Below the pieces are notes generated by a model. The model was not told where the DNA came from and did not search any database. It worked only from the letters and a program-made list of their open reading frames with translations. A program made the position numbers and the translations under genes. Shown here one piece after another: positions 1-64,000 of a DNA stretch of 64,000 nt. Each line of letters opens with the position of its first letter. The stretch's first letter is position 1. Origin of the DNA: Epilithonimonas xixisoli (GTDB lineage: Bacteria; Bacteroidota; Bacteroidia; Flavobacteriales; Weeksellaceae); assembly GCF_004365655.1 (NCBI RefSeq), contig NZ_SOEO01000001.1:620001-684000 (forward strand). Reading direction: 5' to 3'.

Positions 1-752
1 GAAATCACGTGGTATTGATTGTTAACGATTCCTTTAGCTGCTTGCTCTCCTGAAGTTTTGATTGGGACAATTTGATCTTCGTCACCGTGAACAATCAAAG
101 TAGGAACTGTCACATTTTGAAGCTCTAGTCGGAAATCTGTGTTTGCCCAACTTTCTGCGGTTTTTACAGTGGCAATAGGAGATGCCTGCGACGCAATGCT
201 CCAATCATAATCCAACTGTTTGGGACTTACCAATGGTGCGAATATTCCGTGATTGTAAAAATTTTTATGAAAACCTTCCAAGAAATTGACGCGGTCATAT
301 TTTACATTTTTCAAGATCTCCTCCAAATCTACCGCAGGCACGCCGTCCGGATTGTCCTCTTTTTGTTTAACCAATGGAATGATCGACGCAATCAAAGCGA
401 CTTTATCTACGTTGTCTGAACCGTAATTGGTCAGAAAACGAACCACTTCGCCACCGCCCATTGAGAATCCAACTAAAACCACATTTTGCAAATCCAATTG
501 TGTGATGAGTTCTAGAAGATCATCGGCCAGTGAATTGTAATCATAATTGCCCAAAGTAGGCTGGGATTTTCCAAAACCTTTTCTGTCGTAAGTGATGACT
601 CGATAGCCCGCTTCCAACAATGCAGGAACTTGCAGCTCCCAAGATTTGCCGCTCAATGGCCAGCCGTGAATCAGAATAATGGGTTGTCCACTACCAAAAT
701 CCTCGTAGTAGAGGTTGAAATTTTTGTCTGTTTCTTTTGTGATGTAAGGCAT
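1..752 (-). CDS. Alpha/beta hydrolase, non-heme haloperoxidase type (C-terminus cut by window edge)
   Basis: About 250 codons are present and the frame runs open off the left edge, so the C-terminus is missing. The ATG at 750-752 gives MPYITKETDK. Visible family marks are the oxyanion region HGWPLSG (about residues 29-35), the nucleophile elbow GFSMGGGE with Ser98, and HGDEDQIVP carrying the likely catalytic Asp near the edge; the catalytic His lies outside the window. The family includes cofactor-free chloroperoxidases and esterases, and the real substrate cannot be told. No signal peptide is visible, so it is probably cytoplasmic. The gene at 46236-47057 is a paralogue with the same motifs. 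Calling it a hydrolase fold is secure; true haloperoxidase activity is unproven. Confidence 0.9.
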   Translation of the reverse strand, partial: MPYITKETDKNFNLYYEDFGSGQPIILIHGWPLSGKSWELQVPALLEAGYRVITYDRKGFGKSQPTLGNYDYNSLADDLLELITQLDLQNVVLVGFSMGGGEVVRFLTNYGSDNVDKVALIASIIPLVKQKEDNPDGVPAVDLEEILKNVKYDRVNFLEGFHKNFYNHGIFAPLVSPKQLDYDWSIASQASPIATVKTAESWANTDFRLELQNVTVPTLIVHGDEDQIVPIKTSGEQAAKGIVNNQYHVI

Positions 753-808
753 AATCTTTTAATTTTTGATATTAATATTTGATTATAATTATCCAAACAT
801 CAGACCAC

Positions 809-842
809 AAAAAAGACTTTCTTATTGGGAAAGTCCTTTAGT
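809..842 (-). terminator. Rho-independent terminator of the MG2/TonB-plug gene
   Basis: Read on the minus strand, AAAGGACTTTC pairs with GAAAGTCTTTT across a 7-nt loop and runs into T residues. It lies just after the stop of the gene ending at 860. Confidence 0.75.
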
Positions 843-859
843 TTTTTATTAATTTTCGA

Positions 860-3265
860 TTACTTCACTTCATTATAATAAAGAAGTCTGTCGTTTTTAT
901 CAAAACTAATGATGATGATTTGGCGGTTTTTAGCATCGTCATTATTAAAAAATTTTGCTCTTGGCGCAAGCCCCGGCTCTTCTGACAGAGAAGGATTCCA
1001 ATACAAAGTTTCCCGCGTGTCTTTTGTAATTTTCTTGTAAGCATCGCTGGTAATATCTGGCAATTCGAATTCCACAGATTTGTCATAGCCTCTCAGCACC
1101 AGTTTGTTTACTTTTTCTTGATCTTTTCCTTTGTCTTCGTCAGACACCATATTTCCTCGTTTTGTGTAGATGGCAACTGCATTAGAAATCAAACCACCGT
1201 CTTTCAAAACTTTTACCATCGCAATGTTGCTTACGGGGATAGAATTAATCATACTCGCATCCACAGGCATCTCATCCAAAAATAAACTCGCTTGTGAACC
1301 ACGGATACTCGGAACCAGATTTCCTGATTGATCCATTTGGAAAGTAAGTCCAGCTGCACGTCCTTGTAACCATTGCAGAATGTTTTGCGAAGCTTGAGCG
1401 TCTTTGTTTTCATTCACGAGGTCAAAGATGGTGGCATTCATACTGTTGAATCTTCCGGTAGAAAGTTCTTTGTCCAGCTCTGCCTTTTTATCCACTTTTT
1501 TCGCGGTTACTTTCACTTCTTCAATCGCTGTTTCCTGGTCAAAATCTTTTAGGGCTTGCTGGTTCTTTCTATTTTGAAGGGATTTTGCAATCGCAGGATC
1601 TGTGGATGAATTTGCGGTAGCTTTTACAAGCGAATAATTGGTAGTCGGAAGTGTATTTCTGTAAGGAATATTTGTGATTAATGGTTGAAAAACAATATTC
1701 AGATTGTCCGATTCTGAAGTTTCTTTTTTGTCTTTATTAAGGTAATAAGAAACTGACAATGGCTCATCAAAATAGATATTGTCGAGATAAATAAATCCAT
1801 TGTTATCCGTTACTGCTGGCACAAAATTCTTTTCTGATTTTTCTGTTTTCAGCAAAAGATTGATGTTTTTGTTGGGTAAAAATCTGCCATTGTTTGTTAC
1901 TTTTCCTTTGAAAGAAAGATTCTTGTGAGGTTTGTAATTGAACTCTGGCGTTTTCCCAGCCAAGAGAGATTCCCAATCAAATCTTTTCCATTTTTCTGAG
2001 ATTAATAGAGCGTCCAAAGCTTCCGCATTAGCATTTTTTTCAAAATACTGAGCCGGATTGAAGATTGATGACGTGAAATCTCCTGTGAGCCATTTTGCAC
2101 TTAGAAGCGAGTTTTCATTCCTGTTTTCGCTCAGATTGTTTTCTTTCACAAGTATCGTAAAATTTTTGTAATCCGAATCTGGTTCTATATCAAAACTATT
2201 AAAAGCGCGCGGTTCATTATTCATAGAAAAAGCCAAGGTGGGCTCATCAATATTCAGATTTTTTGGATTCACGAAAAAGAGTCGTTGTGCAACCGGATTC
2301 TGCTTGTCATCGAAAATGGTAATATGCAAAACTGCCGTTTCATCATTGCTTACTTTTGTTGGAATATTGCTTGTGGCATCGCTCGCAGTGGTTTTTATAT
2401 TGGCTCTGTAAACCATTTGGTTGTTGATGGTTCCTACGATGGTGTAGCCTTGCAGACCTTGCGTGAGATTGTTTCCCTTTATTTTATAATTAATGCCTTT
2501 TGCATCGTTTGTCAGTTGAAGATTAATTCCCGAATTGGCAACTGCTGGTAGATTTACCGTTTGTTTATTACCTTTATTATCCTCAATTATCGCTTTGTAT
2601 GTTTTTCCAAATTTTGGAGTGATGGTAAAAATTCCAACATTTTGATCCAATCCTTTGAAGCTTGCTAATTTTTCATTTGGCTTTTCAGAGTCTATCACAT
2701 ATCCGCTCCAAGCTTGTGGTGGATTACCTTGTGAGAAAATTCTGGCGGCAAATTTTGTAGCAATATTATCTATGAAAGTTCCGCTTTCCGGGAAAACGTT
2801 GGCGGTCCATTTGGTATTTTTATCTTGAACTAATTTCTGCTCAGAATTTGGATTGTAGATTGGAATTGGTTTTAGAAAATTAAACTCCTCAGAGAAATTG
2901 GCCATCCAAGTCGTGTAAGCACGGATGAAATAAACATCTTCATTCAAAAAGTTTGTCAAAACAAAAGTTCCGTCACCTTCTCCATTTTTCAGAAAAACTG
3001 TTTTTTTGTCCACCAGATTTTTACTGTGGTCGTAGAGTTCCACAAACAATGTATTCGAAATGGCAGATCGCCCGTAACCATTGAAAACAAAAGACTTGAA
3101 GTAGATATTGTCCCCGACAACATATTTGTCTTTATCCAAAAGCAAATACACTTTTTCCTGTGTATAATTCTGCTCCAGATTTTCAATCGCTTTGTCTATT
3201 TTATCTTGTGCGTTAAGTTGCATCATTCCAACCACATACATAAAAAAAATGAAGATTTTTTTCAT
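860..3265 (-). CDS. Exported MG2-domain / TonB-plug-domain protein of unknown role
   Basis: 801 residues. A signal peptide (MKKIFIFFMYVVGMMQLNAQ) is followed by a macroglobulin-like region (about residues 35-120, with the typical KVYLLLDKDKYVVGDNIYFK strand pattern). A long middle follows, with a carboxypeptidase-regulatory-like stretch near 440-520. A TonB plug-like domain at about 630-705 contains ILQWLQGRAAGL, SIRGSQASLFLDEMPVD and the typical VKVLKDGGLISNAVAIYTKRG end. There is no beta-barrel after the plug, so this is not a transporter; it is probably a periplasmic or outer-membrane-associated protein. Proteins of this architecture are common in Bacteroidota and mostly uncharacterised. 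An exact -7 element, TATTTTTG on the minus strand at 3306-3313, supports transcription from just upstream. Confidence 0.8.
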   Translation of the reverse strand: MKKIFIFFMYVVGMMQLNAQDKIDKAIENLEQNYTQEKVYLLLDKDKYVVGDNIYFKSFVFNGYGRSAISNTLFVELYDHSKNLVDKKTVFLKNGEGDGTFVLTNFLNEDVYFIRAYTTWMANFSEEFNFLKPIPIYNPNSEQKLVQDKNTKWTANVFPESGTFIDNIATKFAARIFSQGNPPQAWSGYVIDSEKPNEKLASFKGLDQNVGIFTITPKFGKTYKAIIEDNKGNKQTVNLPAVANSGINLQLTNDAKGINYKIKGNNLTQGLQGYTIVGTINNQMVYRANIKTTASDATSNIPTKVSNDETAVLHITIFDDKQNPVAQRLFFVNPKNLNIDEPTLAFSMNNEPRAFNSFDIEPDSDYKNFTILVKENNLSENRNENSLLSAKWLTGDFTSSIFNPAQYFEKNANAEALDALLISEKWKRFDWESLLAGKTPEFNYKPHKNLSFKGKVTNNGRFLPNKNINLLLKTEKSEKNFVPAVTDNNGFIYLDNIYFDEPLSVSYYLNKDKKETSESDNLNIVFQPLITNIPYRNTLPTTNYSLVKATANSSTDPAIAKSLQNRKNQQALKDFDQETAIEEVKVTAKKVDKKAELDKELSTGRFNSMNATIFDLVNENKDAQASQNILQWLQGRAAGLTFQMDQSGNLVPSIRGSQASLFLDEMPVDASMINSIPVSNIAMVKVLKDGGLISNAVAIYTKRGNMVSDEDKGKDQEKVNKLVLRGYDKSVEFELPDITSDAYKKITKDTRETLYWNPSLSEEPGLAPRAKFFNNDDAKNRQIIIISFDKNDRLLYYNEVK

Positions 3266-3305
3266 ATCAAAAAACTTATGATTTGTAAATTTTATTAAAA
3301 CCTAC

Positions 3306-3313
3306 CAAAAATA
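3306..3313 (-). promoter_or_regulatory. -7 element (TAnnTTTG) for the MG2/TonB-plug gene
   Basis: TATTTTTG on the minus strand matches the Bacteroidota -7 consensus exactly, about 41 bp before the start codon. No convincing -33 TTTG was found. Confidence 0.5.
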
Positions 3314-3400
3314 CAATATTTCTTTTGGGACTGGCATTTTTTGAGAGACTTTAAGACAGTTTTAAGATTATTAATTATATGTTCTCTTTAGTATTTTCAT

Positions 3401-3429
3401 AAAAAAAGCACCACGATTTGTGATGCTTA
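3401..3429 (-). terminator. Rho-independent terminator of the beta-helix T9SS gene
   Basis: On the minus strand AAGCATCAC pairs with GTGGTGCTT (one G-U) around a 5-nt loop and is followed by seven T. It lies about 28 bp past the stop at 3457. Confidence 0.85.
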
Positions 3430-3456
3430 CATTATTTTTTATTTTTTTTAAATTAA

Positions 3457-4887
3457 CTATTTAATGATCAGTTTAGTACTTGATTTTTTACCATCCGATT
3501 GCTGAGTGATGATGTAAACGCCGGATTGCAAATTGGTTTTGATTTCATTCTTCCCTTTGCTCACGATGGAAGAATGAACTACTTTTCCGCTAAGATCCTG
3601 GATTACGATGTTTCCTGCATTTTCAGTATCTAGGAAGAAATTATTTTTGCTTGGATTTGGGTAGATTCTGACAGATGATTTAGAAACATCAGAAACCGAT
3701 AATGGCAAAGCACAATCGTAGGGTTTGTAGGAAATTGTATTTGGATTTTGACTTCCTAAAACTTCCTCTACCATTGCATCTGTAGAAAGTTCACCCTCTC
3801 TCCAGCAGTTTCCGATAGCGTTGACTTGGTTTGTTGTATTGTTGAAAAATGCAACGGTGTCTCCTGTGTTTGCATTGTCTCTAAAAATATTGTTTCCTTT
3901 ATCCGTTTCAGTTCCCAGATCCAAAGTTCCGTTTGAAAGAACCGTAATTCCCCAAAGATTTCCTCGGATTTGATTGTTTCTAATCTTGATATTCTGAGCT
4001 GCATAGATAGAAATTCCACTTCCGCCATCGCTAGGAATATTTTCACTATTGTTATTTTCAAGAATATTATTTTTGATAATTCCGGATGCACCGCCACCGA
4101 TTGAAGTGATACCGTATCGATTGTCTCTTACCGTATTTCCTTCGATTCTGAAACGAGTTGAGCCGCCAGTCAGCATAGAGACGCCAATTCCACCAGCTTT
4201 TGTAAGGCTTCTGTTTCCGATAACCGTATTATTAATGACCTTTACCGAGTCAGTCACGGACATTCCGATATTGATTTGGGGCGAATTATTGTTGCCCGTA
4301 TTATTTCCAAAAAGATAGTTGTTTTCTATCGTTACAGAACCTCCTGTAGAAGTTCCTGAAGCAATGCCTGCCCGGAAATTTTCTATAAACTGAGAGTTTT
4401 TAATCACAGGATTTCCACGGAAAAGACTCACGGCGCCATTTGTGGCAACACCTGATACATTTTTACGAATCACGCAATTGTCCATTAAGAAACTGTCGGT
4501 TAAAACTCTTACGCCACCGCCATATTCTACAGTTGTATTTTTCATTTCTGCAAAAGATCCAATCTCAAACTGAATACCTTTGAAAGGGAAACCAGAATCC
4601 ACAGCATTGATCAAAAAATTAGATGCAGTTGTGCGGTATTCCCCGAAAACATAAAGCGCTTTGTCAGCATTCACACTCAATGTTGTGTTTTCGTCTATGG
4701 TAAGTTTGTCTGTGGCGGAAATTGTGATGTTTTCTGTCATCAGATAATGTGTGCCCATATTTTGAAGAACATTGGGAGCTGCTGCAGATAAGGTTGACAA
4801 TGTGTAACTTGTTCCGTTTCCGGGCGTTGTAAACTGGGCATTGAGGAAAGCGCCAGTCAGCATAAATAAAAAAGTAATTTTTTTCAT
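3457..4887 (-). CDS. Secreted right-handed beta-helix protein with T9SS type A sorting domain
   Basis: 476 residues. A short signal peptide ends near LNAQ. The body is a chain of parallel beta-helix repeats (about residues 70-370) recognisable by recurring short NN-rich turns such as IENNYLFGNNTG, VINNTVIGNRS and IEGNTVRDNRYG. The last 80 residues form the T9SS cargo signal: VRIYPNPSKNNFFLDT, then IQDLSGKVV and LQSGVYIIT, ending KLIIK. The protein should cross the outer membrane through the T9SS and be released or anchored on the surface. Beta-helix folds often belong to polysaccharide lyases, but no catalytic residues can be assigned, so the substrate is open. It is a single gene with its own terminator. 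Confidence 0.88.
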   Translation of the reverse strand: MKKITFLFMLTGAFLNAQFTTPGNGTSYTLSTLSAAAPNVLQNMGTHYLMTENITISATDKLTIDENTTLSVNADKALYVFGEYRTTASNFLINAVDSGFPFKGIQFEIGSFAEMKNTTVEYGGGVRVLTDSFLMDNCVIRKNVSGVATNGAVSLFRGNPVIKNSQFIENFRAGIASGTSTGGSVTIENNYLFGNNTGNNNSPQINIGMSVTDSVKVINNTVIGNRSLTKAGGIGVSMLTGGSTRFRIEGNTVRDNRYGITSIGGGASGIIKNNILENNNSENIPSDGGSGISIYAAQNIKIRNNQIRGNLWGITVLSNGTLDLGTETDKGNNIFRDNANTGDTVAFFNNTTNQVNAIGNCWREGELSTDAMVEEVLGSQNPNTISYKPYDCALPLSVSDVSKSSVRIYPNPSKNNFFLDTENAGNIVIQDLSGKVVHSSIVSKGKNEIKTNLQSGVYIITQQSDGKKSSTKLIIK

Positions 4888-5036
4888 AAGCCTAAAATTT
4901 TATTTTAATGATTTTAAATTTCGTAGCGATAATAATATTCTTTTAAAAAATTGACAGAGAAGTTTTCAAATTCTGACAAATCAAATTTATCAATGTATTT
5001 TGTCTTTATCACAATATATTTGCAAAAAAAATATTT

Positions 5037-5897
5037 ATGTTTTCAAATTTAATTGCAGGAACAATGCGGTGGGGTATTTGGGGTGCAAATCATTCTGAAA
5101 AAAATGTGCAGGAATTGATAGAAGTTTGCTTGGAGGAAAACATCACAACATTTGACCATGCGGATATTTATGGCAATCATACCACGGAAGAACTTTTCGG
5201 AAAAGCATGGAAAGAAATGAATATTGACCGAGAAAATGTCCAGTTCGTCTCCAAATGCGGCATCGTAATGAATTCGGATAAAAAACCTTCTGAACTCAAA
5301 TATTATAATTATAACTCGGATTATATTCTCAATTGTGTGGAAGAAAGCCTTACAAATCTAAACACAGATTACTTGGATCTTCTCTTGTTGCATCGTCCGT
5401 CACCATTGATGAATCCTGAGGAGATTACAGAAACATTTTTTAAATTGAAAGAAAGTGGAAAAGTAAAAGACTTTGGTGTCAGCAATTTTTCCGTTTCCCA
5501 ATTTGAATTGTTGGATGAATGTTTTCCGTTGATTACAAATCAAATTGAAGTTTCCATCAATCAAACAAAATCCTTTGAAGATGGAACTTTGGATCAAATG
5601 ATGATGAAGAAATTGAGCCCGATGGCTTGGTCTGTCTTGGGTAATTATTTCTCAGAAAAATCAGATCAAAATATTAGAATCAAAAAAATAATGGAAGTTC
5701 TTTGCCCGAAATATAATGCAGAGGAAAATCAAATTCTTTTGGCTTTCCTTCTGAAACATCCAGCGAAAATTTTGCCTGTAATTGGGACATCGAAAACAGA
5801 AACTATTAGGAAATTGAACCGATCTTTATTGATTGATTTGGAGACAATAGATTGGTTTAAGTTGCTGGAAGCCAGTAAGGGAAGCGAGGTGGAGTAG
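5037..5897 (+). CDS. Aldo/keto reductase
   Basis: 286 residues, a cytoplasmic NADPH-dependent oxidoreductase of the TIM-barrel AKR superfamily. The catalytic tetrad is visible: Asp40 and Tyr45 in TFDHADIYGN, Lys73 in FVSKCG, and His119 in LLLLHRP. The cofactor-binding motifs VKDFGVSNFS (about 155-164) and VIGTSK (near 257) are also present. The length and the RWGIWG start resemble the YdhF/Tas-like subgroup. The start follows an A-rich leader and an upstream TATATTTG element (about 5022-5029). It stands alone between unrelated genes, so the substrate, probably a small aldehyde or ketone, cannot be inferred. Confidence 0.9.
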   Translation: MFSNLIAGTMRWGIWGANHSEKNVQELIEVCLEENITTFDHADIYGNHTTEELFGKAWKEMNIDRENVQFVSKCGIVMNSDKKPSELKYYNYNSDYILNCVEESLTNLNTDYLDLLLLHRPSPLMNPEEITETFFKLKESGKVKDFGVSNFSVSQFELLDECFPLITNQIEVSINQTKSFEDGTLDQMMMKKLSPMAWSVLGNYFSEKSDQNIRIKKIMEVLCPKYNAEENQILLAFLLKHPAKILPVIGTSKTETIRKLNRSLLIDLETIDWFKLLEASKGSEVE

Positions 5898-5972
5898 TGT
5901 AATTTTACATAATATTTAAATTTAATATCAAAATTTCTGATTATTCAAAAATAATTGTAAATTGCACCCAGT

Positions 5973-5980
5973 TATATTTG
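5973..5980 (+). promoter_or_regulatory. Candidate -7 element for the RRM gene
   Basis: TATATTTG matches TAnnTTTG exactly. It would leave a 5' leader of about 70 nt before the start at 6054, which is plausible for a gene controlled by cold or RNA structure. The -33 box is not convincing. Confidence 0.4.
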
Positions 5981-6053
5981 AAATCAATAATGTCATTTTG
6001 TTGTTTTTCCTTAATATAATATTAAAACAACAGTTAACTTAATTTTTTTTAAA

Positions 6054-6389
6054 ATGAACATTTTTGTTTCAAACATCAATTACGCAACAAAGGATTATCA
6101 GTTGCAAGAATTATTCGAAGAATTTGGAGAAGTTTCTTCTGCAAAAATCATTACTGACAGAGATACTGGGAGATCAAAAGGATTTGGTTTCGTAGAAATG
6201 GGTGACGAAGAAGGAAAACAAGCGGTAGACGCTTTGAACCAAAAAGAATTTAACGGAAAAATTCTTAACGTAACAGAAGCTAGACCAAGAGAAGAAAAAC
6301 CAAGAAGATCTTTCGATAACAACCGTGGCGGTGGTTACGGAGGTGGAGATAGAGGAGGAAACCGTGGAGGCGGTGGAAACCGTTGGTAA
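6054..6389 (+). CDS. RRM-domain, glycine-rich RNA-binding protein
   Basis: 111 residues. One RNA recognition motif spans about residues 1-78, with RNP2 IFVSNI (3-8) and RNP1 KGFGFVEM (42-49) intact, including the aromatic residues that stack on RNA. The tail (about 84-111) is Arg/Gly-rich with GGG and RGG-like repeats. This matches the small RRM-RGG proteins found in Bacteroidota and cyanobacteria, which bind single-stranded RNA and are often cold-induced; in Bacteroidota, which lack Hfq in many lineages, they may act as general post-transcriptional regulators. It is monocistronic, with an AT-rich leader and a strong terminator. Confidence 0.93.
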   Translation: MNIFVSNINYATKDYQLQELFEEFGEVSSAKIITDRDTGRSKGFGFVEMGDEEGKQAVDALNQKEFNGKILNVTEARPREEKPRRSFDNNRGGGYGGGDRGGNRGGGGNRW

Positions 6390-6414
6390 TATCTTCCAAC
6401 TGGAAAAAAATAGA

Positions 6415-6443
6415 AGCGATCAGATTTTGATCGCTTTTTTTTG
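6415..6443 (+). terminator. Rho-independent terminator of the RRM gene, probably bidirectional
   Basis: AGCGATCA pairs perfectly with TGATCGCT around a GATTT loop and is followed by eight T. A weaker T-rich tract in the reverse direction may also end the convergent BlaI transcript. Confidence 0.9.
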
Positions 6444-6468
6444 TCGTTTTTTTGATGACTTAGAAAAA

Positions 6469-6948
6469 TTATTTTTTCTTATCCTTTTTCTTCTTTTTGT
6501 CTTTCTTCTTAGTTTTTTTCTCACCAGTTATCTCTTTGATGTAATCCTGGATTGGATTTTCTGGCTCTGTTTTTTTGCTTTCAAAAACCTTTTTGGACTC
6601 CATGTATTTAAAGAAATCATCTGTAGCTATCAATTCGTCATTCATCAAAATGTCAAAAAGTTCAATTCCGGAACCATTGAAATAGTTTTCTAGAAATCTT
6701 TTCAAAACAAACATTCTGTAATCAACAAATGTTACCGAAGGCCTGTATAGGTTTATTCGGCCTTGTTTTTCTGTGGTCAAATAGTTTTTTTCTACCAAGA
6801 TTTTCAGAAAGGTGGAAATGGTATTTTGATGAGGTTTCGGTTCTGGGAAAATATCCATCAATTCGCGAAAATAGATTTCACCTTTGTTCCAGATGAGTTG
6901 CATCACTTCTTCTTCAGAAGTTGTAAGAGGTTGTAAAATCATAAGCAT
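6469..6948 (-). CDS. BlaI/MecI-type winged-helix transcriptional repressor
   Basis: 159 residues. The N-terminal 80 residues have the Penicillinase-repressor fold: PLTTSEEEVMQLIWNKGE, then the recognition region HQNTISTFLKILVEKNYL and the wing GRINLYRP. The C-terminal dimerisation part is followed by an unusual tail of about 18 residues made almost only of Lys, Asp and Glu. BlaI-type regulators are normally paired with a BlaR1/M56 sensor protease; none is present. Instead the gene lies 3 bp after the PAP2 phosphatase gene and is probably co-transcribed with it. It may have a second start at Met3. Its targets are unknown. Confidence 0.82.
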   Translation of the reverse strand: MLMILQPLTTSEEEVMQLIWNKGEIYFRELMDIFPEPKPHQNTISTFLKILVEKNYLTTEKQGRINLYRPSVTFVDYRMFVLKRFLENYFNGSGIELFDILMNDELIATDDFFKYMESKKVFESKKTEPENPIQDYIKEITGEKKTKKKDKKKKKDKKK

Positions 6949-6951
6949 AGT

Positions 6952-7551
6952 TTAGAAAATAATAGCTTTTACCAGAATCAAGTAAATCAAAGATACAAAA
7001 ATAGCAATGCCTGCACCAGAGAAAACTTCTTTCGGCGTATGCCTTTTCAGAATTACTCTTGTAACACCAATTACGATAGAAAGTAGGAACCAAAACATTC
7101 CTATAATAGGTTCTATTGCAAAAAACAATGCAGCAACATAGATATTGAGACTCGTATGCATCGAACTTTTAATAAAAAAATTACTCACTTGCATAAGTAT
7201 TAATAAAATGCAAAGCATAAAAACCGTCCAGTCCATCTCTTTGTGAAGATAAAAATCAACACCTAGAAACACAACGGTCGCAATAATAATAAAGATATAA
7301 AGTGAATGCCTCTGTTTCCGATTCGAAACATCCATATTGGTGTAGTTCCCGTTCTTCACATTGCGATAGATCCAAAGCGCAGTAGGGATGATAAGCAAAA
7401 GCAAAATCGGAAAAAACTTTTTCGAAGCCTGCTCCCAAGTGTAATTTCTGTAACTGTAATAGAAAAAGTAGATTACCAGAGAAACCAGCGGATTGAAGAA
7501 GTTCGAAATCACTTTCGAAAAATTAAAAACAATAGGATTTTTGATTTCCAT
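6952..7551 (-). CDS. PAP2-superfamily membrane phosphatase
   Basis: 199 residues with about five or six hydrophobic segments (near 20-35, 48-62, 84-102, 107-128, 135-165 and 178-198). PAP2 signature traces are a basic motif around SNRKQRHS (about 76-83), SSMHTS (about 130-135, standing for PSGHT) and TRVILKRHTPKEVFSG (about 163-178), where the Arg and His of motif 3 are kept and the usual Asp is Glu. Enzymes of this fold dephosphorylate lipid phosphates such as undecaprenyl or phosphatidylglycerol phosphate. Motif divergence means the activity is not certain. It is the first gene of a two-gene unit with the BlaI-type regulator. Confidence 0.72.
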   Translation of the reverse strand: MEIKNPIVFNFSKVISNFFNPLVSLVIYFFYYSYRNYTWEQASKKFFPILLLLIIPTALWIYRNVKNGNYTNMDVSNRKQRHSLYIFIIIATVVFLGVDFYLHKEMDWTVFMLCILLILMQVSNFFIKSSMHTSLNIYVAALFFAIEPIIGMFWFLLSIVIGVTRVILKRHTPKEVFSGAGIAIFVSLIYLILVKAIIF

Positions 7552-7729
7552 TCACAAATATTTCGATTTCAAGATACAAAAATTATCAGCTTCTGCAAAT
7601 TTCTAAATTTGATTATTATTCAAAGATTTTGCAATCGATTACGCAAATTCTCATATTAATTTAGTGTAATGATTTTAGACAATGGAAAAATATGATAATA
7701 TGCATACAATAAAGAAAGATTTTTTTTCT

Positions 7730-7737
7730 TATTTTTG
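7730..7737 (+). promoter_or_regulatory. -7 element for pdhA-aceF
   Basis: TATTTTTG is an exact TAnnTTTG match, 20 bp before the pdhA start codon, leaving a very short leader. The -33 position is A-rich and lacks TTTG. Confidence 0.6.
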
Positions 7738-7757
7738 CTACATATTTCGAAATTACA

Positions 7758-8762
7758 ATGAAAGAATTTTCTAAAGAAGTGTACCTTAAATGGTACGAAG
7801 AAATGACGATGTGGAGAAGGTTTGAAGACAAATGCCGTTCTCTTTACTTAAAACAAAAAATCAGAGGTTTTTTACATCTATATAACGGTCAGGAAGCGAT
7901 TCCTGCAGGTTTTACCCACGCAATGGATCTGTCCAAAGACAGCATGATTACGGCATACAGATGCCATATCCATCCAATGGCAATGGGCGTAGATCCTAAA
8001 AGAATTATGGCAGAACTTTGCGGGAAAGCAACAGGGACATCCCATGGTATGGGAGGTTCTATGCACATTTTCAGCAAAGAGCACCGTTTCTATGGTGGTC
8101 ATGGTATTGTTGGAGGTCAGATTCCTTTGGGAGCTGGTATTGCTTTTGGAGACAAATATTTTGACAGAAAAGCAGTAAATATCTGTTTTATGGGAGATGG
8201 TGCAGTACGTCAAGGTGCGCTTCACGAGACTTTCAATATGGCAATGAACTGGAAACTTCCAGTAGTATTCGTTTGTGAAAACAACGGTTATGCAATGGGA
8301 ACTTCTGTGAAAAGAACAGCCAATCACGAGGATATTTATAAATTAGGATTAGGTTATGAAATGCCTTGTCTTCCTGTAGATGCGATGGATCCAGAGAAAG
8401 TAGCAGAAGCAGCTTACGAAGCGATCGAAAGAGCGAGAAGAGGAGACGGGCCAACTTTTATCGAAGCTAGAACTTACCGTTTCAGAGGTCACTCTATGTC
8501 AGATGCTGAACCTTACAGATCCAAAGACGAAGTGGCACAATATAAATTGGAAGATCCAATCGAGATTGTGAAAAGCAGAATCTTAGAAAACAACTGGGCT
8601 TCTCAAGAAGAATTGGACGCTTTGGAAGAAAAATCAAGAGCTTTCGTAGAAGAGTGTGTTGAGTTTATGGAAGAATCTCCATATCCAGACGCTTCTAAAC
8701 TTTACGATTATGTATATTCCACTCCGGATTATCCATTCATCAACAAATTAGAAAATAATTAA
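7758..8762 (+). CDS. pdhA: Pyruvate dehydrogenase E1 component, alpha subunit
   Basis: 334 residues. It carries out the thiamine diphosphate-dependent decarboxylation of pyruvate together with an E1-beta chain, feeding acetyl groups to E2. The ThDP motif runs from GDGAVRQG (Gly146) to CENN about 30 residues later. The phosphorylation-loop region with RGHSMSDAEPYRS (about 243-255) and the early RRFEDKC and HGMGGSMHIF segments are typical of E1-alpha. The length is normal for a heterotetrameric E1. The gene is followed after 16 bp by aceF. The E1-beta gene is not adjacent and must be elsewhere in the genome. Confidence 0.97.
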   Translation: MKEFSKEVYLKWYEEMTMWRRFEDKCRSLYLKQKIRGFLHLYNGQEAIPAGFTHAMDLSKDSMITAYRCHIHPMAMGVDPKRIMAELCGKATGTSHGMGGSMHIFSKEHRFYGGHGIVGGQIPLGAGIAFGDKYFDRKAVNICFMGDGAVRQGALHETFNMAMNWKLPVVFVCENNGYAMGTSVKRTANHEDIYKLGLGYEMPCLPVDAMDPEKVAEAAYEAIERARRGDGPTFIEARTYRFRGHSMSDAEPYRSKDEVAQYKLEDPIEIVKSRILENNWASQEELDALEEKSRAFVEECVEFMEESPYPDASKLYDYVYSTPDYPFINKLENN

Positions 8763-8778
8763 TTTTATAAAAAAAATT

Positions 8779-10413
8779 ATGGCAGAAGTAATTACGATGC
8801 CCCGCTTGTCGGATACGATGACGGAAGGCAAAGTTTCAAAATGGCACAAAAAAGTTGGTGACACTGTAAAAGAAGGTGATATTCTTGCAGAGATCGAAAC
8901 AGATAAAGCGGTTCAGGATTTTGAATCCGAGATCAACGGAACACTTTTATTCGTAGGCGTAGAGGAAGGTTCTGCTGCACCAGTAGATTCTATCTTGGCA
9001 ATCATTGGTAAAGAAGACGAAGATATTTCTTCTTTGACTAACGGTGGCGGTGCAAAACCAGAAGCTGCAGCTGAAAGCAAATCTGAAGAAGAATCAAAAA
9101 CCCAAGGTGAATCTACAGCTGTAGAAACTGCTGACGAAGGTTCATCTTCTGCTGATATTCCAGAAGGTGTAGAGGTGATCACAATGCCTCGTCTTTCTGA
9201 TACAATGACCGAAGGTAAAGTTGCCAAATGGCAAAAGAACGTTGGTGATACGGTGAAAGAAGGTGACATCCTTGCAGAAATTGAAACTGACAAAGCAGTT
9301 CAGGACTTCGAATCTGAAGTGAATGGAACTTTATTATACCAAGGTGTTGCTGAGGGTAACGCTGCGGAAGTTGACAAGATTTTAGCAATCATCGGCCCTG
9401 CTGGAACAGATGTTTCTGGTGTGGTTTCCGGTGGTGGTAAAAAAGCAGCTGCTCCAAAAGCGGAAGCAAAAACCGAAACTAAATCTGAAGATAAAAAAGA
9501 AGAAGCACCAGTAGCTGCATCATCTACAGGCGAAAGAATCGCTATCTCTCCTTTGGCTAAGAAAATTGCTGAAGATAAAGGGGTAGATTTCAAAGCCATC
9601 AAAGGTTCTGGGGAGAATGGAAGAATCGTGAAGAAAGATGTTGAAAATTATCAGCCGTCTGCAAAACCAGCAGCTGAAGCTTCAGCTCCGAAAGCAGTTT
9701 CTGCTCAGCCAAGTGTAGCATTCACACCGGGAGAAGATTCTGAAACTGTGAATTCTCAAATGAGAAACATCATCGCTAAGAGATTGGGTGAAAGTAAATT
9801 TACTGCGCCACATTATTATCTGACTGTTGAAATCAACATGGATAAAGCAATCGAAGCGAGAAAAGAAATGAACGCTGTGCCAGACACCAAAGTATCTTTC
9901 AATGATATGGTGATCAAGGCGGTTGCAGTAGCACTTAGAAAACATCCACAAGTGAATTCTTCTTGGGCAGGTGATAAGATCATCCACCACGGGAACATCA
10001 ACGTTGGGGTAGCAGTAGCTGTTCCAGACGGATTGGTGGTTCCAGTATTGAAGAATACAGACTTTATGTCTTACAACGACATCTCTGCATCTGTAAAAGA
10101 TATGGCTGGAAGAGCGAAAACAAAAGCGCTTAAAGCTAACGAAATGGAAGGTTCTACTTTCTCTGTTTCAAATCTTGGAATGTTCGGAATCGAGACGTTT
10201 ACATCGATCATCAATCAACCGAATTCTGCAATTTTATCTGTAGGAGCAATCGTTGAAAAACCAATCGTGAAAAACGGACAGATCGTTGTTGGAAACACAA
10301 TGAAATTATCATTGGCTTGTGACCACAGAGTAATTGATGGCGCAACAGGAGCTCAGTTCTTGCAAACATTGAGAACTTATCTTGAAAGCCCATTGACGCT
10401 TTTATTAGGATAA
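8779..10413 (+). CDS. aceF: Pyruvate dehydrogenase E2, dihydrolipoamide acetyltransferase
   Basis: 544 residues. Two nearly identical lipoyl domains (about 1-80 and 130-208) carry lipoylated Lys43 and Lys172 in ETDKAVQDFES. Each is followed by an Ala/Glu/Lys-rich flexible linker. The peripheral-subunit binding domain lies at about 250-290 (ISPLAKKIAEDKGVD, GSGENGRIVKKDVE). The catalytic CoA-dependent acetyltransferase domain fills the rest, with His516 and Asp520 in CDHRVIDG. It forms the core of the pyruvate dehydrogenase complex. It is co-transcribed with pdhA and ends at a strong terminator. Confidence 0.97.
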   Translation: MAEVITMPRLSDTMTEGKVSKWHKKVGDTVKEGDILAEIETDKAVQDFESEINGTLLFVGVEEGSAAPVDSILAIIGKEDEDISSLTNGGGAKPEAAAESKSEEESKTQGESTAVETADEGSSSADIPEGVEVITMPRLSDTMTEGKVAKWQKNVGDTVKEGDILAEIETDKAVQDFESEVNGTLLYQGVAEGNAAEVDKILAIIGPAGTDVSGVVSGGGKKAAAPKAEAKTETKSEDKKEEAPVAASSTGERIAISPLAKKIAEDKGVDFKAIKGSGENGRIVKKDVENYQPSAKPAAEASAPKAVSAQPSVAFTPGEDSETVNSQMRNIIAKRLGESKFTAPHYYLTVEINMDKAIEARKEMNAVPDTKVSFNDMVIKAVAVALRKHPQVNSSWAGDKIIHHGNINVGVAVAVPDGLVVPVLKNTDFMSYNDISASVKDMAGRAKTKALKANEMEGSTFSVSNLGMFGIETFTSIINQPNSAILSVGAIVEKPIVKNGQIVVGNTMKLSLACDHRVIDGATGAQFLQTLRTYLESPLTLLLG

Positions 10414-10437
10414 AAACTTGTTCGAAATATTTTATAA

Positions 10438-10468
10438 AACCTTTCAATTTTATTGAAAGGTTTTTTTT
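10438..10468 (+). terminator. Rho-independent terminator of pdhA-aceF
   Basis: AACCTTTCAAT pairs with ATTGAAAGGTT around a short TTT loop, followed by a run of T; it starts 25 bp past the aceF stop. Confidence 0.92.
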
Positions 10469-10472
10469 GTTG

Positions 10473-10594
10473 ACCAACCCCACGTAAGGGATGGTAGTGG
10501 TTATCCTTTTTGTCTTTGGATTAATGTCAATTTGGAGAAGAAATGTTCTGGACAAAAAGATAATAGCGGACAGCCCGACCCGCTTGTTTTTTGC
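10473..10594. repeat. Intergenic palindromic element D (divergent relative of family R1)
   Basis: A non-coding block holding CCCCACGTAAGGGATGGTAG, ATCCTTTTTGTC, then GGACAAAAAGATAATAGCGG and ACAGCCCGACCC. The inner parts TTTTTGTC and GACAAAAA can pair. The ATCCTTTTT...AAAAAGAT plus AGCCCGA layout recalls elements A-C at 40.6, 47.2 and 53.9 kb. It lies directly 3' of the aceF terminator and has no reading frame of its own. Confidence 0.55.
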
Positions 10595-10686
10595 TGATTG
10601 GAGAATTTCGATAGAATAGCAAAACGTCTGAGCAAAAACAAAGGGATACGCCCAAATATTTATTTTTATCAATTCGGGATTTGATT

Positions 10687-10694
10687 ATATTTGT
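10687..10694 (+). promoter_or_regulatory. -7 element for the DUF2490 gene
   Basis: TATATTTG, an exact TAnnTTTG match, ends 3 bp before the GTG start codon, so the transcript would be leaderless or nearly so. Confidence 0.5.
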
Positions 10695-10697
10695 GAC

Positions 10698-11405
10698 GTG
10701 AAAAAGTTAGCGTTTTTATTGGTTCTTTCAGGAAGTTTGGTTTTCGGGCAAGATCATCTTTCTGGTTTTAATATGATGTCTCTGACGTATAAAATTTCTC
10801 CGAAATTAATGCTTTATGGGGAAGGACAAATACGTGCGAGAAAGGATTATACCGTGATTGATTACTATGAAACGAAAGGTGGAGTGGGATACAATTATAT
10901 CAAAAACCATCAGATTTTTGTGGGTGCGGGAAGATATGGAACTTATGAAGAGCGGAAGATTTCACAAGAAGAATTCCGAATTTGGTTGCAATATACTTTT
11001 TCTCACAAGATAGGTGATTTGAAATTGGATCACCGAGGAAGAGCGGAAAAACGCTTTTTCTACGCTAGCCAGACGGGAACCAATACAGAAGCTGTGCGCT
11101 ACAGATACCGATTGAGTGGAACTTTACCAATCAATAATTCCAAAGTGCAAGAGGGAACTTTTTTTTTGAATGCTTTTGAAGAATTGTTTTTTGGTGCGGT
11201 AGAACCAAACTTCAAACGGAACAGAAGTTTTGCTGGTTTTGGTTATCAGTTCAACAATTCTTTGTCGGCTACTACGGGCTATATGTTCCAGAGGGAATTC
11301 ACGCAGAAGCGAAACGAGAACTATCATTTTCTATATTTTGCTTTGAACTTTACGATAGATCCTTCTGATGATGAAAGGGATTTTTCTATTCCGATGGTGG
11401 ATTAA
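10698..11405 (+). CDS. DUF2490-family outer-membrane protein (GTG start)
   Basis: 235 residues starting with GTG. No ATG gives the signal peptide, while the GTG yields a perfect one, MKKLAFLLVLSGSLVFGQ, which decides the start. The mature part is a chain of amphipathic strands with aromatic ends (for example LMLYGEGQIRARKDY, HQIFVGAGRYGTYEER, GFGYQFNNSLSATTGY), as in the DUF2490 family of predicted outer-membrane beta-barrels. The final FALNFTI followed by a short tail is compatible with a barrel. The role is unknown. It is a single gene between element D and a bidirectional terminator. Confidence 0.82.
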   Translation: MKKLAFLLVLSGSLVFGQDHLSGFNMMSLTYKISPKLMLYGEGQIRARKDYTVIDYYETKGGVGYNYIKNHQIFVGAGRYGTYEERKISQEEFRIWLQYTFSHKIGDLKLDHRGRAEKRFFYASQTGTNTEAVRYRYRLSGTLPINNSKVQEGTFFLNAFEELFFGAVEPNFKRNRSFAGFGYQFNNSLSATTGYMFQREFTQKRNENYHFLYFALNFTIDPSDDERDFSIPMVD

Positions 11406-11423
11406 TACTGAAATAATAACATA

Positions 11424-11461
11424 AAAAAGGTCAAGTAGAAACAATCTGCTTGACCTTTTTG
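11424..11461. terminator. Bidirectional terminator between convergent genes
   Basis: AAAAAGGTCAAG and CTTGACCTTTTT pair perfectly around a 13-nt loop, giving an A-run on one side and a T-run on the other. It serves both the DUF2490 gene and the HD-domain gene. Confidence 0.88.
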
Positions 11462-11464
11462 GTT

Positions 11465-11911
11465 TTAATATTTTTCTATCAGATAAAGATAGGCTTTCAG
11501 ATATTTGTTGAATCTTTTTAAATCTTTTTCTTCCAGCAATGTGGTGCATCTTGTGAGATCCATATTATCTCGAAGGTCATTTAGTTTTACGGCAATTGCC
11601 AATGGACTTTTCTCGATTCTTGCAACGAATGCATCATAATCCAAATGTTCTTCTTCGCGTTTTGTAAGGCTTTCTACAGCTTCCAAAATATAGTCTGGAA
11701 ATCCTTTTTCTTTTAGATATTCAAAAGAAAATTCTGGATGATCCTCTACGACGTCGTGCAGAACGCCAACGATTTTTTCGTCAATGGTTTTTCCGGCGTT
11801 CATCACTCGGAAAACGTGACCGAGATAAGGTGCATCGTATTTGTCGGTTTGTTTTTTGTGTGCTTTGGTAGCGATTTTTATGGCTTTGTAGAGGAGTTCG
11901 TGGGTGGACAT
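11465..11911 (-). CDS. Small HD-domain phosphohydrolase, (p)ppGpp hydrolase-like
   Basis: 148 residues, cytoplasmic. It has the metal-binding set of the RelA/SpoT hydrolase half: His32 in LGHVFRV, His52-Asp53 in GVLHDVVEDH with Glu56-Asp57, and Asp112 with Asn116 in KLNDLRDNMD. No synthetase or regulatory domains follow, so it resembles single-domain small alarmone hydrolases (MESH1-like), somewhat shorter than the usual 170-190 residues. Its start codon follows the stop of the upstream small secreted-protein gene with no gap, pointing to translational coupling. Substrate specificity is inferred only from the motif set. Confidence 0.8.
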   Translation of the reverse strand: MSTHELLYKAIKIATKAHKKQTDKYDAPYLGHVFRVMNAGKTIDEKIVGVLHDVVEDHPEFSFEYLKEKGFPDYILEAVESLTKREEEHLDYDAFVARIEKSPLAIAVKLNDLRDNMDLTRCTTLLEEKDLKRFNKYLKAYLYLIEKY

Positions 11912-12244
11912 TTATTTACCTTGAGGTTTTATTTTGTTTAAATTTTGAATTGTGTCAACTTTTAAAGTCTCTACATTTTGTGTTTGATAATTATAGGAAG
12001 GTATTATCTTTTTCAGCATTTTGTATTGAGAAGCTTTTTCGTCAGATAGATTTTTGTAAAAGCGACTGTTGGAATCTTCCTTCTTCAAGTCTAAGACTTT
12101 TGTTGTGTCAATTTTTGCACTAATATGTGGTGATAGAGGTCTTGTCGGGAGAACTTCAGCCTTTAGTTTTTTTTCTTCTTTTTTAGTTTGTGAAAATAAG
12201 CATCCAAAAGAAAATAGGGTAGTAATTAAAAATAATTTTCTCAT
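11912..12244 (-). CDS. Small exported protein of unknown function
   Basis: 110 residues. A clear signal peptide (MRKLFLITTLFSFGCLFSQ) is followed by a Lys/Glu-rich, mostly polar chain with no recognisable domain. The Cys at residue 15 does not sit in a good lipobox, so cleavage by signal peptidase I at FSQ is more likely than lipidation. Its stop codon directly abuts the start of the HD-domain gene, so the two are a transcriptional and probably translational unit. No function can be assigned. Confidence 0.65.
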   Translation of the reverse strand: MRKLFLITTLFSFGCLFSQTKKEEKKLKAEVLPTRPLSPHISAKIDTTKVLDLKKEDSNSRFYKNLSDEKASQYKMLKKIIPSYNYQTQNVETLKVDTIQNLNKIKPQGK

Positions 12245-12323
12245 CTGATAAAATTTTAAATGAAATTACGAAAAGAAATGTAAATAGCGACTAAGTTGAT
12301 TTGAATTAATATTAAGCACAAAC

Positions 12324-12353
12324 AAAAAAACGCTAAATTAATTTAGCGTTTAT
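12324..12353 (-). terminator. Rho-independent terminator of ftsK
   Basis: AAACGCTAAAT and ATTTAGCGTTT form a perfect palindrome; on the minus strand it runs into seven T. It lies 8 bp past the ftsK stop. Confidence 0.92.
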
Positions 12354-12360
12354 ATTAAGT

Positions 12361-14847
12361 TTATCTCCCTTTCAACTCATCAAACAACCGTTCCAAAGAA
12401 CCAAGGTCAGAGATCAAAACCTCTCTCGCTTTCGCACCATTAAAACCGCCAACTACACCTGCCGCTTCCAGCTGATCCATAATTCTTCCGGCTCTGTTGT
12501 AACCTAATTTAAGTTGTCTTTGAAGCATAGATGTTGATCCTTGTTGTGTAGAAATTACGATTCTCGCTGCATCTTCAAAAAGTTGATCTTTCTCGTTCGG
12601 GTCAAAAGCACCAACTGTTGAACTTCCTTCGTCACCAGAATATTCTGGAAGAAGGTAAGCGTCAGGATAACCTTTTTGCTCGCCAACAAATTCTGCAATT
12701 CTTTCCACTTCTGGCGTATCTACAAAGGCACATTGTAAACGTGTCAAATCATTTCCGTTGAAGTAAAGCATATCACCACGTCCAACCAATTGTTCCGCTC
12801 CTGGCGAATCCAAAATTGTCTTGGAGTCAACTCCCGAAATTACACGGAATGCAATCCTCGCAGGGAAGTTGGCTTTGATCATACCGGTAATTACGTTGAC
12901 TGATGGTCTTTGTGTTGCAACAATCAAGTGGATTCCAATTGCTCTTGCCAACTGAGCCAAACGTGCAATCGGATGTTCAACTTCTTTTCCTGCAGTCATA
13001 ATCAAGTCAGCGAACTCATCAACAACCAAAACGATGTAAGGCAAATATCGGTGTCCATTTTCTGGATTCAGTTTTCTTTGAGCGAATTTCGCGTTGTATT
13101 CCTTGATGTTTTTACAGAAAGCATTTTTCAAAAGATCATAACGCTGATCCATTTCGATACAAAGCGAGTTCAAAGTATTGATTACTTTTGCATTGTCTGT
13201 GATGATCGCATCTTCTGTATCAGGCAATTTTGCCAAATAATGTCTTTCAATTTTCGAATATAAAGAAAGCTCAACCTTCTTCGGATCCACCATTACGAAT
13301 TTCAATTCGCTTGGGTGTTTTTTGTAAATTAATGAAGTCAAGATGGCGTTAATTCCAACCGATTTTCCTTGTCCAGTTGCACCAGCCATCAAAAGGTGAG
13401 GCATTTTTGCAAGATCGGCAACGAAAACTTCGTTGGAAATAGTTCTACCAAAAACGATTGGCAAATCCATATCAGCTGACTGGAATTTCGGAGAAGCTAC
13501 AACCGAACGCATAGAAACCATTGTCGGATTTTTTCTTGGAACCTCAATTCCAATCGTTCCTTTTCCTGGCATTGGAGCGATGATACGGATTCCAAGTGCG
13601 GAAAGATTCAAAGCAATATCGTCTTGTAATTTTTTGATTGCAGAAACTCGGATTCCCGCTTCTGGTACAATTTCGTAAAGTGTAACTGTTGGACCAATCG
13701 TAGCTTTGATTTCAGAAATTCCAACGTTGAAGGTTTTCAATAAACCAACAATTCTGTTTTTATTTTCTTCGAGTTCGTCTTTATTAATAGTAATTTCCTC
13801 GTTTCCGTAATCTTTCAGCAATTCGACAGATGGCATTTGGAATTTAGCCAAATCCAATTTGTGATCGTACAAACCGTGTTTACTAACGAGGTCATCAGAT
13901 TTTTGTTGCTCGGACGTTACTGGAAAATCTTCATCTTTTTTAATTTCTACATTGAAGGCAAAATCATCTTCAACTTTAGCAACTGGAGTTTGCACCATCG
14001 GTTTTTGAGGTTCCGATGGAGTAGAAGAGAGAACGATTGGCTCAGGAATGATTTCCTTGATTGGTTCTATGATTTCTTCTTTGAAAGACGTTTGATTTGG
14101 TGTTTTGATTGGTTCAAATTCCTGAGTGACTTTGATATTACTAAAATCATTTTCAGTTTTAGCCGGCGTTTCCTTTACGACTAATTTCTCAGGAACAATT
14201 TCTTTTTCAAGTTCTTCGTCTGCGTCAAATTCTTCTTCGGAATTTGGCATCAGACCTTTCAGTTTCCCGAAAGTGTTATCATTAATGTCGTTCAGTTTAT
14301 TTTTGATAGAGCTTGGTCTTAGATTGAATTCCAAAACAAAATACAAAGCAAAACTCACCAAAAGTACCATCCAAAGACCAACGGAACCAATGTAAGATTT
14401 GAGATAATCCATAATCTGATAACCGTAAACACCGCCCAAAACGCCTTCACCATTCGTAACAGCACCAAAGAAAATTGGCGTCCAGCAAATGAAAAACAAA
14501 CTGTGCGAAATGGTTTTCCAAGGTTTGAAATAATTCTTCTTGAAAACCAATGTTCCGAAAACAAAAAACAAAAATGCCACCACAAATGCCGCAACACCAA
14601 TACTTTCAAAAATGAAAAGATTACCCAGCCAATCACCGATTTTCCCAAACAGATTGGAAGATTCTACCGTTTTGTCTGCCATAGTTCCGGCCTGGCTTTG
14701 GTCAGCTTTCCAATTCATCAGATAAGAAACGAAAGAAAGCGTCAAAACGATTGATAATATAATGAGCGTAACGCCCGAAATAATTCTCGGTTTCGATATG
14801 ATTTTGCTGGAATTTTGGGTTGTATTTTGTTCGTTGTTCATTTTCAA
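12361..14847 (-). CDS. ftsK: DNA translocase FtsK
   Basis: 828 residues. It is a septal membrane protein that pumps the chromosome terminus and activates dimer resolution at division. The N-terminus has about four membrane segments (about residues 22-42, 72-98, 108-132, 152-172). A Pro/Glu-rich linker follows (to about 330). The motor has the alpha/beta region (about 340-460), Walker A GATGQGKS (489-496), Walker B IVLVVDEFADLI (near 605-616) and ATQRPSVNVITG. The gamma winged helix that reads KOPS is at about 745-810 (STSMLQRQLKLGYNRAGRIM). The start may be Met1 or Met3. A TAAATTTG -7 element lies 17 bp upstream on the minus strand. Confidence 0.97.
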   Translation of the reverse strand: MKMNNEQNTTQNSSKIISKPRIISGVTLIILSIVLTLSFVSYLMNWKADQSQAGTMADKTVESSNLFGKIGDWLGNLFIFESIGVAAFVVAFLFFVFGTLVFKKNYFKPWKTISHSLFFICWTPIFFGAVTNGEGVLGGVYGYQIMDYLKSYIGSVGLWMVLLVSFALYFVLEFNLRPSSIKNKLNDINDNTFGKLKGLMPNSEEEFDADEELEKEIVPEKLVVKETPAKTENDFSNIKVTQEFEPIKTPNQTSFKEEIIEPIKEIIPEPIVLSSTPSEPQKPMVQTPVAKVEDDFAFNVEIKKDEDFPVTSEQQKSDDLVSKHGLYDHKLDLAKFQMPSVELLKDYGNEEITINKDELEENKNRIVGLLKTFNVGISEIKATIGPTVTLYEIVPEAGIRVSAIKKLQDDIALNLSALGIRIIAPMPGKGTIGIEVPRKNPTMVSMRSVVASPKFQSADMDLPIVFGRTISNEVFVADLAKMPHLLMAGATGQGKSVGINAILTSLIYKKHPSELKFVMVDPKKVELSLYSKIERHYLAKLPDTEDAIITDNAKVINTLNSLCIEMDQRYDLLKNAFCKNIKEYNAKFAQRKLNPENGHRYLPYIVLVVDEFADLIMTAGKEVEHPIARLAQLARAIGIHLIVATQRPSVNVITGMIKANFPARIAFRVISGVDSKTILDSPGAEQLVGRGDMLYFNGNDLTRLQCAFVDTPEVERIAEFVGEQKGYPDAYLLPEYSGDEGSSTVGAFDPNEKDQLFEDAARIVISTQQGSTSMLQRQLKLGYNRAGRIMDQLEAAGVVGGFNGAKAREVLISDLGSLERLFDELKGR

Positions 14848-14863
14848 AAAAGGTCAATAGATG

Positions 14864-14871
14864 CAAATTTA
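14864..14871 (-). promoter_or_regulatory. -7 element for ftsK
   Basis: TAAATTTG on the minus strand matches TAnnTTTG exactly, 17 bp before the start codon. The A-rich -33 side is weak. Confidence 0.5.
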
Positions 14872-15025
14872 ATGTTTTTTCTCACTGATATAAATTGTTG
14901 AGACTTATTTTTATTTTTTTTGAAACATCTTGAATTTTAGAACTCTAATTTTCAGTAAAAAACTCTTTATTAAGAACGATTCAAAATAACGTTTCAGTCT
15001 TCCAAAATGACAAATAACAGTTTTT

Positions 15026-15060
15026 TTTGATGCCGTTGTGGTTTATCATTCTTATTTTTG
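15026..15060 (+). promoter_or_regulatory. Promoter of the ResB-CcsA fusion gene
   Basis: TTTG at 15026-15029 and TATTTTTG at 15053-15060 are separated by 23 bp, within the spacing described for Bacteroidota sigma-ABfr promoters. The start codon is 18 bp further on. Confidence 0.65.
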
Positions 15061-15078
15061 TGAACTATAAATTTAAGA

Positions 15079-18000
15079 ATGAAAAAGATTCAAGATATTC
15101 TCATTTCTACGCGAACGATGGCGGTTTTGCTCTTGGCTTTCGCAATTTCTATGGCGGTTGCCACTTTTATTGAGAACGATTACGGAACACCCACTGCAAA
15201 AGCGCTGATTTATGAAGCGAAATGGTTTGAAGCCATTATGTTTTTATTGATTCTCAACTTCATAGGAAACATCGGAAGATATAGACTTTATAAAAAAGAA
15301 AAGTGGCCACTTTTGGTTTTTCACTTAGCTTTTGTATTGATTTTCATTGGTGGAGCCATCACACGTTACATCAGTTTTGAAGGGACAATGCACATCCGCG
15401 AAGGCGAAACTTCCAACGAAATCATCACAGACAAACATTTCTTCAAAATCAAAATAGAAGAAAAAGGCGAACAGCAAAATTACCACGATGTTCCGTATCT
15501 GATGTCGCCACTTCACCACGATTTCCAAGCGACTTATGATTTCCTTGGAAAAGAAAAAATTGTGATTAAGGCATTGGATTATATTCAAAGAAAAAAAGAC
15601 AGTTTGGTTGCAGGAAAAGCAGGAAAAGAATTCTTGCATTTGGTTTCTACAAGTGATATGGGCGGACGTCAAAATATTTATTTGGCAGAAGGTGACGTTC
15701 AAAACATCAACGGAACTTTGGTGAGTTACAACAGAACTGCTATAGAAGGCGCTGTAGAATTCCAGAAGAAGGATGGACAACTTTACATCAAAACACCAAC
15801 TGATGCCGCTTTTATGACAATGGCAACTCAAGCAACAGGAACAACTAAGAAAGATGAATTTCAACCGTTGGTTTTGAGAAGTCTTTACACGATTGACCAA
15901 TTAAAATTGGTAATTCCGGAAGGAACAAAGCAAGGAAAACTAATCGCTTACGAAGGCGACAAACAAAAAGACAAAGATGTTCCGGATATGCTGAAAGTTG
16001 AAGTTTCGGGACCTAAAACAAAACAAATCGTTGACTTGGTCGTAGAAAGAGGAAATCCGAACAACTACAAACAAATCAAAGTGGATGGATTGGATGTGAT
16101 GCTTGGATTTGGACCAAAAGTTTATTACACGCAACCTTTCTCTCTCAAATTGGATAAATTTGTGATGGAAACTTACCCAGGAAGTTCTTCGCCATCTGCG
16201 TACGAATCTCACGTCAGCATTGTGGACGAAGGTAAGCTAACGCCTTACAAAATCTATATGAATCACGTTCTAAATTATAAAGGTTACAGATTCTTCCAGG
16301 CAAGTTTTGACCCGGATAGAAAAGGAACTGTACTTTCTGTAAACCACGATTTCTGGGGAACTCTCATCAGTTATATCGGTTACGGATTCTTGTTTGTTGG
16401 ATTGTTTGTGACGTTGTTCTGGAAAGGTTCTAGATTCGATAGTCTAAACAAAATGCTGAAAACCATCAGCAAGAAAAAAGCGACTGCTGTCCTTTTGATT
16501 CTACTAAGTTTCGGAGTTAATGCTCAGGAAATTGATATGCACGGAAAAGATGGAAGCAACGAAGGACATTCTCATTCAACTGAAGCAAAACCTGCCACTC
16601 CCAATAAGAATCCAATGGTTTTGGATGCGGATGAGATGGTGAAAAATATTACAATCAGTAAAGAGCACGCAGATAAATTCGCTTATTTATTAGTTCAGAA
16701 TTACGAAGGTCGTATTGTTCCTGCCAACACACAGGCTCTTGATATTCTTCATAAACTGACGGGCAAAAGCAAGTTTCAGGATTTGGATGCCAATCAATGG
16801 TTTTTGGCAGCGACTATCGATCCGATGTTTTGGGCTCAGGTCAATATCATTAAAATTGAAACCAAAGGCAAAGTTGGAAAAGACCTTAGAGTTAAAACTA
16901 AAGCTACAGAAGAAGGTTTTACAAGCTTAATCAAACTATTCCCTGCTGATAAAAATGGAAATCTTCGTTTCGTTTTGGAAGATGATTATAATGAAGCTTT
17001 CAGGAAAAAAGCCTCTGATAGAACAAGATACGACGAAGCTGTCATCAAATTAAATGATAAAGTTCAAGTATTGAACGGGATTATGTCTTACCAATATTTC
17101 CGAACAATTCCCGTGAAGAATGACTCCAATCACACGTGGAATTCTGTGATGACGCCAACTTTTGAACCAGACGCAGAGGCGCAAGCGGTTTTAGGTCCAT
17201 ATCTATCGAGTGTTTTGTTGGCAACGCAAGGCGGAAGCTGGGCAAAAGCAGATGCAGAACTGAAAAAAGTAGAAGCATATCAACAAAAGTGGGGCAAGAA
17301 TGTCGTGCCTTCGGAAGCAAAGGTGAACATAGAAGTTTTGATGAACAAGCTGGACATCAACTTAAAATTATTGATGTTCTACACCGTGATCGGAAGTTTA
17401 TCTTTGATATTAGGTTTTGTAGAATTGTTCCGACCTAGCAGAGTTCTTAATAAGGTTATCAAAGCCATTATTTACATCGGAGCAATTGGTTATATTTTAC
17501 ATTTCCTAGGATTGGCTGCGAGATGGTACGTCTCAGGACACGCACCGTGGAGTAATGGTTATGAAGCGATTGTGTTTATTTCCTGGGTTGGTATTACGGC
17601 TGGATATGCATTGTACCGAAACTCGAATGCTTTGATTCCGGCTGCCGGATTTATGGTTGCTGTGATTATGATGGGATTTGCGCACGGTGGATCGGCATTA
17701 GATCCGCAGATTACACCATTGGTTCCGGTTCTTAAATCTTATTGGTTAATCGTTCACGTGGCAATCATCACGTCCACGTATGGATTCTTCGGATTATCGA
17801 TGATTATTGCGATGATTTCCTTATTTTTCTACATCATTGCAAACAAAAAGACTTTCTTAAAACATAATGATACTACATTGAAGGAACTTGTAATCGTGAG
17901 CGAAATGTCCTTAAATATAGGATTGTTGACGTGGACGATTGGAAACTTCCTCGGTGGAATTTGGGCAAATGAATCTTGGGGACGCTACTGGAGCTGGGAT

Positions 18001-18315
18001 CCGAAGGAAACTTGGGCATTCATATCATTGATGGTTTATGCTTTTGTAATTCACATGAGATTGGTTCCAGGACTTAGAGGTAGATACACTTTCCACGTGG
18101 TGACGATGTTTGCATTTTGCTCAATGGTAATGACTTATTTTGGTGTGAATTATTACTTATCCGGACTGCATTCTTATGCTAAAGGAGATCCAATTCCTTT
18201 GCCACTTTGGGTTTACATCAGCATTGGTTATATGATTTTATTGTCAGTTTTGGCTTGGTTCAAGTACAAAAAACTGAATGAAAAACAAGAAAAAAGGACT
18301 CAAGTAGAGCCTTAA
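15079..18315 (+). CDS. ccsBA: Cytochrome c biogenesis fusion protein, ResB + CcsA (System II)
   Basis: 1078 residues. It exports haem and ligates it to CXXCH apocytochromes outside the cytoplasmic membrane. The N-terminal ResB half has membrane segments at about 12-30, 50-65, 80-100 and 433-450 around a large periplasmic domain. The CcsA half (about 760-1065) has several membrane segments, and the haem-handling WWD motif WGRYWSWDPKETW is near residues 966-978. Conserved His residues that ligand haem are plausible at GFAHGG and VIHMRL. The single-chain ResB-CcsA arrangement is usual in Bacteroidota and epsilonproteobacteria. It is monocistronic with its own promoter and terminator. Confidence 0.95.
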   Translation: MKKIQDILISTRTMAVLLLAFAISMAVATFIENDYGTPTAKALIYEAKWFEAIMFLLILNFIGNIGRYRLYKKEKWPLLVFHLAFVLIFIGGAITRYISFEGTMHIREGETSNEIITDKHFFKIKIEEKGEQQNYHDVPYLMSPLHHDFQATYDFLGKEKIVIKALDYIQRKKDSLVAGKAGKEFLHLVSTSDMGGRQNIYLAEGDVQNINGTLVSYNRTAIEGAVEFQKKDGQLYIKTPTDAAFMTMATQATGTTKKDEFQPLVLRSLYTIDQLKLVIPEGTKQGKLIAYEGDKQKDKDVPDMLKVEVSGPKTKQIVDLVVERGNPNNYKQIKVDGLDVMLGFGPKVYYTQPFSLKLDKFVMETYPGSSSPSAYESHVSIVDEGKLTPYKIYMNHVLNYKGYRFFQASFDPDRKGTVLSVNHDFWGTLISYIGYGFLFVGLFVTLFWKGSRFDSLNKMLKTISKKKATAVLLILLSFGVNAQEIDMHGKDGSNEGHSHSTEAKPATPNKNPMVLDADEMVKNITISKEHADKFAYLLVQNYEGRIVPANTQALDILHKLTGKSKFQDLDANQWFLAATIDPMFWAQVNIIKIETKGKVGKDLRVKTKATEEGFTSLIKLFPADKNGNLRFVLEDDYNEAFRKKASDRTRYDEAVIKLNDKVQVLNGIMSYQYFRTIPVKNDSNHTWNSVMTPTFEPDAEAQAVLGPYLSSVLLATQGGSWAKADAELKKVEAYQQKWGKNVVPSEAKVNIEVLMNKLDINLKLLMFYTVIGSLSLILGFVELFRPSRVLNKVIKAIIYIGAIGYILHFLGLAARWYVSGHAPWSNGYEAIVFISWVGITAGYALYRNSNALIPAAGFMVAVIMMGFAHGGSALDPQITPLVPVLKSYWLIVHVAIITSTYGFFGLSMIIAMISLFFYIIANKKTFLKHNDTTLKELVIVSEMSLNIGLLTWTIGNFLGGIWANESWGRYWSWDPKETWAFISLMVYAFVIHMRLVPGLRGRYTFHVVTMFAFCSMVMTYFGVNYYLSGLHSYAKGDPIPLPLWVYISIGYMILLSVLAWFKYKKLNEKQEKRTQVEP

Positions 18316-18335
18316 TATATTTGATTATTCAAAAT

Positions 18336-18374
18336 AAAAAAGATCAGTCGGAAGTTAAGACTGATCTTTTTTTT
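18336..18374. terminator. Bidirectional terminator between ccsBA and the receptor gene
   Basis: AAAAAGATCAGTC pairs with GACTGATCTTTTT around a 9-nt loop and is flanked by A- and T-runs. Confidence 0.9.
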
Positions 18375-18400
18375 ATGTGCAATTTTGATAAACTTAATTC

Positions 18401-20755
18401 CTAAAATCGGTTCTGCTCATCGGTTTTGTTTCCGGATTTTGCATCTTTCACTTTTTGATTTCCGAAGTTGTATTTCAAATTAATAATAAAATAACGCGTG
18501 TCTCGATAATCCTTAAAATATTGATTTTGATTCGCATAATTGGTAGAAATAGTATTCCTGTCTGTCCTGAAGATATCATTGAAAACCAAACCAGCTTCCA
18601 ATCTCTTGTTGAACATTTTTTTATTAATAATAATATTCGTATTCTGAGAATCGGAAATATTGAAAGATCCCTGGATTGTCTTGGAATTGTAAACGTAACT
18701 GATGTTCAAATCCCAGGTTTTCGCTTTGTCCAGCGTGATTTGTGTTGAAAGATTGGCGTGGTAGAAGAAGACATCATTTTTGTAAAGAATGTTGTCCGTT
18801 CCCATAAAATAGTTTTGTTGGTATTCTCCCATCGCAAAAATGTTCAGCTTCCAGAAAGATTTGATTGAAAAGCTTTTGGAAAGATTGGCTCCCAAATTTT
18901 GCCCGTGATCTATGTTGGTATAGTTGTAAACGGTTTCAAAAGTCTCAGGATTCTGAACCGAGATTTCCATCGATGGATCTTTGATGTAAGTATAATACGT
19001 TTCAAAATTCCAATTTTTCACTGTGTAAGTCAAACTTAGATTATGAATAATCGTTGATTTCAAATATGCATCACCCTGAAAATAGGAATACAGATTATAA
19101 TAAGATTTCGATGGATTCAGAAAATCATAATTCGGTCTGTCGATTCTTTTGCCGTAGGAAAATCCGATTTGCTGATTGTCTTTCAAATTGTACATCAGAT
19201 AGACAGTAGGGAAGATTCCGGTTCTTGTCGTCTGGTTTTCCACCGCTGGATTGTCTGAATTGGTTTTGATAATGGTAGTTTCGGATCGCAAACCGCCCTT
19301 CATTTCCCATTTTCCCCATTTGTATTCGGAAGAAACGTAAGCTGCGAAAATATTTTCTTTATAATTGAAAAGATTGCTTTTCGATAGATCCGGAATTAAT
19401 TCTCCGCTGGTTCCGTTGAAGAAATTGAGATCATTTTGATTCTTTACAAAACTGTATTTCAAACCACTTTCCAGCGTCAGTTTGTCATTGGAAAAACGAT
19501 AATCCAATTGCGATGAATAAAGCGAAATATTCTGAATATTGTAGTTCGCAAATCGATTGTTGGTTTCTGGTTGGTCGGCAAAATTGAGCAAAGTCGCAAT
19601 TTCCTGATTCTCTTTGAATTTTTTCGTGCTGAAATTATTGGTCCAAGTCAAATCATTGTTTCCAAATTTTTTATCAAAAACCAAATAAGAATTAAAACTA
19701 TTGTTGAACTGGTTTTTCTGATTCGAAGTCAGATAATTGGACTGCAGCTGATTGTTTTCTGTGTTGTAAATATTCGTTGGAATCTTGTAATGTCCGTTGT
19801 TGTTTGGCGCATTGTAACCATCAAAACCAAACTGAACGGTAGATAAACTGTCCACAGCATATTGCCCGGAAAAATTGTAAATATGCTGTTCGTGCGCGTG
19901 CGTTTTTCTCGTCATATCACTTTCCCAGCGGGTTTTGTCATTTTCAAAAGTCACCACGTCAAAGTTTTTCCGCACATAATCGCCGGTCACAAAATTGTAA
20001 TTCCCGCTCAACTGCCATTTTCCCGTGTTGTAAGACTGCGAAGTCCCAATCATTCCTTTCGCATAAATCGACTGGTGATATCTGGTCGAGATTCTGCCTT
20101 TGTATCCGGACAAAATATTTTTTTTCATTTTGATATTGATGATCGCACTTCCCTCAGCCTCGTATTTCGCTGGCGGATTTGTGATCACTTCTACAGAAGA
20201 AACGTTGTTGCCATCGGTGTTTTCCAGAAGTTGTTTCAATTGTTCTTGGGTCATCAAAGTTTTTTTATCATTGATGGTGACGATGATTTGAGAATTTCCG
20301 CGCACGCTCAATTCTTCATTTTTCACCAAAACATTCGGGGTGCTTTTCAGAATATCCCAAGCGTTCAGATTTTGAAGTGGCGTGTTGTCGATATTGAACT
20401 CCAATCGATCGATTTTCCTTTTCAATAGAGGTTTATTAGCTTTGATTGTCACCGCTTCTATCGATTTAAGAGTATCTTTTTTTAGAATGATATTCAGAGA
20501 TAAATCGCTTTCTTCTAGCGTCAATTCGTAATCCTGAAAACCAGATTTTTTGATGATTAATGAAACTGGAAAAGTTGCAATGTCATTAATGATAAAATTT
20601 CCATTCTTATCCGATTGATAAAGATTTTTGTTATCATTAATCTGAATAATACCTTCAGAAATTGGTTCCTGTTTTTCGTTCTCAATATGACCTTTAATAT
20701 TCTGGCTCCAGATAAAAATGGGGAACATTAGTAAGATAGTCGTGTAAAATTTCAT
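18401..20755 (-). CDS. Outer-membrane beta-barrel family receptor-like protein
   Basis: 784 residues. A signal peptide (about 1-17, ending WSQ) is followed by a carboxypeptidase-regulatory-like beta-sandwich (about 18-95: IKGHIENEKQEPISEG). A TonB plug-like domain lies at about 110-215 (LKSTPNVLVK, VEVITNPPAKYEAEG, INIKMKK). The rest is a large beta-barrel with many aromatic-ended strands. It belongs to the outer-membrane beta-barrel family related to TonB-dependent receptors; no N-terminal TonB box is obvious. The substrate is unknown. It is divergent from a two-component system, with three phased direct repeats in the shared upstream region, suggesting control by that regulator. Confidence 0.88.
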   Translation of the reverse strand: MKFYTTILLMFPIFIWSQNIKGHIENEKQEPISEGIIQINDNKNLYQSDKNGNFIINDIATFPVSLIIKKSGFQDYELTLEESDLSLNIILKKDTLKSIEAVTIKANKPLLKRKIDRLEFNIDNTPLQNLNAWDILKSTPNVLVKNEELSVRGNSQIIVTINDKKTLMTQEQLKQLLENTDGNNVSSVEVITNPPAKYEAEGSAIINIKMKKNILSGYKGRISTRYHQSIYAKGMIGTSQSYNTGKWQLSGNYNFVTGDYVRKNFDVVTFENDKTRWESDMTRKTHAHEQHIYNFSGQYAVDSLSTVQFGFDGYNAPNNNGHYKIPTNIYNTENNQLQSNYLTSNQKNQFNNSFNSYLVFDKKFGNNDLTWTNNFSTKKFKENQEIATLLNFADQPETNNRFANYNIQNISLYSSQLDYRFSNDKLTLESGLKYSFVKNQNDLNFFNGTSGELIPDLSKSNLFNYKENIFAAYVSSEYKWGKWEMKGGLRSETTIIKTNSDNPAVENQTTRTGIFPTVYLMYNLKDNQQIGFSYGKRIDRPNYDFLNPSKSYYNLYSYFQGDAYLKSTIIHNLSLTYTVKNWNFETYYTYIKDPSMEISVQNPETFETVYNYTNIDHGQNLGANLSKSFSIKSFWKLNIFAMGEYQQNYFMGTDNILYKNDVFFYHANLSTQITLDKAKTWDLNISYVYNSKTIQGSFNISDSQNTNIIINKKMFNKRLEAGLVFNDIFRTDRNTISTNYANQNQYFKDYRDTRYFIINLKYNFGNQKVKDAKSGNKTDEQNRF

Positions 20756-20770
20756 CTAATTAATTTTCTC

Positions 20771-20778
20771 CAAAATTG
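20771..20778 (-). promoter_or_regulatory. Candidate -7 element for the outer-membrane receptor gene
   Basis: CAATTTTG on the minus strand matches TAnnTTTG in seven of eight positions, 16 bp before the start codon at 20755. Confidence 0.4.
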
Positions 20779-20800
20779 AGACACTTTGGACTCAGGTTTT

Positions 20801-20829
20801 GTTAATGAACGGTTAATGGAAGGTTAATG
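20801..20829. promoter_or_regulatory. Three direct repeats of GTTAATG with 11-bp period (probable response-regulator box)
   Basis: GTTAATG occurs at 20801-20807, 20812-20818 and 20823-20829, exactly one helical turn apart, so all three face the same side of the DNA. Tandem half sites with about 11-bp phasing are the usual target form of OmpR/PhoB-family regulators, and one is encoded 1.3 kb downstream. The block lies about 25 bp before the kinase -7 element and about 22 bp before the receptor -7 element, a typical activator position for both. Confidence 0.65.
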
Positions 20830-20853
20830 GCATTTTTGAAAGAAAATTGATTG

Positions 20854-20861
20854 TATTTTTG
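20854..20861 (+). promoter_or_regulatory. -7 element for the histidine kinase gene
   Basis: TATTTTTG is an exact TAnnTTTG match that ends 4 bp before the start codon, implying a leaderless or nearly leaderless transcript. Confidence 0.55.
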
Positions 20862-20865
20862 ACTT

Positions 20866-22170
20866 ATGAATCGGAAGAGAAACATCACGGTTATTTTGTT
20901 TACGTTCAGCCTTATGGTTTTGGTGGCGTTGCAGGCGTATTACATTTACAATTCTTACCGCTTGCAAGAGAAAGAACTTAATAGACAGGCCAGAGCAATC
21001 GCAGATTCGGTTTTGGAAGAGATGGAAAAGTTTGAAACCGATGACAACGAGGAAAAATTAGTCGGCGACTTCAAAAGGCTCAAAACCGGAATTACCATCC
21101 AAAAAGAAAAAATCACACATCCCGAAAGATTGTACAGTTCCGAAGCTATTTACAACAAAAAATTAGAGAATTTTCTCAAGGAAAAAATTGCAGATTCTGG
21201 TTTTGAAATCGCTATGAAAAGTGAGATCTATTCGATTTTTGATGACGTTCAGAAGAAAGAACTTTTGCCAGAAAAACGAACTCTTATTTTGTATCAGACT
21301 TTGCAAAAGATGACAAATCCGCTGACAATCAACGAGGGAAAATGGGCCAGCCGACATTCCCGAGAAGATACAGATTTGAAAATTGATGAAAAGGATTATT
21401 ACATTGTAAAATCAAAATCAACTTTCCAATTATTAAATCTTGATTTTTTGGTTTTCAAAAAAGTAATTCCGTTGATTATCATCAGCTTGTTGATCGTTGT
21501 TTTGATTATTTTATTATTCAGAAACAGCATCCGAAATGTAAACCGCCAGGAGAAGAAAATTTCTCAACTTCACACCACCATAGATTCCATTGCCCACGAG
21601 CTGAATACGCCGATCACCACCTTGAAGTTTTCTGTCGCCCAATCCTCTGATACAGAAAGCAGGGCATTGCTGGAACGCCAGATCAAACGTCTGGAAAACA
21701 TTGTTTCATCCATTCATACCTATGATTCTGACGATGATTTGATTAGTAAAGAGGAACTGGAAAATTATTTCTCAGAAATCAGGAAAACTTTTGATCGCAT
21801 TAATTTTAGAATAAATATTGATTTTACAGAGAATAAAATTTTGTCAAAAAATGACTTCCAACAAATGATGAATAATCTCGTCGATAATTCTTGTAAATAT
21901 GGCGCAAATCAAATAGATGTTTCTGTTAAAATAAACCAATCTATAGAAATAGAAGTTTCTGACAACGGAATTGGTATTCCGAATGAGGAAAAAAATCACA
22001 TTTTTGAGAAGTATTACAGAATTACCCGAGGTGAAAATCTCAATGTAAATGGTCTTGGAGTTGGACTTTTTTTGGTGAAGAAAATTGTAGAAAAATACAA
22101 AGGCAATATCGAAGTTCATTCGAAAATAAAAGGGGTCTCATTTAAAATCAATATGCCAAATGAAAACTAA
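20866..22170 (+). CDS. Membrane sensor histidine kinase
   Basis: 434 residues. Membrane segment 1 is at about 8-28 and segment 2 at about 197-217, enclosing a periplasmic sensor of about 165 residues with no recognised domain. HisKA follows with His244 in SIAHELNTPITTLK. The ATPase domain has the N box NNLVDNSCKYG, the G1 box DNGIGIPNEE and the G2 box GLGVGLFLVKKI. It should autophosphorylate and pass phosphate to the OmpR-type regulator, whose gene overlaps its 3' end by 11 bp. The pair is divergent from an outer-membrane receptor gene, so the signal may relate to outer-membrane traffic or stress. Confidence 0.95.
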   Translation: MNRKRNITVILFTFSLMVLVALQAYYIYNSYRLQEKELNRQARAIADSVLEEMEKFETDDNEEKLVGDFKRLKTGITIQKEKITHPERLYSSEAIYNKKLENFLKEKIADSGFEIAMKSEIYSIFDDVQKKELLPEKRTLILYQTLQKMTNPLTINEGKWASRHSREDTDLKIDEKDYYIVKSKSTFQLLNLDFLVFKKVIPLIIISLLIVVLIILLFRNSIRNVNRQEKKISQLHTTIDSIAHELNTPITTLKFSVAQSSDTESRALLERQIKRLENIVSSIHTYDSDDDLISKEELENYFSEIRKTFDRINFRINIDFTENKILSKNDFQQMMNNLVDNSCKYGANQIDVSVKINQSIEIEVSDNGIGIPNEEKNHIFEKYYRITRGENLNVNGLGVGLFLVKKIVEKYKGNIEVHSKIKGVSFKINMPNEN

Positions 22171-22837
22171 AATCCTTTTGGTAGAAGATGATCCGGATCT
22201 TGGAATGGTTCTGAAACAATATCTGGAATTCTCAGATTTCGAAGTCACTTGGATCTCAAATCCCGAAGAAATTTTGAAAGATAAAAAATGCGTGGAGAAT
22301 TTTCAGTTGGCAATTCTGGACGTTATGCTTCCCGTGATGGATGGTTTTGAACTATCCAAAGAAATCAGGAAAATATCTAATATTCCTTTTCTCTTTTTAA
22401 CGGCAAAAGGTCAAAGTATCGATAGAATCTTGGGTCTGAAATTGGGTGCGGACGATTACATCACCAAACCTTGCGAGCCAGAAGAACTGATTTTAAGAAT
22501 TAAAAACATTCTCAAAAGAAATGAAACTTCTGAAAAATCTGCCATTCAGATCGGGAATTATTCTTTTATTCCGTCGCAGTTTCAATTGAGTTTTGGAAAT
22601 GAGATCATTCAACTGACAGAGAAGGAATCGGAACTTTTGCTTTTGCTTTCAAAAAGCAATCAGAAAATCATCAATCGCAAAGAAATTTTGGAAACCCTCT
22701 GGGGAGAAAATGATTATTTTCTTGGCAGAAGTCTGGATGTTTTTATGTCAAGATTGAGAAAGTATTTTCAAAAAGATGACCGCATAAAATTTGATTCCAT
22801 CAGAGGCATCGGTTTCAAAGTTGAGTTTCCTGCGTAA
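22160..22837 (+). CDS. OmpR-family response regulator
   Basis: 225 residues. The receiver domain (1-118) has the acidic pair in VEDDPDLG, phospho-acceptor Asp54 in AILDVMLPVMDG, a Thr at LTAKGQ and Lys103 in ITKPCEPEE. The DNA-binding winged helix (about 127-225) has the OmpR-type pattern LTEKESELLLLL, the recognition helix around GRSLDVFMSRLRKYF, and the final wing IRGIGFKVEF. It is translated with the upstream kinase (11-bp overlap). Its likely binding site is the GTTAATG triplet at 20801-20829, which would mean autoregulation plus control of the divergent receptor; that link is inferred. Confidence 0.95.
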   Translation: MKTKILLVEDDPDLGMVLKQYLEFSDFEVTWISNPEEILKDKKCVENFQLAILDVMLPVMDGFELSKEIRKISNIPFLFLTAKGQSIDRILGLKLGADDYITKPCEPEELILRIKNILKRNETSEKSAIQIGNYSFIPSQFQLSFGNEIIQLTEKESELLLLLSKSNQKIINRKEILETLWGENDYFLGRSLDVFMSRLRKYFQKDDRIKFDSIRGIGFKVEFPA

Positions 22838-22839
22838 AC

Positions 22840-22879
22840 AATAATTCCCGCTTATTTCTAAACGGGAATTATTTTTTTT
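22840..22879. terminator. Bidirectional terminator between the response regulator and the PNGase F-like gene
   Basis: AATAATTCCCG pairs with CGGGAATTATT around a 12-nt loop, with a T-run on the plus side and A/T-rich flanks on the other. Confidence 0.85.
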
Positions 22880-22889
22880 AATGATTGAA

Positions 22890-24533
22890 TTATTGTTTTA
22901 CAATTTTCTGAGTCGATGTTTTCCCATCAGCAAAATCTATTTTCAGAAGATAAACGCCTGCCGGCAATTTTGAAACATTGATTTTGGAAGAAGAATCTTC
23001 TAGCAACTGTTTTCCATCTGTAGAATAAACAGTGGTTTTGCTCACTTTGGAATTGGTATTAATATTAATAAAATCTTTCGCAGGATTTGGATAGACTGCT
23101 ACTTTTTCCAAAGAAGTTTCGCCTGTTGCTAAGATTTGGTTTGTGAAAATTGGACCCGTCCAAAGACTATTTAACTCATTTGTACACTTAGATTTTACAT
23201 ACATTTCGTACGTCCAGTTGTTTGTAAGGTCATTTCTCGTAGCAGTCGGATCGTTACTTAATTGTTGATAAAATTCGCTTGAAAGAGCATAGTTGTTTTT
23301 TCTTCCCCACAGAACTTCCCAATCGTTGGCATTTCCTTTTTCAGTCCATTTTAGTTTCACAGTTTTTCCTTGCTGACTTTCTATTGCAAAGTCGCCAGGA
23401 TTTGCACAAATGATCTGTCCGCTGTCCGCATTTTGAATATACATCGATAGTGGGAAATAGCCTTTTTGGCCATAAAATACGGCATCCGGAACATCTAATT
23501 TTATTGTGTGAGTTCCGGCTGAGAGATTACCCAACTTTACCTCTCGATTAGGAATAGCATCACCAGGACACCAGTTGTTCCAAGACAACCAGCGGCGAAG
23601 AAGTTGAGGAGCTCCTTGATAGATTCCATTTGCTTGCGTGTTGTATTTTCTAAAATCTTCACAGCTTTTCCCGCCCGGTTTGTATTGATGAACCAATTGA
23701 TTATCAAAATAAACGAAATGCTCTCTTCTTACATACTCCTCACCATTTTCATCCGCACCGTGGTTTGAAGTTGAAAGATGGAGAACGGCATTTTCAACTG
23801 GTTGATCTAGATTAAAAGTGACAATTCTTGTCGTTTGTCCCGGAACGTCTGTTGCATTATAATTATTTAAATTGTCTCGATACGAAATAGGTAGGAAAAA
23901 ATTTTGCGCAGGAGTTGCAGTTCCGGTCGTTACAAATTCCAGATTTCCGCGAAAAACATCGGTTCTGTCTGCGCAACCAGCAATCTGAGTTCTGGCTGCT
24001 TCAGAATAACCATCTGCACGGAACTCAATCCAAAAATCATAGGTTGCAGAGAGTGAACTGTCGTGCAATATTTTCGAGATATTATCAATCTGAAAACTGT
24101 ACGGAACTTCTTTCAATGTCGCATTTTTGTTCATAAAAGGCGTAATGAAGCGTCCGATTTCGATTCTCTTGATGTCCGATTGATTAAATGTATAAGTCGT
24201 GCTACCTTTCGGAACCAACACCAAATTGACACCCGCAATTCTGTCGTAGTTGTCACAAGCAGCTTTTAGCACGATATTCATTTTTACGCTGCTCCCGATA
24301 GATGCGATTTCCGTTTCCGTCAGTTTTCGGGAGATGATGTCTTGCTCGTACGCGTGAAGTCTAATGGCACCAACAGGAATTTGGGAAAATGCTTCGGGAG
24401 GCATCGTCTGTCCTTCTCCCAAATAGTGGTACATGCTGTAAAAAGGAACATCGTCGAAAACAGAAACATTCTGAGCCAGGAACAATGAATTTGTTAAAAG
24501 TCCGGCTGCGACAAAAAGTAGTTTTTTCTTCAT
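22890..24533 (-). CDS. Secreted PNGase F-like glycoamidase with T9SS sorting domain
   Basis: 547 residues. A signal peptide (about 1-21) is followed by a region resembling the two jelly-roll domains of peptide-N-glycosidase F from Elizabethkingia. Shared marks are CDNYDRIAGV with Asp97 (matching catalytic Asp60 of PNGase F), IGRFITP (126-132), GEEYVRREH with Glu266 (matching Glu206), and WCPGDAIPNR (321-330). A fibronectin-III-like segment (about 380-455) precedes the type A T9SS signal (VAVYPNPAKDF, LPAGVYLLKI, end KIVKQ). If active it would remove N-linked glycans from glycoproteins. The chain is longer than classic PNGase F and sequence identity looks low, so substrate preference may differ. 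Confidence 0.82.
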   Translation of the reverse strand: MKKKLLFVAAGLLTNSLFLAQNVSVFDDVPFYSMYHYLGEGQTMPPEAFSQIPVGAIRLHAYEQDIISRKLTETEIASIGSSVKMNIVLKAACDNYDRIAGVNLVLVPKGSTTYTFNQSDIKRIEIGRFITPFMNKNATLKEVPYSFQIDNISKILHDSSLSATYDFWIEFRADGYSEAARTQIAGCADRTDVFRGNLEFVTTGTATPAQNFFLPISYRDNLNNYNATDVPGQTTRIVTFNLDQPVENAVLHLSTSNHGADENGEEYVRREHFVYFDNQLVHQYKPGGKSCEDFRKYNTQANGIYQGAPQLLRRWLSWNNWCPGDAIPNREVKLGNLSAGTHTIKLDVPDAVFYGQKGYFPLSMYIQNADSGQIICANPGDFAIESQQGKTVKLKWTEKGNANDWEVLWGRKNNYALSSEFYQQLSNDPTATRNDLTNNWTYEMYVKSKCTNELNSLWTGPIFTNQILATGETSLEKVAVYPNPAKDFININTNSKVSKTTVYSTDGKQLLEDSSSKINVSKLPAGVYLLKIDFADGKTSTQKIVKQ

Positions 24534-24553
24534 ATATAGATTTATTATCAGAA

Positions 24554-24561
24554 CAAATTTA
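24554..24561 (-). promoter_or_regulatory. -7 element for the PNGase F-like gene
   Basis: TAAATTTG on the minus strand is an exact TAnnTTTG match, 20 bp before the start codon. Confidence 0.5.
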
Positions 24562-24648
24562 TAAAATGTTTACTAATAAATCGATTTCGATATGATATTT
24601 CTAAAATTAAGTTTTAAAGATTGAATATTGATTAAATTAAAATTCCAC

Positions 24649-24679
24649 TTTGAATTCTCCTGTGAAAAACTTATCTTTA
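24649..24679 (+). promoter_or_regulatory. Promoter of the SPFH-protein gene
   Basis: TTTG at 24649-24652, a spacer of 19 bp, then TATCTTTA, which matches TAnnTTTG in all but the last base. The start codon is 17 bp further on. Confidence 0.6.
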
Positions 24680-24695
24680 GAAAAATTTACAAATT

Positions 24696-25601
24696 ATGAT
24701 ATTTATTTGGATAACCGCTTTTTTTGGACTTATTGTACTTTTTGCTTCGTTTTTCACGGTAAAGCAGGAGACAGCAGCTTTGGTGGAACGATTGGGAAAA
24801 TTCCATTCTGCGAGACACGCAGGTTTGCATTTGAAAATCCCTTTCATCGATCAGATCTCTAAAAGAATGAATCTTAGAATCCAACAATTGGATGTCTTGA
24901 TTGATACCAAAACATTAGACAACGTTTTCGTGAAAATGAAAATCTCTGTTCAGTTTCAAGTCATTAGAAATCAAGTTGCTGACGCTTATTACCGTTTGGA
25001 AAGTCCACACGATCAGATTACATCCTACGTTTTTGATGTGGTGCGAGCAGAAGTTCCAAAGTTGAAATTGGATGATGTTTTCCTTAAAAAAGATGATATT
25101 GCGGTGGCGGTAAAAGCTGAACTTCAGGAAGCGATGCAAAGTTATGGTTATGACATCATCAAAGCGTTGGTGACAGATATAGATCCGGACGATCAGGTGA
25201 AACATGCGATGAACAGAATCAACGCGGCAGAACGTGAAAAAACCGCTGCAGAATACGAATCTGAAGCACAAAGAATCAGAATTGTTGCGGTTGCAAAAGC
25301 GGAAGCTGAATCTAAAAAATTGCAGGGACAAGGTATTGCAGACCAAAGACGAGAGATTGCCAAAGGTCTGGAGGAATCTGTGAAAATGCTGAACAGCGTA
25401 CAAATCGATGCGCACGAGGCCTCTGCATTGATTGTTGTGACGCAACATTATGACACGTTGCAATCCATTGGTGCCAACAACAGATCGAATCTTGTTTTGT
25501 TGCCCAACACGCCAACTGCAGCAAGTTCTATGTTGAATGATTTGGTGGCATCTATGGCCGTTTCCAAGCAATTGGATTTGGATGATAAGCCAAGAAAATA
25601 A
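24696..25601 (+). CDS. SPFH/band 7 (stomatin-like) membrane protein
   Basis: 301 residues. An N-terminal membrane anchor (about 2-22) is followed by the SPFH domain (about 22-185; LVERLGKF, GLHLKIPFIDQI, VFVKMKISVQFQV). A charged coiled coil rich in Ala, Glu and Arg covers about 185-245 (EREKTAAEYESEAQRIR, VAKAEAESKKLQGQG). Stomatin-type proteins oligomerise in the membrane and organise microdomains or modulate proteases; here there is no adjacent NfeD gene, the usual partner in many bacteria. Transcribed alone from its own promoter and ended by a small hairpin. Confidence 0.92.
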   Translation: MIFIWITAFFGLIVLFASFFTVKQETAALVERLGKFHSARHAGLHLKIPFIDQISKRMNLRIQQLDVLIDTKTLDNVFVKMKISVQFQVIRNQVADAYYRLESPHDQITSYVFDVVRAEVPKLKLDDVFLKKDDIAVAVKAELQEAMQSYGYDIIKALVTDIDPDDQVKHAMNRINAAEREKTAAEYESEAQRIRIVAVAKAEAESKKLQGQGIADQRREIAKGLEESVKMLNSVQIDAHEASALIVVTQHYDTLQSIGANNRSNLVLLPNTPTAASSMLNDLVASMAVSKQLDLDDKPRK

Positions 25602-25623
25602 TCAATCAAAACCATAAATTAAA

Positions 25624-25648
25624 GTCCGAGCAATCGGATTTTTTTTAT
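25624..25648 (+). terminator. Rho-independent terminator of the SPFH gene
   Basis: TCCGA pairs with TCGGA around a GCAA tetraloop and is followed by about eight T. The stem is short but the loop is a stable one. Confidence 0.75.
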
Positions 25649-25706
25649 TTTAATCTGTCATTGTAACTTAAATTCGATTTCAAAGACTATTAATAAAAAT
25701 AATCAG

Positions 25707-26606
25707 ATGGAAAAAATTCTGGAAGTAAAAAACTTAACCAAAAAATTCAAGCAAATTGCTGTGAATAATATTTCCTTCGATGTAGAAAGAGGAAATGTGT
25801 ACGGACTTTTAGGTCCCAATGGAAGTGGTAAATCTACAACGTTTGGGATGCTGCTTTCTACCATCAATCCAACTTCCGGATCTTGGAAATGGTTTGGAAA
25901 AGATGGAACGGATACAGATACGCTCAAAAAAATTGGAGCCATCATAGAGCAACCGAATTTCTATCCGTACCTGTCTGCGGAAAAAAATCTTGAAATTGTT
26001 GCGACAATCAAAGGCGTTCCCAATTCCAGAATTGACGAAGTTTTGGAAACAGTCAACCTTTTGGCAAGAAAAAAAGATGCTTTCAAAACCTATTCTTTGG
26101 GAATGAAACAGCGTTTGTCCATCGCGTCTGCATTGTTGGCAAATCCACAAGTTTTGATTTTGGACGAACCTACAAATGGATTGGATCCGGAAGGCATTAT
26201 TCAAATCCGTGATATTATTAATTCTATTGCAAAATCTGGAACTACAATTATCGTTGCGAGTCACCTTTTGGACGAGATCGAGAAAATCTGTTCTCACGTA
26301 ATCGTCTTGAAACATGGAACTGCAATCTATTCTGGTTCTGTAGATGCGATGAGCAATACGAAAGGTTTCTTTGAATTGAAATCTGACAATTCGGAATTAT
26401 TGATCTCCGCTTTGACTCAATTAAATGTTTTCTCCAGCGTGAAAGAAAAAGATCAGCTGGTGATTGCTCAGATTTCGGAAGATATTTCTGCTTCGGAACT
26501 CAATAGAAGGTTATTCGAAAAAGGAATTTCATTATCTCATCTTCAAAAGAAAAAAGAAAGCCTCGAAACCCAATTCCTAGAACTTGTAAAACAAACCAAC
26601 TCATGA
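25707..26606 (+). CDS. ABC transporter ATP-binding protein
   Basis: 299 residues. All nucleotide-binding motifs are intact: Walker A GPNGSGKST (about 36-44), Q-loop IIEQPNF, signature YSLGMKQRLSIA, Walker B VLILDEPTNGLD and the switch His in VASHLLDE. The C-terminal 80 residues form the extra domain typical of ABC-2 type (BcrA/NatA-like) exporters. It overlaps the permease gene by 4 bp (ATGA), so the two proteins are made together. The cargo is unknown; this class moves antibiotics, lipids or sodium. Confidence 0.93.
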   Translation: MEKILEVKNLTKKFKQIAVNNISFDVERGNVYGLLGPNGSGKSTTFGMLLSTINPTSGSWKWFGKDGTDTDTLKKIGAIIEQPNFYPYLSAEKNLEIVATIKGVPNSRIDEVLETVNLLARKKDAFKTYSLGMKQRLSIASALLANPQVLILDEPTNGLDPEGIIQIRDIINSIAKSGTTIIVASHLLDEIEKICSHVIVLKHGTAIYSGSVDAMSNTKGFFELKSDNSELLISALTQLNVFSSVKEKDQLVIAQISEDISASELNRRLFEKGISLSHLQKKKESLETQFLELVKQTNS

Positions 26607-27448
26607 TAAGATTATTAAAATTAGAATATCTCAAGAATCTGAATTACAATCCATTCAGGATATTTGCCGGATTATATTTTGTTGTTTTGACTTTGCTTCT
26701 GTTTATCGGTTTGGTAGATTTTGAGTTGGCAGGTTTAAAAGTAAATTTGAAAGAACAAGGAATGTATGATTTTCCAGGCGTTTGGAATTTCACCACTTAC
26801 ATTGTCGGATTGCTCAAGATTTTTCTTGGTTGTATTATTGTTTTCTCCATTTGTCAGGAGTTTAGCAATCGGATGTTCAAACAGAATTTGATTGATGGAT
26901 TGAGTAGGGAAGAGTTCATTATTTCCAAGCTTTTGACGATTTTTGTTTTCACAGGCGTTTCTACTTTATTTGTATTTGTGATTGGATTTTTCTTGGGCAA
27001 AACTTACTCTGCATCGCAAGACAGTGATTTGATTTTCAAAGAAATATACTTCATTGGGAATTACTTTTTGAAGTTGTTTACATTCTTTACTTTCCTGATG
27101 TTCTTATCCATTTTGCTCAGAAAATCGATTTTTGTTTTCCTTGCATTTTTTATGGTTTGGTTTGGAGAAGGGATTTTGGCTGGAGTCGAAAAATTTACAA
27201 TGATGAAAAATTTTGATCCAAAAGATAAAACGACAATTGCGATAGACAAAACTTACATCACAGATTTTCTCCCGTTGGAAAGTATGTCTCAACTGATTCC
27301 GAATCCACTTATTAGAACAAAAATGGCAGAAATGTTTGGCATGCAATTCAAGTTCGAATATCCTTGGGAAAGTTTCGTCGCCTGTTTGATTTGGTCAACA
27401 GTTTTCGTGACGGGAAGTTTTTGGATTCTGAAAAAGAAAGATTGGTAA
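26603..27448 (+). CDS. ABC-2 type transporter permease
   Basis: 281 residues with about six membrane segments (near 18-40, 60-90, 108-130, 150-178, 180-197 and 255-277). The extended loop between segments 1 and 2 and the single late segment ending ILKKKDW are typical of ABC-2 permeases. The start codon overlaps the stop of the ATPase gene by four bases. Together they should form a homodimeric exporter. No substrate clue comes from the neighbours. Confidence 0.88.
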   Translation: MIRLLKLEYLKNLNYNPFRIFAGLYFVVLTLLLFIGLVDFELAGLKVNLKEQGMYDFPGVWNFTTYIVGLLKIFLGCIIVFSICQEFSNRMFKQNLIDGLSREEFIISKLLTIFVFTGVSTLFVFVIGFFLGKTYSASQDSDLIFKEIYFIGNYFLKLFTFFTFLMFLSILLRKSIFVFLAFFMVWFGEGILAGVEKFTMMKNFDPKDKTTIAIDKTYITDFLPLESMSQLIPNPLIRTKMAEMFGMQFKFEYPWESFVACLIWSTVFVTGSFWILKKKDW

Positions 27449-27512
27449 TCCATTTGAAAAATTATACTTAATTAAAAAATATTCAGTTATTTTTTTGATA
27501 ACAGAAAAAATA

Positions 27513-27552
27513 AAAAATCACCACTCGGTTATTTCCGGTGGTGATTTTTATT
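27513..27552 (+). terminator. Rho-independent terminator of the ABC transporter operon
   Basis: AAAAATCACCAC and GTGGTGATTTTT pair, extended by CGG/CCG with one bulged base, around a 6-nt loop, followed by ATTTT. Confidence 0.88.
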
Positions 27553-27574
27553 TTGTAGATTTAAATCTACAAAA
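27551..27574. repeat. Perfect 24-bp palindrome upstream of the Bat-like genes
   Basis: TTTTGTAGATTT followed by its exact reverse complement. It lies directly after the ABC terminator and about 84 bp before the -7 element of the TPR gene. It may be a second hairpin terminator or a dimeric regulator site; the sequence does not decide. Confidence 0.6.
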
Positions 27575-27657
27575 AAGCCTTATGAATAAGCAATTTAGCG
27601 CCAATTTTTTTAACCCAACTTTAACATTTTGAGTGTTCGTTTTAACAATAAATCGGA

Positions 27658-27665
27658 TAATTTTG
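27658..27665 (+). promoter_or_regulatory. -7 element for the TPR/BatD operon
   Basis: TAATTTTG is an exact TAnnTTTG match 5 bp before the ATG at 27671. It also argues against the in-frame TTG at 27629, which would lie upstream of the transcript. Confidence 0.55.
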
Positions 27666-27670
27666 TAACA

Positions 27671-28402
27671 ATGAATTTTAGATTTACCACAACCATATTT
27701 TGTCTCTTAGTTTCTGCTCAGTTTCTCTTGGCACAAGCAAGTCACAATGCCTTGGTTTATGAAGGTAATAAGAGATTTGATGCTAAGGAATATGATGCTT
27801 CGTCCAGCAAATATCTCGAAGCTATCGCTGTAAAAAATGACAGCTACACCGCTCACTACAATCTTGGAAACGCGCTTTACAAAAGCAAAAAATACGAAGA
27901 GGCAAGCGCGGAGTACAGCAAAGCGCAGAAATATACCAAAAGCAAATTCGAAAAAGCAGCAGCGCTCTACAATATGGGAAATGTGGCAATCCAGTCCAAC
28001 AATCCCGAGAAAGCAGCTGATTTTTATAAGCAAGCTTTGAAACAAGATCCTTACAACGAGGCTATTCGTAAAAATTATGAAATCGCGATGCTGAAGGACA
28101 AAGAGAAAAAAGAAAAAGAGAAGAAGCAAAATCAGGGGAAAGGCGGCGATAAAGATCAAAAAGAAAAAGACCAGTCCGGCAAAGGAAATCAGAAAAAAGA
28201 TCAGCAAAATGGACAAGGCGACAACCAAAAGGGGGAAAGCCAAGGGAAACCAAACCAGCCCAAGAAGCAAGAAAATAAAATACCAGAAGAAGCAGAGCGG
28301 GAAATCTTGAGAGATATAGAAAATCGGGAGAGAGAAACTGCAAGAAGAATTTTAAATAAAAAATCCAATTCGATGCCCCAAAGCAAAGAAAAGGATTGGT
28401 AA
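27671..28402 (+). CDS. TPR-repeat exported protein, BatC/BatE-like
   Basis: 243 residues from the ATG at 27671, chosen because it begins a good signal peptide (MNFRFTTTIFCLLVSAQFLLAQ); an in-frame TTG at 27629 would add 14 unlikely residues. Three TPR units follow (about 30-140; typical AHYNLGNALYKSKKYEEA). The C-terminal third is a low-complexity Lys/Gln/Gly-rich tail ending in a Glu/Arg-rich helix. This matches the TPR proteins of the Bacteroides aerotolerance (Bat) operon, thought to serve a periplasmic stress complex. The next gene is batD-like, with its ATG directly after this stop codon. The usual batA/batB von Willebrand genes are absent upstream. Confidence 0.8.
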   Translation: MNFRFTTTIFCLLVSAQFLLAQASHNALVYEGNKRFDAKEYDASSSKYLEAIAVKNDSYTAHYNLGNALYKSKKYEEASAEYSKAQKYTKSKFEKAAALYNMGNVAIQSNNPEKAADFYKQALKQDPYNEAIRKNYEIAMLKDKEKKEKEKKQNQGKGGDKDQKEKDQSGKGNQKKDQQNGQGDNQKGESQGKPNQPKKQENKIPEEAEREILRDIENRERETARRILNKKSNSMPQSKEKDW

Positions 28403-30139
28403 ATGATAAAGAAAAATTTATACATATTATTAACGCTAGCATCGGTTTTTTCCTTTGCTCAGGTCAATCTTTACTCAGAAGTTAATACCAATGAGGCAAA
28501 GATGAACAGCCCTATTATCTTCACCGTAGTGCTGGAGATTTTTGGTGAAGACTTGGTTCAGGAAACGCCCATCAAACTTCCTGATTTTTCAAAATTCAAT
28601 TACGATTATGCTTCGGAGCAAAATACGTTTATAGATCCTGTAAAAAAAATCCGGATCAATCAACTTGTTTATCAGTTTGCTTTGGATCCCAAACAGGCCG
28701 GAAATGTAAAAATTGGTTCGGCTTTGGTAAAGGTAAATGGGAAAATGTACAAAACAGACCCCATAGATATTATGGTGAAGGAGGCTGATAAAAAACCTGC
28801 CGTAGCTTATAATCCTGCCAAAAATATGTACCTCAATATGCAGGTAGAGGAGAAAGAAGTTTATAAATATGAACCAGCAGTAGTTGTTCTGAAAGCCTTT
28901 TCCAGAAATATTGCCAACTTCCGCCATCTGGAACCTGCAAAGTTTGAACCTGCGAAAAATCTCAGCATTCGTTCCATCGTCAACTTTGACGAGTCAATAG
29001 AAGATTCTGAAAATAATTACTCGTCACAAATTGTCGGGATGTTTGTAATCGTTCCAAAAACCACGGGATTGATGGAAGTTCCGCCCGTAGAAGTTCCGTT
29101 TACAAACCACAAAAGCGTTTTGGTTTCCAACAAGGTAAAACTAAATGTGAAAAAATTGCCCGAAGGCGCACCGGAAAATTTCAATAATGCAGTCGGCAAA
29201 TATGATGTGAAAATCGAAATGATAGATAAAGGCAAAGAGAATTTTGAAATCAACAAAGCCTTTAATATCGCGGTGAAAGTTTCTGGAAATGGGAATCTTT
29301 CGCCATCAATAGTTCCAAAAATTCTGCCTTCGCCGGATTATGAGTTTTTCGAACCAAAGATTGTGAATAGTTCTACCGCAACTCCCAAAGGTATAGAAGG
29401 TGAGATCGAAGCGCAATACGTCATTATCCCAAAAAAAAGAGGCGATTTGAAAATCTCGACCGAGGCATTTTCATATTTTGATCCCAAGGAAGAAAAATAT
29501 GTGGATCTTGGTTCGCAAGTTTTGACCTTAAATGCCGTGAATGCCCAAGACATTGCCAATGCAAAAACCACTTTGCAAAAAGTGAACGAATACACCAATA
29601 CCGTTCTGGAAAAAGTTGATTCTCCCGTGATGAGCACAGAGAAACTGAAAGTGAAGCAACACAAAAAAATCAATTGGCTGGTAATTTTTGGAAATCTATT
29701 GATTATTGGCGTTGGTGCGGTGATTTTTGTTTATTTTAATAAGCGTTACAGAGATAAAAAAGCACAAAACTTAGAAAAGAAAAAACTGACTTCTCAGCCA
29801 ATTGTGACGATTGCAGAAACTGAATCATTGTTGCGAAACAGCCAGACATTTGACATCCAATCTCATCTTAATTATCTGCAAAGAACGATCGATGATGGCA
29901 ATACTGCTGGTTTTTTCCAAGCTTTCGAAGAATTGAAACTGCAGGCAAATCAATATTACAAGAATAAAAATTCACTGGATTTTTCAGATTATCTGAAAAC
30001 CAATTTTGGATTGAGAGCCGTCGAAAAATACAATCAATTGATAACTAAAATCAATATTGAAAAGTATTCTCCTTTTTCATCTGTAGAAAAACTATCAGAA
30101 ATTTTAAAAGAAATAGAAGAAGTCTATGATTTGAATTAA
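28403..30139 (+). CDS. batD: BatD-family protein
   Basis: 578 residues. A signal peptide (about 1-20, ending FSFAQ) leads into repeated Ig-like periplasmic domains (about 20-410) with the BatD pattern (DLVQETPIKLPDFSKF, KAGN-like stretches, IIPKKRGDLKISTEAFSYFDP). A single membrane segment is at about 427-448, followed by a cytoplasmic helical domain. BatD proteins are linked to oxygen tolerance in Bacteroides and to a MoxR-VWA chaperone system. The ATG follows the stop of the TPR gene without a gap, so the two are coupled. Function beyond family level is unproven. Confidence 0.88.
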   Translation: MIKKNLYILLTLASVFSFAQVNLYSEVNTNEAKMNSPIIFTVVLEIFGEDLVQETPIKLPDFSKFNYDYASEQNTFIDPVKKIRINQLVYQFALDPKQAGNVKIGSALVKVNGKMYKTDPIDIMVKEADKKPAVAYNPAKNMYLNMQVEEKEVYKYEPAVVVLKAFSRNIANFRHLEPAKFEPAKNLSIRSIVNFDESIEDSENNYSSQIVGMFVIVPKTTGLMEVPPVEVPFTNHKSVLVSNKVKLNVKKLPEGAPENFNNAVGKYDVKIEMIDKGKENFEINKAFNIAVKVSGNGNLSPSIVPKILPSPDYEFFEPKIVNSSTATPKGIEGEIEAQYVIIPKKRGDLKISTEAFSYFDPKEEKYVDLGSQVLTLNAVNAQDIANAKTTLQKVNEYTNTVLEKVDSPVMSTEKLKVKQHKKINWLVIFGNLLIIGVGAVIFVYFNKRYRDKKAQNLEKKKLTSQPIVTIAETESLLRNSQTFDIQSHLNYLQRTIDDGNTAGFFQAFEELKLQANQYYKNKNSLDFSDYLKTNFGLRAVEKYNQLITKINIEKYSPFSSVEKLSEILKEIEEVYDLN

Positions 30140-30160
30140 GAAATTGTCAAAAATAATTTA

Positions 30161-30168
30161 TATTTTTG
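30161..30168 (+). promoter_or_regulatory. -7 element for the marC-like gene
   Basis: TATTTTTG, an exact TAnnTTTG match, 22 bp before the start codon. Confidence 0.5.
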
Positions 30169-30190
30169 CGAAATCTTTAAAACTAGAATT

Positions 30191-30793
30191 ATGGAATTTT
30201 TAGAAGAATTTTCTTTCAAAGAAACAATGACCACTTTTATGGTTTTGTTTGCCGTTATTGATATTTTGGGTTCAGTTCCCATTATTGTGTCATTGAGACA
30301 AAAATTTGGAAAGATTGAATCTGAAAAAGCGGCGATTGTTGCCGGTTTGTTGATGATTTCATTTTTGTTTATTGGAAATAATATCTTGAAATTCATTGGT
30401 GTAGATGTCAATTCCTTCGCAATTGCGGGAGCTTTTGTCATTTTCATTATCGCTGTAGAAATGATTCTTGGAATCGAAATTCATAAAACCAATCAACCGC
30501 AGGCGGCTTCCATTGTTCCGATCGCATTTCCATTGATTGCAGGTGCAGGAACACTTACAACCACTTTGTCCCTAAGAGCGGAATATCACGATATCAACAT
30601 CATTTGTGGCATTGTTCTCAATACGATTTTGGTGTATGTTGTTTTAAGATTAGCGCCTTGGATCGAAAGAAAAATGGGCGAAGGATCGCTACAAGTGTTG
30701 CAAAAAGTTTTCGGAATTGTGCTTTTGGCTATCTCTATTAAATTATTTACCGCTAACTTTGCACAACTGTTTCAGAATTATGTTCACTTTTAA
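30191..30793 (+). CDS. MarC-family integral membrane protein
   Basis: 200 residues with six hydrophobic segments. Family marks include the first helix FMVLFAVIDILGSVPI, the central ASIVPIAFPLIAGAGTL with the conserved PLIAGPG-like turn, and a final helix with the VLLAISIKL pattern. MarC (UPF0056) proteins are widespread inner-membrane proteins without an agreed function; older links to multiple antibiotic resistance were not supported. A small two-helix membrane protein gene follows after 14 bp. Confidence 0.9.
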   Translation: MEFLEEFSFKETMTTFMVLFAVIDILGSVPIIVSLRQKFGKIESEKAAIVAGLLMISFLFIGNNILKFIGVDVNSFAIAGAFVIFIIAVEMILGIEIHKTNQPQAASIVPIAFPLIAGAGTLTTTLSLRAEYHDINIICGIVLNTILVYVVLRLAPWIERKMGEGSLQVLQKVFGIVLLAISIKLFTANFAQLFQNYVHF

Positions 30794-30807
30794 ATCTTAA
30801 TAGAAAA

Positions 30808-31002
30808 ATGAAGACATTTTATAAAGTATTTTTAATCCTTTTCATCGTTTTTATCGCGATCAATTTATATGCGATCGATTGGTATTTAGGTTTTCTGAAT
30901 GATGAAAATACACAATTCATATTCTCTATCTCAGCGGGAGTCCTAGGAATCATCGTTGTTTACATTCTCCATTCGTGGAGCAAGTTGGCAGAGAGAAAAT
31001 AA
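30808..31002 (+). CDS. Small two-helix membrane protein of unknown function
   Basis: 64 residues. Hydrophobic stretches at about 5-22 and 33-53 predict two membrane helices, joined by a short polar loop with DWYLGFLNDENTQ, and a short basic tail (LAERK). No family was recognised. It is 14 bp after the marC-like gene, in the same direction and before a shared terminator, so it is most likely co-transcribed and may be a partner of that membrane protein. Confidence 0.65.
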   Translation: MKTFYKVFLILFIVFIAINLYAIDWYLGFLNDENTQFIFSISAGVLGIIVVYILHSWSKLAERK

Positions 31003-31037
31003 AAAAACGTCCCGAAAATATCGGGACGTTTTTTTTA
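31001..31037. terminator. Strong bidirectional terminator
   Basis: AAAAAACGTCCCGA pairs perfectly with TCGGGACGTTTTTT around a short loop. It ends the marC-like operon on one side and the small acidic protein gene on the other. Confidence 0.93.
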
Positions 31038-31298
31038 GTTTAATTTTTCCAGTGCATTTTTCAAATTTTCAATACTGGTTTTATTGATTTTATGTTGCAA
31101 ATGCACATCGTCCCACTGAGACAATATTTCTTCCACCAGTTCGTCTTCGCATTCGTATTTGTTTTCCTCGTCAAACATCACAGTCTTTGCAAACTGCATC
31201 AATTCTTCTTTGCTGAGGTCATCGGTAAGAAATCTTTCACAGATTTTTATCAATTCGGTTTGGGTAATAATCATAGATTTTTCTTTATGTGACGTCAA
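31035..31298 (-). CDS. Small acidic cytoplasmic protein of unknown function
   Basis: 87 residues from the first ATG, or 79 from the second (Met9, at 31274), which gives the cleaner N-terminus MIITQTELIKICERFL. It is rich in Glu and Asp and predicted helical throughout, with no signal peptide or membrane segment. Its size and composition resemble small colicin-immunity-like or adaptor proteins found in many Bacteroidota, but no family was recognised with confidence. It is a single gene, convergent with the marC-like pair. Confidence 0.6.
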   Translation of the reverse strand: MTSHKEKSMIITQTELIKICERFLTDDLSKEELMQFAKTVMFDEENKYECEDELVEEILSQWDDVHLQHKINKTSIENLKNALEKLN

Positions 31299-31505
31299 TG
31301 CATTTCGTTTATTCTGGCTTCAAAGTATTTATGGATAAGCTTTGAAAACGCAAAAACGACTTCAACTTGACAATGCTCCGAAAACTAATTCTCCATATAT
31401 TTGAGAAATAACTTAATTTGAACGGAAAGCAAAAGTACTAAACGAAAATTTTGAAAGCGTAATTTTTTGCACAAAATTCATAAATAAAACTTTATAGTAC
31501 GGTAT
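31299..31505. other. Divergent intergenic region, no gene found
   Basis: AT-rich spacer between the small acidic protein gene and tamB. No RNA gene, repeat or strong hairpin was seen. A weak TATTTG at 31503-31508 may belong to the tamB promoter but would place the transcript start after the first possible TTG codon. Confidence 0.4.
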
Positions 31506-34500
31506 TTGCTTACTCTAAAAATAAAAAATAAACTAGGTTTGAAAAAAATCAACAAAGGAAAAATTCTCAGACGTTTTGTCAGAACCATCATTAGCATTGT
31601 GGTTTTTTTTATTTTGCTCATCTTCAGTTTGAGATTGCCGTTTGTTCAGAATCTTATTAAGGACAGAGCCATCACTTATCTCGAAGGTAAAATCAAGACA
31701 AAAGTAAGTCTGGAAAAGATTTATATCGGTTTTCCAAGCAGTGTGGTTATTGAAAATCTGCATTTGAAAGGTCAAAATATCGATACACTTTTGGCGGTGA
31801 AAAAGTTTGATGTCGGCTTAGATATGTGGCAATTGATGAAGTCGAAAGCAGATTTGACTTCGATAGATTTGGAAGGCGTTCGCGCAAATGTTGTCCGTGA
31901 TCCAAAAGGAAGATTCAACTTTGATTATATTTTAGATGCATTCGCCACTTCCGAAAAAGAGGAAAGTCCGTCCAAACCGTTTATCATTTCTCTTGATAAA
32001 ATTAATCTGAAAGACATCGGCGTTACTTTCAACGACCAGCAATCTAAAAATGACATCAAGGTTTATTTTAATTCATTCGATACGCGCGTAAAAACTTTCG
32101 ACCTTCAAAATAACAAATATGCGGTCAACGACATCAATCTTGATGGTTTAAAATTAAAACTGAAACAAGATTTAATAGAAGAAGTTTCCAAAAATGTTGA
32201 AGAAAAAGTAGATTCTCTCAATCAGAAAAAACCAATGCAGTTGGGATTGAGCGGAATCAAACTGACGAATTTCAATATCGATTACGGCGATGATAATTCC
32301 AAGACTTTTGCTAAAGTTTTGTTTAAAGAATTAAGCACAAAAATAAATAATCTTGATTTACAAAATAATGCTTTTGACGTTGGAAACGTTTATTTGACGG
32401 GCGCAAAAATCAACGCCAACTTATTTCTTCCAGCTTCAAATGCGAATCCGAAAGAAGAAAAAACAACAGAAGTTTCAAAAAATACAACGCAGGAAAAAGC
32501 GATGAAAGTACTTCTCGGAAAATTGATTTTCGAAGATGTAAAAGTCGCTTACAACAATACAGCCGTTGCGCCAACCAGAAGCGGAATGGATTTCAACCAT
32601 CTGAATTTTGGAAAAATGAATATCGACGTTCGTGATTTCAAAATGGAAAACAATGGTTTTGTGGGAAGTGTAAAATCGGCTGAAATTCAGGAATCTCGAG
32701 GTTTGGATATTCAAAAATTCAATACGGATTTTGTTTATTCTGACAAAGAAGCTTATCTGAAAGACCTTTATCTACAAACGCCAAAAACGATTTTGAGAGA
32801 TGAAGTGGTTCTTAATTATAACTCAATCGAACAATTATCTTCGAATCTTGGCGCAGTCAAAATATCGGCAAGCATCAAAGATTCAAAAATCGGTTTTACT
32901 GATATTTTGAATTTGGTTCCAACGCTCAGAAACACAGCGCCGTTTAACAAATATCCAAACTCAACATTGAATGTCAATGCCAATGTGAGAGGAACCGTAA
33001 ACGACCTTTTCATCAATGAACTGAAAGTTTCCGGTCTGGATCAACTTCGAGTGAACGCTTCGGGAAGAATCCGAAATGCTATGAATCCTGACCAATTGTA
33101 TTACGATTTGAAGATTGGCGAATTGGCCTCATCTGGAAAGACCATTTTCAATTTGGTTCCGAAAGGCACGATTCCATCCAATATTTCTTTGCCTTCGCAT
33201 TTCAGCATCAAAGGTTTTGCGAAAGGAACGACGAAAGTGGTGAACACGAATTTGAATCTCCACTCAACGCTTGGAAACGCTGGAATCAGCGCTCAAGTTG
33301 ATATGCGAAGAAAAAACCGTGAGTTGTACGATGTGAAAGCCAACTTGCAGAATCTTCAAATCGGGAAGATGATTCAGAACAAAGATTTGGGCGCAATCAC
33401 AGCTCAGATTTCTGCAAAAGGCGAAAGTTTCGATTTCAAAAACGCGAATGCAAATCTTGTCGGAAACGTACAATCTGCGACGTACAAGGGTTACCGCTAT
33501 CAAAATATGAATTTGGTCGGCAAGATCAATCGTGGCGCTTACAATATTGTTCTCAATTCCAAAGACCCGAACGCGAATCTTAATCTGACCGCTTCTGGCG
33601 TTTATGATGAGAAAAATCCGACGGTAAAAGTCAATGGAACTATCAATAAATTAGATTTAAATAAACTTGGATTCTACAGCTCGCCAATGATTTTGGCTGG
33701 CGCAATTGATGGTGATTTTACAAGTCTTGACCCAGATAACTTAAATGGTTATTTGAATTTGAAAAACTTTGCCATTTCCGATGAAAAGGAAGTTTATCCG
33801 ATTCAGGAAATGAACTTGTTGGCGGTTTCTACGCCAGATTCTAATCAGATTAAATTTAATTCGCAAATTGCTGACGTAGAACTCAACGGGAAATATAAAT
33901 TGACTCAGATTTTCGGAGCATTATCGCAAACTGTCAATCAATATTATCAATTCCAAAAACCGAGCAAAGAGAAGATTGATGAAGGACAGTTTTTTACGCT
34001 TAATGCAAACATCAAAAATGATGACTTGATCAGAAAATTTGTTCCGGATTTGAAAAGTTTTGAAACCATCAACATCGTAGGAAATTACAACGCAGATTCT
34101 CAGAAAATAGAGTTGGACGCAAAGATTCCACAGGTTTTGTATGGCACGAATACACTCGAAAATACAAACATTAAAATCACAAATGAAAACCAGGCTTTGC
34201 AATACAATCTGGACGTCGCTTCTTTGAAAAGTGAAAGTTTTGCATTGAACAAAGTCAATATCAACGGCGATGTGGCGGAGAATATCATTAATTATAACAT
34301 CACGACAAAAGACGATAAAGATGCCACGCAATTTCTGATTGCCGGAAATGCCAAATCGATGAATGACATTACCGAAATCTCTTTAAATCCAAACGGTTTG
34401 AAATTAAACTATATGGATTGGACGGTTGCGGAAAACAACAAAATCCAAATCGGAGGTCAGGGAATTTTTGCAGATAATTTCAGATTGTCGAATGCTGGAA

Positions 34501-36557
34501 GTGAGATTTTGGTTCAGTCCGAAAATTCGTCGCCAAACAGTCCGCTGAATGTTTCGCTTAAAGATTTTAAAATTGAAACCATCACGGAAATCATCAAAAA
34601 AGATTCTCTTCTGGCGAAAGGAACGATCAACGGAACAGCACAACTGCGAGATTTAAATAAAAATATGACGTTTATGTCGGACATCGATGTTTCGGATTTG
34701 TTCGTTTTCGGAAGTCCGGTTGGAAATCTCGATATCAAAGTTGATAACCAAACGCCCGACGTTCTGAATGCCAATATCGCACTTTCCGGAAACAATAACG
34801 ATGTGAAAATCACTGGAAATTACAACACATCGGCAAGCAGTTTTGATTTGAATCTGGCAATGAATCAACTTCAAATGCAGACTTTGCAAGGCTTCACGAT
34901 GAATGCGATTACGAATACGGAAGGTTTTCTGTCCGGCGATTTAAAAATTACGGGAACGACGACTGCACCGAAGATTTTGGGCGATGTAAAGATGAATAAT
35001 GTCGGATTGATGATTGCGCAAACTGGAAGTGATTTTAGAAATATCAATGATAAAATTGGATTTACAAACCGTGGGATTGAATTTGATAATTTCAAAATCA
35101 ATGACAAAGACGGCAATTCTCTAAGAATCAATGGTCAGGTTTTAACGCAGACGTATAAAGATTTTGCCTTCAATTTGGACCTTGACGCGAAGGATTTCAA
35201 AGTGGTAAATTCTGAGAAATCAAACGATGCAATGATGTACGGAATCTTGGCAATCGACGCAGGATTGAAAGTTCGCGGAAATCTCGATCTACCGAAAGTG
35301 GACGGAAGATTGGCGGTTTCTGAAAATACAGATTTTACGTTTGTACTTCCTCAGTCAAGCCCATCGTTGCAGGAAAGAGACGGAATTGTGGAGTTCATAG
35401 ACCAAGACCAGATTGCATTGAACAAAACGATTAAAACAGATTCTCTGGATTCTCAAACCAACTTCAAAGGAATGGATGTGAGCGTGAATATTGAAGTGAG
35501 TAAAGAAGCAAAAATGTCCATCATCATTGATAAAGCGAACGGCGATTTTGTGAAACTCCAAGGTGAAGCAGATTTGACGGGCGGAATTGACCCTTCTGGA
35601 AAAACCACTTTGGTCGGTGTTTATCAAGTAGAGAAAGGAAGTTATGATATGTCAGTGAGCCTATTGAAAAGGAAATTTGACATTCAGAAAGGTAGCACCA
35701 TTACTTGGACAGGCGAACCAACAACTGCAACGCTTGACATTACGGCGGTTTACAAGTCGAATGTTGCGCCAATCGATTTGGTGGAACAGCAGATGACCGA
35801 TACAGAACTGAACCAATTCAAACAAAGAATTCCGTTCAATACTTTATTGATTTTGAAAGGCGAATTGATGAAACCTCAAATCAGTTTTGATATTACCACA
35901 GACGAAAAAAATAACTCGGTTTCATCTTTGGTGACCGAAACGATTGACGGTAAATTGGCGCAACTGCGAGAGGATGAAAACGAAATGAACAAACAGGTTT
36001 TTGCGATGCTTTTGCTTAACAGATTCATCGGAGAAAATCCTTTCCAAAGTAATTCTGGCGTTTCTGCGGAGACGATGGCGAGACAAAGTGTGAGTAAGAT
36101 TTTGTCTCAACAGATTAATAATTTAGCTTCAGATTTGATCAAAGGTGTTGATCTTAATTTTGACCTTGAATCTTCCGAAGATTATTCCACCGGAACTCAA
36201 AACACAAGAACAGATTTGAATATCGATGTCAGTAAAAAATTATTGAATGATCGTTTGAAAGTGTCTGTAGGAAGTAACTTCGGAGTGGAAGGCGAAGCAA
36301 GACAAAATGAAAACACAACCAATATCGCCGGTGATGTGACCGTAGATTACAGCCTTTCCCGAGACGGACGATATATGCTCCGCGCTTATCGAAAAAATGA
36401 TTACCAAGTGGCTTTGCAAGGGCAAATCGTGGAAACGGGCGTTGGTTTCATCATCACTTTGGATTATAACAAATTCTCTGATATTTTCCGAAAATCAAGA
36501 AGAAACAACAGAGACAGTAAGAAAAAACAAGACAAGGAAGTCGTGGAATTTAAATAA
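31506..36557 (+). CDS. tamB: TamB-like translocation/assembly module protein (non-ATG start)
   Basis: 1683 residues. The N-terminus has one membrane helix (about 26-45) anchoring it in the inner membrane. The rest is a long periplasm-spanning chain of beta strands, and the conserved DUF490/TamB domain occupies the last 400 residues (near KPQISFDITTDE, VSKILSQQINNLASDLIKGVDLNFDLES). TamB-type proteins bridge the membranes and move lipids or assist outer-membrane protein assembly. There is no ATG before about residue 100, so a TTG start is required; 31506 is the first, and 31539 (giving MKKINKGKILRRF) is an equally good alternative. The gene is followed after 55 bp by tamL. Confidence 0.9.
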   Translation: MLTLKIKNKLGLKKINKGKILRRFVRTIISIVVFFILLIFSLRLPFVQNLIKDRAITYLEGKIKTKVSLEKIYIGFPSSVVIENLHLKGQNIDTLLAVKKFDVGLDMWQLMKSKADLTSIDLEGVRANVVRDPKGRFNFDYILDAFATSEKEESPSKPFIISLDKINLKDIGVTFNDQQSKNDIKVYFNSFDTRVKTFDLQNNKYAVNDINLDGLKLKLKQDLIEEVSKNVEEKVDSLNQKKPMQLGLSGIKLTNFNIDYGDDNSKTFAKVLFKELSTKINNLDLQNNAFDVGNVYLTGAKINANLFLPASNANPKEEKTTEVSKNTTQEKAMKVLLGKLIFEDVKVAYNNTAVAPTRSGMDFNHLNFGKMNIDVRDFKMENNGFVGSVKSAEIQESRGLDIQKFNTDFVYSDKEAYLKDLYLQTPKTILRDEVVLNYNSIEQLSSNLGAVKISASIKDSKIGFTDILNLVPTLRNTAPFNKYPNSTLNVNANVRGTVNDLFINELKVSGLDQLRVNASGRIRNAMNPDQLYYDLKIGELASSGKTIFNLVPKGTIPSNISLPSHFSIKGFAKGTTKVVNTNLNLHSTLGNAGISAQVDMRRKNRELYDVKANLQNLQIGKMIQNKDLGAITAQISAKGESFDFKNANANLVGNVQSATYKGYRYQNMNLVGKINRGAYNIVLNSKDPNANLNLTASGVYDEKNPTVKVNGTINKLDLNKLGFYSSPMILAGAIDGDFTSLDPDNLNGYLNLKNFAISDEKEVYPIQEMNLLAVSTPDSNQIKFNSQIADVELNGKYKLTQIFGALSQTVNQYYQFQKPSKEKIDEGQFFTLNANIKNDDLIRKFVPDLKSFETINIVGNYNADSQKIELDAKIPQVLYGTNTLENTNIKITNENQALQYNLDVASLKSESFALNKVNINGDVAENIINYNITTKDDKDATQFLIAGNAKSMNDITEISLNPNGLKLNYMDWTVAENNKIQIGGQGIFADNFRLSNAGSEILVQSENSSPNSPLNVSLKDFKIETITEIIKKDSLLAKGTINGTAQLRDLNKNMTFMSDIDVSDLFVFGSPVGNLDIKVDNQTPDVLNANIALSGNNNDVKITGNYNTSASSFDLNLAMNQLQMQTLQGFTMNAITNTEGFLSGDLKITGTTTAPKILGDVKMNNVGLMIAQTGSDFRNINDKIGFTNRGIEFDNFKINDKDGNSLRINGQVLTQTYKDFAFNLDLDAKDFKVVNSEKSNDAMMYGILAIDAGLKVRGNLDLPKVDGRLAVSENTDFTFVLPQSSPSLQERDGIVEFIDQDQIALNKTIKTDSLDSQTNFKGMDVSVNIEVSKEAKMSIIIDKANGDFVKLQGEADLTGGIDPSGKTTLVGVYQVEKGSYDMSVSLLKRKFDIQKGSTITWTGEPTTATLDITAVYKSNVAPIDLVEQQMTDTELNQFKQRIPFNTLLILKGELMKPQISFDITTDEKNNSVSSLVTETIDGKLAQLREDENEMNKQVFAMLLLNRFIGENPFQSNSGVSAETMARQSVSKILSQQINNLASDLIKGVDLNFDLESSEDYSTGTQNTRTDLNIDVSKKLLNDRLKVSVGSNFGVEGEARQNENTTNIAGDVTVDYSLSRDGRYMLRAYRKNDYQVALQGQIVETGVGFIITLDYNKFSDIFRKSRRNNRDSKKKQDKEVVEFK

Positions 36558-36612
36558 TGAAATTGCTGAGAAATAGCGATAACATTTGATTAAAAACAGT
36601 TAAGAACTACAA

Positions 36613-38961
36613 ATGAAGATCAATCTAAATACATATTGTAAATATTTTTTAGCATCGGGAATTACGGCATTTGTGATGTCTTGTAGCAACACCAAGTTCC
36701 TGAAAGAAGGCGAAATGCTGTATACTGGAGGCGAAGTGAAAGTGGAAAATGACAGCATTTCCAAAAAGGAAAAGAAGGCTTTGAAAAGTGCTTTGGAAGA
36801 AAATCTGACACCCAAACCGAACTCATCTTTTTTTGGATTGAGACCAAAATTGTACGCTTACAACGCAACCAAAGAACCTGAAAAGGAAAAAGGATTGAAA
36901 TATTGGCTCAAGTACAAATTTGGTGAAGAGCCTGTTTTGTTGGGCGATGTTGATAGAGAATTCAACAAAGATATCATCGTCAATTATTCTGAAAACAAAG
37001 GTTATTTCAATGCGAAAGCAAAGTACGACACGGTTTCGAAGAACAAAAAGGCGCAAGTCATTTATACCTTGAATCCTGGTAATCAGTATTTGATTAATAA
37101 GGTTAATTTTCTTCAAGACTCAACCTTAATCAATCAGGAAATTCAGGCAATTAAAGATAAAAGTTTGTTGAAACCTGGAAATCCTTTTGACCTGGAAGTC
37201 ATCAAATCTGAAAGACAAAGAATTGATGATGCGATGAAGGACAAAGGTTTTTATTATTTCAGTCCGGATAATATCATTGTTCAAGCCGACAGCACGGTCA
37301 GTAAAAATCACAAAGTTGAGTTGAATGTCAAACTGAAAGACAACACGCCAAAACTCGCAACCGAGCAATACACGATTGATAAAGTGGTGGTTTTTCCAAA
37401 CTACAATCTTCGCGATGCCAAGCGTGGAAAGTACAGCATTCCGATGAATCCAGATTCTCTGAAAGGCTATGAATACAATGACATTTATGTAGTCGATCCA
37501 GATAAAAAGTTCAAACCAAGAATTTTTGACCGGGCTTTGTATTTTGATAAAGGCGATGTTTACAACAGAAAAGACCATAATTTATCACTCAATAGATTGA
37601 TTAGTTTAGGCGTCTTCAAATTCGTTAAAAATGAATTCATCGTATCAGATTCTTTGAATCACAAGTTTGATGCTTATTATGTTTTGACGCCGAGAGAGTT
37701 ACAATCGTTGCGTTTGGAAGCTTTAGGCAGAACCAACTCTGCAAATTACGCCGGAAGCGAACTGAATCTCAACTGGACCCAACGAAACTTTTTCCGAGGG
37801 GCAGAACAATTCAAAGCGTCTGTTTATGGTGCTTTTGATGTTCAGATTGGCGGGCCTGCAGATGCGGAAAATATCTTCCGAGCTGGAACCAATGCGCAAT
37901 TGTCGATTCCGAGAATTGTGGCGCCATTCAGATTTAATTCGTCAAGTGCGTTTGTGCCTCGAACCAATATTCAGATTGGATATGAGTTCCAAAACAGAAC
38001 GACTTTGTACACTTTGAATACCTTCAATGCATCATTTGGTTATCAATGGAAAGAAAATGTAAGGAAAGAACACGAGCTGAAATTGATTGATGTTTCATTA
38101 ATTTCTCCGGCTAATATAACGCCGAAATTTGAAGATTTAAAGAGAAACAATCCATATCTCCAAAGAGTAACGGATAGACAATTGATTTTCGGACCAACGT
38201 ATTCTTTTACATATTCCACGACGATGCTTCCTCAGAAAAATACTTTCTATTACAAAGGAATGTTGGATTTGGCGGGAAATATCACGGGACTTTTGACTGG
38301 CGCAAATTATAAAAATGGAGACATCAAAAATATCTTCGGTGTTCCATTCAGTCAATATGCGAAGATGGAAAATGACTTTAGATTTTATCATAAATTCTCT
38401 GAGAAAACTTCCTTTGCTTCGAGGTTCATCGGAGGCGTGGCAATTCCTTACGGAAACTCAGAACACATTCCTTTTTCAAGACAGTTTTTTGTTGGTGGAA
38501 GTAACAGTATCAGGGCTTTCCGTGCGAGAACTTTGGGACCTGGAAGTTATGATCCAAGAACTGCCGAAAATACGAGAGCACTTTTTGATCAAGCAGGTGA
38601 CATTAAACTGGAACTGAATGCAGAATACCGTGTGAACCTCTACAAATTCTTGAATGTCGCCGTGTTTGCAGATGCTGGAAATATTTGGTTGATGAACGAT
38701 GATATCGACGAAAATGGAATCAACAGCAGACCAGGCGCAAAGTTTACCAGTGATTTTATGAGTGAAATTGCAGTGGGAGCGGGCGTCGGTTTGCGTTTGG
38801 ATTTCTCAATCTTGGTTTTGAGATTGGATTTGGCGATGCCTCTCAGAGTTCCTTACTATGCAAAAGATGAACGTTGGGTTTTGGATAAAGTTAAATTTGG
38901 AGACGGCAGTTGGAGAAAAGACAATTTGATTTTGAATATTGCGATCGGCTATCCTTTTTAA
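36613..38961 (+). CDS. tamL: TamL, BamA/TamA-type outer-membrane lipoprotein
   Basis: 782 residues. The N-terminus is a lipoprotein signal with lipobox FVMSC (Cys24), which separates Bacteroidota TamL from proteobacterial TamA. POTRA domains cover about 30-370 (YLINKVNFLQDSTLINQE, FNRLISLGVFKFVKN-like). The C-terminal 16-strand Omp85 barrel (about 390-782) has the lid-lock loop motif FVGGSNSIRAFRARTLGPG and ends with an aromatic beta signal NIAIGYPF. It should work with TamB, whose gene is directly upstream, in outer-membrane biogenesis. A terminator follows. Confidence 0.93.
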   Translation: MKINLNTYCKYFLASGITAFVMSCSNTKFLKEGEMLYTGGEVKVENDSISKKEKKALKSALEENLTPKPNSSFFGLRPKLYAYNATKEPEKEKGLKYWLKYKFGEEPVLLGDVDREFNKDIIVNYSENKGYFNAKAKYDTVSKNKKAQVIYTLNPGNQYLINKVNFLQDSTLINQEIQAIKDKSLLKPGNPFDLEVIKSERQRIDDAMKDKGFYYFSPDNIIVQADSTVSKNHKVELNVKLKDNTPKLATEQYTIDKVVVFPNYNLRDAKRGKYSIPMNPDSLKGYEYNDIYVVDPDKKFKPRIFDRALYFDKGDVYNRKDHNLSLNRLISLGVFKFVKNEFIVSDSLNHKFDAYYVLTPRELQSLRLEALGRTNSANYAGSELNLNWTQRNFFRGAEQFKASVYGAFDVQIGGPADAENIFRAGTNAQLSIPRIVAPFRFNSSSAFVPRTNIQIGYEFQNRTTLYTLNTFNASFGYQWKENVRKEHELKLIDVSLISPANITPKFEDLKRNNPYLQRVTDRQLIFGPTYSFTYSTTMLPQKNTFYYKGMLDLAGNITGLLTGANYKNGDIKNIFGVPFSQYAKMENDFRFYHKFSEKTSFASRFIGGVAIPYGNSEHIPFSRQFFVGGSNSIRAFRARTLGPGSYDPRTAENTRALFDQAGDIKLELNAEYRVNLYKFLNVAVFADAGNIWLMNDDIDENGINSRPGAKFTSDFMSEIAVGAGVGLRLDFSILVLRLDLAMPLRVPYYAKDERWVLDKVKFGDGSWRKDNLILNIAIGYPF

Positions 38962-38983
38962 TTGTACAATCAGTTTAAATAAT

Positions 38984-39016
38984 ACAAGAGTGAACCATTT
39001 GGCTCACTCTTTTTTG
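38984..39016 (+). terminator. Rho-independent terminator of tamB-tamL
   Basis: AAGAGTGA pairs with TCACTCTT, extended by inner CC/GG, then six T. Confidence 0.88.
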
Positions 39017-39041
39017 TTCTTAAATTGTTTATATTAATGAA

Positions 39042-39068
39042 AAATGGCCGGAACTTTTCCGACCATTC
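39042..39068 (-). terminator. Terminator of the RND efflux operon
   Basis: On the minus strand AATGGTCGGAA pairs with TTCCGGCCATT (one G-U) around a 3-nt loop, then TTT. It is 47 bp past the stop of the outer-membrane factor gene. Confidence 0.75.
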
Positions 39069-39114
39069 TTGTTACCCGAAAGTAACTTTTAACAAAAAAT
39101 AACTTAAACTTTAT

Positions 39115-40536
39115 TTATTTCCATCCGCCTCCAAGAGCTCTGTAAAGATCAACAATACTGCTGAGTCTTTGTCTCTTGATGGAAGCCAGATTCAATTCTG
39201 CTTGGAGTGAATTTGCCTGAGCTGTTATCACTTCCAGGTAATTTGCCATTCCGCCTTTGTAAAGGAGTTCGGCACTTTTGATTCCGTCTTTCAGCGTCGT
39301 CACTTGTTCCGAAGCTTTCACTTCCTGAGCTTTTAAACTTTCATTGGAAACTAATGCGTCAGAAACTTCGCCAACAGCATTCAGAACAGATTGACGGAAA
39401 GCCAAAACATTTTTTTCTCTTTGGATTTTCGCGACATTCAAGTCGGTTTTCAATTGCCTTTTTTGGAAAATCGGTTGCGTGATTCCTCCCAAAACAGAAC
39501 CGAACAACGAAGCCGGAATCTGAAACCAGTTATCAATTTTAAATGAATTCACACCACCATTTGCCGTGATTTTCAACGCTGGATACATACTTGCCTGCGC
39601 AATTCCTACCAGAGAATTGGATTCCAACAAAACCAATTCTTGCTGACGAACATCCGGACGACGACTCACCATCGCTGCTGGAATTCCGGTCGAAATATTT
39701 TGTGGTAATGATGAATCGGACATTTCAATCGTTCTGCTGATTCTATCTGGATTTTCACCCACCAAAATACTTAATGCATTTTCCTGAATGGCAATATTTT
39801 GTTCCAGTTGCGTGATCAAAAGTTCAGTTGATTCTGTTCTGGCTTTCGCCTGCTGAACGCCCAAAGAAGTCGTTTCGCCACCTTTCCAGATTTTCTCTGT
39901 GACATCCAAAGTATTTTTGCTGAGTTCCAAGTTAGATTTCGCAACATTCATTTGTTTGTCAAGCATCAGCAAATTGTAATAGCCTTGCGCAATCGCTGCG
40001 ACAACTTGAGTTTGGATTGCTTTTGAAGCTTCGTAAGTTTGCAGATATTGAACTCTGGAAACTTCCTGCTGCTTTTTAATCTTTCCCCAAATGTCAGCTT
40101 CCCAACTTAAATTGAAAGCCGCATTATAATCTTCAACGTGGCTTTGTCCTAAAAATAAGTTAAGACTTTGCCCATTCATACTATTTTTGGAAGGCTTCGA
40201 GATTTGTCCCGAAACGCCAAAAGTGATGTCCGGATATTGCAGATATTTTGCCTGAAGTAATCGTTCCTGTGAAGAAGCCACTTGTTTCAAAGCGATTTGC
40301 AAATCGTAATTATTTTTGATTCCTTTCTCGATCAAGTTTTGCAAGATCGGATCTTTAAAGAATTGCCTCCATTCCAAATCTGCAACGCTTGCTGTGTCCG
40401 CTGTAGCCGTATATTGAAACTGTTCTGGCACATCGGGTTTTACTTTTTCTAAAGCTAATTTTGGCATACAGGAAACTGCACCTCCTGCGACGATGATGGC
40501 CACCAAAATATCTTTTATCTTATTTATTGTGTTCAT
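39115..40536 (-). CDS. RND efflux outer-membrane factor (TolC/NodT family lipoprotein)
   Basis: 473 residues. A lipoprotein signal (lipobox GAVSC, Cys23) is followed by two long helical hairpins and short strand pairs characteristic of trimeric outer-membrane factors (TAEVASLE-type WRQFFKDPILQNLIEKG, then NLSWEADIWGKIKKQQEVSR and RRPDVRQQELVLLESNSLVGIAQ). It provides the outer-membrane channel for the pump and adaptor encoded upstream. It is the last gene of the operon; 166 bp containing repeat element A separate it from the pump gene. Confidence 0.94.
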   Translation of the reverse strand: MNTINKIKDILVAIIVAGGAVSCMPKLALEKVKPDVPEQFQYTATADTASVADLEWRQFFKDPILQNLIEKGIKNNYDLQIALKQVASSQERLLQAKYLQYPDITFGVSGQISKPSKNSMNGQSLNLFLGQSHVEDYNAAFNLSWEADIWGKIKKQQEVSRVQYLQTYEASKAIQTQVVAAIAQGYYNLLMLDKQMNVAKSNLELSKNTLDVTEKIWKGGETTSLGVQQAKARTESTELLITQLEQNIAIQENALSILVGENPDRISRTIEMSDSSLPQNISTGIPAAMVSRRPDVRQQELVLLESNSLVGIAQASMYPALKITANGGVNSFKIDNWFQIPASLFGSVLGGITQPIFQKRQLKTDLNVAKIQREKNVLAFRQSVLNAVGEVSDALVSNESLKAQEVKASEQVTTLKDGIKSAELLYKGGMANYLEVITAQANSLQAELNLASIKRQRLSSIVDLYRALGGGWK

Positions 40537-40562
40537 TTATTTTCTTTTATATAATTATTTAG

Positions 40563-40687
40563 AGCATTGTTTTGAACATAGAATCTCACGCAGCCCGACT
40601 TGAACGGAAATCCTTTTTTTGCTTGGGCATTAGCGTTGGCTAAAAAGATTGGGAGTGGAAGGCGGAAAAGCTGCCCAAAACAATGCT
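40563..40687 (+). repeat. Intergenic repeat element A (family R1) with 11-bp terminal inverted repeats
   Basis: Bounded by AGCATTGTTTT (40563-40573) and its exact reverse complement (40677-40687). Inside are CAGCCCGACTTGAACGGA, ATCCTTTTTTT, AAAAAGATT and GGGAGTGGAAGGCGG, then AAGCTGCCC. The same ordered modules recur at 47190-47293 and 53877-54010. It sits between the pump and outer-membrane factor genes and encodes nothing. Confidence 0.8.
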
Positions 40688-40702
40688 ACAAATTTTATCA
40701 GT

Positions 40703-43700
40703 TTAAATATAATTCAAAGCTGCTTTTTCCTTTCTAAGTTTACGTTTCTTTCTACTGGGCATTTTCTCGTGCAGATATTGGAAGATCACGTACATCACCG
40801 GGATGATGAAAATCCCGAAAACTACTCCTGTAAACATCCCACCAACTGTACTGATTCCAATGGAGTGATTTCCTTTTGCAGCCGCACCTTGCGTCCAAAC
40901 CAACGGCAACATCCCAATGATAAAAGCAAATGATGTCATCAAAATTGGTCTTAATCTTAACCTCGAAGCTTGAAGCGCAGATTCAATCAAAGTTTTGCCT
41001 GCTTTTCGTCTTTGAACCGCGAATTCCACAATCAGAATCGCATTTTTCGCAAGCAATCCAACGAGCATAATCAATCCAACCTGAACGTAAATATTATTAT
41101 CGATTCCAGCCAAACCTGTGAAAGCATACACTCCGAAAATACCTGTAGGAATCGTTAAAATAATTGCAAAAGGAAGGATGTAACTTTCGTACTGCGCCGC
41201 CAACAGGAAGTACACGAACAAAATACTTAGAAGGAAAATGAATCCGGTTTGTCCACCCGTTTTGATCTCTTCACGCGTGATTCCTGTCCATTCGTAACCG
41301 TAACCTCTTGGCAATGATTGTTTCGCAGTTTCCTCAACTGCTTTGATCGCATCTCCCGTACTGTAACCAGGTTTCGGCGTTCCATTGATTGTCACGGCGT
41401 TGAAAAGGTTATTTCGAGTCACCGTTTCTGGTCCGAAAGTTCTTTTCAAGGTCACCAAAGTTTTCACTGGAACCATTTCGCTTTGGTTATTTTTTACATA
41501 GATTCCCTCAAGTGAATTGGCGTCGGTTCTGTAAGGAACATCGGCTTGAGCCATCACACGGTAGTATTTTCCAAACCTGTTGAAATCGGAAACGAAACTA
41601 CTTCCGTAATAGATTTGCATCGTTTGCATCAGGTCGGTTACAGAAACACCTAATTGATTGGCTTTATCAGAATCAACTTCAATCGTATATTGAGGATTTC
41701 CTGCGGCATAAGTTGTGAAAGCAAACGCAATCTCCGGACGTTTCATCAATTCGCCAATGAAAGCCTGAGTTGTAGTTCCCAATTGTTCAAAAGAACCGTT
41801 GGTCTTGTCCTGAAGCATAAACTCAAATCCTGAAACGTTACCAAAACCTTGAACAGTAGGGAAGTTGAAGAAGAAGGTACTCGCGTCTTTCACTTGAGAA
41901 ACTTTCCCTGTTAATGCCGCAGCAATCTGATCTGGATCACTCATTGCGCCTCTTTTGTCCTGATCTTTTAGCTTGATAAAACCTGCAGCGTAAGGCGATG
42001 CGTTGGCATTACTGATGAAATTTAAACCGTCTGCTACCCAAAGATGTTTTGTGGATTCTTCTTTGTTGATGATCTTGTCAATTTCTGCAGTGGCTTTGTG
42101 CGTTCTTTCCAATGAACTTCCTGGAGGCGTATTCACAGCGAACAAAACAAAACCTTGATCTTCCGTTGGGATAAATCCTGTAGGCGCTTTATTAATTAAG
42201 AAAATTGTAAACGCCGTTATCAAGACAAGTCCGCCAACACCGACCCATTTATTTTTAATTAAAAATTTAAGACTGTAAATATATTTTCGAGTCATATTAT
42301 TGAAGGCCGCATTGAAAGCGTTGAAAAACCTCGCTCCAAAACCTTTTTTCTGACCGTGCTCGCCGTGTTCACCTTGAGGATTACTTAGTAAAAGAGCACA
42401 TAAAGCTGGACTTAATGTCAATGCATTGACTGCAGAAATTAAAATCGCAATCGCTAATGTAAATGCAAACTGTCTGTAGAAAACTCCTGCTGGACCTTGC
42501 ATAAAGCCAACCGGAACGAAAACCGCTGACATTACCAAAGTGATGGAGATGATTGCTCCCGAAATCTCACTCATCGATTCTCTTGTGGCTTGCTCAACTG
42601 GCAAACCTGTGTGTTCCATCTTGGAATGGACAGCCTCGACAACCACAATCGCATCATCGACGACAATACCAATGGCCAGAACCAACGCAAACAAGGTTAA
42701 CATATTGATACTGAATCCGAATAAATTAAGGAAGAAAAATGTTCCGATAATCGCGACTGGAACCGCAATTGCCGGAATCAAAGTCGATCTAAAATCCTGA
42801 AGGAAAATATAAACCACAATGAAAACAAGTATAAAAGCAATCACCAAAGTTTCCACAACCTGATGGATCGAAGCGTCCAAAAAGTCTTTGGAATTGTACA
42901 TAATGATCGGCTCCACACCTTTAGGAAGCGTTGTTTTCATTTCTTCAACTTGCTTCTCAATCTCCGTAATGATCTCGTTGGAATTGGAACCAGCCGTTTG
43001 TAGAATTGCGAAACCAGCAACTGGTTTTCCATCAACTCTGTTGGATGCGGTGTAGCTGTAAGAACCAAATTCAACTCTTGCTACATCTTTCAATCTCAAA
43101 AATGAACCGTCATTGTTGGATTTGATCACGATGTTTTCGTAATCTGTATTTTGGTTAAGTTTTCCTTTGTATTTTAAAATGTATTCGTAAGTTTCCTTAC
43201 TACCTTGTCCCAATCGTCCAGGCGCCGCTTCAAGATTGCTATTTTTGATGGCAGCAAGAACTTCCTGAGGCGAAAGATTGTTATCAGCTAATCGGTCTGG
43301 TTTCAGCCAAACTCTCATCGAGTAATCTCTGGCGCCGAAAACCTGAGCCTGCGCAACTCCGGGAATACGCTGGATTTGTGGAATGACATTGATTTTCAGA
43401 TAATTCTGTAGGAATAATTCGTCATATTGTTTAGGATCACTACTTGAAAGTCCCATAAACATAATCATACTGTTCTGAACTTTCTGAGTCGAGATCCCAG
43501 CCTGAACAACCTCTTGTGGAAGCTGGCTCATGGCTTTGGAAACTCTGTTTTGAACGTTCACCGCAGCATTATCCGGATCTGAACCTTGTTTGAAAAAGAT
43601 ACTCAAAGTCATCGATCCGTCATTACTGGAATTCGATGTCATGTAAGTCATATTCTCCACACCATTCACAGCTTCCTCGATTGGATTGGCAACAGAACGT

Positions 43701-43873
43701 GCGACAACTTCGGCATTTGCACCAGGATATGATGCAGTTACCTGAACGCTTGGTGGCGCAATGTCGGGGAACAATGTGATCGGCAATTGAAACACCGAAA
43801 GTGCTCCCAATAATAATAAGATGATCGAAATAACCGTTGAGAGTACTGGTCTTTCTATGAATTTTTGTAGCAT
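40703..43873 (-). CDS. RND multidrug efflux pump, inner-membrane permease (HAE1 family)
   Basis: 1056 residues, the normal length for AcrB/MexB proteins. Twelve membrane helices flank two large periplasmic loops. The proton-relay Asp pair is visible in GIVVDDAIVVVEAVHSK, and the first helix reads FIERPVLSTVISIILLLLGA as in HAE1 pumps. The C-terminal end is basic (MPSRKKRKLRKEK). The trimer takes up amphiphilic drugs or detergents from the periplasm and drives them through the outer-membrane factor. It is the middle gene of the adaptor-pump-channel operon, 98 bp after the adaptor gene. Confidence 0.97.
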   Translation of the reverse strand: MLQKFIERPVLSTVISIILLLLGALSVFQLPITLFPDIAPPSVQVTASYPGANAEVVARSVANPIEEAVNGVENMTYMTSNSSNDGSMTLSIFFKQGSDPDNAAVNVQNRVSKAMSQLPQEVVQAGISTQKVQNSMIMFMGLSSSDPKQYDELFLQNYLKINVIPQIQRIPGVAQAQVFGARDYSMRVWLKPDRLADNNLSPQEVLAAIKNSNLEAAPGRLGQGSKETYEYILKYKGKLNQNTDYENIVIKSNNDGSFLRLKDVARVEFGSYSYTASNRVDGKPVAGFAILQTAGSNSNEIITEIEKQVEEMKTTLPKGVEPIIMYNSKDFLDASIHQVVETLVIAFILVFIVVYIFLQDFRSTLIPAIAVPVAIIGTFFFLNLFGFSINMLTLFALVLAIGIVVDDAIVVVEAVHSKMEHTGLPVEQATRESMSEISGAIISITLVMSAVFVPVGFMQGPAGVFYRQFAFTLAIAILISAVNALTLSPALCALLLSNPQGEHGEHGQKKGFGARFFNAFNAAFNNMTRKYIYSLKFLIKNKWVGVGGLVLITAFTIFLINKAPTGFIPTEDQGFVLFAVNTPPGSSLERTHKATAEIDKIINKEESTKHLWVADGLNFISNANASPYAAGFIKLKDQDKRGAMSDPDQIAAALTGKVSQVKDASTFFFNFPTVQGFGNVSGFEFMLQDKTNGSFEQLGTTTQAFIGELMKRPEIAFAFTTYAAGNPQYTIEVDSDKANQLGVSVTDLMQTMQIYYGSSFVSDFNRFGKYYRVMAQADVPYRTDANSLEGIYVKNNQSEMVPVKTLVTLKRTFGPETVTRNNLFNAVTINGTPKPGYSTGDAIKAVEETAKQSLPRGYGYEWTGITREEIKTGGQTGFIFLLSILFVYFLLAAQYESYILPFAIILTIPTGIFGVYAFTGLAGIDNNIYVQVGLIMLVGLLAKNAILIVEFAVQRRKAGKTLIESALQASRLRLRPILMTSFAFIIGMLPLVWTQGAAAKGNHSIGISTVGGMFTGVVFGIFIIPVMYVIFQYLHEKMPSRKKRKLRKEKAALNYI

Positions 43874-43971
43874 AAGAAGTTTAGTTTTTGTTGAGCCGTT
43901 AAACTGTGAATTTGTAAAATCGTTTTTGGATTCAACGATTCAACAGTTTTACAAATCGACAATTTAACGTA

Positions 43972-45132
43972 CTATAAAGGTGTTGCTGTCAATAAGCTGT
44001 CAGAAGAGATCATTTTTGGTTTGATGGATACGCCATCTTTTAAGCTACCCAAACCAGTGAAGACAATCTGATCGCCTTTTTTAAGTCCTTCGGAAATGAA
44101 GTAATAATTGTCAGTTTTTCCAGAAATTGTGATTGGTTTACTGGTTACTTTTTTGTCTTTTCCAAGAACGTAAACGTAAGTTTTATCTTGAATTTCAAAT
44201 GTTGATTCTTGCGGAATGACAACTGCATCTGATAATAATTGAGGCATTCTCACTTTTCCGGTGTTTCCACTTCTCAAAGTTCCGTTAGGATTTGGGAAAG
44301 TCGCACGAACTGTGATGGCACCAGTACTTTTATCAAATTGACCATCAATCATTTTCATTTTTCCTTTTTCAGAATAGGTCGTGTTATCAGCAATAACCAA
44401 ATCCACCAAAGGCATATTTCTCATTTTTTCTTCCAGCGTTGCGCCAACATATTTCTTTTGAAATGCAATAAAATCGATTTCACTGATGGAAAAGTAGGCA
44501 TAAATCTCGCTAATATCAGATACGAAAGCCAGTGGAGTAGCATCAGTTCTGGAAATCAGGCTTCCTTTTTTGTAAGGAATTCTACCAAGATATCCGCTGA
44601 CAGGCGCTGTAATAGTGGTAAAACCATTAGTAATTCTGGAACCGCTCAAAGATGCTTTTGCCTGAGCTGCTGTCGCCACTGCTACTGCGTAATTGGCTTT
44701 AGCCGTTTTTAGCTGAACGTCAGAAACTACTTTTTCAGCAACCAAGGTTGTGAGTCTGTCAACTTCAACTTTCATTTTTTGAATGTTGGCGTTTGCCGCT
44801 TGCAAATTCGCGCTTGCCATATTGACTTGTTCGCCGTAAGATCTGGAATCGATTTTGAACAAAGGCTGTCCCGCTCTTACGAAAGCACCTTCCTCAACAA
44901 ATATTTTATCAAGATATCCATCGACTTGAGATCTGATTTCGACATTGTTTTTTCCTTCCAAAGCGGTTGGGAATTCCTGAAAAGTTGAAGTGTTGGAAGT
45001 AATCACCGTATAAACAGGCAATTCCGGAGCTGGTGGTAATGCGCCTGCACCTTCAGCTGCTTTTGTGCAGTTTTGTAAAAGTATGATACCCGATAGAAGT
45101 ATGATAAATTTTATTTTTGTAATAGTTTTCAT
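43972..45132 (-). CDS. RND efflux periplasmic adaptor lipoprotein
   Basis: 386 residues from the ATG at 45130-45132, which gives a lipoprotein signal (MKTITKIKFIILLSGIILLQNC); the first in-frame ATG at 45231 would add 33 residues and lie beside operator-like site 1, so it is unlikely. The mature protein has the lipoyl-like half motifs (VEIRSQVDGYLDKIFVEEG, TITAPVSGYLGRIPYKKG), a helical hairpin between them (about 95-150), and the beta-barrel and membrane-proximal domains (IPQESTFEIQDKTYVYVLG). It links pump and outer-membrane channel. It is the first gene of the efflux operon; three TetR-type palindromes lie upstream. Confidence 0.94.
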   Translation of the reverse strand: MKTITKIKFIILLSGIILLQNCTKAAEGAGALPPAPELPVYTVITSNTSTFQEFPTALEGKNNVEIRSQVDGYLDKIFVEEGAFVRAGQPLFKIDSRSYGEQVNMASANLQAANANIQKMKVEVDRLTTLVAEKVVSDVQLKTAKANYAVAVATAAQAKASLSGSRITNGFTTITAPVSGYLGRIPYKKGSLISRTDATPLAFVSDISEIYAYFSISEIDFIAFQKKYVGATLEEKMRNMPLVDLVIADNTTYSEKGKMKMIDGQFDKSTGAITVRATFPNPNGTLRSGNTGKVRMPQLLSDAVVIPQESTFEIQDKTYVYVLGKDKKVTSKPITISGKTDNYYFISEGLKKGDQIVFTGLGSLKDGVSIKPKMISSDSLLTATPL

Positions 45133-45193
45133 TTTGGAGTTTGAATTATAGATTAAGTTAGATATGTTCTTAATAGTTTTGTAGTTATTTTTC

Positions 45194-45206
45194 CTAACAG
45201 TGTTAA
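45194..45206. promoter_or_regulatory. TetR operator-like palindrome, site 1
   Basis: CTAACAGTGTTAA, 62 bp upstream of the adaptor start. It matches the perfect palindrome at 46040-46052 in 11 of 13 positions. Confidence 0.65.
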
Positions 45207-45301
45207 TAGTTTGTTCAAAAAAATATAACATTCGGTGGCGTTTAAATTTTAGTTTCCATAATAGTTTATTTTAATATTGATTTTTGCTTAAGCTTAAAAA
45301 T

Positions 45302-45324
45302 GTTAGTATAACTAACGGTGTTAA
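45302..45324. promoter_or_regulatory. TetR operator-like palindrome, site 2 with an extra inverted half site
   Basis: CTAACGGTGTTAA at 45312-45324, preceded by GTTAGTATAACTAAC (45302-45316), so three half sites are stacked in alternating orientation. Confidence 0.6.
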
Positions 45325-45398
45325 TATTTTGTGAAAGTAGTTTGATTCATTAATGATTAAAACTACAATAGTTCTAGATTAATTTAATGTTAATTTTC

Positions 45399-45411
45399 CT
45401 AACGGTGTTAA
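45399..45411. promoter_or_regulatory. TetR operator-like palindrome, site 3
   Basis: CTAACGGTGTTAA, 20 bp after the tetR stop codon. Identical to site 2 and flanked by the same TTTTC...ATTA context as site 1. Confidence 0.65.
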
Positions 45412-45430
45412 TTATAAAGTCAAAAAAAAA

Positions 45431-46027
45431 TTACAATGATTTTATAAACGCAGAAACAGTTTCGTCCAGCGTCGTTTTGTTCATTGTAGAAGGAATATCT
45501 GCATTTCTCATCATCATAATAGAAATCAATCCATGAACGGCTGAAAACAAAGCGTGAGAAGAGTGGCAGGCATTATCTGGATTTGAACCTTTTTTATTGA
45601 TGATTTCCAATGTGCATTCGTAAAGCATATCTTGAAAGGACGAGAATTCTTCCTTCATCATTCCTTTTCCGCTGCATTGCATCCCAAGTCCAAACATCAA
45701 TTGATAATATTCTTTATTTTTGAAAGCAAATTTCCAGTAAGCATCTACAATTGCTGTAATCTGATCTTCCGGTTCAGAGTGTTTTTTCTGAGCTTTCAGT
45801 AATTCGATGTGTAATTGGTGAAAACCATTTAAAGAAATTTCATACAAAATAGCTTCCTTGTTTTCGAAATAATCATAAACTACCGGTGCGCTATATTCAA
45901 TCGCATCAGCAATCTTGCGGATAGAAAGTGCGGCCCAACCCTCAGTCTTGGCCAAAGTAAAAGCCGCATCCAATATATTGGCGCGTGTAGATTCTTTTTC
46001 TCTTTGACGACGTTCGTGTAAGCCCAT
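45431..46027 (-). CDS. TetR/AcrR-family transcriptional repressor of the efflux operon
   Basis: 198 residues. The N-terminal helix-turn-helix (about 10-60) reads TRANILDAAFTLAKTEGW, LSIRKIADAIEYSAPVVYDYF, the standard TetR form. The C-terminal ligand domain (about 75-198) is helical and belongs to the WHG/TetR_C type, with several Cys and Met residues that may line the drug pocket. It is encoded directly upstream of the RND operon in the same direction. Four copies of CTAAC-N3-GTTAR, one overlapping its own transcript start and three before the adaptor gene, strongly suggest it represses itself and the pump. The inducer is unknown. Confidence 0.94.
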   Translation of the reverse strand: MGLHERRQREKESTRANILDAAFTLAKTEGWAALSIRKIADAIEYSAPVVYDYFENKEAILYEISLNGFHQLHIELLKAQKKHSEPEDQITAIVDAYWKFAFKNKEYYQLMFGLGMQCSGKGMMKEEFSSFQDMLYECTLEIINKKGSNPDNACHSSHALFSAVHGLISIMMMRNADIPSTMNKTTLDETVSAFIKSL

Positions 46028-46039
46028 TATTTTATTTTT

Positions 46040-46052
46040 CTAACAGCGTTAG
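46040..46052. promoter_or_regulatory. TetR operator-like palindrome, site 4 (perfect)
   Basis: CTAACAGCGTTAG is a perfect palindrome. On the minus strand it begins directly after the TAGTTTTG -7 box of tetR, so bound repressor would cover the transcription start. Confidence 0.75.
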
Positions 46053-46085
46053 CAAAACTACAACTAAAATTTATTAAGTACCAAA
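46053..46085 (-). promoter_or_regulatory. Promoter of tetR
   Basis: On the minus strand TTTG (46082-46085), a spacer of 21 bp, then TAGTTTTG (46053-46060). Both boxes and spacing match the Bacteroidota consensus; the operator follows with no gap. Confidence 0.75.
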
Positions 46086-46183
46086 TAATTTGACAGTTAT
46101 TTGATTGCAAATCATAATCGTTTTCAGAAAAACGTTTATTAATAGTAAAAATGAGATTTAAATTTATCATTAATTTAATACAG

Positions 46184-46214
46184 AAAAAAGGATGAACCAT
46201 TTGATTCATCCTTT
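46184..46214 (-). terminator. Terminator of the haloperoxidase-like hydrolase gene
   Basis: On the minus strand AAAGGATGAA pairs with TTCATCCTTT around a 9-nt loop and is followed by T residues, 22 bp past the stop codon. Confidence 0.85.
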
Positions 46215-46235
46215 AATTTTATACTAAAATATTTA

Positions 46236-47057
46236 TTAAGCCTCAATAAACGCCAAAAGATCTCGATTGATTGTTTCGTCTTCCGTAGTCGGCATTCCGT
46301 GAGGGAAACCTGGATAGGTAATCATTTTACCGTTTTTCAACAATTTAATTGATTTCAACGCTGCGTTTGCAATTGGCACAATTTGGTCATCTTCACCGTG
46401 AAGTACCAAAACCGGAATATCCACCGCCTTCAAATCTTCTGTCAAATCAGTCTCAGAAAATGCTTTGATGCCGTCATAGTGCGCTACGATGCCACCCATC
46501 AAACCTTGTCTCCACCAGTTTCTCTGTACGCCTTCTTTCACGTCTGCACCTTCTCTGTTGTAGCCGTAGAAAGGGAAAGTCAAATCAAAATAAAATTGGT
46601 TTCTGTTGTTCAAAGTCTGCTCTCTGATGCCATCAAAAACTGACATCGGAACGCCATCCGGATTCGTCTCACTTTGCACCATCACTGGCGGAATAGCACT
46701 TATCAACACTGCTTTTTTTGCTCTTCCGTTCGCATATTTATTCACATAACGGATCACTTCGCCACCACCTGTTGAGTGACCAATGTGGATAACGTCCGTC
46801 AATCCAAGGAAATCTACCAATTCCGCTGCATCAGAAGCATATTGCTCAATCGTGTGATTATAAATATCCTGACTAGAACGGCCGTGACCTCTTCTGTCGT
46901 GCGTCACCACTCTGTAACCTCTTTGCAAGAAGAAAATAACCTGTGCATCCCAATCGTCTGATGACAATGGCCATCCGTGGTGAAACATCAAAGTTGGTCC
47001 CTCGCCTTGGTCTTTGTAAAAAATCTCTGTTCCGTCTTTTAATTTTAGTGTGCTCAT
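46236..47057 (-). CDS. Alpha/beta hydrolase, non-heme haloperoxidase type
   Basis: 273 residues, complete. The catalytic triad is Ser95 in GHSTGGGE, Asp224 in GEDDQIVP and His253 in FPHGMPT; the oxyanion segment is HHGWPLSSDDW (about 26-36). This is the layout of cofactor-free chloroperoxidases such as those of Streptomyces and Pseudomonas, whose peroxidation needs acetate and may be a side activity of an esterase. No signal peptide. It is a single gene with a TACATTTG -7 element at 47115-47122 and its own terminator. A paralogue lies at the left edge of the window. Confidence 0.93.
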   Translation of the reverse strand: MSTLKLKDGTEIFYKDQGEGPTLMFHHGWPLSSDDWDAQVIFFLQRGYRVVTHDRRGHGRSSQDIYNHTIEQYASDAAELVDFLGLTDVIHIGHSTGGGEVIRYVNKYANGRAKKAVLISAIPPVMVQSETNPDGVPMSVFDGIREQTLNNRNQFYFDLTFPFYGYNREGADVKEGVQRNWWRQGLMGGIVAHYDGIKAFSETDLTEDLKAVDIPVLVLHGEDDQIVPIANAALKSIKLLKNGKMITYPGFPHGMPTTEDETINRDLLAFIEA

Positions 47058-47114
47058 AATTTAATTTTTAATGTCATTAATTTATTGTAATATTTTGTTG
47101 TCTTAATTCTTTAG

Positions 47115-47122
47115 CAAATGTA
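47115..47122 (-). promoter_or_regulatory. -7 element for the haloperoxidase-like gene
   Basis: TACATTTG on the minus strand is an exact TAnnTTTG match, leaving a leader of about 55 nt. Confidence 0.45.
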
Positions 47123-47189
47123 AGGATGGTTCAATTCGATTCTCGTTAATCTAGTTTAATATCGTACATTATTTATAATTTTATTTTTT

Positions 47190-47293
47190 GGGCAGCTTTA
47201 TCCGCCTACCACTCCCGCTATTTTTTCCCGAGCTAAATCCTCCTGCAAAAAAAATGAGCTCCGTTCAAGTCGGGCTGCAGATTCAGTGTAAAA
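47190..47293 (-). repeat. Intergenic repeat element B (family R1)
   Basis: On the minus strand: GTTTTACACTGAATCTGCAG, CCCGACTTGAACGGAGCTC, a T-rich run, a variable middle, AGCGGGAGTGGTAGGCGG, ATAAAGCTGCCC. It shares the outer 38 bases with element C almost exactly. It lies in the 337-bp gap between the haloperoxidase-like gene and the DsbA-like gene; the rest of that gap holds only the upstream -7 element and AT-rich spacer. Confidence 0.8.
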
Positions 47294-47394
47294 CAAGGTT
47301 CAACCTCAAAAAAAAACTTATGTGTTCTTATATACGCTATAAAAGAAACTTAAAAATAATTGAGTGTCAAAAATCTTTTGTGCCTTTTGTGGTT

Positions 47395-47913
47395 TCAATT
47401 CCCAGTATTCTCCCTCAAAAGCTCAAACAAATCTTTCGCGCCACCATCAAATTTTTTCCCATTCACGAAGAAAGAAGGCGTTCCATTCACGCCGCTCATA
47501 ATCCCACTTTCAAAATCTGAATCCACTTTTTCTGCCAACTCAGTACTTTCCAAATCCTTTTCAAACTGAGGAATGTTCAGTTTTAATTGTTCCGCCAACT
47601 TCATCAGTAAATTTTCATTCAAATCTCTCTGATTTTCATAAATCGCATCGTGCATTTCCCAGAATTTCCCTTGAAGATTGGCCGCTTCTGCTGCGATGGC
47701 CGCTGGCCTTGCATATTGGTGCATTTCAGACAATGGAAAGTTTCTGAAAACAAATTTGATTTGACTTCCAAATTCTTTCATCAATTCTTTCAGAACCGGA
47801 TAAGCAGCGCCACAATAAGGACATTGATAATCTCCGTATTCTACAATCACAAGGTCGGCTTCTAAGTTGCCTTGCGCGTGGTCAGCTTGGCTGATGTTTG
47901 GTTTTAGTGACAT
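47395..47913 (-). CDS. DsbA-family thioredoxin-fold oxidoreductase (cytoplasmic)
   Basis: 172 residues. A thioredoxin fold with the redox motif CPYC (Cys31, Cys34) after EYGDYQ, the inserted helical domain, and the cis-proline loop GTPSFFVNG near residue 152. The order is that of the Thioredoxin_4/DsbG-like family. There is no signal peptide or membrane segment, so it acts in the cytoplasm, perhaps as a reductase for a peroxiredoxin or a detoxification enzyme. It is the last gene of a four-gene unit, 3 bp after the peroxiredoxin gene. Confidence 0.92.
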   Translation of the reverse strand: MSLKPNISQADHAQGNLEADLVIVEYGDYQCPYCGAAYPVLKELMKEFGSQIKFVFRNFPLSEMHQYARPAAIAAEAANLQGKFWEMHDAIYENQRDLNENLLMKLAEQLKLNIPQFEKDLESTELAEKVDSDFESGIMSGVNGTPSFFVNGKKFDGGAKDLFELLRENTGN

Positions 47914-47916
47914 AAT

Positions 47917-48378
47917 TTATTTTGTGTTAAGGTTTTCTAAAGCGTCTAAAATTCCGTCTGCGCCGGGATTGATGGCGGTTGGTGACAGATAACTCCATTC
48001 TATGATTCCGTTTTTGTTGATGACGAAAAGTGCACGTTTACATTCACCTTCTTCATCGTCATAAACACCATATTGTTTTGCGATTTCGCCTTTAGCTTCA
48101 AAATCTGCCAACAAAGGAAAATGTAAATTTCGTGATTGCGAAAATGCCAGATGACACCATTTGCTGTCCACAGAAATTCCGAAAATCTCTGCATCGTATT
48201 TCTTGAAAAACTTCAAAGTTTCATTGTACAAAGCCATCTGGTCGCTGCAAACCGGACTCCAGTCTGCTGGATAAAAGGCAAGTATGACATTCTTTCCTTT
48301 GAATTCTGATAATGTAATTTTCTGGTCTGGCGTTGCGTACAAAGTGAAATCTGGAGCAACATCGTTTTTCTGTAACAT
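47917..48378 (-). CDS. Peroxiredoxin (AhpC/TSA family)
   Basis: 153 residues, cytoplasmic. The active site reads FYPADWSPVCSDQM with peroxidatic Cys44; the usual Pro-X3-Thr-X2-Cys motif has Ser in place of Thr. A second Cys75 in DSKWCHLAF could act in resolution, as could the late Cys in DEEGECKR. Residue pattern and size suggest the AhpE/1-Cys-like group. It reduces hydroperoxides using thiols. It lies 4 bp after the DUF1275 gene and 3 bp before the DsbA-like gene, which may recycle it. Confidence 0.92.
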   Translation of the reverse strand: MLQKNDVAPDFTLYATPDQKITLSEFKGKNVILAFYPADWSPVCSDQMALYNETLKFFKKYDAEIFGISVDSKWCHLAFSQSRNLHFPLLADFEAKGEIAKQYGVYDDEEGECKRALFVINKNGIIEWSYLSPTAINPGADGILDALENLNTK

Positions 48379-48382
48379 AATA

Positions 48383-49084
48383 TTAGTTTTTAGCGTTAAT
48401 TTTTGAAATCAATATGCCGCAAATCATCAGTAATAATCCTGGAATCATCAAAGTCCATTTTCCAAAATAACCGAGTAGGAAGGGAGCGATAAATGCACCG
48501 GATAAAAAACCAATCCACAAAAGCAAAAGATGAATGGCGTTGGATTGATATTCCTTTTTTTCTGCTTTATCTTTGGTCATCGTCAGCATTGCGGTGTTTC
48601 TTGCCAAGCTGTTCAGAGTTCCTGTCACGAAATCTGTATTCACTTTTTGCTTTCCTACTGAAGTCACAATCGTGTTCATTATTCCCATTGAAAATCCGAC
48701 GATTCCGATGGATAATAGAGTATTGATATTTAAGAAATAAGCAAGGATGGTGTATAAAATCAGAATTCCGGAAACCAAATAAAATATCAGTGTTTGGTTC
48801 TTTATTCTCTTTGATAATGACAAACACGTTCCTGTATAAATTCCAACTAAAAAACAACTTAGAACGGTGACTGACGTTATGACAATTCCAAAGTTGTCCG
48901 TTGAAAGTGACGCTCCCAGTGAAGTGGTATTTCCACTCATAAAAGAGACATAGGTTTTCCATTTTATCAAACCTGTTGCATCAATATATCCTGCAATCAA
49001 AGCTAATAATATCGCCAATCTCTCTTGCATCTTAATCGAATCAGATGAAGCGGAAGGGCTTGTTTTGATGACAGAATTATCCAT
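48383..49084 (-). CDS. DUF1275 (YoaK-type) membrane protein
   Basis: 233 residues. Six membrane segments are predicted from about residue 22. The N-terminal AGYIDATGLIKWKTYVSFMSG followed by NTTSLG, and the central TGTLNSLA stretch, are the two conserved motifs of DUF1275. The family is widespread and of unknown function, perhaps a transporter. A polar N-terminal extension of about 20 residues precedes the first helix. It is the second gene of the bicupin-peroxiredoxin unit, 25 bp after the bicupin gene. Confidence 0.9.
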   Translation of the reverse strand: MDNSVIKTSPSASSDSIKMQERLAILLALIAGYIDATGLIKWKTYVSFMSGNTTSLGASLSTDNFGIVITSVTVLSCFLVGIYTGTCLSLSKRIKNQTLIFYLVSGILILYTILAYFLNINTLLSIGIVGFSMGIMNTIVTSVGKQKVNTDFVTGTLNSLARNTAMLTMTKDKAEKKEYQSNAIHLLLLWIGFLSGAFIAPFLLGYFGKWTLMIPGLLLMICGILISKINAKN

Positions 49085-49109
49085 TATTTAGAGAGATTTA
49101 ATTCTAATC

Positions 49110-50156
49110 TTATTTCTTAGGCTGAATGAAAACTTTCTCAGTCGGGAATTTTTCTATTTCACCTTCCTTCAAACCAAAGTTCGTTACACCAACATCTTTT
49201 GGATTTCCAGCCAGCCATTCGCTTAAATCAATCGATTCATATTTTCCGCTGTTGAAGCCAATCAGAATTCTGCAAACCGTGTCGCCTGTATTTTTAATGT
49301 AATGTCCGGCTCCCATTGGAACATAACCAACATCTCCGGCACTGAATTGTTCTGTAACACAAGTAGATTCTGCTAAGAAAACTGACATTTCTGCCTGTCC
49401 TGAAATAAAATATTGCCATTCGTCTGCATTCGGATGCCAGTGCATTTCTCTTAAAGCGCCCGGCTGCAATTCCAAAATAGAACCCGACATTGTACTGCTG
49501 ATGGGAAATTCTTTACTTGTAACCAATCTTTGTAAACCGCCACCCGGAACAATTCTCGGCTGTTGTGAATGCAAAGGATAACGGTGAAAACTCGTTAGTT
49601 CAATATCAGATTCATTCGGACGAGCTTCAGCAACGAAAGACATCTCATCCGGAACAATTCCCGCTGCGAAGTAGGCTTCTTTTTGAGGCAAAGCTGCTAC
49701 TTCTTCTAAAGTTAATCCTAAATTCTGAGCAACAATTTCAGGTGGCACAGACGAAACAAAATCAGTTACGCTAAAAGTATGGTCTTCGGAAAAATTACCG
49801 TTATCAAAAATCAAAATAAAATGACATTCTTCTGTTCCTGTTGCCTGAATCGAGTGACCGTAACCTTTTGGGAAATACCAAACATCACCGGGTTCGAAAT
49901 TATCCGTATAACTTTTTCCATCAGGATGAATAATCGTCGTACGTACCGTTCCCGAAATCACATACGCCCATTCTGCAGCGTTGGCGTGCCAGTGCAATTC
50001 TCTCATACTTCCCGGTTGCAATCTCATCGAAACTCCCGCAATACCGATAGAAGCTGGGAAATCTTTTACAGATGCGCCTCTTGTAGTTCCACCGTCATTG
50101 GTGCGAGGTGTTTGTTTTTCTAATTCGTATTTGAAACTCAAAGATTCTGTGTTCAT
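49110..50156 (-). CDS. Bicupin of the oxalate decarboxylase family
   Basis: 348 residues. Two cupin domains each carry a complete metal site: His55, His57, Glu62 and His101 (LHWHANAAEW, GYGHS), and His239, His241, Glu246 and His285 (MHWHPNADEW, GAGHY). The segment SEDHT (123-127) stands where the SENST lid of Bacillus OxdC is, and keeps the key Glu. This suggests manganese-dependent oxalate decarboxylation, but the chain is shorter than OxdC and the lid differs, so another small organic acid is possible. No signal peptide. It is the first gene of the operon with DUF1275, peroxiredoxin and DsbA-like genes. Confidence 0.85.
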   Translation of the reverse strand: MNTESLSFKYELEKQTPRTNDGGTTRGASVKDFPASIGIAGVSMRLQPGSMRELHWHANAAEWAYVISGTVRTTIIHPDGKSYTDNFEPGDVWYFPKGYGHSIQATGTEECHFILIFDNGNFSEDHTFSVTDFVSSVPPEIVAQNLGLTLEEVAALPQKEAYFAAGIVPDEMSFVAEARPNESDIELTSFHRYPLHSQQPRIVPGGGLQRLVTSKEFPISSTMSGSILELQPGALREMHWHPNADEWQYFISGQAEMSVFLAESTCVTEQFSAGDVGYVPMGAGHYIKNTGDTVCRILIGFNSGKYESIDLSEWLAGNPKDVGVTNFGLKEGEIEKFPTEKVFIQPKK

Positions 50157-50357
50157 AATATTATTTTTTAGTGATTATTAATATGTGTTTGTCTTTATTT
50201 CTATTGTAAAATTAGTCCTGAATCAGCGGTTTTTCAGACCTAATTCGATGAACGGGCAAAATGAGTCGTTGAGTTTTATGATGGAGTAGATGATGAATAT
50301 TTTTAAACCAAAATGAAAATTTTTTAGAGTTACTTAAATCTTATTGAATAGTTATTT

Positions 50358-50506
50358 TTGTCATTGACTTCGCCGGTTCTTCGATTTCTGAATGGAATTT
50401 TGCGAAGCATTATGAATGAATAATCTTTTAAAATCCAAATATTTGAGATTTTTCGACTCCACTTCAGAACTTCGTTCGTTGACTTTCAGTCAATGCTCAA
50501 AATGAC
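50358..50506 (+). repeat. Intergenic repeat element R2a
   Basis: Begins TTGTCATTGACTTCGCCGG and TTCTTCGATTTC, ends CTCAAAATGACA; the first and last eight bases are inverted. The left 30 bases match R2b at 51351 except for two changes. Confidence 0.65.
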
Positions 50507-50574
50507 ATCCTTAGAAAATTGAAATTCAAAATTTAAGACGCTCTTGGTCTCAAACAAACTGCATAAAACAAAAC

Positions 50575-50604
50575 AAAAAAATCACTGGAAAACTCCAATG
50601 ATTT
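50575..50604 (-). terminator. Terminator of the SRPBCC-like gene
   Basis: On the minus strand AAATCATTGGA pairs with TCCAGTGATTT (one mismatch) around a 4-nt loop, then seven T. Confidence 0.8.
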
Positions 50605-50628
50605 AATAAAATATAATGTGTCGATTCT

Positions 50629-51186
50629 TTAAAAAGGCTGATTGTATTTGCCTGTCAATGCTTTATTTTCGATGCTTTTTGCAAAGTTGGGCGTTTCTTC
50701 GTGGTTGTGAGCATCAGAAGCGGCTTGTCTGGAAGCAGCAGCATCAGCAAGATTCACGTTGTGTTCTTTTAAATATTCGAACATTTCGGGAGTGGCTGTT
50801 GCTTGAATTTCGTTGGTGTACAAAGTCGTGTTGTCGTCAATTTTTGTGGCTTTCAGTTCCCATAAAACCTGAACTTTGGTACGGCCGCCTTTGGTGATAG
50901 AATCTGAGATGGATAACATTCTGCAGCAATCCGGACGGTGTTCAACGGCAACATAATGCTGAACCATCAAAGCATCTCCGATTGTTTCGACATTTAAAGA
51001 AACCGGTTCGCCATCATAAGTTGTAGAAATAGCTGCTCCGATGTGCTGCGTTGAGCATCTTTGATATTCCGCATCGGGAAGATTAAGTAACCAATCTGCG
51101 ATGTTAACTTTTTCGATTGGGGCGTTGATAATCGCTGTAACTGTAGTGTGAGACAATGCATTTTCTGGTGTTTGTAGAATTTCCAT
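50629..51186 (-). CDS. SRPBCC/START-like protein of unknown function
   Basis: 185 residues, no signal peptide. The N-terminus TTVTAIINAPIEKVNIADWLLNLP is the usual opening strand-helix of SRPBCC ligand-binding folds (intra-strand then VW..L segment), and strands such as SDSITKGGRTKVQVLWELKA and TTLYTNEIQATAT fit the helix-grip sheet. The C-terminal 40 residues are Ala/Glu/His-rich and unusual. Several Cys (RCSTQH, RPDCCRM) and His residues are present. The ligand is unknown; no firm family assignment is possible. It is a single gene flanked by repeat elements R2a and R2b. Confidence 0.6.
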   Translation of the reverse strand: MEILQTPENALSHTTVTAIINAPIEKVNIADWLLNLPDAEYQRCSTQHIGAAISTTYDGEPVSLNVETIGDALMVQHYVAVEHRPDCCRMLSISDSITKGGRTKVQVLWELKATKIDDNTTLYTNEIQATATPEMFEYLKEHNVNLADAAASRQAASDAHNHEETPNFAKSIENKALTGKYNQPF

Positions 51187-51351
51187 AATTTTTGGTTTAA
51201 TTGTTTGTATTAATTTGATGATGTAAAGCTACAAGCAACTAAAGTCAGAATCAATTGGTGTTCGATGAACAGGCGGAAACTGTCGTTAAATAAGTGTTGA
51301 AATTTATTAATGAATAGAGAGAAATAATAATGACTTTAATACGCATCAAGT

Positions 51352-51440
51352 TTGTCATTGACTTCGTCGAATCTTCGATTTCCTTAGGAATCAAAATTAT
51401 TATTTTAAATTCTATGTTGAGATTCCTACGGAATGACAAA
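51352..51440 (+). repeat. Intergenic palindromic element R2b
   Basis: TTTGTCATTGACTTCGTCG...TTCCTTAGGAATC on the left and GAGATTCCTACGGAATGACAAA on the right. The right end is the reverse complement of the left end of R2c, so the two share a family. Confidence 0.75.
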
Positions 51441-51464
51441 AGCGAAAAAATCATCAGTATAAAC

Positions 51465-51493
51465 AAAAAAATCACTGCATTTTACAGTGATTT
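51465..51493 (-). terminator. Terminator of the hybrid kinase gene
   Basis: On the minus strand AAATCACTG pairs with CAGTGATTT around a 7-nt loop and is followed by seven T. Confidence 0.88.
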
Positions 51494-51524
51494 ATAATTA
51501 TAAAAATTGATACTAATTCAAATC

Positions 51525-53732
51525 TTAAATTGATTTCATAAACAATTTAGTTTCAAAAAAAGATTTCAGCAAAACATCTTTTACTTCTTCTAAAGCCAGT
51601 TGCGATGCAGTATTTTCTTCGGTTGTTAATTCTAAAATATCTAATTTTTCCTCTAATAAAGTGAGTAATCCCATTATCGCCACACTCGATTTCAAATCGT
51701 GGGCTCTTAACTTCAGTAATTTAAAATCCTTGTTTTCATAAGCCATTTTCAGTTCCTGCAAATGGGTTGGGACTTTATCTAAAAACTGTTGCGTTACAGT
51801 TTTTTCAAAATCCTTGTCTTCATTACTGATAGACTTCAAATAAGTCAGGTCGATGAACTCGTAATTAGAAACGATTTCTTCAGCTTTTGTCTCCGCTTTT
51901 TCGTTTTCTTTTAATCCGAAATTAGAAATTAATTTAAACAATTCGTCTTCTTTTATCGGTTTGGAAATGTATTCGTTCATTCCACGGCTCATACATCTTT
52001 CGCGTTCGCCTGCCAAAGCGTGTGCGGTCATTGCGATGATTGGCGTATTCAGTTTCAGTTCTTCACGGATGGTTTGCGTGGCGACATAACCATCCATTTG
52101 TGGCATTTGAATATCCATTAAAACCAAATCACAATCATTATTTTTGAGAAATTCTACCGCTTCCAAACCGTTGTTTGCAGTTTCAAAATCGATGTTCCAT
52201 TGTGAAAGGAGATGTTTCATCAGACTTTGATTGATAGCGTTATCATCCACGATTAACACTTTCAAAGGCGCATTTGTTTTATCTTTAAAATAATCAGTAT
52301 CAACTTTCGGAACTACATTCAGCTGTTCTTTGGCAATCGCATAAGGAATATAAAAATGGAAAGTCGTGCCTTTTCCCTGTTCGCTAATGACTTCGATATC
52401 GCCGTTCTGCAACTGAATCAGACTTTTGACAATCGACAGACCAAGTCCGGTTCCTCCGTAATTTCGGGTCGTTGAATCTTCACCCTGATTGAATCTTTCA
52501 AAAACTTCAATGAGTTTTTCTTTATCAATTCCGATTCCTGTGTCAGAAACTTTGAAGCCAACAACGAACTCATTTTCTGTCTGTTGTTTATTGTAAATTT
52601 CGATATTAATGTTTCCCTGATGTGTAAATTTGATGGCATTTCCGATGAGGTTGACCAAAATTTGAGTCAGTCTCGTAGCATCGCCATTCAAAGTATCAGG
52701 AATGGACGAATCTATTTTGCTTGTAATCGTCAATCCTTTTTCTTTCGCCCGTTCCACGAAAAAAGTTTCGACAGAATTCACCAATCCATTGATGCTGAAT
52801 ATGCCTTTGGTAATGCGCATCATTCCGGCTTCGATTTTTGATAAGTCTAAAATGTCATTGATAATCGCCATCAGATTTTCTCCCGAACGTTGAATGGATG
52901 AGACAAATTCCTTCGAAGTGTCATCCAAAGGTCTTTTCTGTAAAAGGTTGGTGAAGCCCAAAATTCCGCTCAATGGCGTTCTGATTTCGTGGCTCATATT
53001 GGCGAGGAAATTTTCTTTGGTTTGCGCTGCGACCGAAGCTTTTTTCTCCGCAACATCCAACTCCTGAATCAGTAATCGCTGACGTTTGAACTGACGAAGA
53101 ATATGATAACCAACGATGGAACCGCTTAGAATCAGTAGAATCAAAAGGGAAATATCATAAAATCTGGCTTTTTGTCCCATTTCCTCACTTTGTTTGCTGA
53201 GGTTGACCATATCGACTCTGCGTTTTTCATAAATTTTGGCTGTGATATTGGTAATTTCATTCGAGATTTTTCTGGCTCTTGGATTCGCAATCGAAGTTTG
53301 GTCATCCATATCACCAATTGTTTTGTGACGCAGAAGAAGTTTCTCTTTCACAAGCTTTTTCTCTAAAGCCAAAACGCTGAGTCTTCGAATCAGTTTTTGT
53401 TCCTCAATATCTGCATTGTCTTTGGAGAGGGAATCGAGGAAGTTTTCTACTTCGTCAATTTTCTGGTCAACTCCGTTAAGATGTGTCGTATCATTTGTTG
53501 CAATGGAAGCTCGGATTCTGCTTTCAACGCCCAAAATATCACGGTCGATTTCACGCAAATGATTGCTGGAACGCAATTCATTGAGAAGTCGGTTGTTGTT
53601 TTGAATGAGCTCTTTGGTATTTTTAGCCGAGTTGATTTGGACTGCTATCAATAGGAGAGAACCCGCAATAAATGTGAGGATGATGAAATAATTGAACCGT
53701 CTATTTCCCATTACTGAGGATATTTTTTTCAT
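51525..53732 (-). CDS. Hybrid sensor histidine kinase with receiver and HPt domains
   Basis: 735 residues. Membrane segments at about 14-32 and 192-210 bound a helical periplasmic sensor of CHASE3 type. HisKA has His248 in NMSHEIRTPLSG. The ATPase domain (about 345-465) has Asn361/Asn365, Asp397 in SDTGIG and GGTGLGLS. The receiver (about 488-605) has phospho-acceptor Asp540 in LVLMDIQMPQMDG and Lys591. The C-terminal HPt domain has His678 in LRAHDLKSS. Phosphate therefore runs His-Asp-His inside one chain and must pass to a separate regulator. The LytTR regulator gene lies upstream in the same direction, separated by 294 bp filled with repeats, and is the likely partner. Confidence 0.95.
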   Translation of the reverse strand: MKKISSVMGNRRFNYFIILTFIAGSLLLIAVQINSAKNTKELIQNNNRLLNELRSSNHLREIDRDILGVESRIRASIATNDTTHLNGVDQKIDEVENFLDSLSKDNADIEEQKLIRRLSVLALEKKLVKEKLLLRHKTIGDMDDQTSIANPRARKISNEITNITAKIYEKRRVDMVNLSKQSEEMGQKARFYDISLLILLILSGSIVGYHILRQFKRQRLLIQELDVAEKKASVAAQTKENFLANMSHEIRTPLSGILGFTNLLQKRPLDDTSKEFVSSIQRSGENLMAIINDILDLSKIEAGMMRITKGIFSINGLVNSVETFFVERAKEKGLTITSKIDSSIPDTLNGDATRLTQILVNLIGNAIKFTHQGNINIEIYNKQQTENEFVVGFKVSDTGIGIDKEKLIEVFERFNQGEDSTTRNYGGTGLGLSIVKSLIQLQNGDIEVISEQGKGTTFHFYIPYAIAKEQLNVVPKVDTDYFKDKTNAPLKVLIVDDNAINQSLMKHLLSQWNIDFETANNGLEAVEFLKNNDCDLVLMDIQMPQMDGYVATQTIREELKLNTPIIAMTAHALAGERERCMSRGMNEYISKPIKEDELFKLISNFGLKENEKAETKAEEIVSNYEFIDLTYLKSISNEDKDFEKTVTQQFLDKVPTHLQELKMAYENKDFKLLKLRAHDLKSSVAIMGLLTLLEEKLDILELTTEENTASQLALEEVKDVLLKSFFETKLFMKSI

Positions 53733-53784
53733 AAATGTTTTTCTTTGTTTTTAACGCAAAGTCCGCAAAGATTAAAATATTAAG

Positions 53785-53853
53785 TTTGTCATTCCGTAGG
53801 AATCTCAACAAAGTATTTAAAAGAATAATTTAGATTCCTACAGAATGACAAAA
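53785..53853 (+). repeat. Intergenic palindromic element R2c
   Basis: TTTGTCATTCCGTAGGAATCT and AGATTCCTACAGAATGACAAA are inverted copies with one mismatch around a 27-bp AT-rich centre, able to form a hairpin of about 21 bp. Confidence 0.8.
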
Positions 53854-53876
53854 TACTGTTTTTATGTTGGCACTTC

Positions 53877-54010
53877 TTTTACGCTGAATCTGCAGCCCGG
53901 CTTGAACGGAGCTCTTTTTTGTCATTGCGATTGCTGTAAAATTCAACGAATTCTAAAGTTTGTTCGCAATGACAAAAAAAGCGGGAGTGGAAGACGGATT
54001 AAGCTGCCCA
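53877..54010 (+). repeat. Intergenic repeat element C (family R1) with a nested palindrome
   Basis: Outer modules are TTTTACGCTGAATCTGCAGC, CCGGCTTGAACGGAGCTC, AGCGGGAGTGGAAGACGG, ATTAAGCTGCCC. The middle carries TTTTTTGTCATTGCGA (53915-53930) and TCGCAATGACAAAAAA (53964-53979), a perfect 16-bp inverted repeat that looks like an R2-type element inside the R1 frame. Confidence 0.8.
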
Positions 54011-54026
54011 AATCATTAATAGTCAA

Positions 54027-54722
54027 TTAGAAAACATTCATTCTCGTGTTGAGTGCTTTTCTGTACGCATCTGCGACGGGAATGAATTTTCCGTTGATCA
54101 TAATTCCGCCGTCCTGAAGTGTGTCTATCTTGCCGACAGAAACGATGTAAGACCGATGAACCCTGATAAAATCATCTTTTGGCAAACGTTCTTCAGCTGT
54201 TTTCATCTTGCCGTGAATGGCGAACATTTTTTCTCTCGTATAAAACTTGACATAATCGCCCATTGCTTCCGCATAAAAAATATCATCGAGCTTCAAACGC
54301 CTTGTGATATTGGAATCTCTCACGAAAAGGAATTCGTCTTTGGTGACTTCCACATCTTCTTTTCGGCTTTCCAGAATCGATTGCGCTTTGCTCACGGCTT
54401 GTAAAAATCTTGCTGGCATCACGGGTTTCAGGATGTAATCTGCGATGTTCAGTTCGAAAGCTTCGAGTGCGTAATCTTTTTTGGATGAAGTGAAAATGAT
54501 GATGGTTTCTTTCCCTGATAAAGCTTTTGTGAGCTCGATTCCAGTCATTTCAGGCATTTCAATGTCCAAAAATATGAGGTCAACGTGATTGTTTTGCAGG
54601 TGGTTGTAAGCCTCCACCGCATTGTCGTATTCCTTCACAATCGTCAGATTCGGAACTTGTTTTGCCAAATGTGCCAATGTGGTTCTAGCAATATCATTAT
54701 CATCAACGATTAAGGCTTTCAT
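54027..54722 (-). CDS. LytTR-family response regulator
   Basis: 231 residues. The receiver domain (1-118) has phospho-acceptor Asp53 in DLIFLDIEMPEMTG, the acidic pair VDDND and Lys99 in YILKPVMP. The LytTR DNA-binding domain (about 130-231) has the expected DDIFYAEAMGDYVKFYT, the FIRVHRSYIVSVGKID segment and the ending VADAYRKALN. Such regulators activate promoters with direct 9-bp repeats. The hybrid kinase with HPt domain is encoded next in the same direction, so it may be the phosphate donor. Downstream lies repeat element C rather than a normal terminator. Confidence 0.95.
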   Translation of the reverse strand: MKALIVDDNDIARTTLAHLAKQVPNLTIVKEYDNAVEAYNHLQNNHVDLIFLDIEMPEMTGIELTKALSGKETIIIFTSSKKDYALEAFELNIADYILKPVMPARFLQAVSKAQSILESRKEDVEVTKDEFLFVRDSNITRRLKLDDIFYAEAMGDYVKFYTREKMFAIHGKMKTAEERLPKDDFIRVHRSYIVSVGKIDTLQDGGIMINGKFIPVADAYRKALNTRMNVF

Positions 54723-54776
54723 AGTGATAGTTTATTATGGTTGACACAAATATAATTATTCCTTTTCTTATTTTCT

Positions 54777-55253
54777 TTAATTTCTGAAGTAAGAACGTAT
54801 CATCCACGCCATTTCTTCGTGTGTTTCTATCAGGCTTGTGATGAAGTCGCTGGAACCGTAATCTTTGTATTTTTCAGCAAAAGGCGTCACGTTTCCTCTT
54901 AGAAAATCGATAATACTTTCGTGGTCTTTTAATAAATCTTTCATATAACCCAAACCGTCATTGGTTCTGTCGCTGTATTCTGTAAGATGCGTCAATTCAA
55001 GATAGATTTTCATTGTGGCGGGTGCGTAATGACCGATTTTTCGAAGACGTTCTGCAACGCTGTCAATCAAGTCATCAATCTGTTTGTACTGCTCTTCAAA
55101 GAAAATATGATTGGCGTGAAAGTTGTCTCCGGTCACGTTCCAGTGGGCATTTCTGGTTTTGATGTAAAGTAAAGTTTCGTCTGCCAAAAGTTTTGCCAAT
55201 TGTTCCGCAACAGCTTCTGCGTTTTGCTCTCTAAGTCCGATGTTTGTTTTCAT
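54777..55253 (-). CDS. dps: Dps-family ferritin-like DNA-protection protein
   Basis: 158 residues. The ferroxidase centre shared by dodecamer subunits is complete: His37 in NAHWNVTG, His49 in HANHIFF, Asp64 and Glu68 in DLIDSVAERL, with the spacings 12, 15 and 4 seen in E. coli Dps. The N-terminal tail lacks many Lys residues, so strong DNA binding is uncertain. Dps stores iron using hydrogen peroxide and protects against oxidative damage. It is a single gene, not far from the peroxiredoxin operon and directly beside the LytTR regulator gene. Confidence 0.95.
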   Translation of the reverse strand: MKTNIGLREQNAEAVAEQLAKLLADETLLYIKTRNAHWNVTGDNFHANHIFFEEQYKQIDDLIDSVAERLRKIGHYAPATMKIYLELTHLTEYSDRTNDGLGYMKDLLKDHESIIDFLRGNVTPFAEKYKDYGSSDFITSLIETHEEMAWMIRSYFRN

Positions 55254-55387
55254 AATTTTAAGATTTAAGTGGAGCGGTATTGCTCTTATTTCTGATGTAA
55301 AGTTCAGGATGAATCTTAAAAAAATGATGGATTTTTCGGTGAATGGGCAAAAGGAGTCGGTGAAATTGTTCTGACGATACTTTAAAG

Positions 55388-56431
55388 TTAATTTACGGGA
55401 GGTGGAGGTACAGTCGTCGTTTGCTGTAATTTTTTAGGTTCATTTTGATCTTCGTATTCTGTGAAGCCATTGTATTTGTAAGACTTTTCCGAACCTTCAC
55501 CACAAGTTGTAAAGAATAAGCTTTTGCTCGAAAGATTGTTTTTGTTAAAGCTTTTATCTATGTTGGTTTGACCTTCCACTTTCATATATTTTCGCAAATA
55601 CCGATTGTCATTGTATTCATCGTTTCGGAAATAAGCCTCGTTGTCTTTGGCGTTTTTGCTAATGTATTGATTGGATTTCTTGTCCAAACTGTAAGCTGAA
55701 CTTTCTGGCGCTGGAAAATTGTGGTAATGTTTGTTGAAGAAAATGCCGTTTTTGCTGTCTTGTTTCGCTTGGTCATATTCCGATTTCATTGCGAGGATTT
55801 CTTTCCAATTGTTGTCATTTTTGTCCTCGTTGCTTTTCGTGAAATATCGGTCGTACATCGAGATGTTTAGGATTTTCGATTTCCCTTCGGATTTTACCAT
55901 TCCGGTGAAGTTTTCCTCATATCGGCTTGGTTTGTTATGGACTATGGCGAGGTCGTTATATTCTTTTGGAATTGCAAATTTGCTTTGATGCAAAGTGCCA
56001 TCAATCAAACCTGAAAGGATAATTTGCGTTGGTTTTGCCTTGGTTTCATAAACGTATGGCGAAGCAAAACAATTGGCATCGTCATTGAAAACTGGTTGTG
56101 CTTTTTGATTGTCAAACTGCACAAAACTTTCATCCCGCTCAAATCCCGAAAAATAGAGTCGTGTCGAATTGCCAATCGTCGGATTCTGACTTCCGAAAAT
56201 CATAAATAATTCCTGTTGGTCGGGATAAAAATTAATATAATCTTTCTCAAAAGTATAGGTTCCAAAAATCGCTGTTGCATAGCCGTAAAGCATATATTTT
56301 CCATCTTCGAACAGGCAGATGCCGTCGTTTCCACCATATCTTCCAGCGATTTCCTTATACCGTTTATCCGAGTTTTGTTGACCAAACAGAAAAGTACTGG
56401 CAAACATTATCAGCATCAAATATTTTTTCAT
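55388..56431 (-). CDS. Exported protein of unknown function
   Basis: 347 residues from the ATG at 56429-56431, which opens a good signal peptide (MKKYLMLIMFASTFLFGQQ); an upstream in-frame ATG at 56470 would add 13 residues before it. The mature part starts with an autotransporter-free, Gly- and Tyr-rich beta region (KEIAGRYGGNDGICLFEDGK, FGTYTFEKDYINFYP). The middle is Lys/Asn/Glu-rich with many Ser-Tyr pairs. The end is a Pro run (VPPPPVN). No family was recognised. It is the last gene of the long minus-strand run. Confidence 0.7.
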   Translation of the reverse strand: MKKYLMLIMFASTFLFGQQNSDKRYKEIAGRYGGNDGICLFEDGKYMLYGYATAIFGTYTFEKDYINFYPDQQELFMIFGSQNPTIGNSTRLYFSGFERDESFVQFDNQKAQPVFNDDANCFASPYVYETKAKPTQIILSGLIDGTLHQSKFAIPKEYNDLAIVHNKPSRYEENFTGMVKSEGKSKILNISMYDRYFTKSNEDKNDNNWKEILAMKSEYDQAKQDSKNGIFFNKHYHNFPAPESSAYSLDKKSNQYISKNAKDNEAYFRNDEYNDNRYLRKYMKVEGQTNIDKSFNKNNLSSKSLFFTTCGEGSEKSYKYNGFTEYEDQNEPKKLQQTTTVPPPPVN

Positions 56432-56447
56432 AATTATTTTTTTTAAA

Positions 56448-57005
56448 TTAATCTGGAGAATGGTTAACATTCACTTTTACATTATCTTTTTCTTTCTTAA
56501 AATTAATGATGGTCACGCCACCGGGAAACAAGATTTCAACCTCCAGAATAGTCTGTTTAGGATAAGTGTAAGTTACAGAAATTGGATAATCATTAAAACC
56601 GGCGGTATGTTTATCGATAGGCATTTCCTTTTCCAAAAATTTCCCATCGTCATTGGCTTTGTTCTTTTCTCGGAAAGCTTTGTAAGCCTTTTCCAAATTA
56701 TGGTTTTTATAAAGACATTCAGTCACGAAACCATTTTCCATATTGCCACCTTTGTCTTTGCATTCCAGATACTTTGGCGGAAAACAATTGATGATATTAT
56801 CTGGTGTTTCTGGTATTTTGACAGGAATTATAACTTGAGGTTTTGGCGCCTTTACAGAATCACCAGTTGATTTTTTTATCTCGCGAGTTGTAAGGTTTTC
56901 TTTAGCTTGAATAGTTTGGTTTTGTTGAGCGACATTAGTTTTCACTTGCTTTTCTTCGCAGGAAAACATCAGAATAATCAAACCTAAAAGCAATATTTTT
57001 TTCAT
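56448..57005 (-). CDS. Lipoprotein of unknown function
   Basis: 185 residues. Lipobox LMFSC (Cys16) follows a short hydrophobic signal; the first 60 mature residues are low-complexity, rich in Gln, Thr and Lys, typical of a tether. The folded part (about 72-185) has two Cys (NCFPPKYLECKDKG) that may form a disulfide, a third in TECLY, and ends in beta strands (VEILFPGGVTIINFKKE). No family was recognised. It is 16 bp before the next gene's start and 11 bp after the previous gene. Confidence 0.7.
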   Translation of the reverse strand: MKKILLLGLIILMFSCEEKQVKTNVAQQNQTIQAKENLTTREIKKSTGDSVKAPKPQVIIPVKIPETPDNIINCFPPKYLECKDKGGNMENGFVTECLYKNHNLEKAYKAFREKNKANDDGKFLEKEMPIDKHTAGFNDYPISVTYTYPKQTILEVEILFPGGVTIINFKKEKDNVKVNVNHSPD

Positions 57006-57016
57006 CGATTCAAATT

Positions 57017-57853
57017 TTATTGTTTAATGAAATTGCTGTTCAACGCATCGCTGAATTCGTAGCGCTTGTCATTGGGATTGAGAATCCGTTTCAAAGTCTC
57101 GTCGGTTTTCTGAAATTTGAGGCCTGTAAAATCTGCAAAACCCCAATAAACTCTCGTGAAAAAGTGGAAAGATGAGTAAGGGATTTTGTTAAAATCAAAA
57201 AGGAAACTTTCACTTCTCAAACCTGTGATTAGCAATTGATTATTCGCCGGTTTTTCAATAATCAAGTAATGAAAGAGAAAGAAATTACCATCTTTGGTTG
57301 TCACCAATTTCGATTCTTCCAACTCTTTTCGCTCGATTATTTTTAATGATTTTAATTGATTGTTGATGATGGTGAAAGCTTTGTAATCTTCAATGTCTGC
57401 AATATTGTCAAAGTAGATTTTCACCTGATTTTGATTCGCTTTTTCATCAATCGGATAGATGTAGGAGAATTTGTTTTTCGATATTTCCTCGGGCGTCAGT
57501 CTGTGCGTGTCATAATCCAATTGAGAATTGTCTGGCATATCCGAATATAAAATCAAAGTGTCCTTGTCCATTTTGAATCGACCTTTGGATTCTGTTTCAT
57601 AACCTACGTCATCGCCTGGCTTCATAATGTATTTCTCGTGATACGTGTAAGTAGAATCTTTGTAATCGAGTTTTAGATGCGTGTTGGTTCTTTTATCCTC
57701 GCTTTTGTAAGTTTCTGATTTTGAAAATATTTTTGTTAGCTCAGGAGTTGGATTGCCGGAATTTGTTTCGGAAAGCAAAGCCGTGTAAGACAACGCGCCA
57801 ATTAGAATCAGCACAAGAATAATGAATGTAAATAACGTGAGTTTCTTTCTCAT
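57017..57853 (-). CDS. Membrane-anchored or exported protein of unknown function
   Basis: 278 residues. An N-terminal hydrophobic helix (about 6-28) with no clear cleavage site suggests a signal anchor. The remainder is periplasmic, beta-rich and Thr/Lys/Asp-rich (LKLDYKDSTYTYHEKY, MKPGDDVGYETESKGRFKM, resembling lipocalin-like or wrap-around strands). No Cys and no known motif. It is spaced 10-11 bp from both neighbours, so it is part of the operon. Confidence 0.65.
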   Translation of the reverse strand: MRKKLTLFTFIILVLILIGALSYTALLSETNSGNPTPELTKIFSKSETYKSEDKRTNTHLKLDYKDSTYTYHEKYIMKPGDDVGYETESKGRFKMDKDTLILYSDMPDNSQLDYDTHRLTPEEISKNKFSYIYPIDEKANQNQVKIYFDNIADIEDYKAFTIINNQLKSLKIIERKELEESKLVTTKDGNFFLFHYLIIEKPANNQLLITGLRSESFLFDFNKIPYSSFHFFTRVYWGFADFTGLKFQKTDETLKRILNPNDKRYEFSDALNSNFIKQ

Positions 57854-57863
57854 TTTGTTTTAT

Positions 57864-58595
57864 TTATTTGTATTCCTTTCCGTTGAATTTCAAGTACTTG
57901 ATGCTGTTTTTAGTCGTCACTTTCTCTTCACAATTGTCACCGATCAGAAAACTTTTTGTGTGTTTTATTTTACTTTTAATGATTAGATTTTTAAAACCAT
58001 TCGTTGTGTTTTTATCAAGATCAATACTTCCAGTGCTTTCATCAAATTCGCCTGCACATCTTGTGTCCCATTCACCACCGGCTCTGTCGATCTGGTAATT
58101 TTTCAAGACTCTTTTCATTAGATTATTCTGAACGATAAACAAAGATAAATCCGAGTAATAATAAGGATTCGGATTACTGCTTCCTCTGTAACTCACACGG
58201 ATTCCAAAGGCTCTATCTTTTTCATTAAGCTGATAAAGTCCTGTATCAATCGTGATTTCCGAGAGAACCATTGCGTCAGAAGTCCACGCTTCTTTTTCTA
58301 CATATTTGCTGAGAATTTTTCCCGTTGCATTGTCAGCCACAACGATGTAAGCATCAAAAACAAAGAAATTATGTCCGTATTCATTAGTTTCATTAATGTT
58401 ATATTTGGGAATGACCAAAACGCTATTGGAATTTTTATTAGGCAAAACCTTAGACCTAAACAACGGCTCGTGAATATCTTTTTTATTAAGTTTCAGTTGC
58501 GTCAAAACTTTATTCAGCAGAAACTCATTTTGCTCCTGAGAATAAGCATTAACAAAGAAAAATATGAATAATAGAAAAGCAAATAGTTTTCTCAT
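57864..58595 (-). CDS. Exported protein resembling the PA3715 family
   Basis: 243 residues. A signal peptide (about 1-19, ending AYSQ) is followed by a mature domain with the conserved-looking segments LVIPKYNINETNEYG, ITIDTGLYQL, RAFGIRVSYRGSSNPNP and GGEWDTRCAGEFDE. From memory, this set of motifs resembles a family named after Pseudomonas PA3715; that has not been checked by search. Two Cys (CAG, DNCEEK) could pair. The protein is probably periplasmic. Function unknown. It is 28 bp after the preceding gene and 10 bp before the next. Confidence 0.7.
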   Translation of the reverse strand: MRKLFAFLLFIFFFVNAYSQEQNEFLLNKVLTQLKLNKKDIHEPLFRSKVLPNKNSNSVLVIPKYNINETNEYGHNFFVFDAYIVVADNATGKILSKYVEKEAWTSDAMVLSEITIDTGLYQLNEKDRAFGIRVSYRGSSNPNPYYYSDLSLFIVQNNLMKRVLKNYQIDRAGGEWDTRCAGEFDESTGSIDLDKNTTNGFKNLIIKSKIKHTKSFLIGDNCEEKVTTKNSIKYLKFNGKEYK

Positions 58596-58623
58596 AATTT
58601 GGTTTTTAATTTAAAATAATTGA

Positions 58624-60390
58624 TTACAAATAATGACCATCAAATTCCAAAGAGTAGATATCGAAAGTTTCAATATTGGGCAAATTCATCGGTTTTTTAA
58701 TGCCTTCCTTTTTGTTGGATTTTGGTAGATCTTTATTATTGTCCCAATTCTCATAAGTTGAGATGTATTTCCCCGTACTCAGATTGTAATCGATGCCGGA
58801 ATAATAGGATGCGTCACCCGTTCTGCTTTCCACACCAATCAAATAAAAGCCACCATTTTGATAGCGGTATTTGTGCACAGATCCACCGCGGATATAGTCG
58901 TGGTTGATGATGAGCAAACCTTTTTTGATTTCCAAGCCAGAGAAATAGATATTGTTCATACTTTCGCCTGCCACAGCGCCTTTGCTTTCTGCCACCAACT
59001 GATAATTTCCGTCACTTTGTTTTAATAAAATTCTCAAAGTTCTTTCCGGACTGTTCTCTTTTTTCAAGAGTTTTTCTGGTTGATAGACCATCACGAGGTC
59101 TTCCAATCCGTCTTTGTTGAGGTCGCCAGTCGTGATGGTGTCAGATTTTTGTCCTTTTGGCAAGAAATCTTTCCAATTTTTGGAGTGCAATTCCCGGTAA
59201 TTGGTTTTGTCCGTCGGCGCATTTTCTTTTTTAGATTTTGCCAGATTGTAATTCTGAAATTGCTTTTCTGCAACAGCTTTGTAGGCTCTCAGTTCTTGCA
59301 AATATTGATCGTAAACGGTTTCCGACAGTGAGTTTTTCAGTTCAGATTCTCCTGGTTTATAATAAGTGAAACTACGTTTGATCGTGCTTCCAGAACCGTC
59401 TTCGTACAGAGACGTTTGGCTCGTCCAGTTTTTATTGTCGTCGTAGGTGTATTTGAAATGGGTGATGTAAGTTTTACCACGATCGCTATCTTCCGTTCTT
59501 TTGATGCAGTCGCCATTATCGTTGTACGTGTAGAGATTCCTTTGCAGAAATTGATTGGGCAATTGATTGAAGTAGCCATAATGGTCGCTTTTCAGCTTTC
59601 CATCGGCATTGTAAACATAGCGGTGCCCAAAATCTGAAATGTCATTGACTCTATAAATATAGCGTTCCTCAATCTTTTTACCATCTTCAAACCGATGCCA
59701 ATAGCCTTTTCCGGCATCATAAACATCAGCACCGTTGTACTGGAAAGTGACGCGGTTTTTCGGATTGTTTTTCTCTACAAATTCAAAAACGACATTGTGT
59801 TCGTATTGATTGGATGTGTAATCTCTGCTTTTTTTAATGATGCCAGACGAGCGGTTTCGGTCCCAGTCAAAAGGGACAAATCCTGCTGGAATATTGTATT
59901 TGCTCAGATCCATCGTTTCCTCCGTTTTCTCCAGATAGATCTCGCCATCGTTGAACCATCTGATTTTGTGAAGTTTTGCTGTGTAATCGTGGATGTAATA
60001 ATAAAGCCAGTTTCCATCTTTGTAGTTCCCACTCAGAAGCATTTGTCCAGCCTTGTTTTTATCTTCGATCTCGATGCTTTGTTCTTTGGAATTGTCAGTT
60101 CGGTACCATTTTTTTAAAGCTGGTTTTTGGTCAGATTTGATGAGGTAGAAGTAATCGGTGTTGGAGTTGTAAGGCGAAATTTCCTTCAGTTTTCTCTGAT
60201 TTTGATCGTATTCGTAAACGCTTTTTAGTTTTTTATTTTTATCGCTGGCGTTCTTTTTTTCCACCGTCATCGTCTTCACCTTGCCTTTGAAAGCAAGCTC
60301 CTGATCATAAGCCTGAGCCTTCACAAAGCTTGAAAAGGTAAACATTAAAATAAATCCAATCCGTAAAAATCGTTTGTGTTTTTTCATCAT
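58624..60390 (-). CDS. Exported protein with YD-like repeats and a C-terminal calcium-loop (FG-GAP/VCBS-like) domain
   Basis: 588 residues. A signal peptide (about 1-26, ending VKAQA) leads into a region of irregular YD/RHS-like strands (about 60-350; YEYDQNQRKL, YVYNADGKLKS, YTYNDNGDC, YTYDDNKNW). After a linker (about 355-405) comes a domain with a calcium-binding loop GDLNKDGLEDLVMVY (about 423-437). This C-terminal part can be aligned by eye with the whole protein at 62557-63183. It is unlike polymorphic-toxin RHS proteins because it is short and lacks a core PXXXXDPXG motif. Function unknown. Confidence 0.72.
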   Translation of the reverse strand: MMKKHKRFLRIGFILMFTFSSFVKAQAYDQELAFKGKVKTMTVEKKNASDKNKKLKSVYEYDQNQRKLKEISPYNSNTDYFYLIKSDQKPALKKWYRTDNSKEQSIEIEDKNKAGQMLLSGNYKDGNWLYYYIHDYTAKLHKIRWFNDGEIYLEKTEETMDLSKYNIPAGFVPFDWDRNRSSGIIKKSRDYTSNQYEHNVVFEFVEKNNPKNRVTFQYNGADVYDAGKGYWHRFEDGKKIEERYIYRVNDISDFGHRYVYNADGKLKSDHYGYFNQLPNQFLQRNLYTYNDNGDCIKRTEDSDRGKTYITHFKYTYDDNKNWTSQTSLYEDGSGSTIKRSFTYYKPGESELKNSLSETVYDQYLQELRAYKAVAEKQFQNYNLAKSKKENAPTDKTNYRELHSKNWKDFLPKGQKSDTITTGDLNKDGLEDLVMVYQPEKLLKKENSPERTLRILLKQSDGNYQLVAESKGAVAGESMNNIYFSGLEIKKGLLIINHDYIRGGSVHKYRYQNGGFYLIGVESRTGDASYYSGIDYNLSTGKYISTYENWDNNKDLPKSNKKEGIKKPMNLPNIETFDIYSLEFDGHYL

Positions 60391-60468
60391 AAAAATCGTT
60401 TATTTTCAAACTTAATGGAACTTGAAATCAAAGTATTAAGGGCTCTAGAGTGACTTAAGTATTAAATC

Positions 60469-61440
60469 TTACAAAACCTCATTCTTAAAATAATCTGCCG
60501 TAAACACATTATCTTGTACTTTCTCTGTATATTTTTTCACCCACTCGGGATAGTAATAAGTCGCCTGCAGAACGTTATTTCTCAGCGTGAACTTTGCAAA
60601 TGGCTTGCCAATCACAGGCACTTTTTTCAGTCCAAAAGTTTCGTTTGTCCCGTTATCAAATTTACAGTCCATTTCTCGCGCCCAAATCATCTCAAATTCC
60701 GTCTCACTGATTTTGCGAATCGGGTAGAAGTACATACATTGCCCGTGGTATTCGAACGCAAGACCGTCATCGCTAATATGCAAAATGACCATCCCATTGT
60801 TCCAATTTCCGGGAATGGTTTTCGAAACCGCTGGCGATTCTTCCCGATTGATGAATTGGATGTCGATGATTTTCCAATGGTTGTTTTCTTTCTGCAAAAT
60901 GACTTTGGAAAGTGGTTCATCTTTTCCTCCATAATTCAGATAAATGTCAATTGAAGCATTATTTTCATCAATTTGCTTGATGTTTTTTACCGAGAAATTG
61001 TTTGGTCTTTCCTGACTTTTAATCCAGTACATATAATACAAATCCGGACAGTAATCAGCAAAGTCATAAGCGTCGGCAGAATTATAGTCGTCATAATATT
61101 TGGTCGCCAAAAACTTGGAGCAAGTCAAAAGTCTTTCTTTTTCTTTATGGATGAATTTCTCCGAGATTGTTCCAATACTTCTCAATTTTTTGAAATAAGT
61201 TGCAGTGTCCAAAAGTGCTTTTCCATCTTTGTTTTTGACGATGTCATACTCATCAAATTCGTTTTTAAAATACCAATCGTAGAAGGAAGAACCGACTTTT
61301 TTGATGGTTTCTAAGTCGTCCTTAGTTTCAATTTTGATTGAATCTTTCTTTTCAGACTTCGGCGTTTCTACCGGCTCTGGTTTGTCTTTGCAACTGAAAA
61401 TTGTGCTTGCTGTGATGATTAAAATGAATAAGATTCTCAT
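60469..61440 (-). CDS. DUF3828-like lipoprotein
   Basis: 323 residues. Lipobox TIFSC (Cys17) after a short signal. The first mature domain (about 45-200) has the DUF3828-like opening VGSSFYDWYFKNEF, the DYCPDLYY region and the strand pair ILQKENNHWKIIDIQF. A second domain (about 205-323) starts at PGNWNNGMVILHISDDGLAF, looks like a small beta-rich lipocalin-like unit and contains Cys in HGQCMYF and EMDCKF. DUF3828 proteins are periplasmic and mostly unknown. The spacing to its neighbours (78 and 61 bp) is larger than inside the rest of the run, so it may have its own promoter. Confidence 0.7.
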   Translation of the reverse strand: MRILFILIITASTIFSCKDKPEPVETPKSEKKDSIKIETKDDLETIKKVGSSFYDWYFKNEFDEYDIVKNKDGKALLDTATYFKKLRSIGTISEKFIHKEKERLLTCSKFLATKYYDDYNSADAYDFADYCPDLYYMYWIKSQERPNNFSVKNIKQIDENNASIDIYLNYGGKDEPLSKVILQKENNHWKIIDIQFINREESPAVSKTIPGNWNNGMVILHISDDGLAFEYHGQCMYFYPIRKISETEFEMIWAREMDCKFDNGTNETFGLKKVPVIGKPFAKFTLRNNVLQATYYYPEWVKKYTEKVQDNVFTADYFKNEVL

Positions 61441-61501
61441 TGTGTTTTTATTTAAATTTTTAGCCCGACTAAATTTCTCCCTTTAGGGCTGGGGAAAAAT
61501 T

Positions 61502-62242
61502 TTAACCTGCAATCACCAATCGTATGAATTCCAGTCGCTTGTTTTTCAATTCAAATTGCCAGTTGTACATAAACTCAGTTTCCGAATGATAGTCCGAGAA
61601 CTCGTCAAAACCCTCAATGATTTTGGAATGCGTCATATAGTTGTAGTACAGATTCACGGATTGATCTTCCAAAGACACTTCATAAAGGATTTGCACAAAG
61701 CCGTTGTCCACTTTTACGGAATGCAGGCCTTTGTTTTTGTAATAATTAACATCATCCAGATTAATTTTCGAAAACACTTCCTTCAAAAGCTTTGAATTTT
61801 CTTTTCCATCTTGAGGATTATATGTAAAGTTGAATTGTGTTTTCAGCTCATTGGTTTTGTCGGCAAGAACCAAAGCTTTAAAAGATTTTAATTGATTGAT
61901 GATGAGATCTTTTTCCGCTTTCAGGATTTTGGTTCTGGATTGGAGCAATGTGGTATTTTGCTTTTCGATGGCGTTGAGACTGATGCTTTTGTTGTTTTTC
62001 TTGTTGCTGTACCAAGGTTTGGATTCGAAGTATTCTTGGAATCTTCCATTCTCAAATTCGTAGCCGTTTCGGGCGTAGATTTCGTTGGTCAGGATGCGGA
62101 TTTCTTCCAGATTCAGTTCACTGATTTGTTCTGGTTTAATGAGCCTTGTAGCGCAATCGGAGCAGTTTTTCAAGGTCTGAGCTTTATGAAATGGCGCAAA
62201 AAGCATTAGAATTAAACTTATTAAAATCGTGTTTTTCATCAT
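61502..62242 (-). CDS. YARHG-domain exported protein
   Basis: 246 residues. A signal peptide (about 1-21, ending HKAQ) is followed by two Cys (NCSDC) and the YARHG domain (about 34-92), clear from LTNEIYARNGYEFENGRF followed by QEYFESKPWY. The C-terminal part (about 105-246) is helical then beta-rich and unassigned. YARHG domains are extracellular and of unknown function, often in envelope proteins and peptidase-linked proteins. It is 14 bp before the next gene on its 3' side in genome order and belongs to the minus-strand run. Confidence 0.82.
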   Translation of the reverse strand: MMKNTILISLILMLFAPFHKAQTLKNCSDCATRLIKPEQISELNLEEIRILTNEIYARNGYEFENGRFQEYFESKPWYSNKKNNKSISLNAIEKQNTTLLQSRTKILKAEKDLIINQLKSFKALVLADKTNELKTQFNFTYNPQDGKENSKLLKEVFSKINLDDVNYYKNKGLHSVKVDNGFVQILYEVSLEDQSVNLYYNYMTHSKIIEGFDEFSDYHSETEFMYNWQFELKNKRLEFIRLVIAG

Positions 62243-62256
62243 TGATCAAATTATTT

Positions 62257-62553
62257 CTAAGTGTTTTTTAATTTAAAATACAAGATATTAATTAAAATCA
62301 TAACCAACGAGATTCCGCCCGCAATCATCGAAAACATCTGAAAAAACGCTTCCGAAAAAGCCCTTGATTCCGCATCACAGTCAATTGTACTTCCCCAAAT
62401 ATCAATTCCTTTTTCGCCCTCAAACATCGCATCATTACAAGCAGAATATTCCGGAATGATGAGCAACAAGTAAATCAACAGAATCGGAATCAAAAAGATA
62501 ACCAACAGAATATTGATGAATTTTAGGATTTTAAGTTTCTGCGCAACAGTCAT
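62257..62553 (-). CDS. Small two-helix membrane protein of unknown function
   Basis: 98 residues. Membrane helices at about 12-34 and 70-92 enclose a loop with two Cys (SACNDA, IDCDAE) and several acidic residues, which probably lies outside and may be disulfide-bonded. No family was recognised. It starts 3 bp after the stop of the preceding gene and is 14 bp from the YARHG gene, so all three are co-transcribed. Confidence 0.68.
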   Translation of the reverse strand: MTVAQKLKILKFINILLVIFLIPILLIYLLLIIPEYSACNDAMFEGEKGIDIWGSTIDCDAESRAFSEAFFQMFSMIAGGISLVMILINILYFKLKNT

Positions 62554-62556
62554 ATT

Positions 62557-63183
62557 TTAATACAATTGATTTTCAAACGGCACAAAACCCTGAAGTTTCG
62601 GTAACGGCTTCACCATTATTTTTTTCTTTTCCAAGACTGTGACTTCATCAGAACCCAATTGCTGAGATTCCACAGAATAATTTCCTGTGACCAAATCAAA
62701 CTTGGTTTCCGTCGTCGTGTTTTTTCCATCCCAGATCACATTAAAATAATGAATCAGTTCAAAATTCCCACTCTGAAATTTGAATTGATGTTGCGAATGA
62801 TTACCGTTTCGTTCGGTTAATATTTTCAAAATGCCATTATCGATTTCAATGTCTGGAATCACATTCCCAGCGTATTTCCCATCCTTGTGATATTGTGGCG
62901 TTAGAAGTTTTGTAGAGGAAGTTACTAACTTGTACTTCGAATCCTTTTGCTGAAAGAAAATCTCCAGTTGCAAAGGTCTGGTGACGTTAGCGGTATCCAT
63001 TGTGATGGTAACTTTATCCGCCAATCCATCGCCATTCAAATCCCCATTTTCTTCCCGAACCAAAGCCGTGAATGAACTCTTCGAAGTTTGGGTTTGCGCA
63101 TTGGCAAAAATGGAAAATCCCATTAAACTAATAATGATAAACTTTCTAATCATCGGAAATATGGTTGTGTGAATCTTCTTCAT
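62557..63183 (-). CDS. Exported calcium-loop protein, homologous to the C-terminal domain of the 58624-60390 product
   Basis: 208 residues from the ATG at 63181-63183, which overlaps the upstream stop as TAATG and so suggests translational coupling; an internal ATG at 63151-63153 gives a more compact signal peptide (MIRKFIIISLMGFSIFANAQ). The mature domain opens with a calcium-type loop GDLNGDGLADKVTITMD (about 46-62) and continues as strands EIFFQQKDSKYKLVT, NGILKILTERNGNH, FQSGNFELIHYF and FDLVTGNYSVES. The same order of motifs occurs in the larger protein four genes downstream. Family and function are unknown. Confidence 0.72.
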   Translation of the reverse strand: MKKIHTTIFPMIRKFIIISLMGFSIFANAQTQTSKSSFTALVREENGDLNGDGLADKVTITMDTANVTRPLQLEIFFQQKDSKYKLVTSSTKLLTPQYHKDGKYAGNVIPDIEIDNGILKILTERNGNHSQHQFKFQSGNFELIHYFNVIWDGKNTTTETKFDLVTGNYSVESQQLGSDEVTVLEKKKIMVKPLPKLQGFVPFENQLY

Positions 63184-63659
63184 TATTTAATTTTCTTCAG
63201 CGTCACCAAACCATAGTGAAGCCAAATCCCAAAGATGCCACTTTCCGTTTTAAAAGGTTTCTCGCCTTTCGGTTCAACGGTAGAGTTGGGTTCTGTTTGG
63301 CAGATGAAGAAATGCCCGCCGTCGATGCAGTTCATTTTGCCTGCTTTGTGAAGCGCAGTCCATCCGAATTCCTTGTACTCATAATCTTCCTCACTCTGCA
63401 AAAACCGTCTGACCAGGATCTCATCTTTCTTCGCGTCCCTTTTGGAACCAATAGTCCATCTCGCCAAGTCTGCTTCAAGCTTTGCAGGCACATCATCTGG
63501 CTTCAAATCTTTAGAACGTGAAATCACCAATGTATCTTGTATCACTGCATCGTTGTTGGGATGCACGCTGTAATTCCCAGACCAAATATCAGCTTCTTTC
63601 TTTTGGGAAAATGCATTGATGGAAATTAAGATTAAAATAAATAAAAAAGAGATTCTCAT
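63183..63659 (-). CDS. Exported protein of unknown function
   Basis: 158 residues from the ATG at 63657-63659, chosen because it opens a signal peptide (MRISFLFILILISINAFSQ); the longest frame would start at 63731, overlap the next gene and place the signal 24 residues inside. The mature part begins KKEADIWSGNYSVHPNND, a short beta protein with a Cys pair (MNCIDGGHFFICQ) that may be disulfide-linked and a final strand IFGIWLHYGLVTLKKI. No family was recognised with confidence. Its stop overlaps the start of the next gene by one base. Confidence 0.68.
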   Translation of the reverse strand: MRISFLFILILISINAFSQKKEADIWSGNYSVHPNNDAVIQDTLVISRSKDLKPDDVPAKLEADLARWTIGSKRDAKKDEILVRRFLQSEEDYEYKEFGWTALHKAGKMNCIDGGHFFICQTEPNSTVEPKGEKPFKTESGIFGIWLHYGLVTLKKIK

Positions 63660-63705
63660 TGTTTGAGTTTTAAATTTTATAATAAAGGATTCTAGAATTA
63701 TGTTT

Positions 63706-64000
63706 CTATTTGGTTTCATATATTGCCCCAATCCGCTTCCGAAACACTAAAAATTGAACCCCGTTAAAAATCAAATAAACAACTGCACAAACAAGAAACG
63801 TCGTAAAAATATGACTCCCCGCAGAATACAAATCTAAGCTTGCCATCAAAGCAAAAACCACCACACCAATTGGAATTGCGACAAAACTCAACAGTGATAA
63901 ATAATATCGGTTTCTAATCTCATCAATCAAATTAAGAAAAAAGGTGAGCGAACCAATCAACATTCCAATGAGAAAAGCGAGCGAATAACCAAGATTGATA
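63706..64000 (-). CDS. Membrane protein, start beyond the right window edge
   Basis: The frame stays open to the last base: upstream of the ATG at 63961-63963 the codons read INLGYSLAFLIG, themselves hydrophobic, so the protein almost surely continues outside the window. Visible are about three membrane helices (the edge segment, about 25-43 and 52-72 from the inner Met) and a basic C-terminus (FRKRIGAIYETK). No family was recognised. It belongs to the same minus-strand run. Confidence 0.65.
   Translation of the reverse strand, partial: INLGYSLAFLIGMLIGSLTFFLNLIDEIRNRYYLSLLSFVAIPIGVVVFALMASLDLYSAGSHIFTTFLVCAVVYLIFNGVQFLVFRKRIGAIYETK

Follow-up and report, generated by a model that had tools for sequence, protein, structure and literature searches.

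The closest system described so far is BmeR5-bmeABC5 of Bacteroides fragilis, in which a TetR regulator next to an RND pump is proposed to repress that pump by binding between the regulator gene and the pump genes (PMC4790292); that a TetR can repress an RND pump encoded beside it is already known. For DNA recognition within the family, Tn10 TetR provides an example, as the exchanges V36F, E37A, and P39K shift its specificity to tetO-4C5G (PMC6515661). Bound regulators can also act after initiation: LacI, CcpA, and CodY inside a transcription unit form roadblocks that halt elongating RNA polymerase (PMC10310618, PMC4132739), and at the RNA polymerase I terminator (Reb1/Nsi1) a T-rich stretch in which the polymerase pauses lies 15 bp ahead of the site of the roadblock protein, termination also requiring an upstream RNA hairpin (PMC12366685). 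The locus considered here is like BmeR5-bmeABC5 in that a TetR regulator adjoins an RND pump, and unlike it in that the available part of that account describes no operator array and does not give the operator sequence (PMC4790292). A literature search, with subscription journals largely outside its reach, returned nothing on an operator of this subfamily, an 18-bp offset, a residue-base link, or a T-tract-operator array, and the accessible part of PMC10994844 likewise holds nothing on operator or array.

The window, i.e., the whole 64,000-nucleotide stretch of Epilithonimonas xixisoli DNA that was analysed, contains four consecutive genes of this locus on the minus strand. The first, tetR (45431..46027), encodes 198 aa with TetR_N and TetR_C_33 domains above the curated Pfam cut-offs (46.5 bits vs. 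24 for the TetR_N helix-turn-helix). None of the 17 models listed for named TetR equivalogs in NCBIfam (AcrR, TetR, BetI, and others) was above cut-off (AcrR, for example, with 25.7 vs. 271), and no solved structure close to this protein was found (best E 8e-09). It is followed by genes for a periplasmic RND adaptor (386 aa, 43972..45132), an RND permease (1056 aa, 40703..43873, ACR_tran), and an outer-membrane efflux protein (473 aa, 39115..40536, OEP) of the NodT type by profile search. All three subunits exceed the subfamily cut-offs (TIGR01730, TIGR00915, and TIGR01845, respectively) of a HAE1-type tripartite RND efflux system. The adaptor most likely starts at 45132 and not at the first ATG of its reading frame at 45231, because the adaptor frames readable in 77 of 80 relatives have 385-397 aa and a matching start. 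Before tetR, 46236-49084 on the same strand carries alpha/beta hydrolase and DsbA-like thioredoxin genes by profile match, together with peroxiredoxin-like and DUF1275-like genes identified by sequence reading only. DsbA-like genes are also found downstream of tetR at three other loci (L197, L215, and L218).

A sequence-only reading of this DNA had described a 13-bp palindrome, CTAAC-N3-GTTAR, used four times at the locus, and all four copies are where it placed them: the perfect CTAAC-N3-GTTAG of site 1 (class U, 46040..46052) upstream of tetR, and site 2 (D1, 45399..45411), site 3 (D2, 45312..45324), and site 4 (D3, 45194..45206) between tetR and the adaptor gene. In the 64 kb, CTAACNNNGTTAR gives five strand-wise matches at these four places (mean 0.18 and largest 2 in 100 dinucleotide shuffles of the window). 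The 3.39-Mb genome has seven places, and the three outside this locus lie within ORFs of 104, 388, and 494 aa, so that the random genomic scatter which would have spoken against the reading does not occur. The comparison with related species that it proposed was made on 80 near-relative loci kept out of 128 found, which belong to Epilithonimonas and Chryseobacterium apart from a few records listed as unclassified Weeksellaceae or Flavobacteriaceae. The palindrome is kept on both sides of tetR in all 80: CTAAC-N3-GTTAG stands 21-33 nt upstream in every locus, and within 500 nt past the gene there are three copies in 70 loci, four in five, two in four, and one in one, with just three additional matches elsewhere across the whole set. 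In L044, L075, and L096 the four downstream sites stand about 111-135 bp apart, a pattern that would fit the duplication of a unit. Of 23 genomes in the genus, 17 carry this tetR, each with at least two palindrome places at the locus; the six genomes without it have 2, 2, 0, 0, 2, and 3 scattered matches. Related sequences are treated as independent in most of these counts, as in the swap test given below. AAC-N3-GTT is absent from the 150 nt before and the 60 nt after each of the eight other TetR genes of this genome.

Housekeeping promoters of Bacteroidota have the consensus TTTG, about 19-21 nt, and TAnnTTTG, and the region upstream of tetR agrees with this consensus. The -33 box TTTG (46082..46085, minus strand) is separated from the -7 box by exactly 21 nt in 77 of the 80 relatives, and the -7 box TAGTTTTG (46053..46060, minus strand) is TAnnTTTG at this place in all 80. 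The whole TTTG-N21-TAGTTTTG (46053-46085) abuts the start of the perfect palindrome. The earlier claim that this copy begins directly after the -7 box agrees with the comparison, the box abutting the site in all 80 loci. Site 1 lies at the tetR transcription start, where it should block initiation, as the earlier reading also had it.

The operator can be followed well beyond these genera. When ten helix-turn-helix fragments were searched across the phylum, 90 of 394 genomes gave matches. We call close set the 36 places scoring at least 112 bits, from 12 genera and six families (nine of the ten query fragments were taken from members of these 36; the selection was on protein, not on DNA), and distant set 37 of the 66 lower-scoring places. 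In the close set, TAAC-N3-GTTA occurs within 150 nt upstream in 35 of 36 (36 of 36 allowing one mismatch) and inside none of the 36 tetR genes; the operator lies directly behind a -7-like box in 31 of 35 cases, the other four having no box. In the distant set the full pattern is found in 3 of 37 only, and its core AAC-N3-GTT is found within 75 nt upstream in 31 and within 45 nt past the tetR stop in 24 (background, 87 of 7400 mononucleotide-shuffled windows). Among those 31 upstream sites, the operator precedes a -7-like box in seven and follows it in one, and no box is recognised by pattern in 23.

The outer base of the half site tracks residue 48 in the recognition helix. Proline goes with an outer T in 99 of 102 half-site flanks and threonine with T in 8 of 8; with glycine, 76 flanks have G 51 times and A 24 times; with alanine, 36 flanks have A 20 times and G 14 times; and serine goes with C in 2 of 2 flanks of one locus, all these being counts over related sequences that are not independent. 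The three loci with threonine are the same three distant loci that have TAAC-N3-GTTA. Presumably, P48 of this TetR corresponds to P39 of Tn10 TetR. One group of 13 genomes (f3/g35), which we infer to be Flavobacterium, encodes TetR proteins 41-46% identical to this one; all 13 have the same site upstream of tetR after a TACATTTGC- or TACTTTTGC-type box, and one to three exact copies with further imperfect ones behind the gene. In other distant members the upstream site is kept while the next gene varies among RND adaptor, nitroreductase, YceI, DsbA-like, and NmrA-like genes. At L198, L203, L220, and L174 a similar in-frame stretch (IYINS or IYISS ... KLIIM) precedes the adaptor start and may be either an N-terminal extension or a leader peptide. 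These comparisons make it very likely that this TetR has TAAC-RNY-GTTA as its operator.

Copies at a second gene support the operator reading independently of the tetR-pump locus, as far as DNA comparison goes. Exact TAAC-AC[CT]-GTTA stands 120-125 nt upstream of ahpC, identified as AhpC-TSA by profile match, in 13 of the 16 genus genomes with tetR and in none of the five without it, G013 and G015 being left out for want of an ahpC match. The site is absent in the genome of the window, in G009, and in G018; in the genome of the window a one-mismatch hit at ahpC sits elsewhere (-26) and looks like chance. Off-locus places of TAACRNYGTTAG were followed in a chosen part, 16 in ten genus genomes, together with four in the genome of the window (two patterns). 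Nine of the 16 lie in ORFs of 129 to 666 aa and one is intergenic (L169), and the remaining six (L158, L159, L160, L162, L165, and L166) are about 121-125 nt upstream of ahpC and belong to the conserved site. The ahpC upstream regions analysed are the 21 numbered L296-L316, with L298 as the G000 copy. In nearly all 21 a dyad-like GATAGATTTTATAAATC stretch lies past the operator, and we take it to be reminiscent of an oxidative-stress regulator site. The effect of the ahpC site is not obvious, because it lies upstream of this conserved dyad and a -7-like box. Since most genus relatives have the site, the regulon is not in general limited to the tetR-pump locus.

Behind tetR, the repeated unit is larger than the palindrome and consists of a T-tract, 11 nt, the operator, 7 nt, and one half of a further operator at an 18-bp offset. 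In the window, T9 (45422..45430) directly follows the tetR stop codon and ends 11 nt before the TAAC of D1; D2 is without a T-tract; and T7 (45217..45223) ends 11 nt before D3. The second halves lie 18 bp on from D1, D2, and D3 at 45389..45392, 45302..45305, and 45184..45187, respectively (tracts and halves all read on the minus strand). The extra half site that the sequence-only reading had assigned to site 2 is indeed there, but it is not unique, as TAAC follows each of D1, D2, and D3 at a constant distance. Of 156 sites in 51 less redundant regions, 142 repeat AAC at +18, counted from the first AAC (the background averages 0.022 and reaches 0.173 at most), and just three have the far half of the second operator, GTT at +24. 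The top offset of downstream sites is again +18 in both the close (z 4.4) and the distant set (z 4.5); at upstream sites the maximum falls at -18 in the distant set (z 4.4), with no clear maximum in the close set. A complete second operator, with one mismatch or none, stands exactly 18 bp off at L051, L061, L202, L203, L204, L219, L220, and one L198 site.

A T-run ends 11 nt upstream of the operator at D1 in 65 and at D3 in 56 of 69 regions; it is weaker at D2, where 27 of 69 lack a run of at least five T, and it is found at none of 35 upstream (promoter) sites. Beyond the near relatives a T-run stands 9-12 nt before the operator in 17 of 38 exact downstream sites. Of 38 loci that have an exact operator within 45 nt past the tetR stop, 37 also have a tract of T6 or A4T3; the tract is present in 15 of 35 loci without such an operator, 11 of these 15 being f3/g35 loci with a one-mismatch operator there. 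Among 24 distant D1 elements eight have no T6 run, and seven of these eight have A4T3. Within the window, tetR itself is the one gene of 45 with T≥6 within 18 nt past its stop. The T-tract was also considered as a general feature of TetR genes and rejected, since none of 28 TetR genes from other members of the class has such a tract by the same criterion; four of the eight remaining TetR genes in this genome have one, and 0 of 47 control genes (comparison over 37 loci, L286 left out, with genes chosen by position in the locus and not by profile). One of the other TetR genes of this genome (L191) has the same layout with another palindrome, repeated before that gene. More widely, T6-8 past the stop codon and then a different palindrome are seen at L188, L191, and L193, with repeats before the gene in L191 and partly in L193, and L190 has T7 past the stop and no same-strand gene within 500 nt.

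No recognisable promoter was found at the D sites, and pump control through them is for this reason not readable from the sequence. The earlier view of a complete regulon readable from this DNA is not supported on this count, nor on two others, namely the unit exceeding the 13-bp palindrome and the ahpC site of most genus relatives. In 78 tetR-adaptor regions TAnnTTTG is depleted (5 observed vs. 19.2 expected), and TTG-N17-23-TAnnTTTG occurs in none (1.6 expected). Within 110 nt past the tetR stop, TAnnTTTG is found in two loci of the close set (of 36) and two of the distant set (of 37), whereas 31 and 14 loci, respectively, have it upstream of the gene. For many distant members only 22-56 nt separate the operator from the next ATG found, which leaves scant space for a promoter and leader. 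A G+C-containing hairpin before a T-tract, as in an intrinsic terminator, was found at none of D1-D3; the scan of 45050-46350 returned only a terminator-like hairpin, by pattern match, at 46187..46214 between the hydrolase gene and tetR.

The mechanism that we propose is that this TetR locally represses both its own gene and the RND pump genes downstream. The comparison itself bears out the operator, its positions, the 18-bp offset, the T-tract spacing, and the depletion of the canonical box; binding by this protein, readthrough from the tetR promoter, roadblocking, termination, and the inducer are proposed. A dimer on site 1 would cover the transcription start of tetR and block initiation. 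The pump would most likely be read from the tetR promoter, because no canonical promoter of its own is seen, and repressor on the D sites would form a roadblock at which RNA polymerase halts with the T-tract in its RNA-DNA hybrid, so that release would be favoured. A ligand would free all sites together, giving more tetR and readthrough into the pump. Counting for this are the half sites at +18, the T-run spacing that promoter sites do not have, the depletion of TAnnTTTG, and the geometry, which is like that of the polymerase I terminator. Counting against it, D2 often has no T-run, the T-run is found at fewer than half of the exact downstream sites beyond near relatives, A4T3 is a poorer U-tract and equally an A-tract, and some loci fit badly: L229, where an RND adaptor is present and the exact downstream site absent, as well as L190, L188, and L193. 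The polymerase I terminator, moreover, also requires an RNA hairpin (PMC12366685, in the part available), whereas the swap test gives none at D1 and D2 and a hint at D3. We regard autorepression at site 1 with T-tract-assisted roadblocking of readthrough, taken as a whole, as plausible while leaning slightly against its holding in every part. The wider reading, a ligand-gated terminator module with the operator about 11-13 nt behind a T-tract past the repressor's own stop, one to several in series, would make it a bacterial counterpart of the polymerase I terminator with its T-rich stretch and roadblock; it is offered with more hesitation and is rather doubtful. The same hesitation applies to its extension to one promoter serving regulator and pump in several Bacteroidota families and classes, and to L191, an unrelated TetR gene of this genome with its other palindrome.

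The main rival is a repressed cryptic promoter: the D elements may be non-canonical tandem promoters, each with its own operator, in which the T-tract and a G serve as the -33 region and the second-half-operator sequence replaces the -7 box. The G that follows the T-run in near relatives would fit, and the last site, 72-96 nt ahead of the adaptor ATG in the 78 regions, leaves a plausible leader; the distant loci with the operator just ahead of the -7-like box at the tetR promoter offer a parallel, and L188 and L193 have a -7-like box past the palindrome, as a promoter would. Against these stand the rarity of TAnnTTTG past tetR compared with its frequency upstream, and the G, which is not kept in f3/g35. 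We consider tandem promoters a possible explanation that probably fails. It is improbable that the D sites serve to loop the DNA or to titrate the repressor, as auxiliary operators to one weak pump promoter near D3, with A/T-tracts that bend DNA. Sites in series and the A4T3 tracts at some loci would suit such a role, but the spacings are variable (D1-D2 67 to 132; D2-D3 80 to 142, once 253) with no obvious helical phase by inspection, and in the logos the tract always stands upstream of the operator and is T-rich in one of its strands. Still less probable are RNA leader structures: the D3 arms (45184-45223 in the window) do pair better with their own partner than with swapped ones (mean -11.0 vs. 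-9.7 kcal/mol, 0 of 2000 permutations, phylogeny ignored), but D1 and D2 give no such signal, whole-region folds judged by eye show no structure traceable across species, the window region has no Rfam match at E up to 1, and the common part is a DNA-type palindrome that also stands before tetR. Five loci were searched for Rfam families, and one f3/g35 genome has an unrelated Flavo-1 RNA (RF01705) upstream of tetR (L139:1937-2012). That the palindromes arose by chance in AT-rich DNA has base composition alone in its favour and is practically excluded, already by conservation in near and distant relatives and further by the shuffle counts and the ahpC copies.

If the repressor-gated reading is true, regulator-first operons would be controlled after initiation, which would account for the missing pump promoter. 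The T-tract-operator is a recurrent element and a candidate repressor-gated terminator. What the comparison offers for the subfamily is a predicted operator and a residue-to-base link across 12 genera of sampled Bacteroidota. With this operator the targets become legible in sequence, namely pumps, nitroreductase, DsbA-like, YceI, and, in most genus relatives, ahpC genes, a set that suggests redox or electrophile stress as the signal.

With Tn10 TetR and tetO this system shares the family, the helix-turn-helix, and a specificity that is altered by changes including P39 (PMC6515661, accessible part). The operator is a different one, the present locus has an array behind the regulator gene and a second half site offset by 18 bp, and the best NCBIfam TetR score of this protein is far below cut-off. 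The LacI, CcpA, and CodY roadblocks resemble the proposed role of the D sites, roadblocking being the inferred step here; they differ in that release is ascribed mainly to Mfd and the sites contain no T-tract, as far as the available parts of those papers go (PMC10310618, PMC4132739). The RNA polymerase I terminator is eukaryotic, constitutive, and hairpin-dependent, and in these respects unlike the D elements, while in the part of that work available to us its T-rich stretch before a roadblock has a geometry similar to theirs (PMC12366685).
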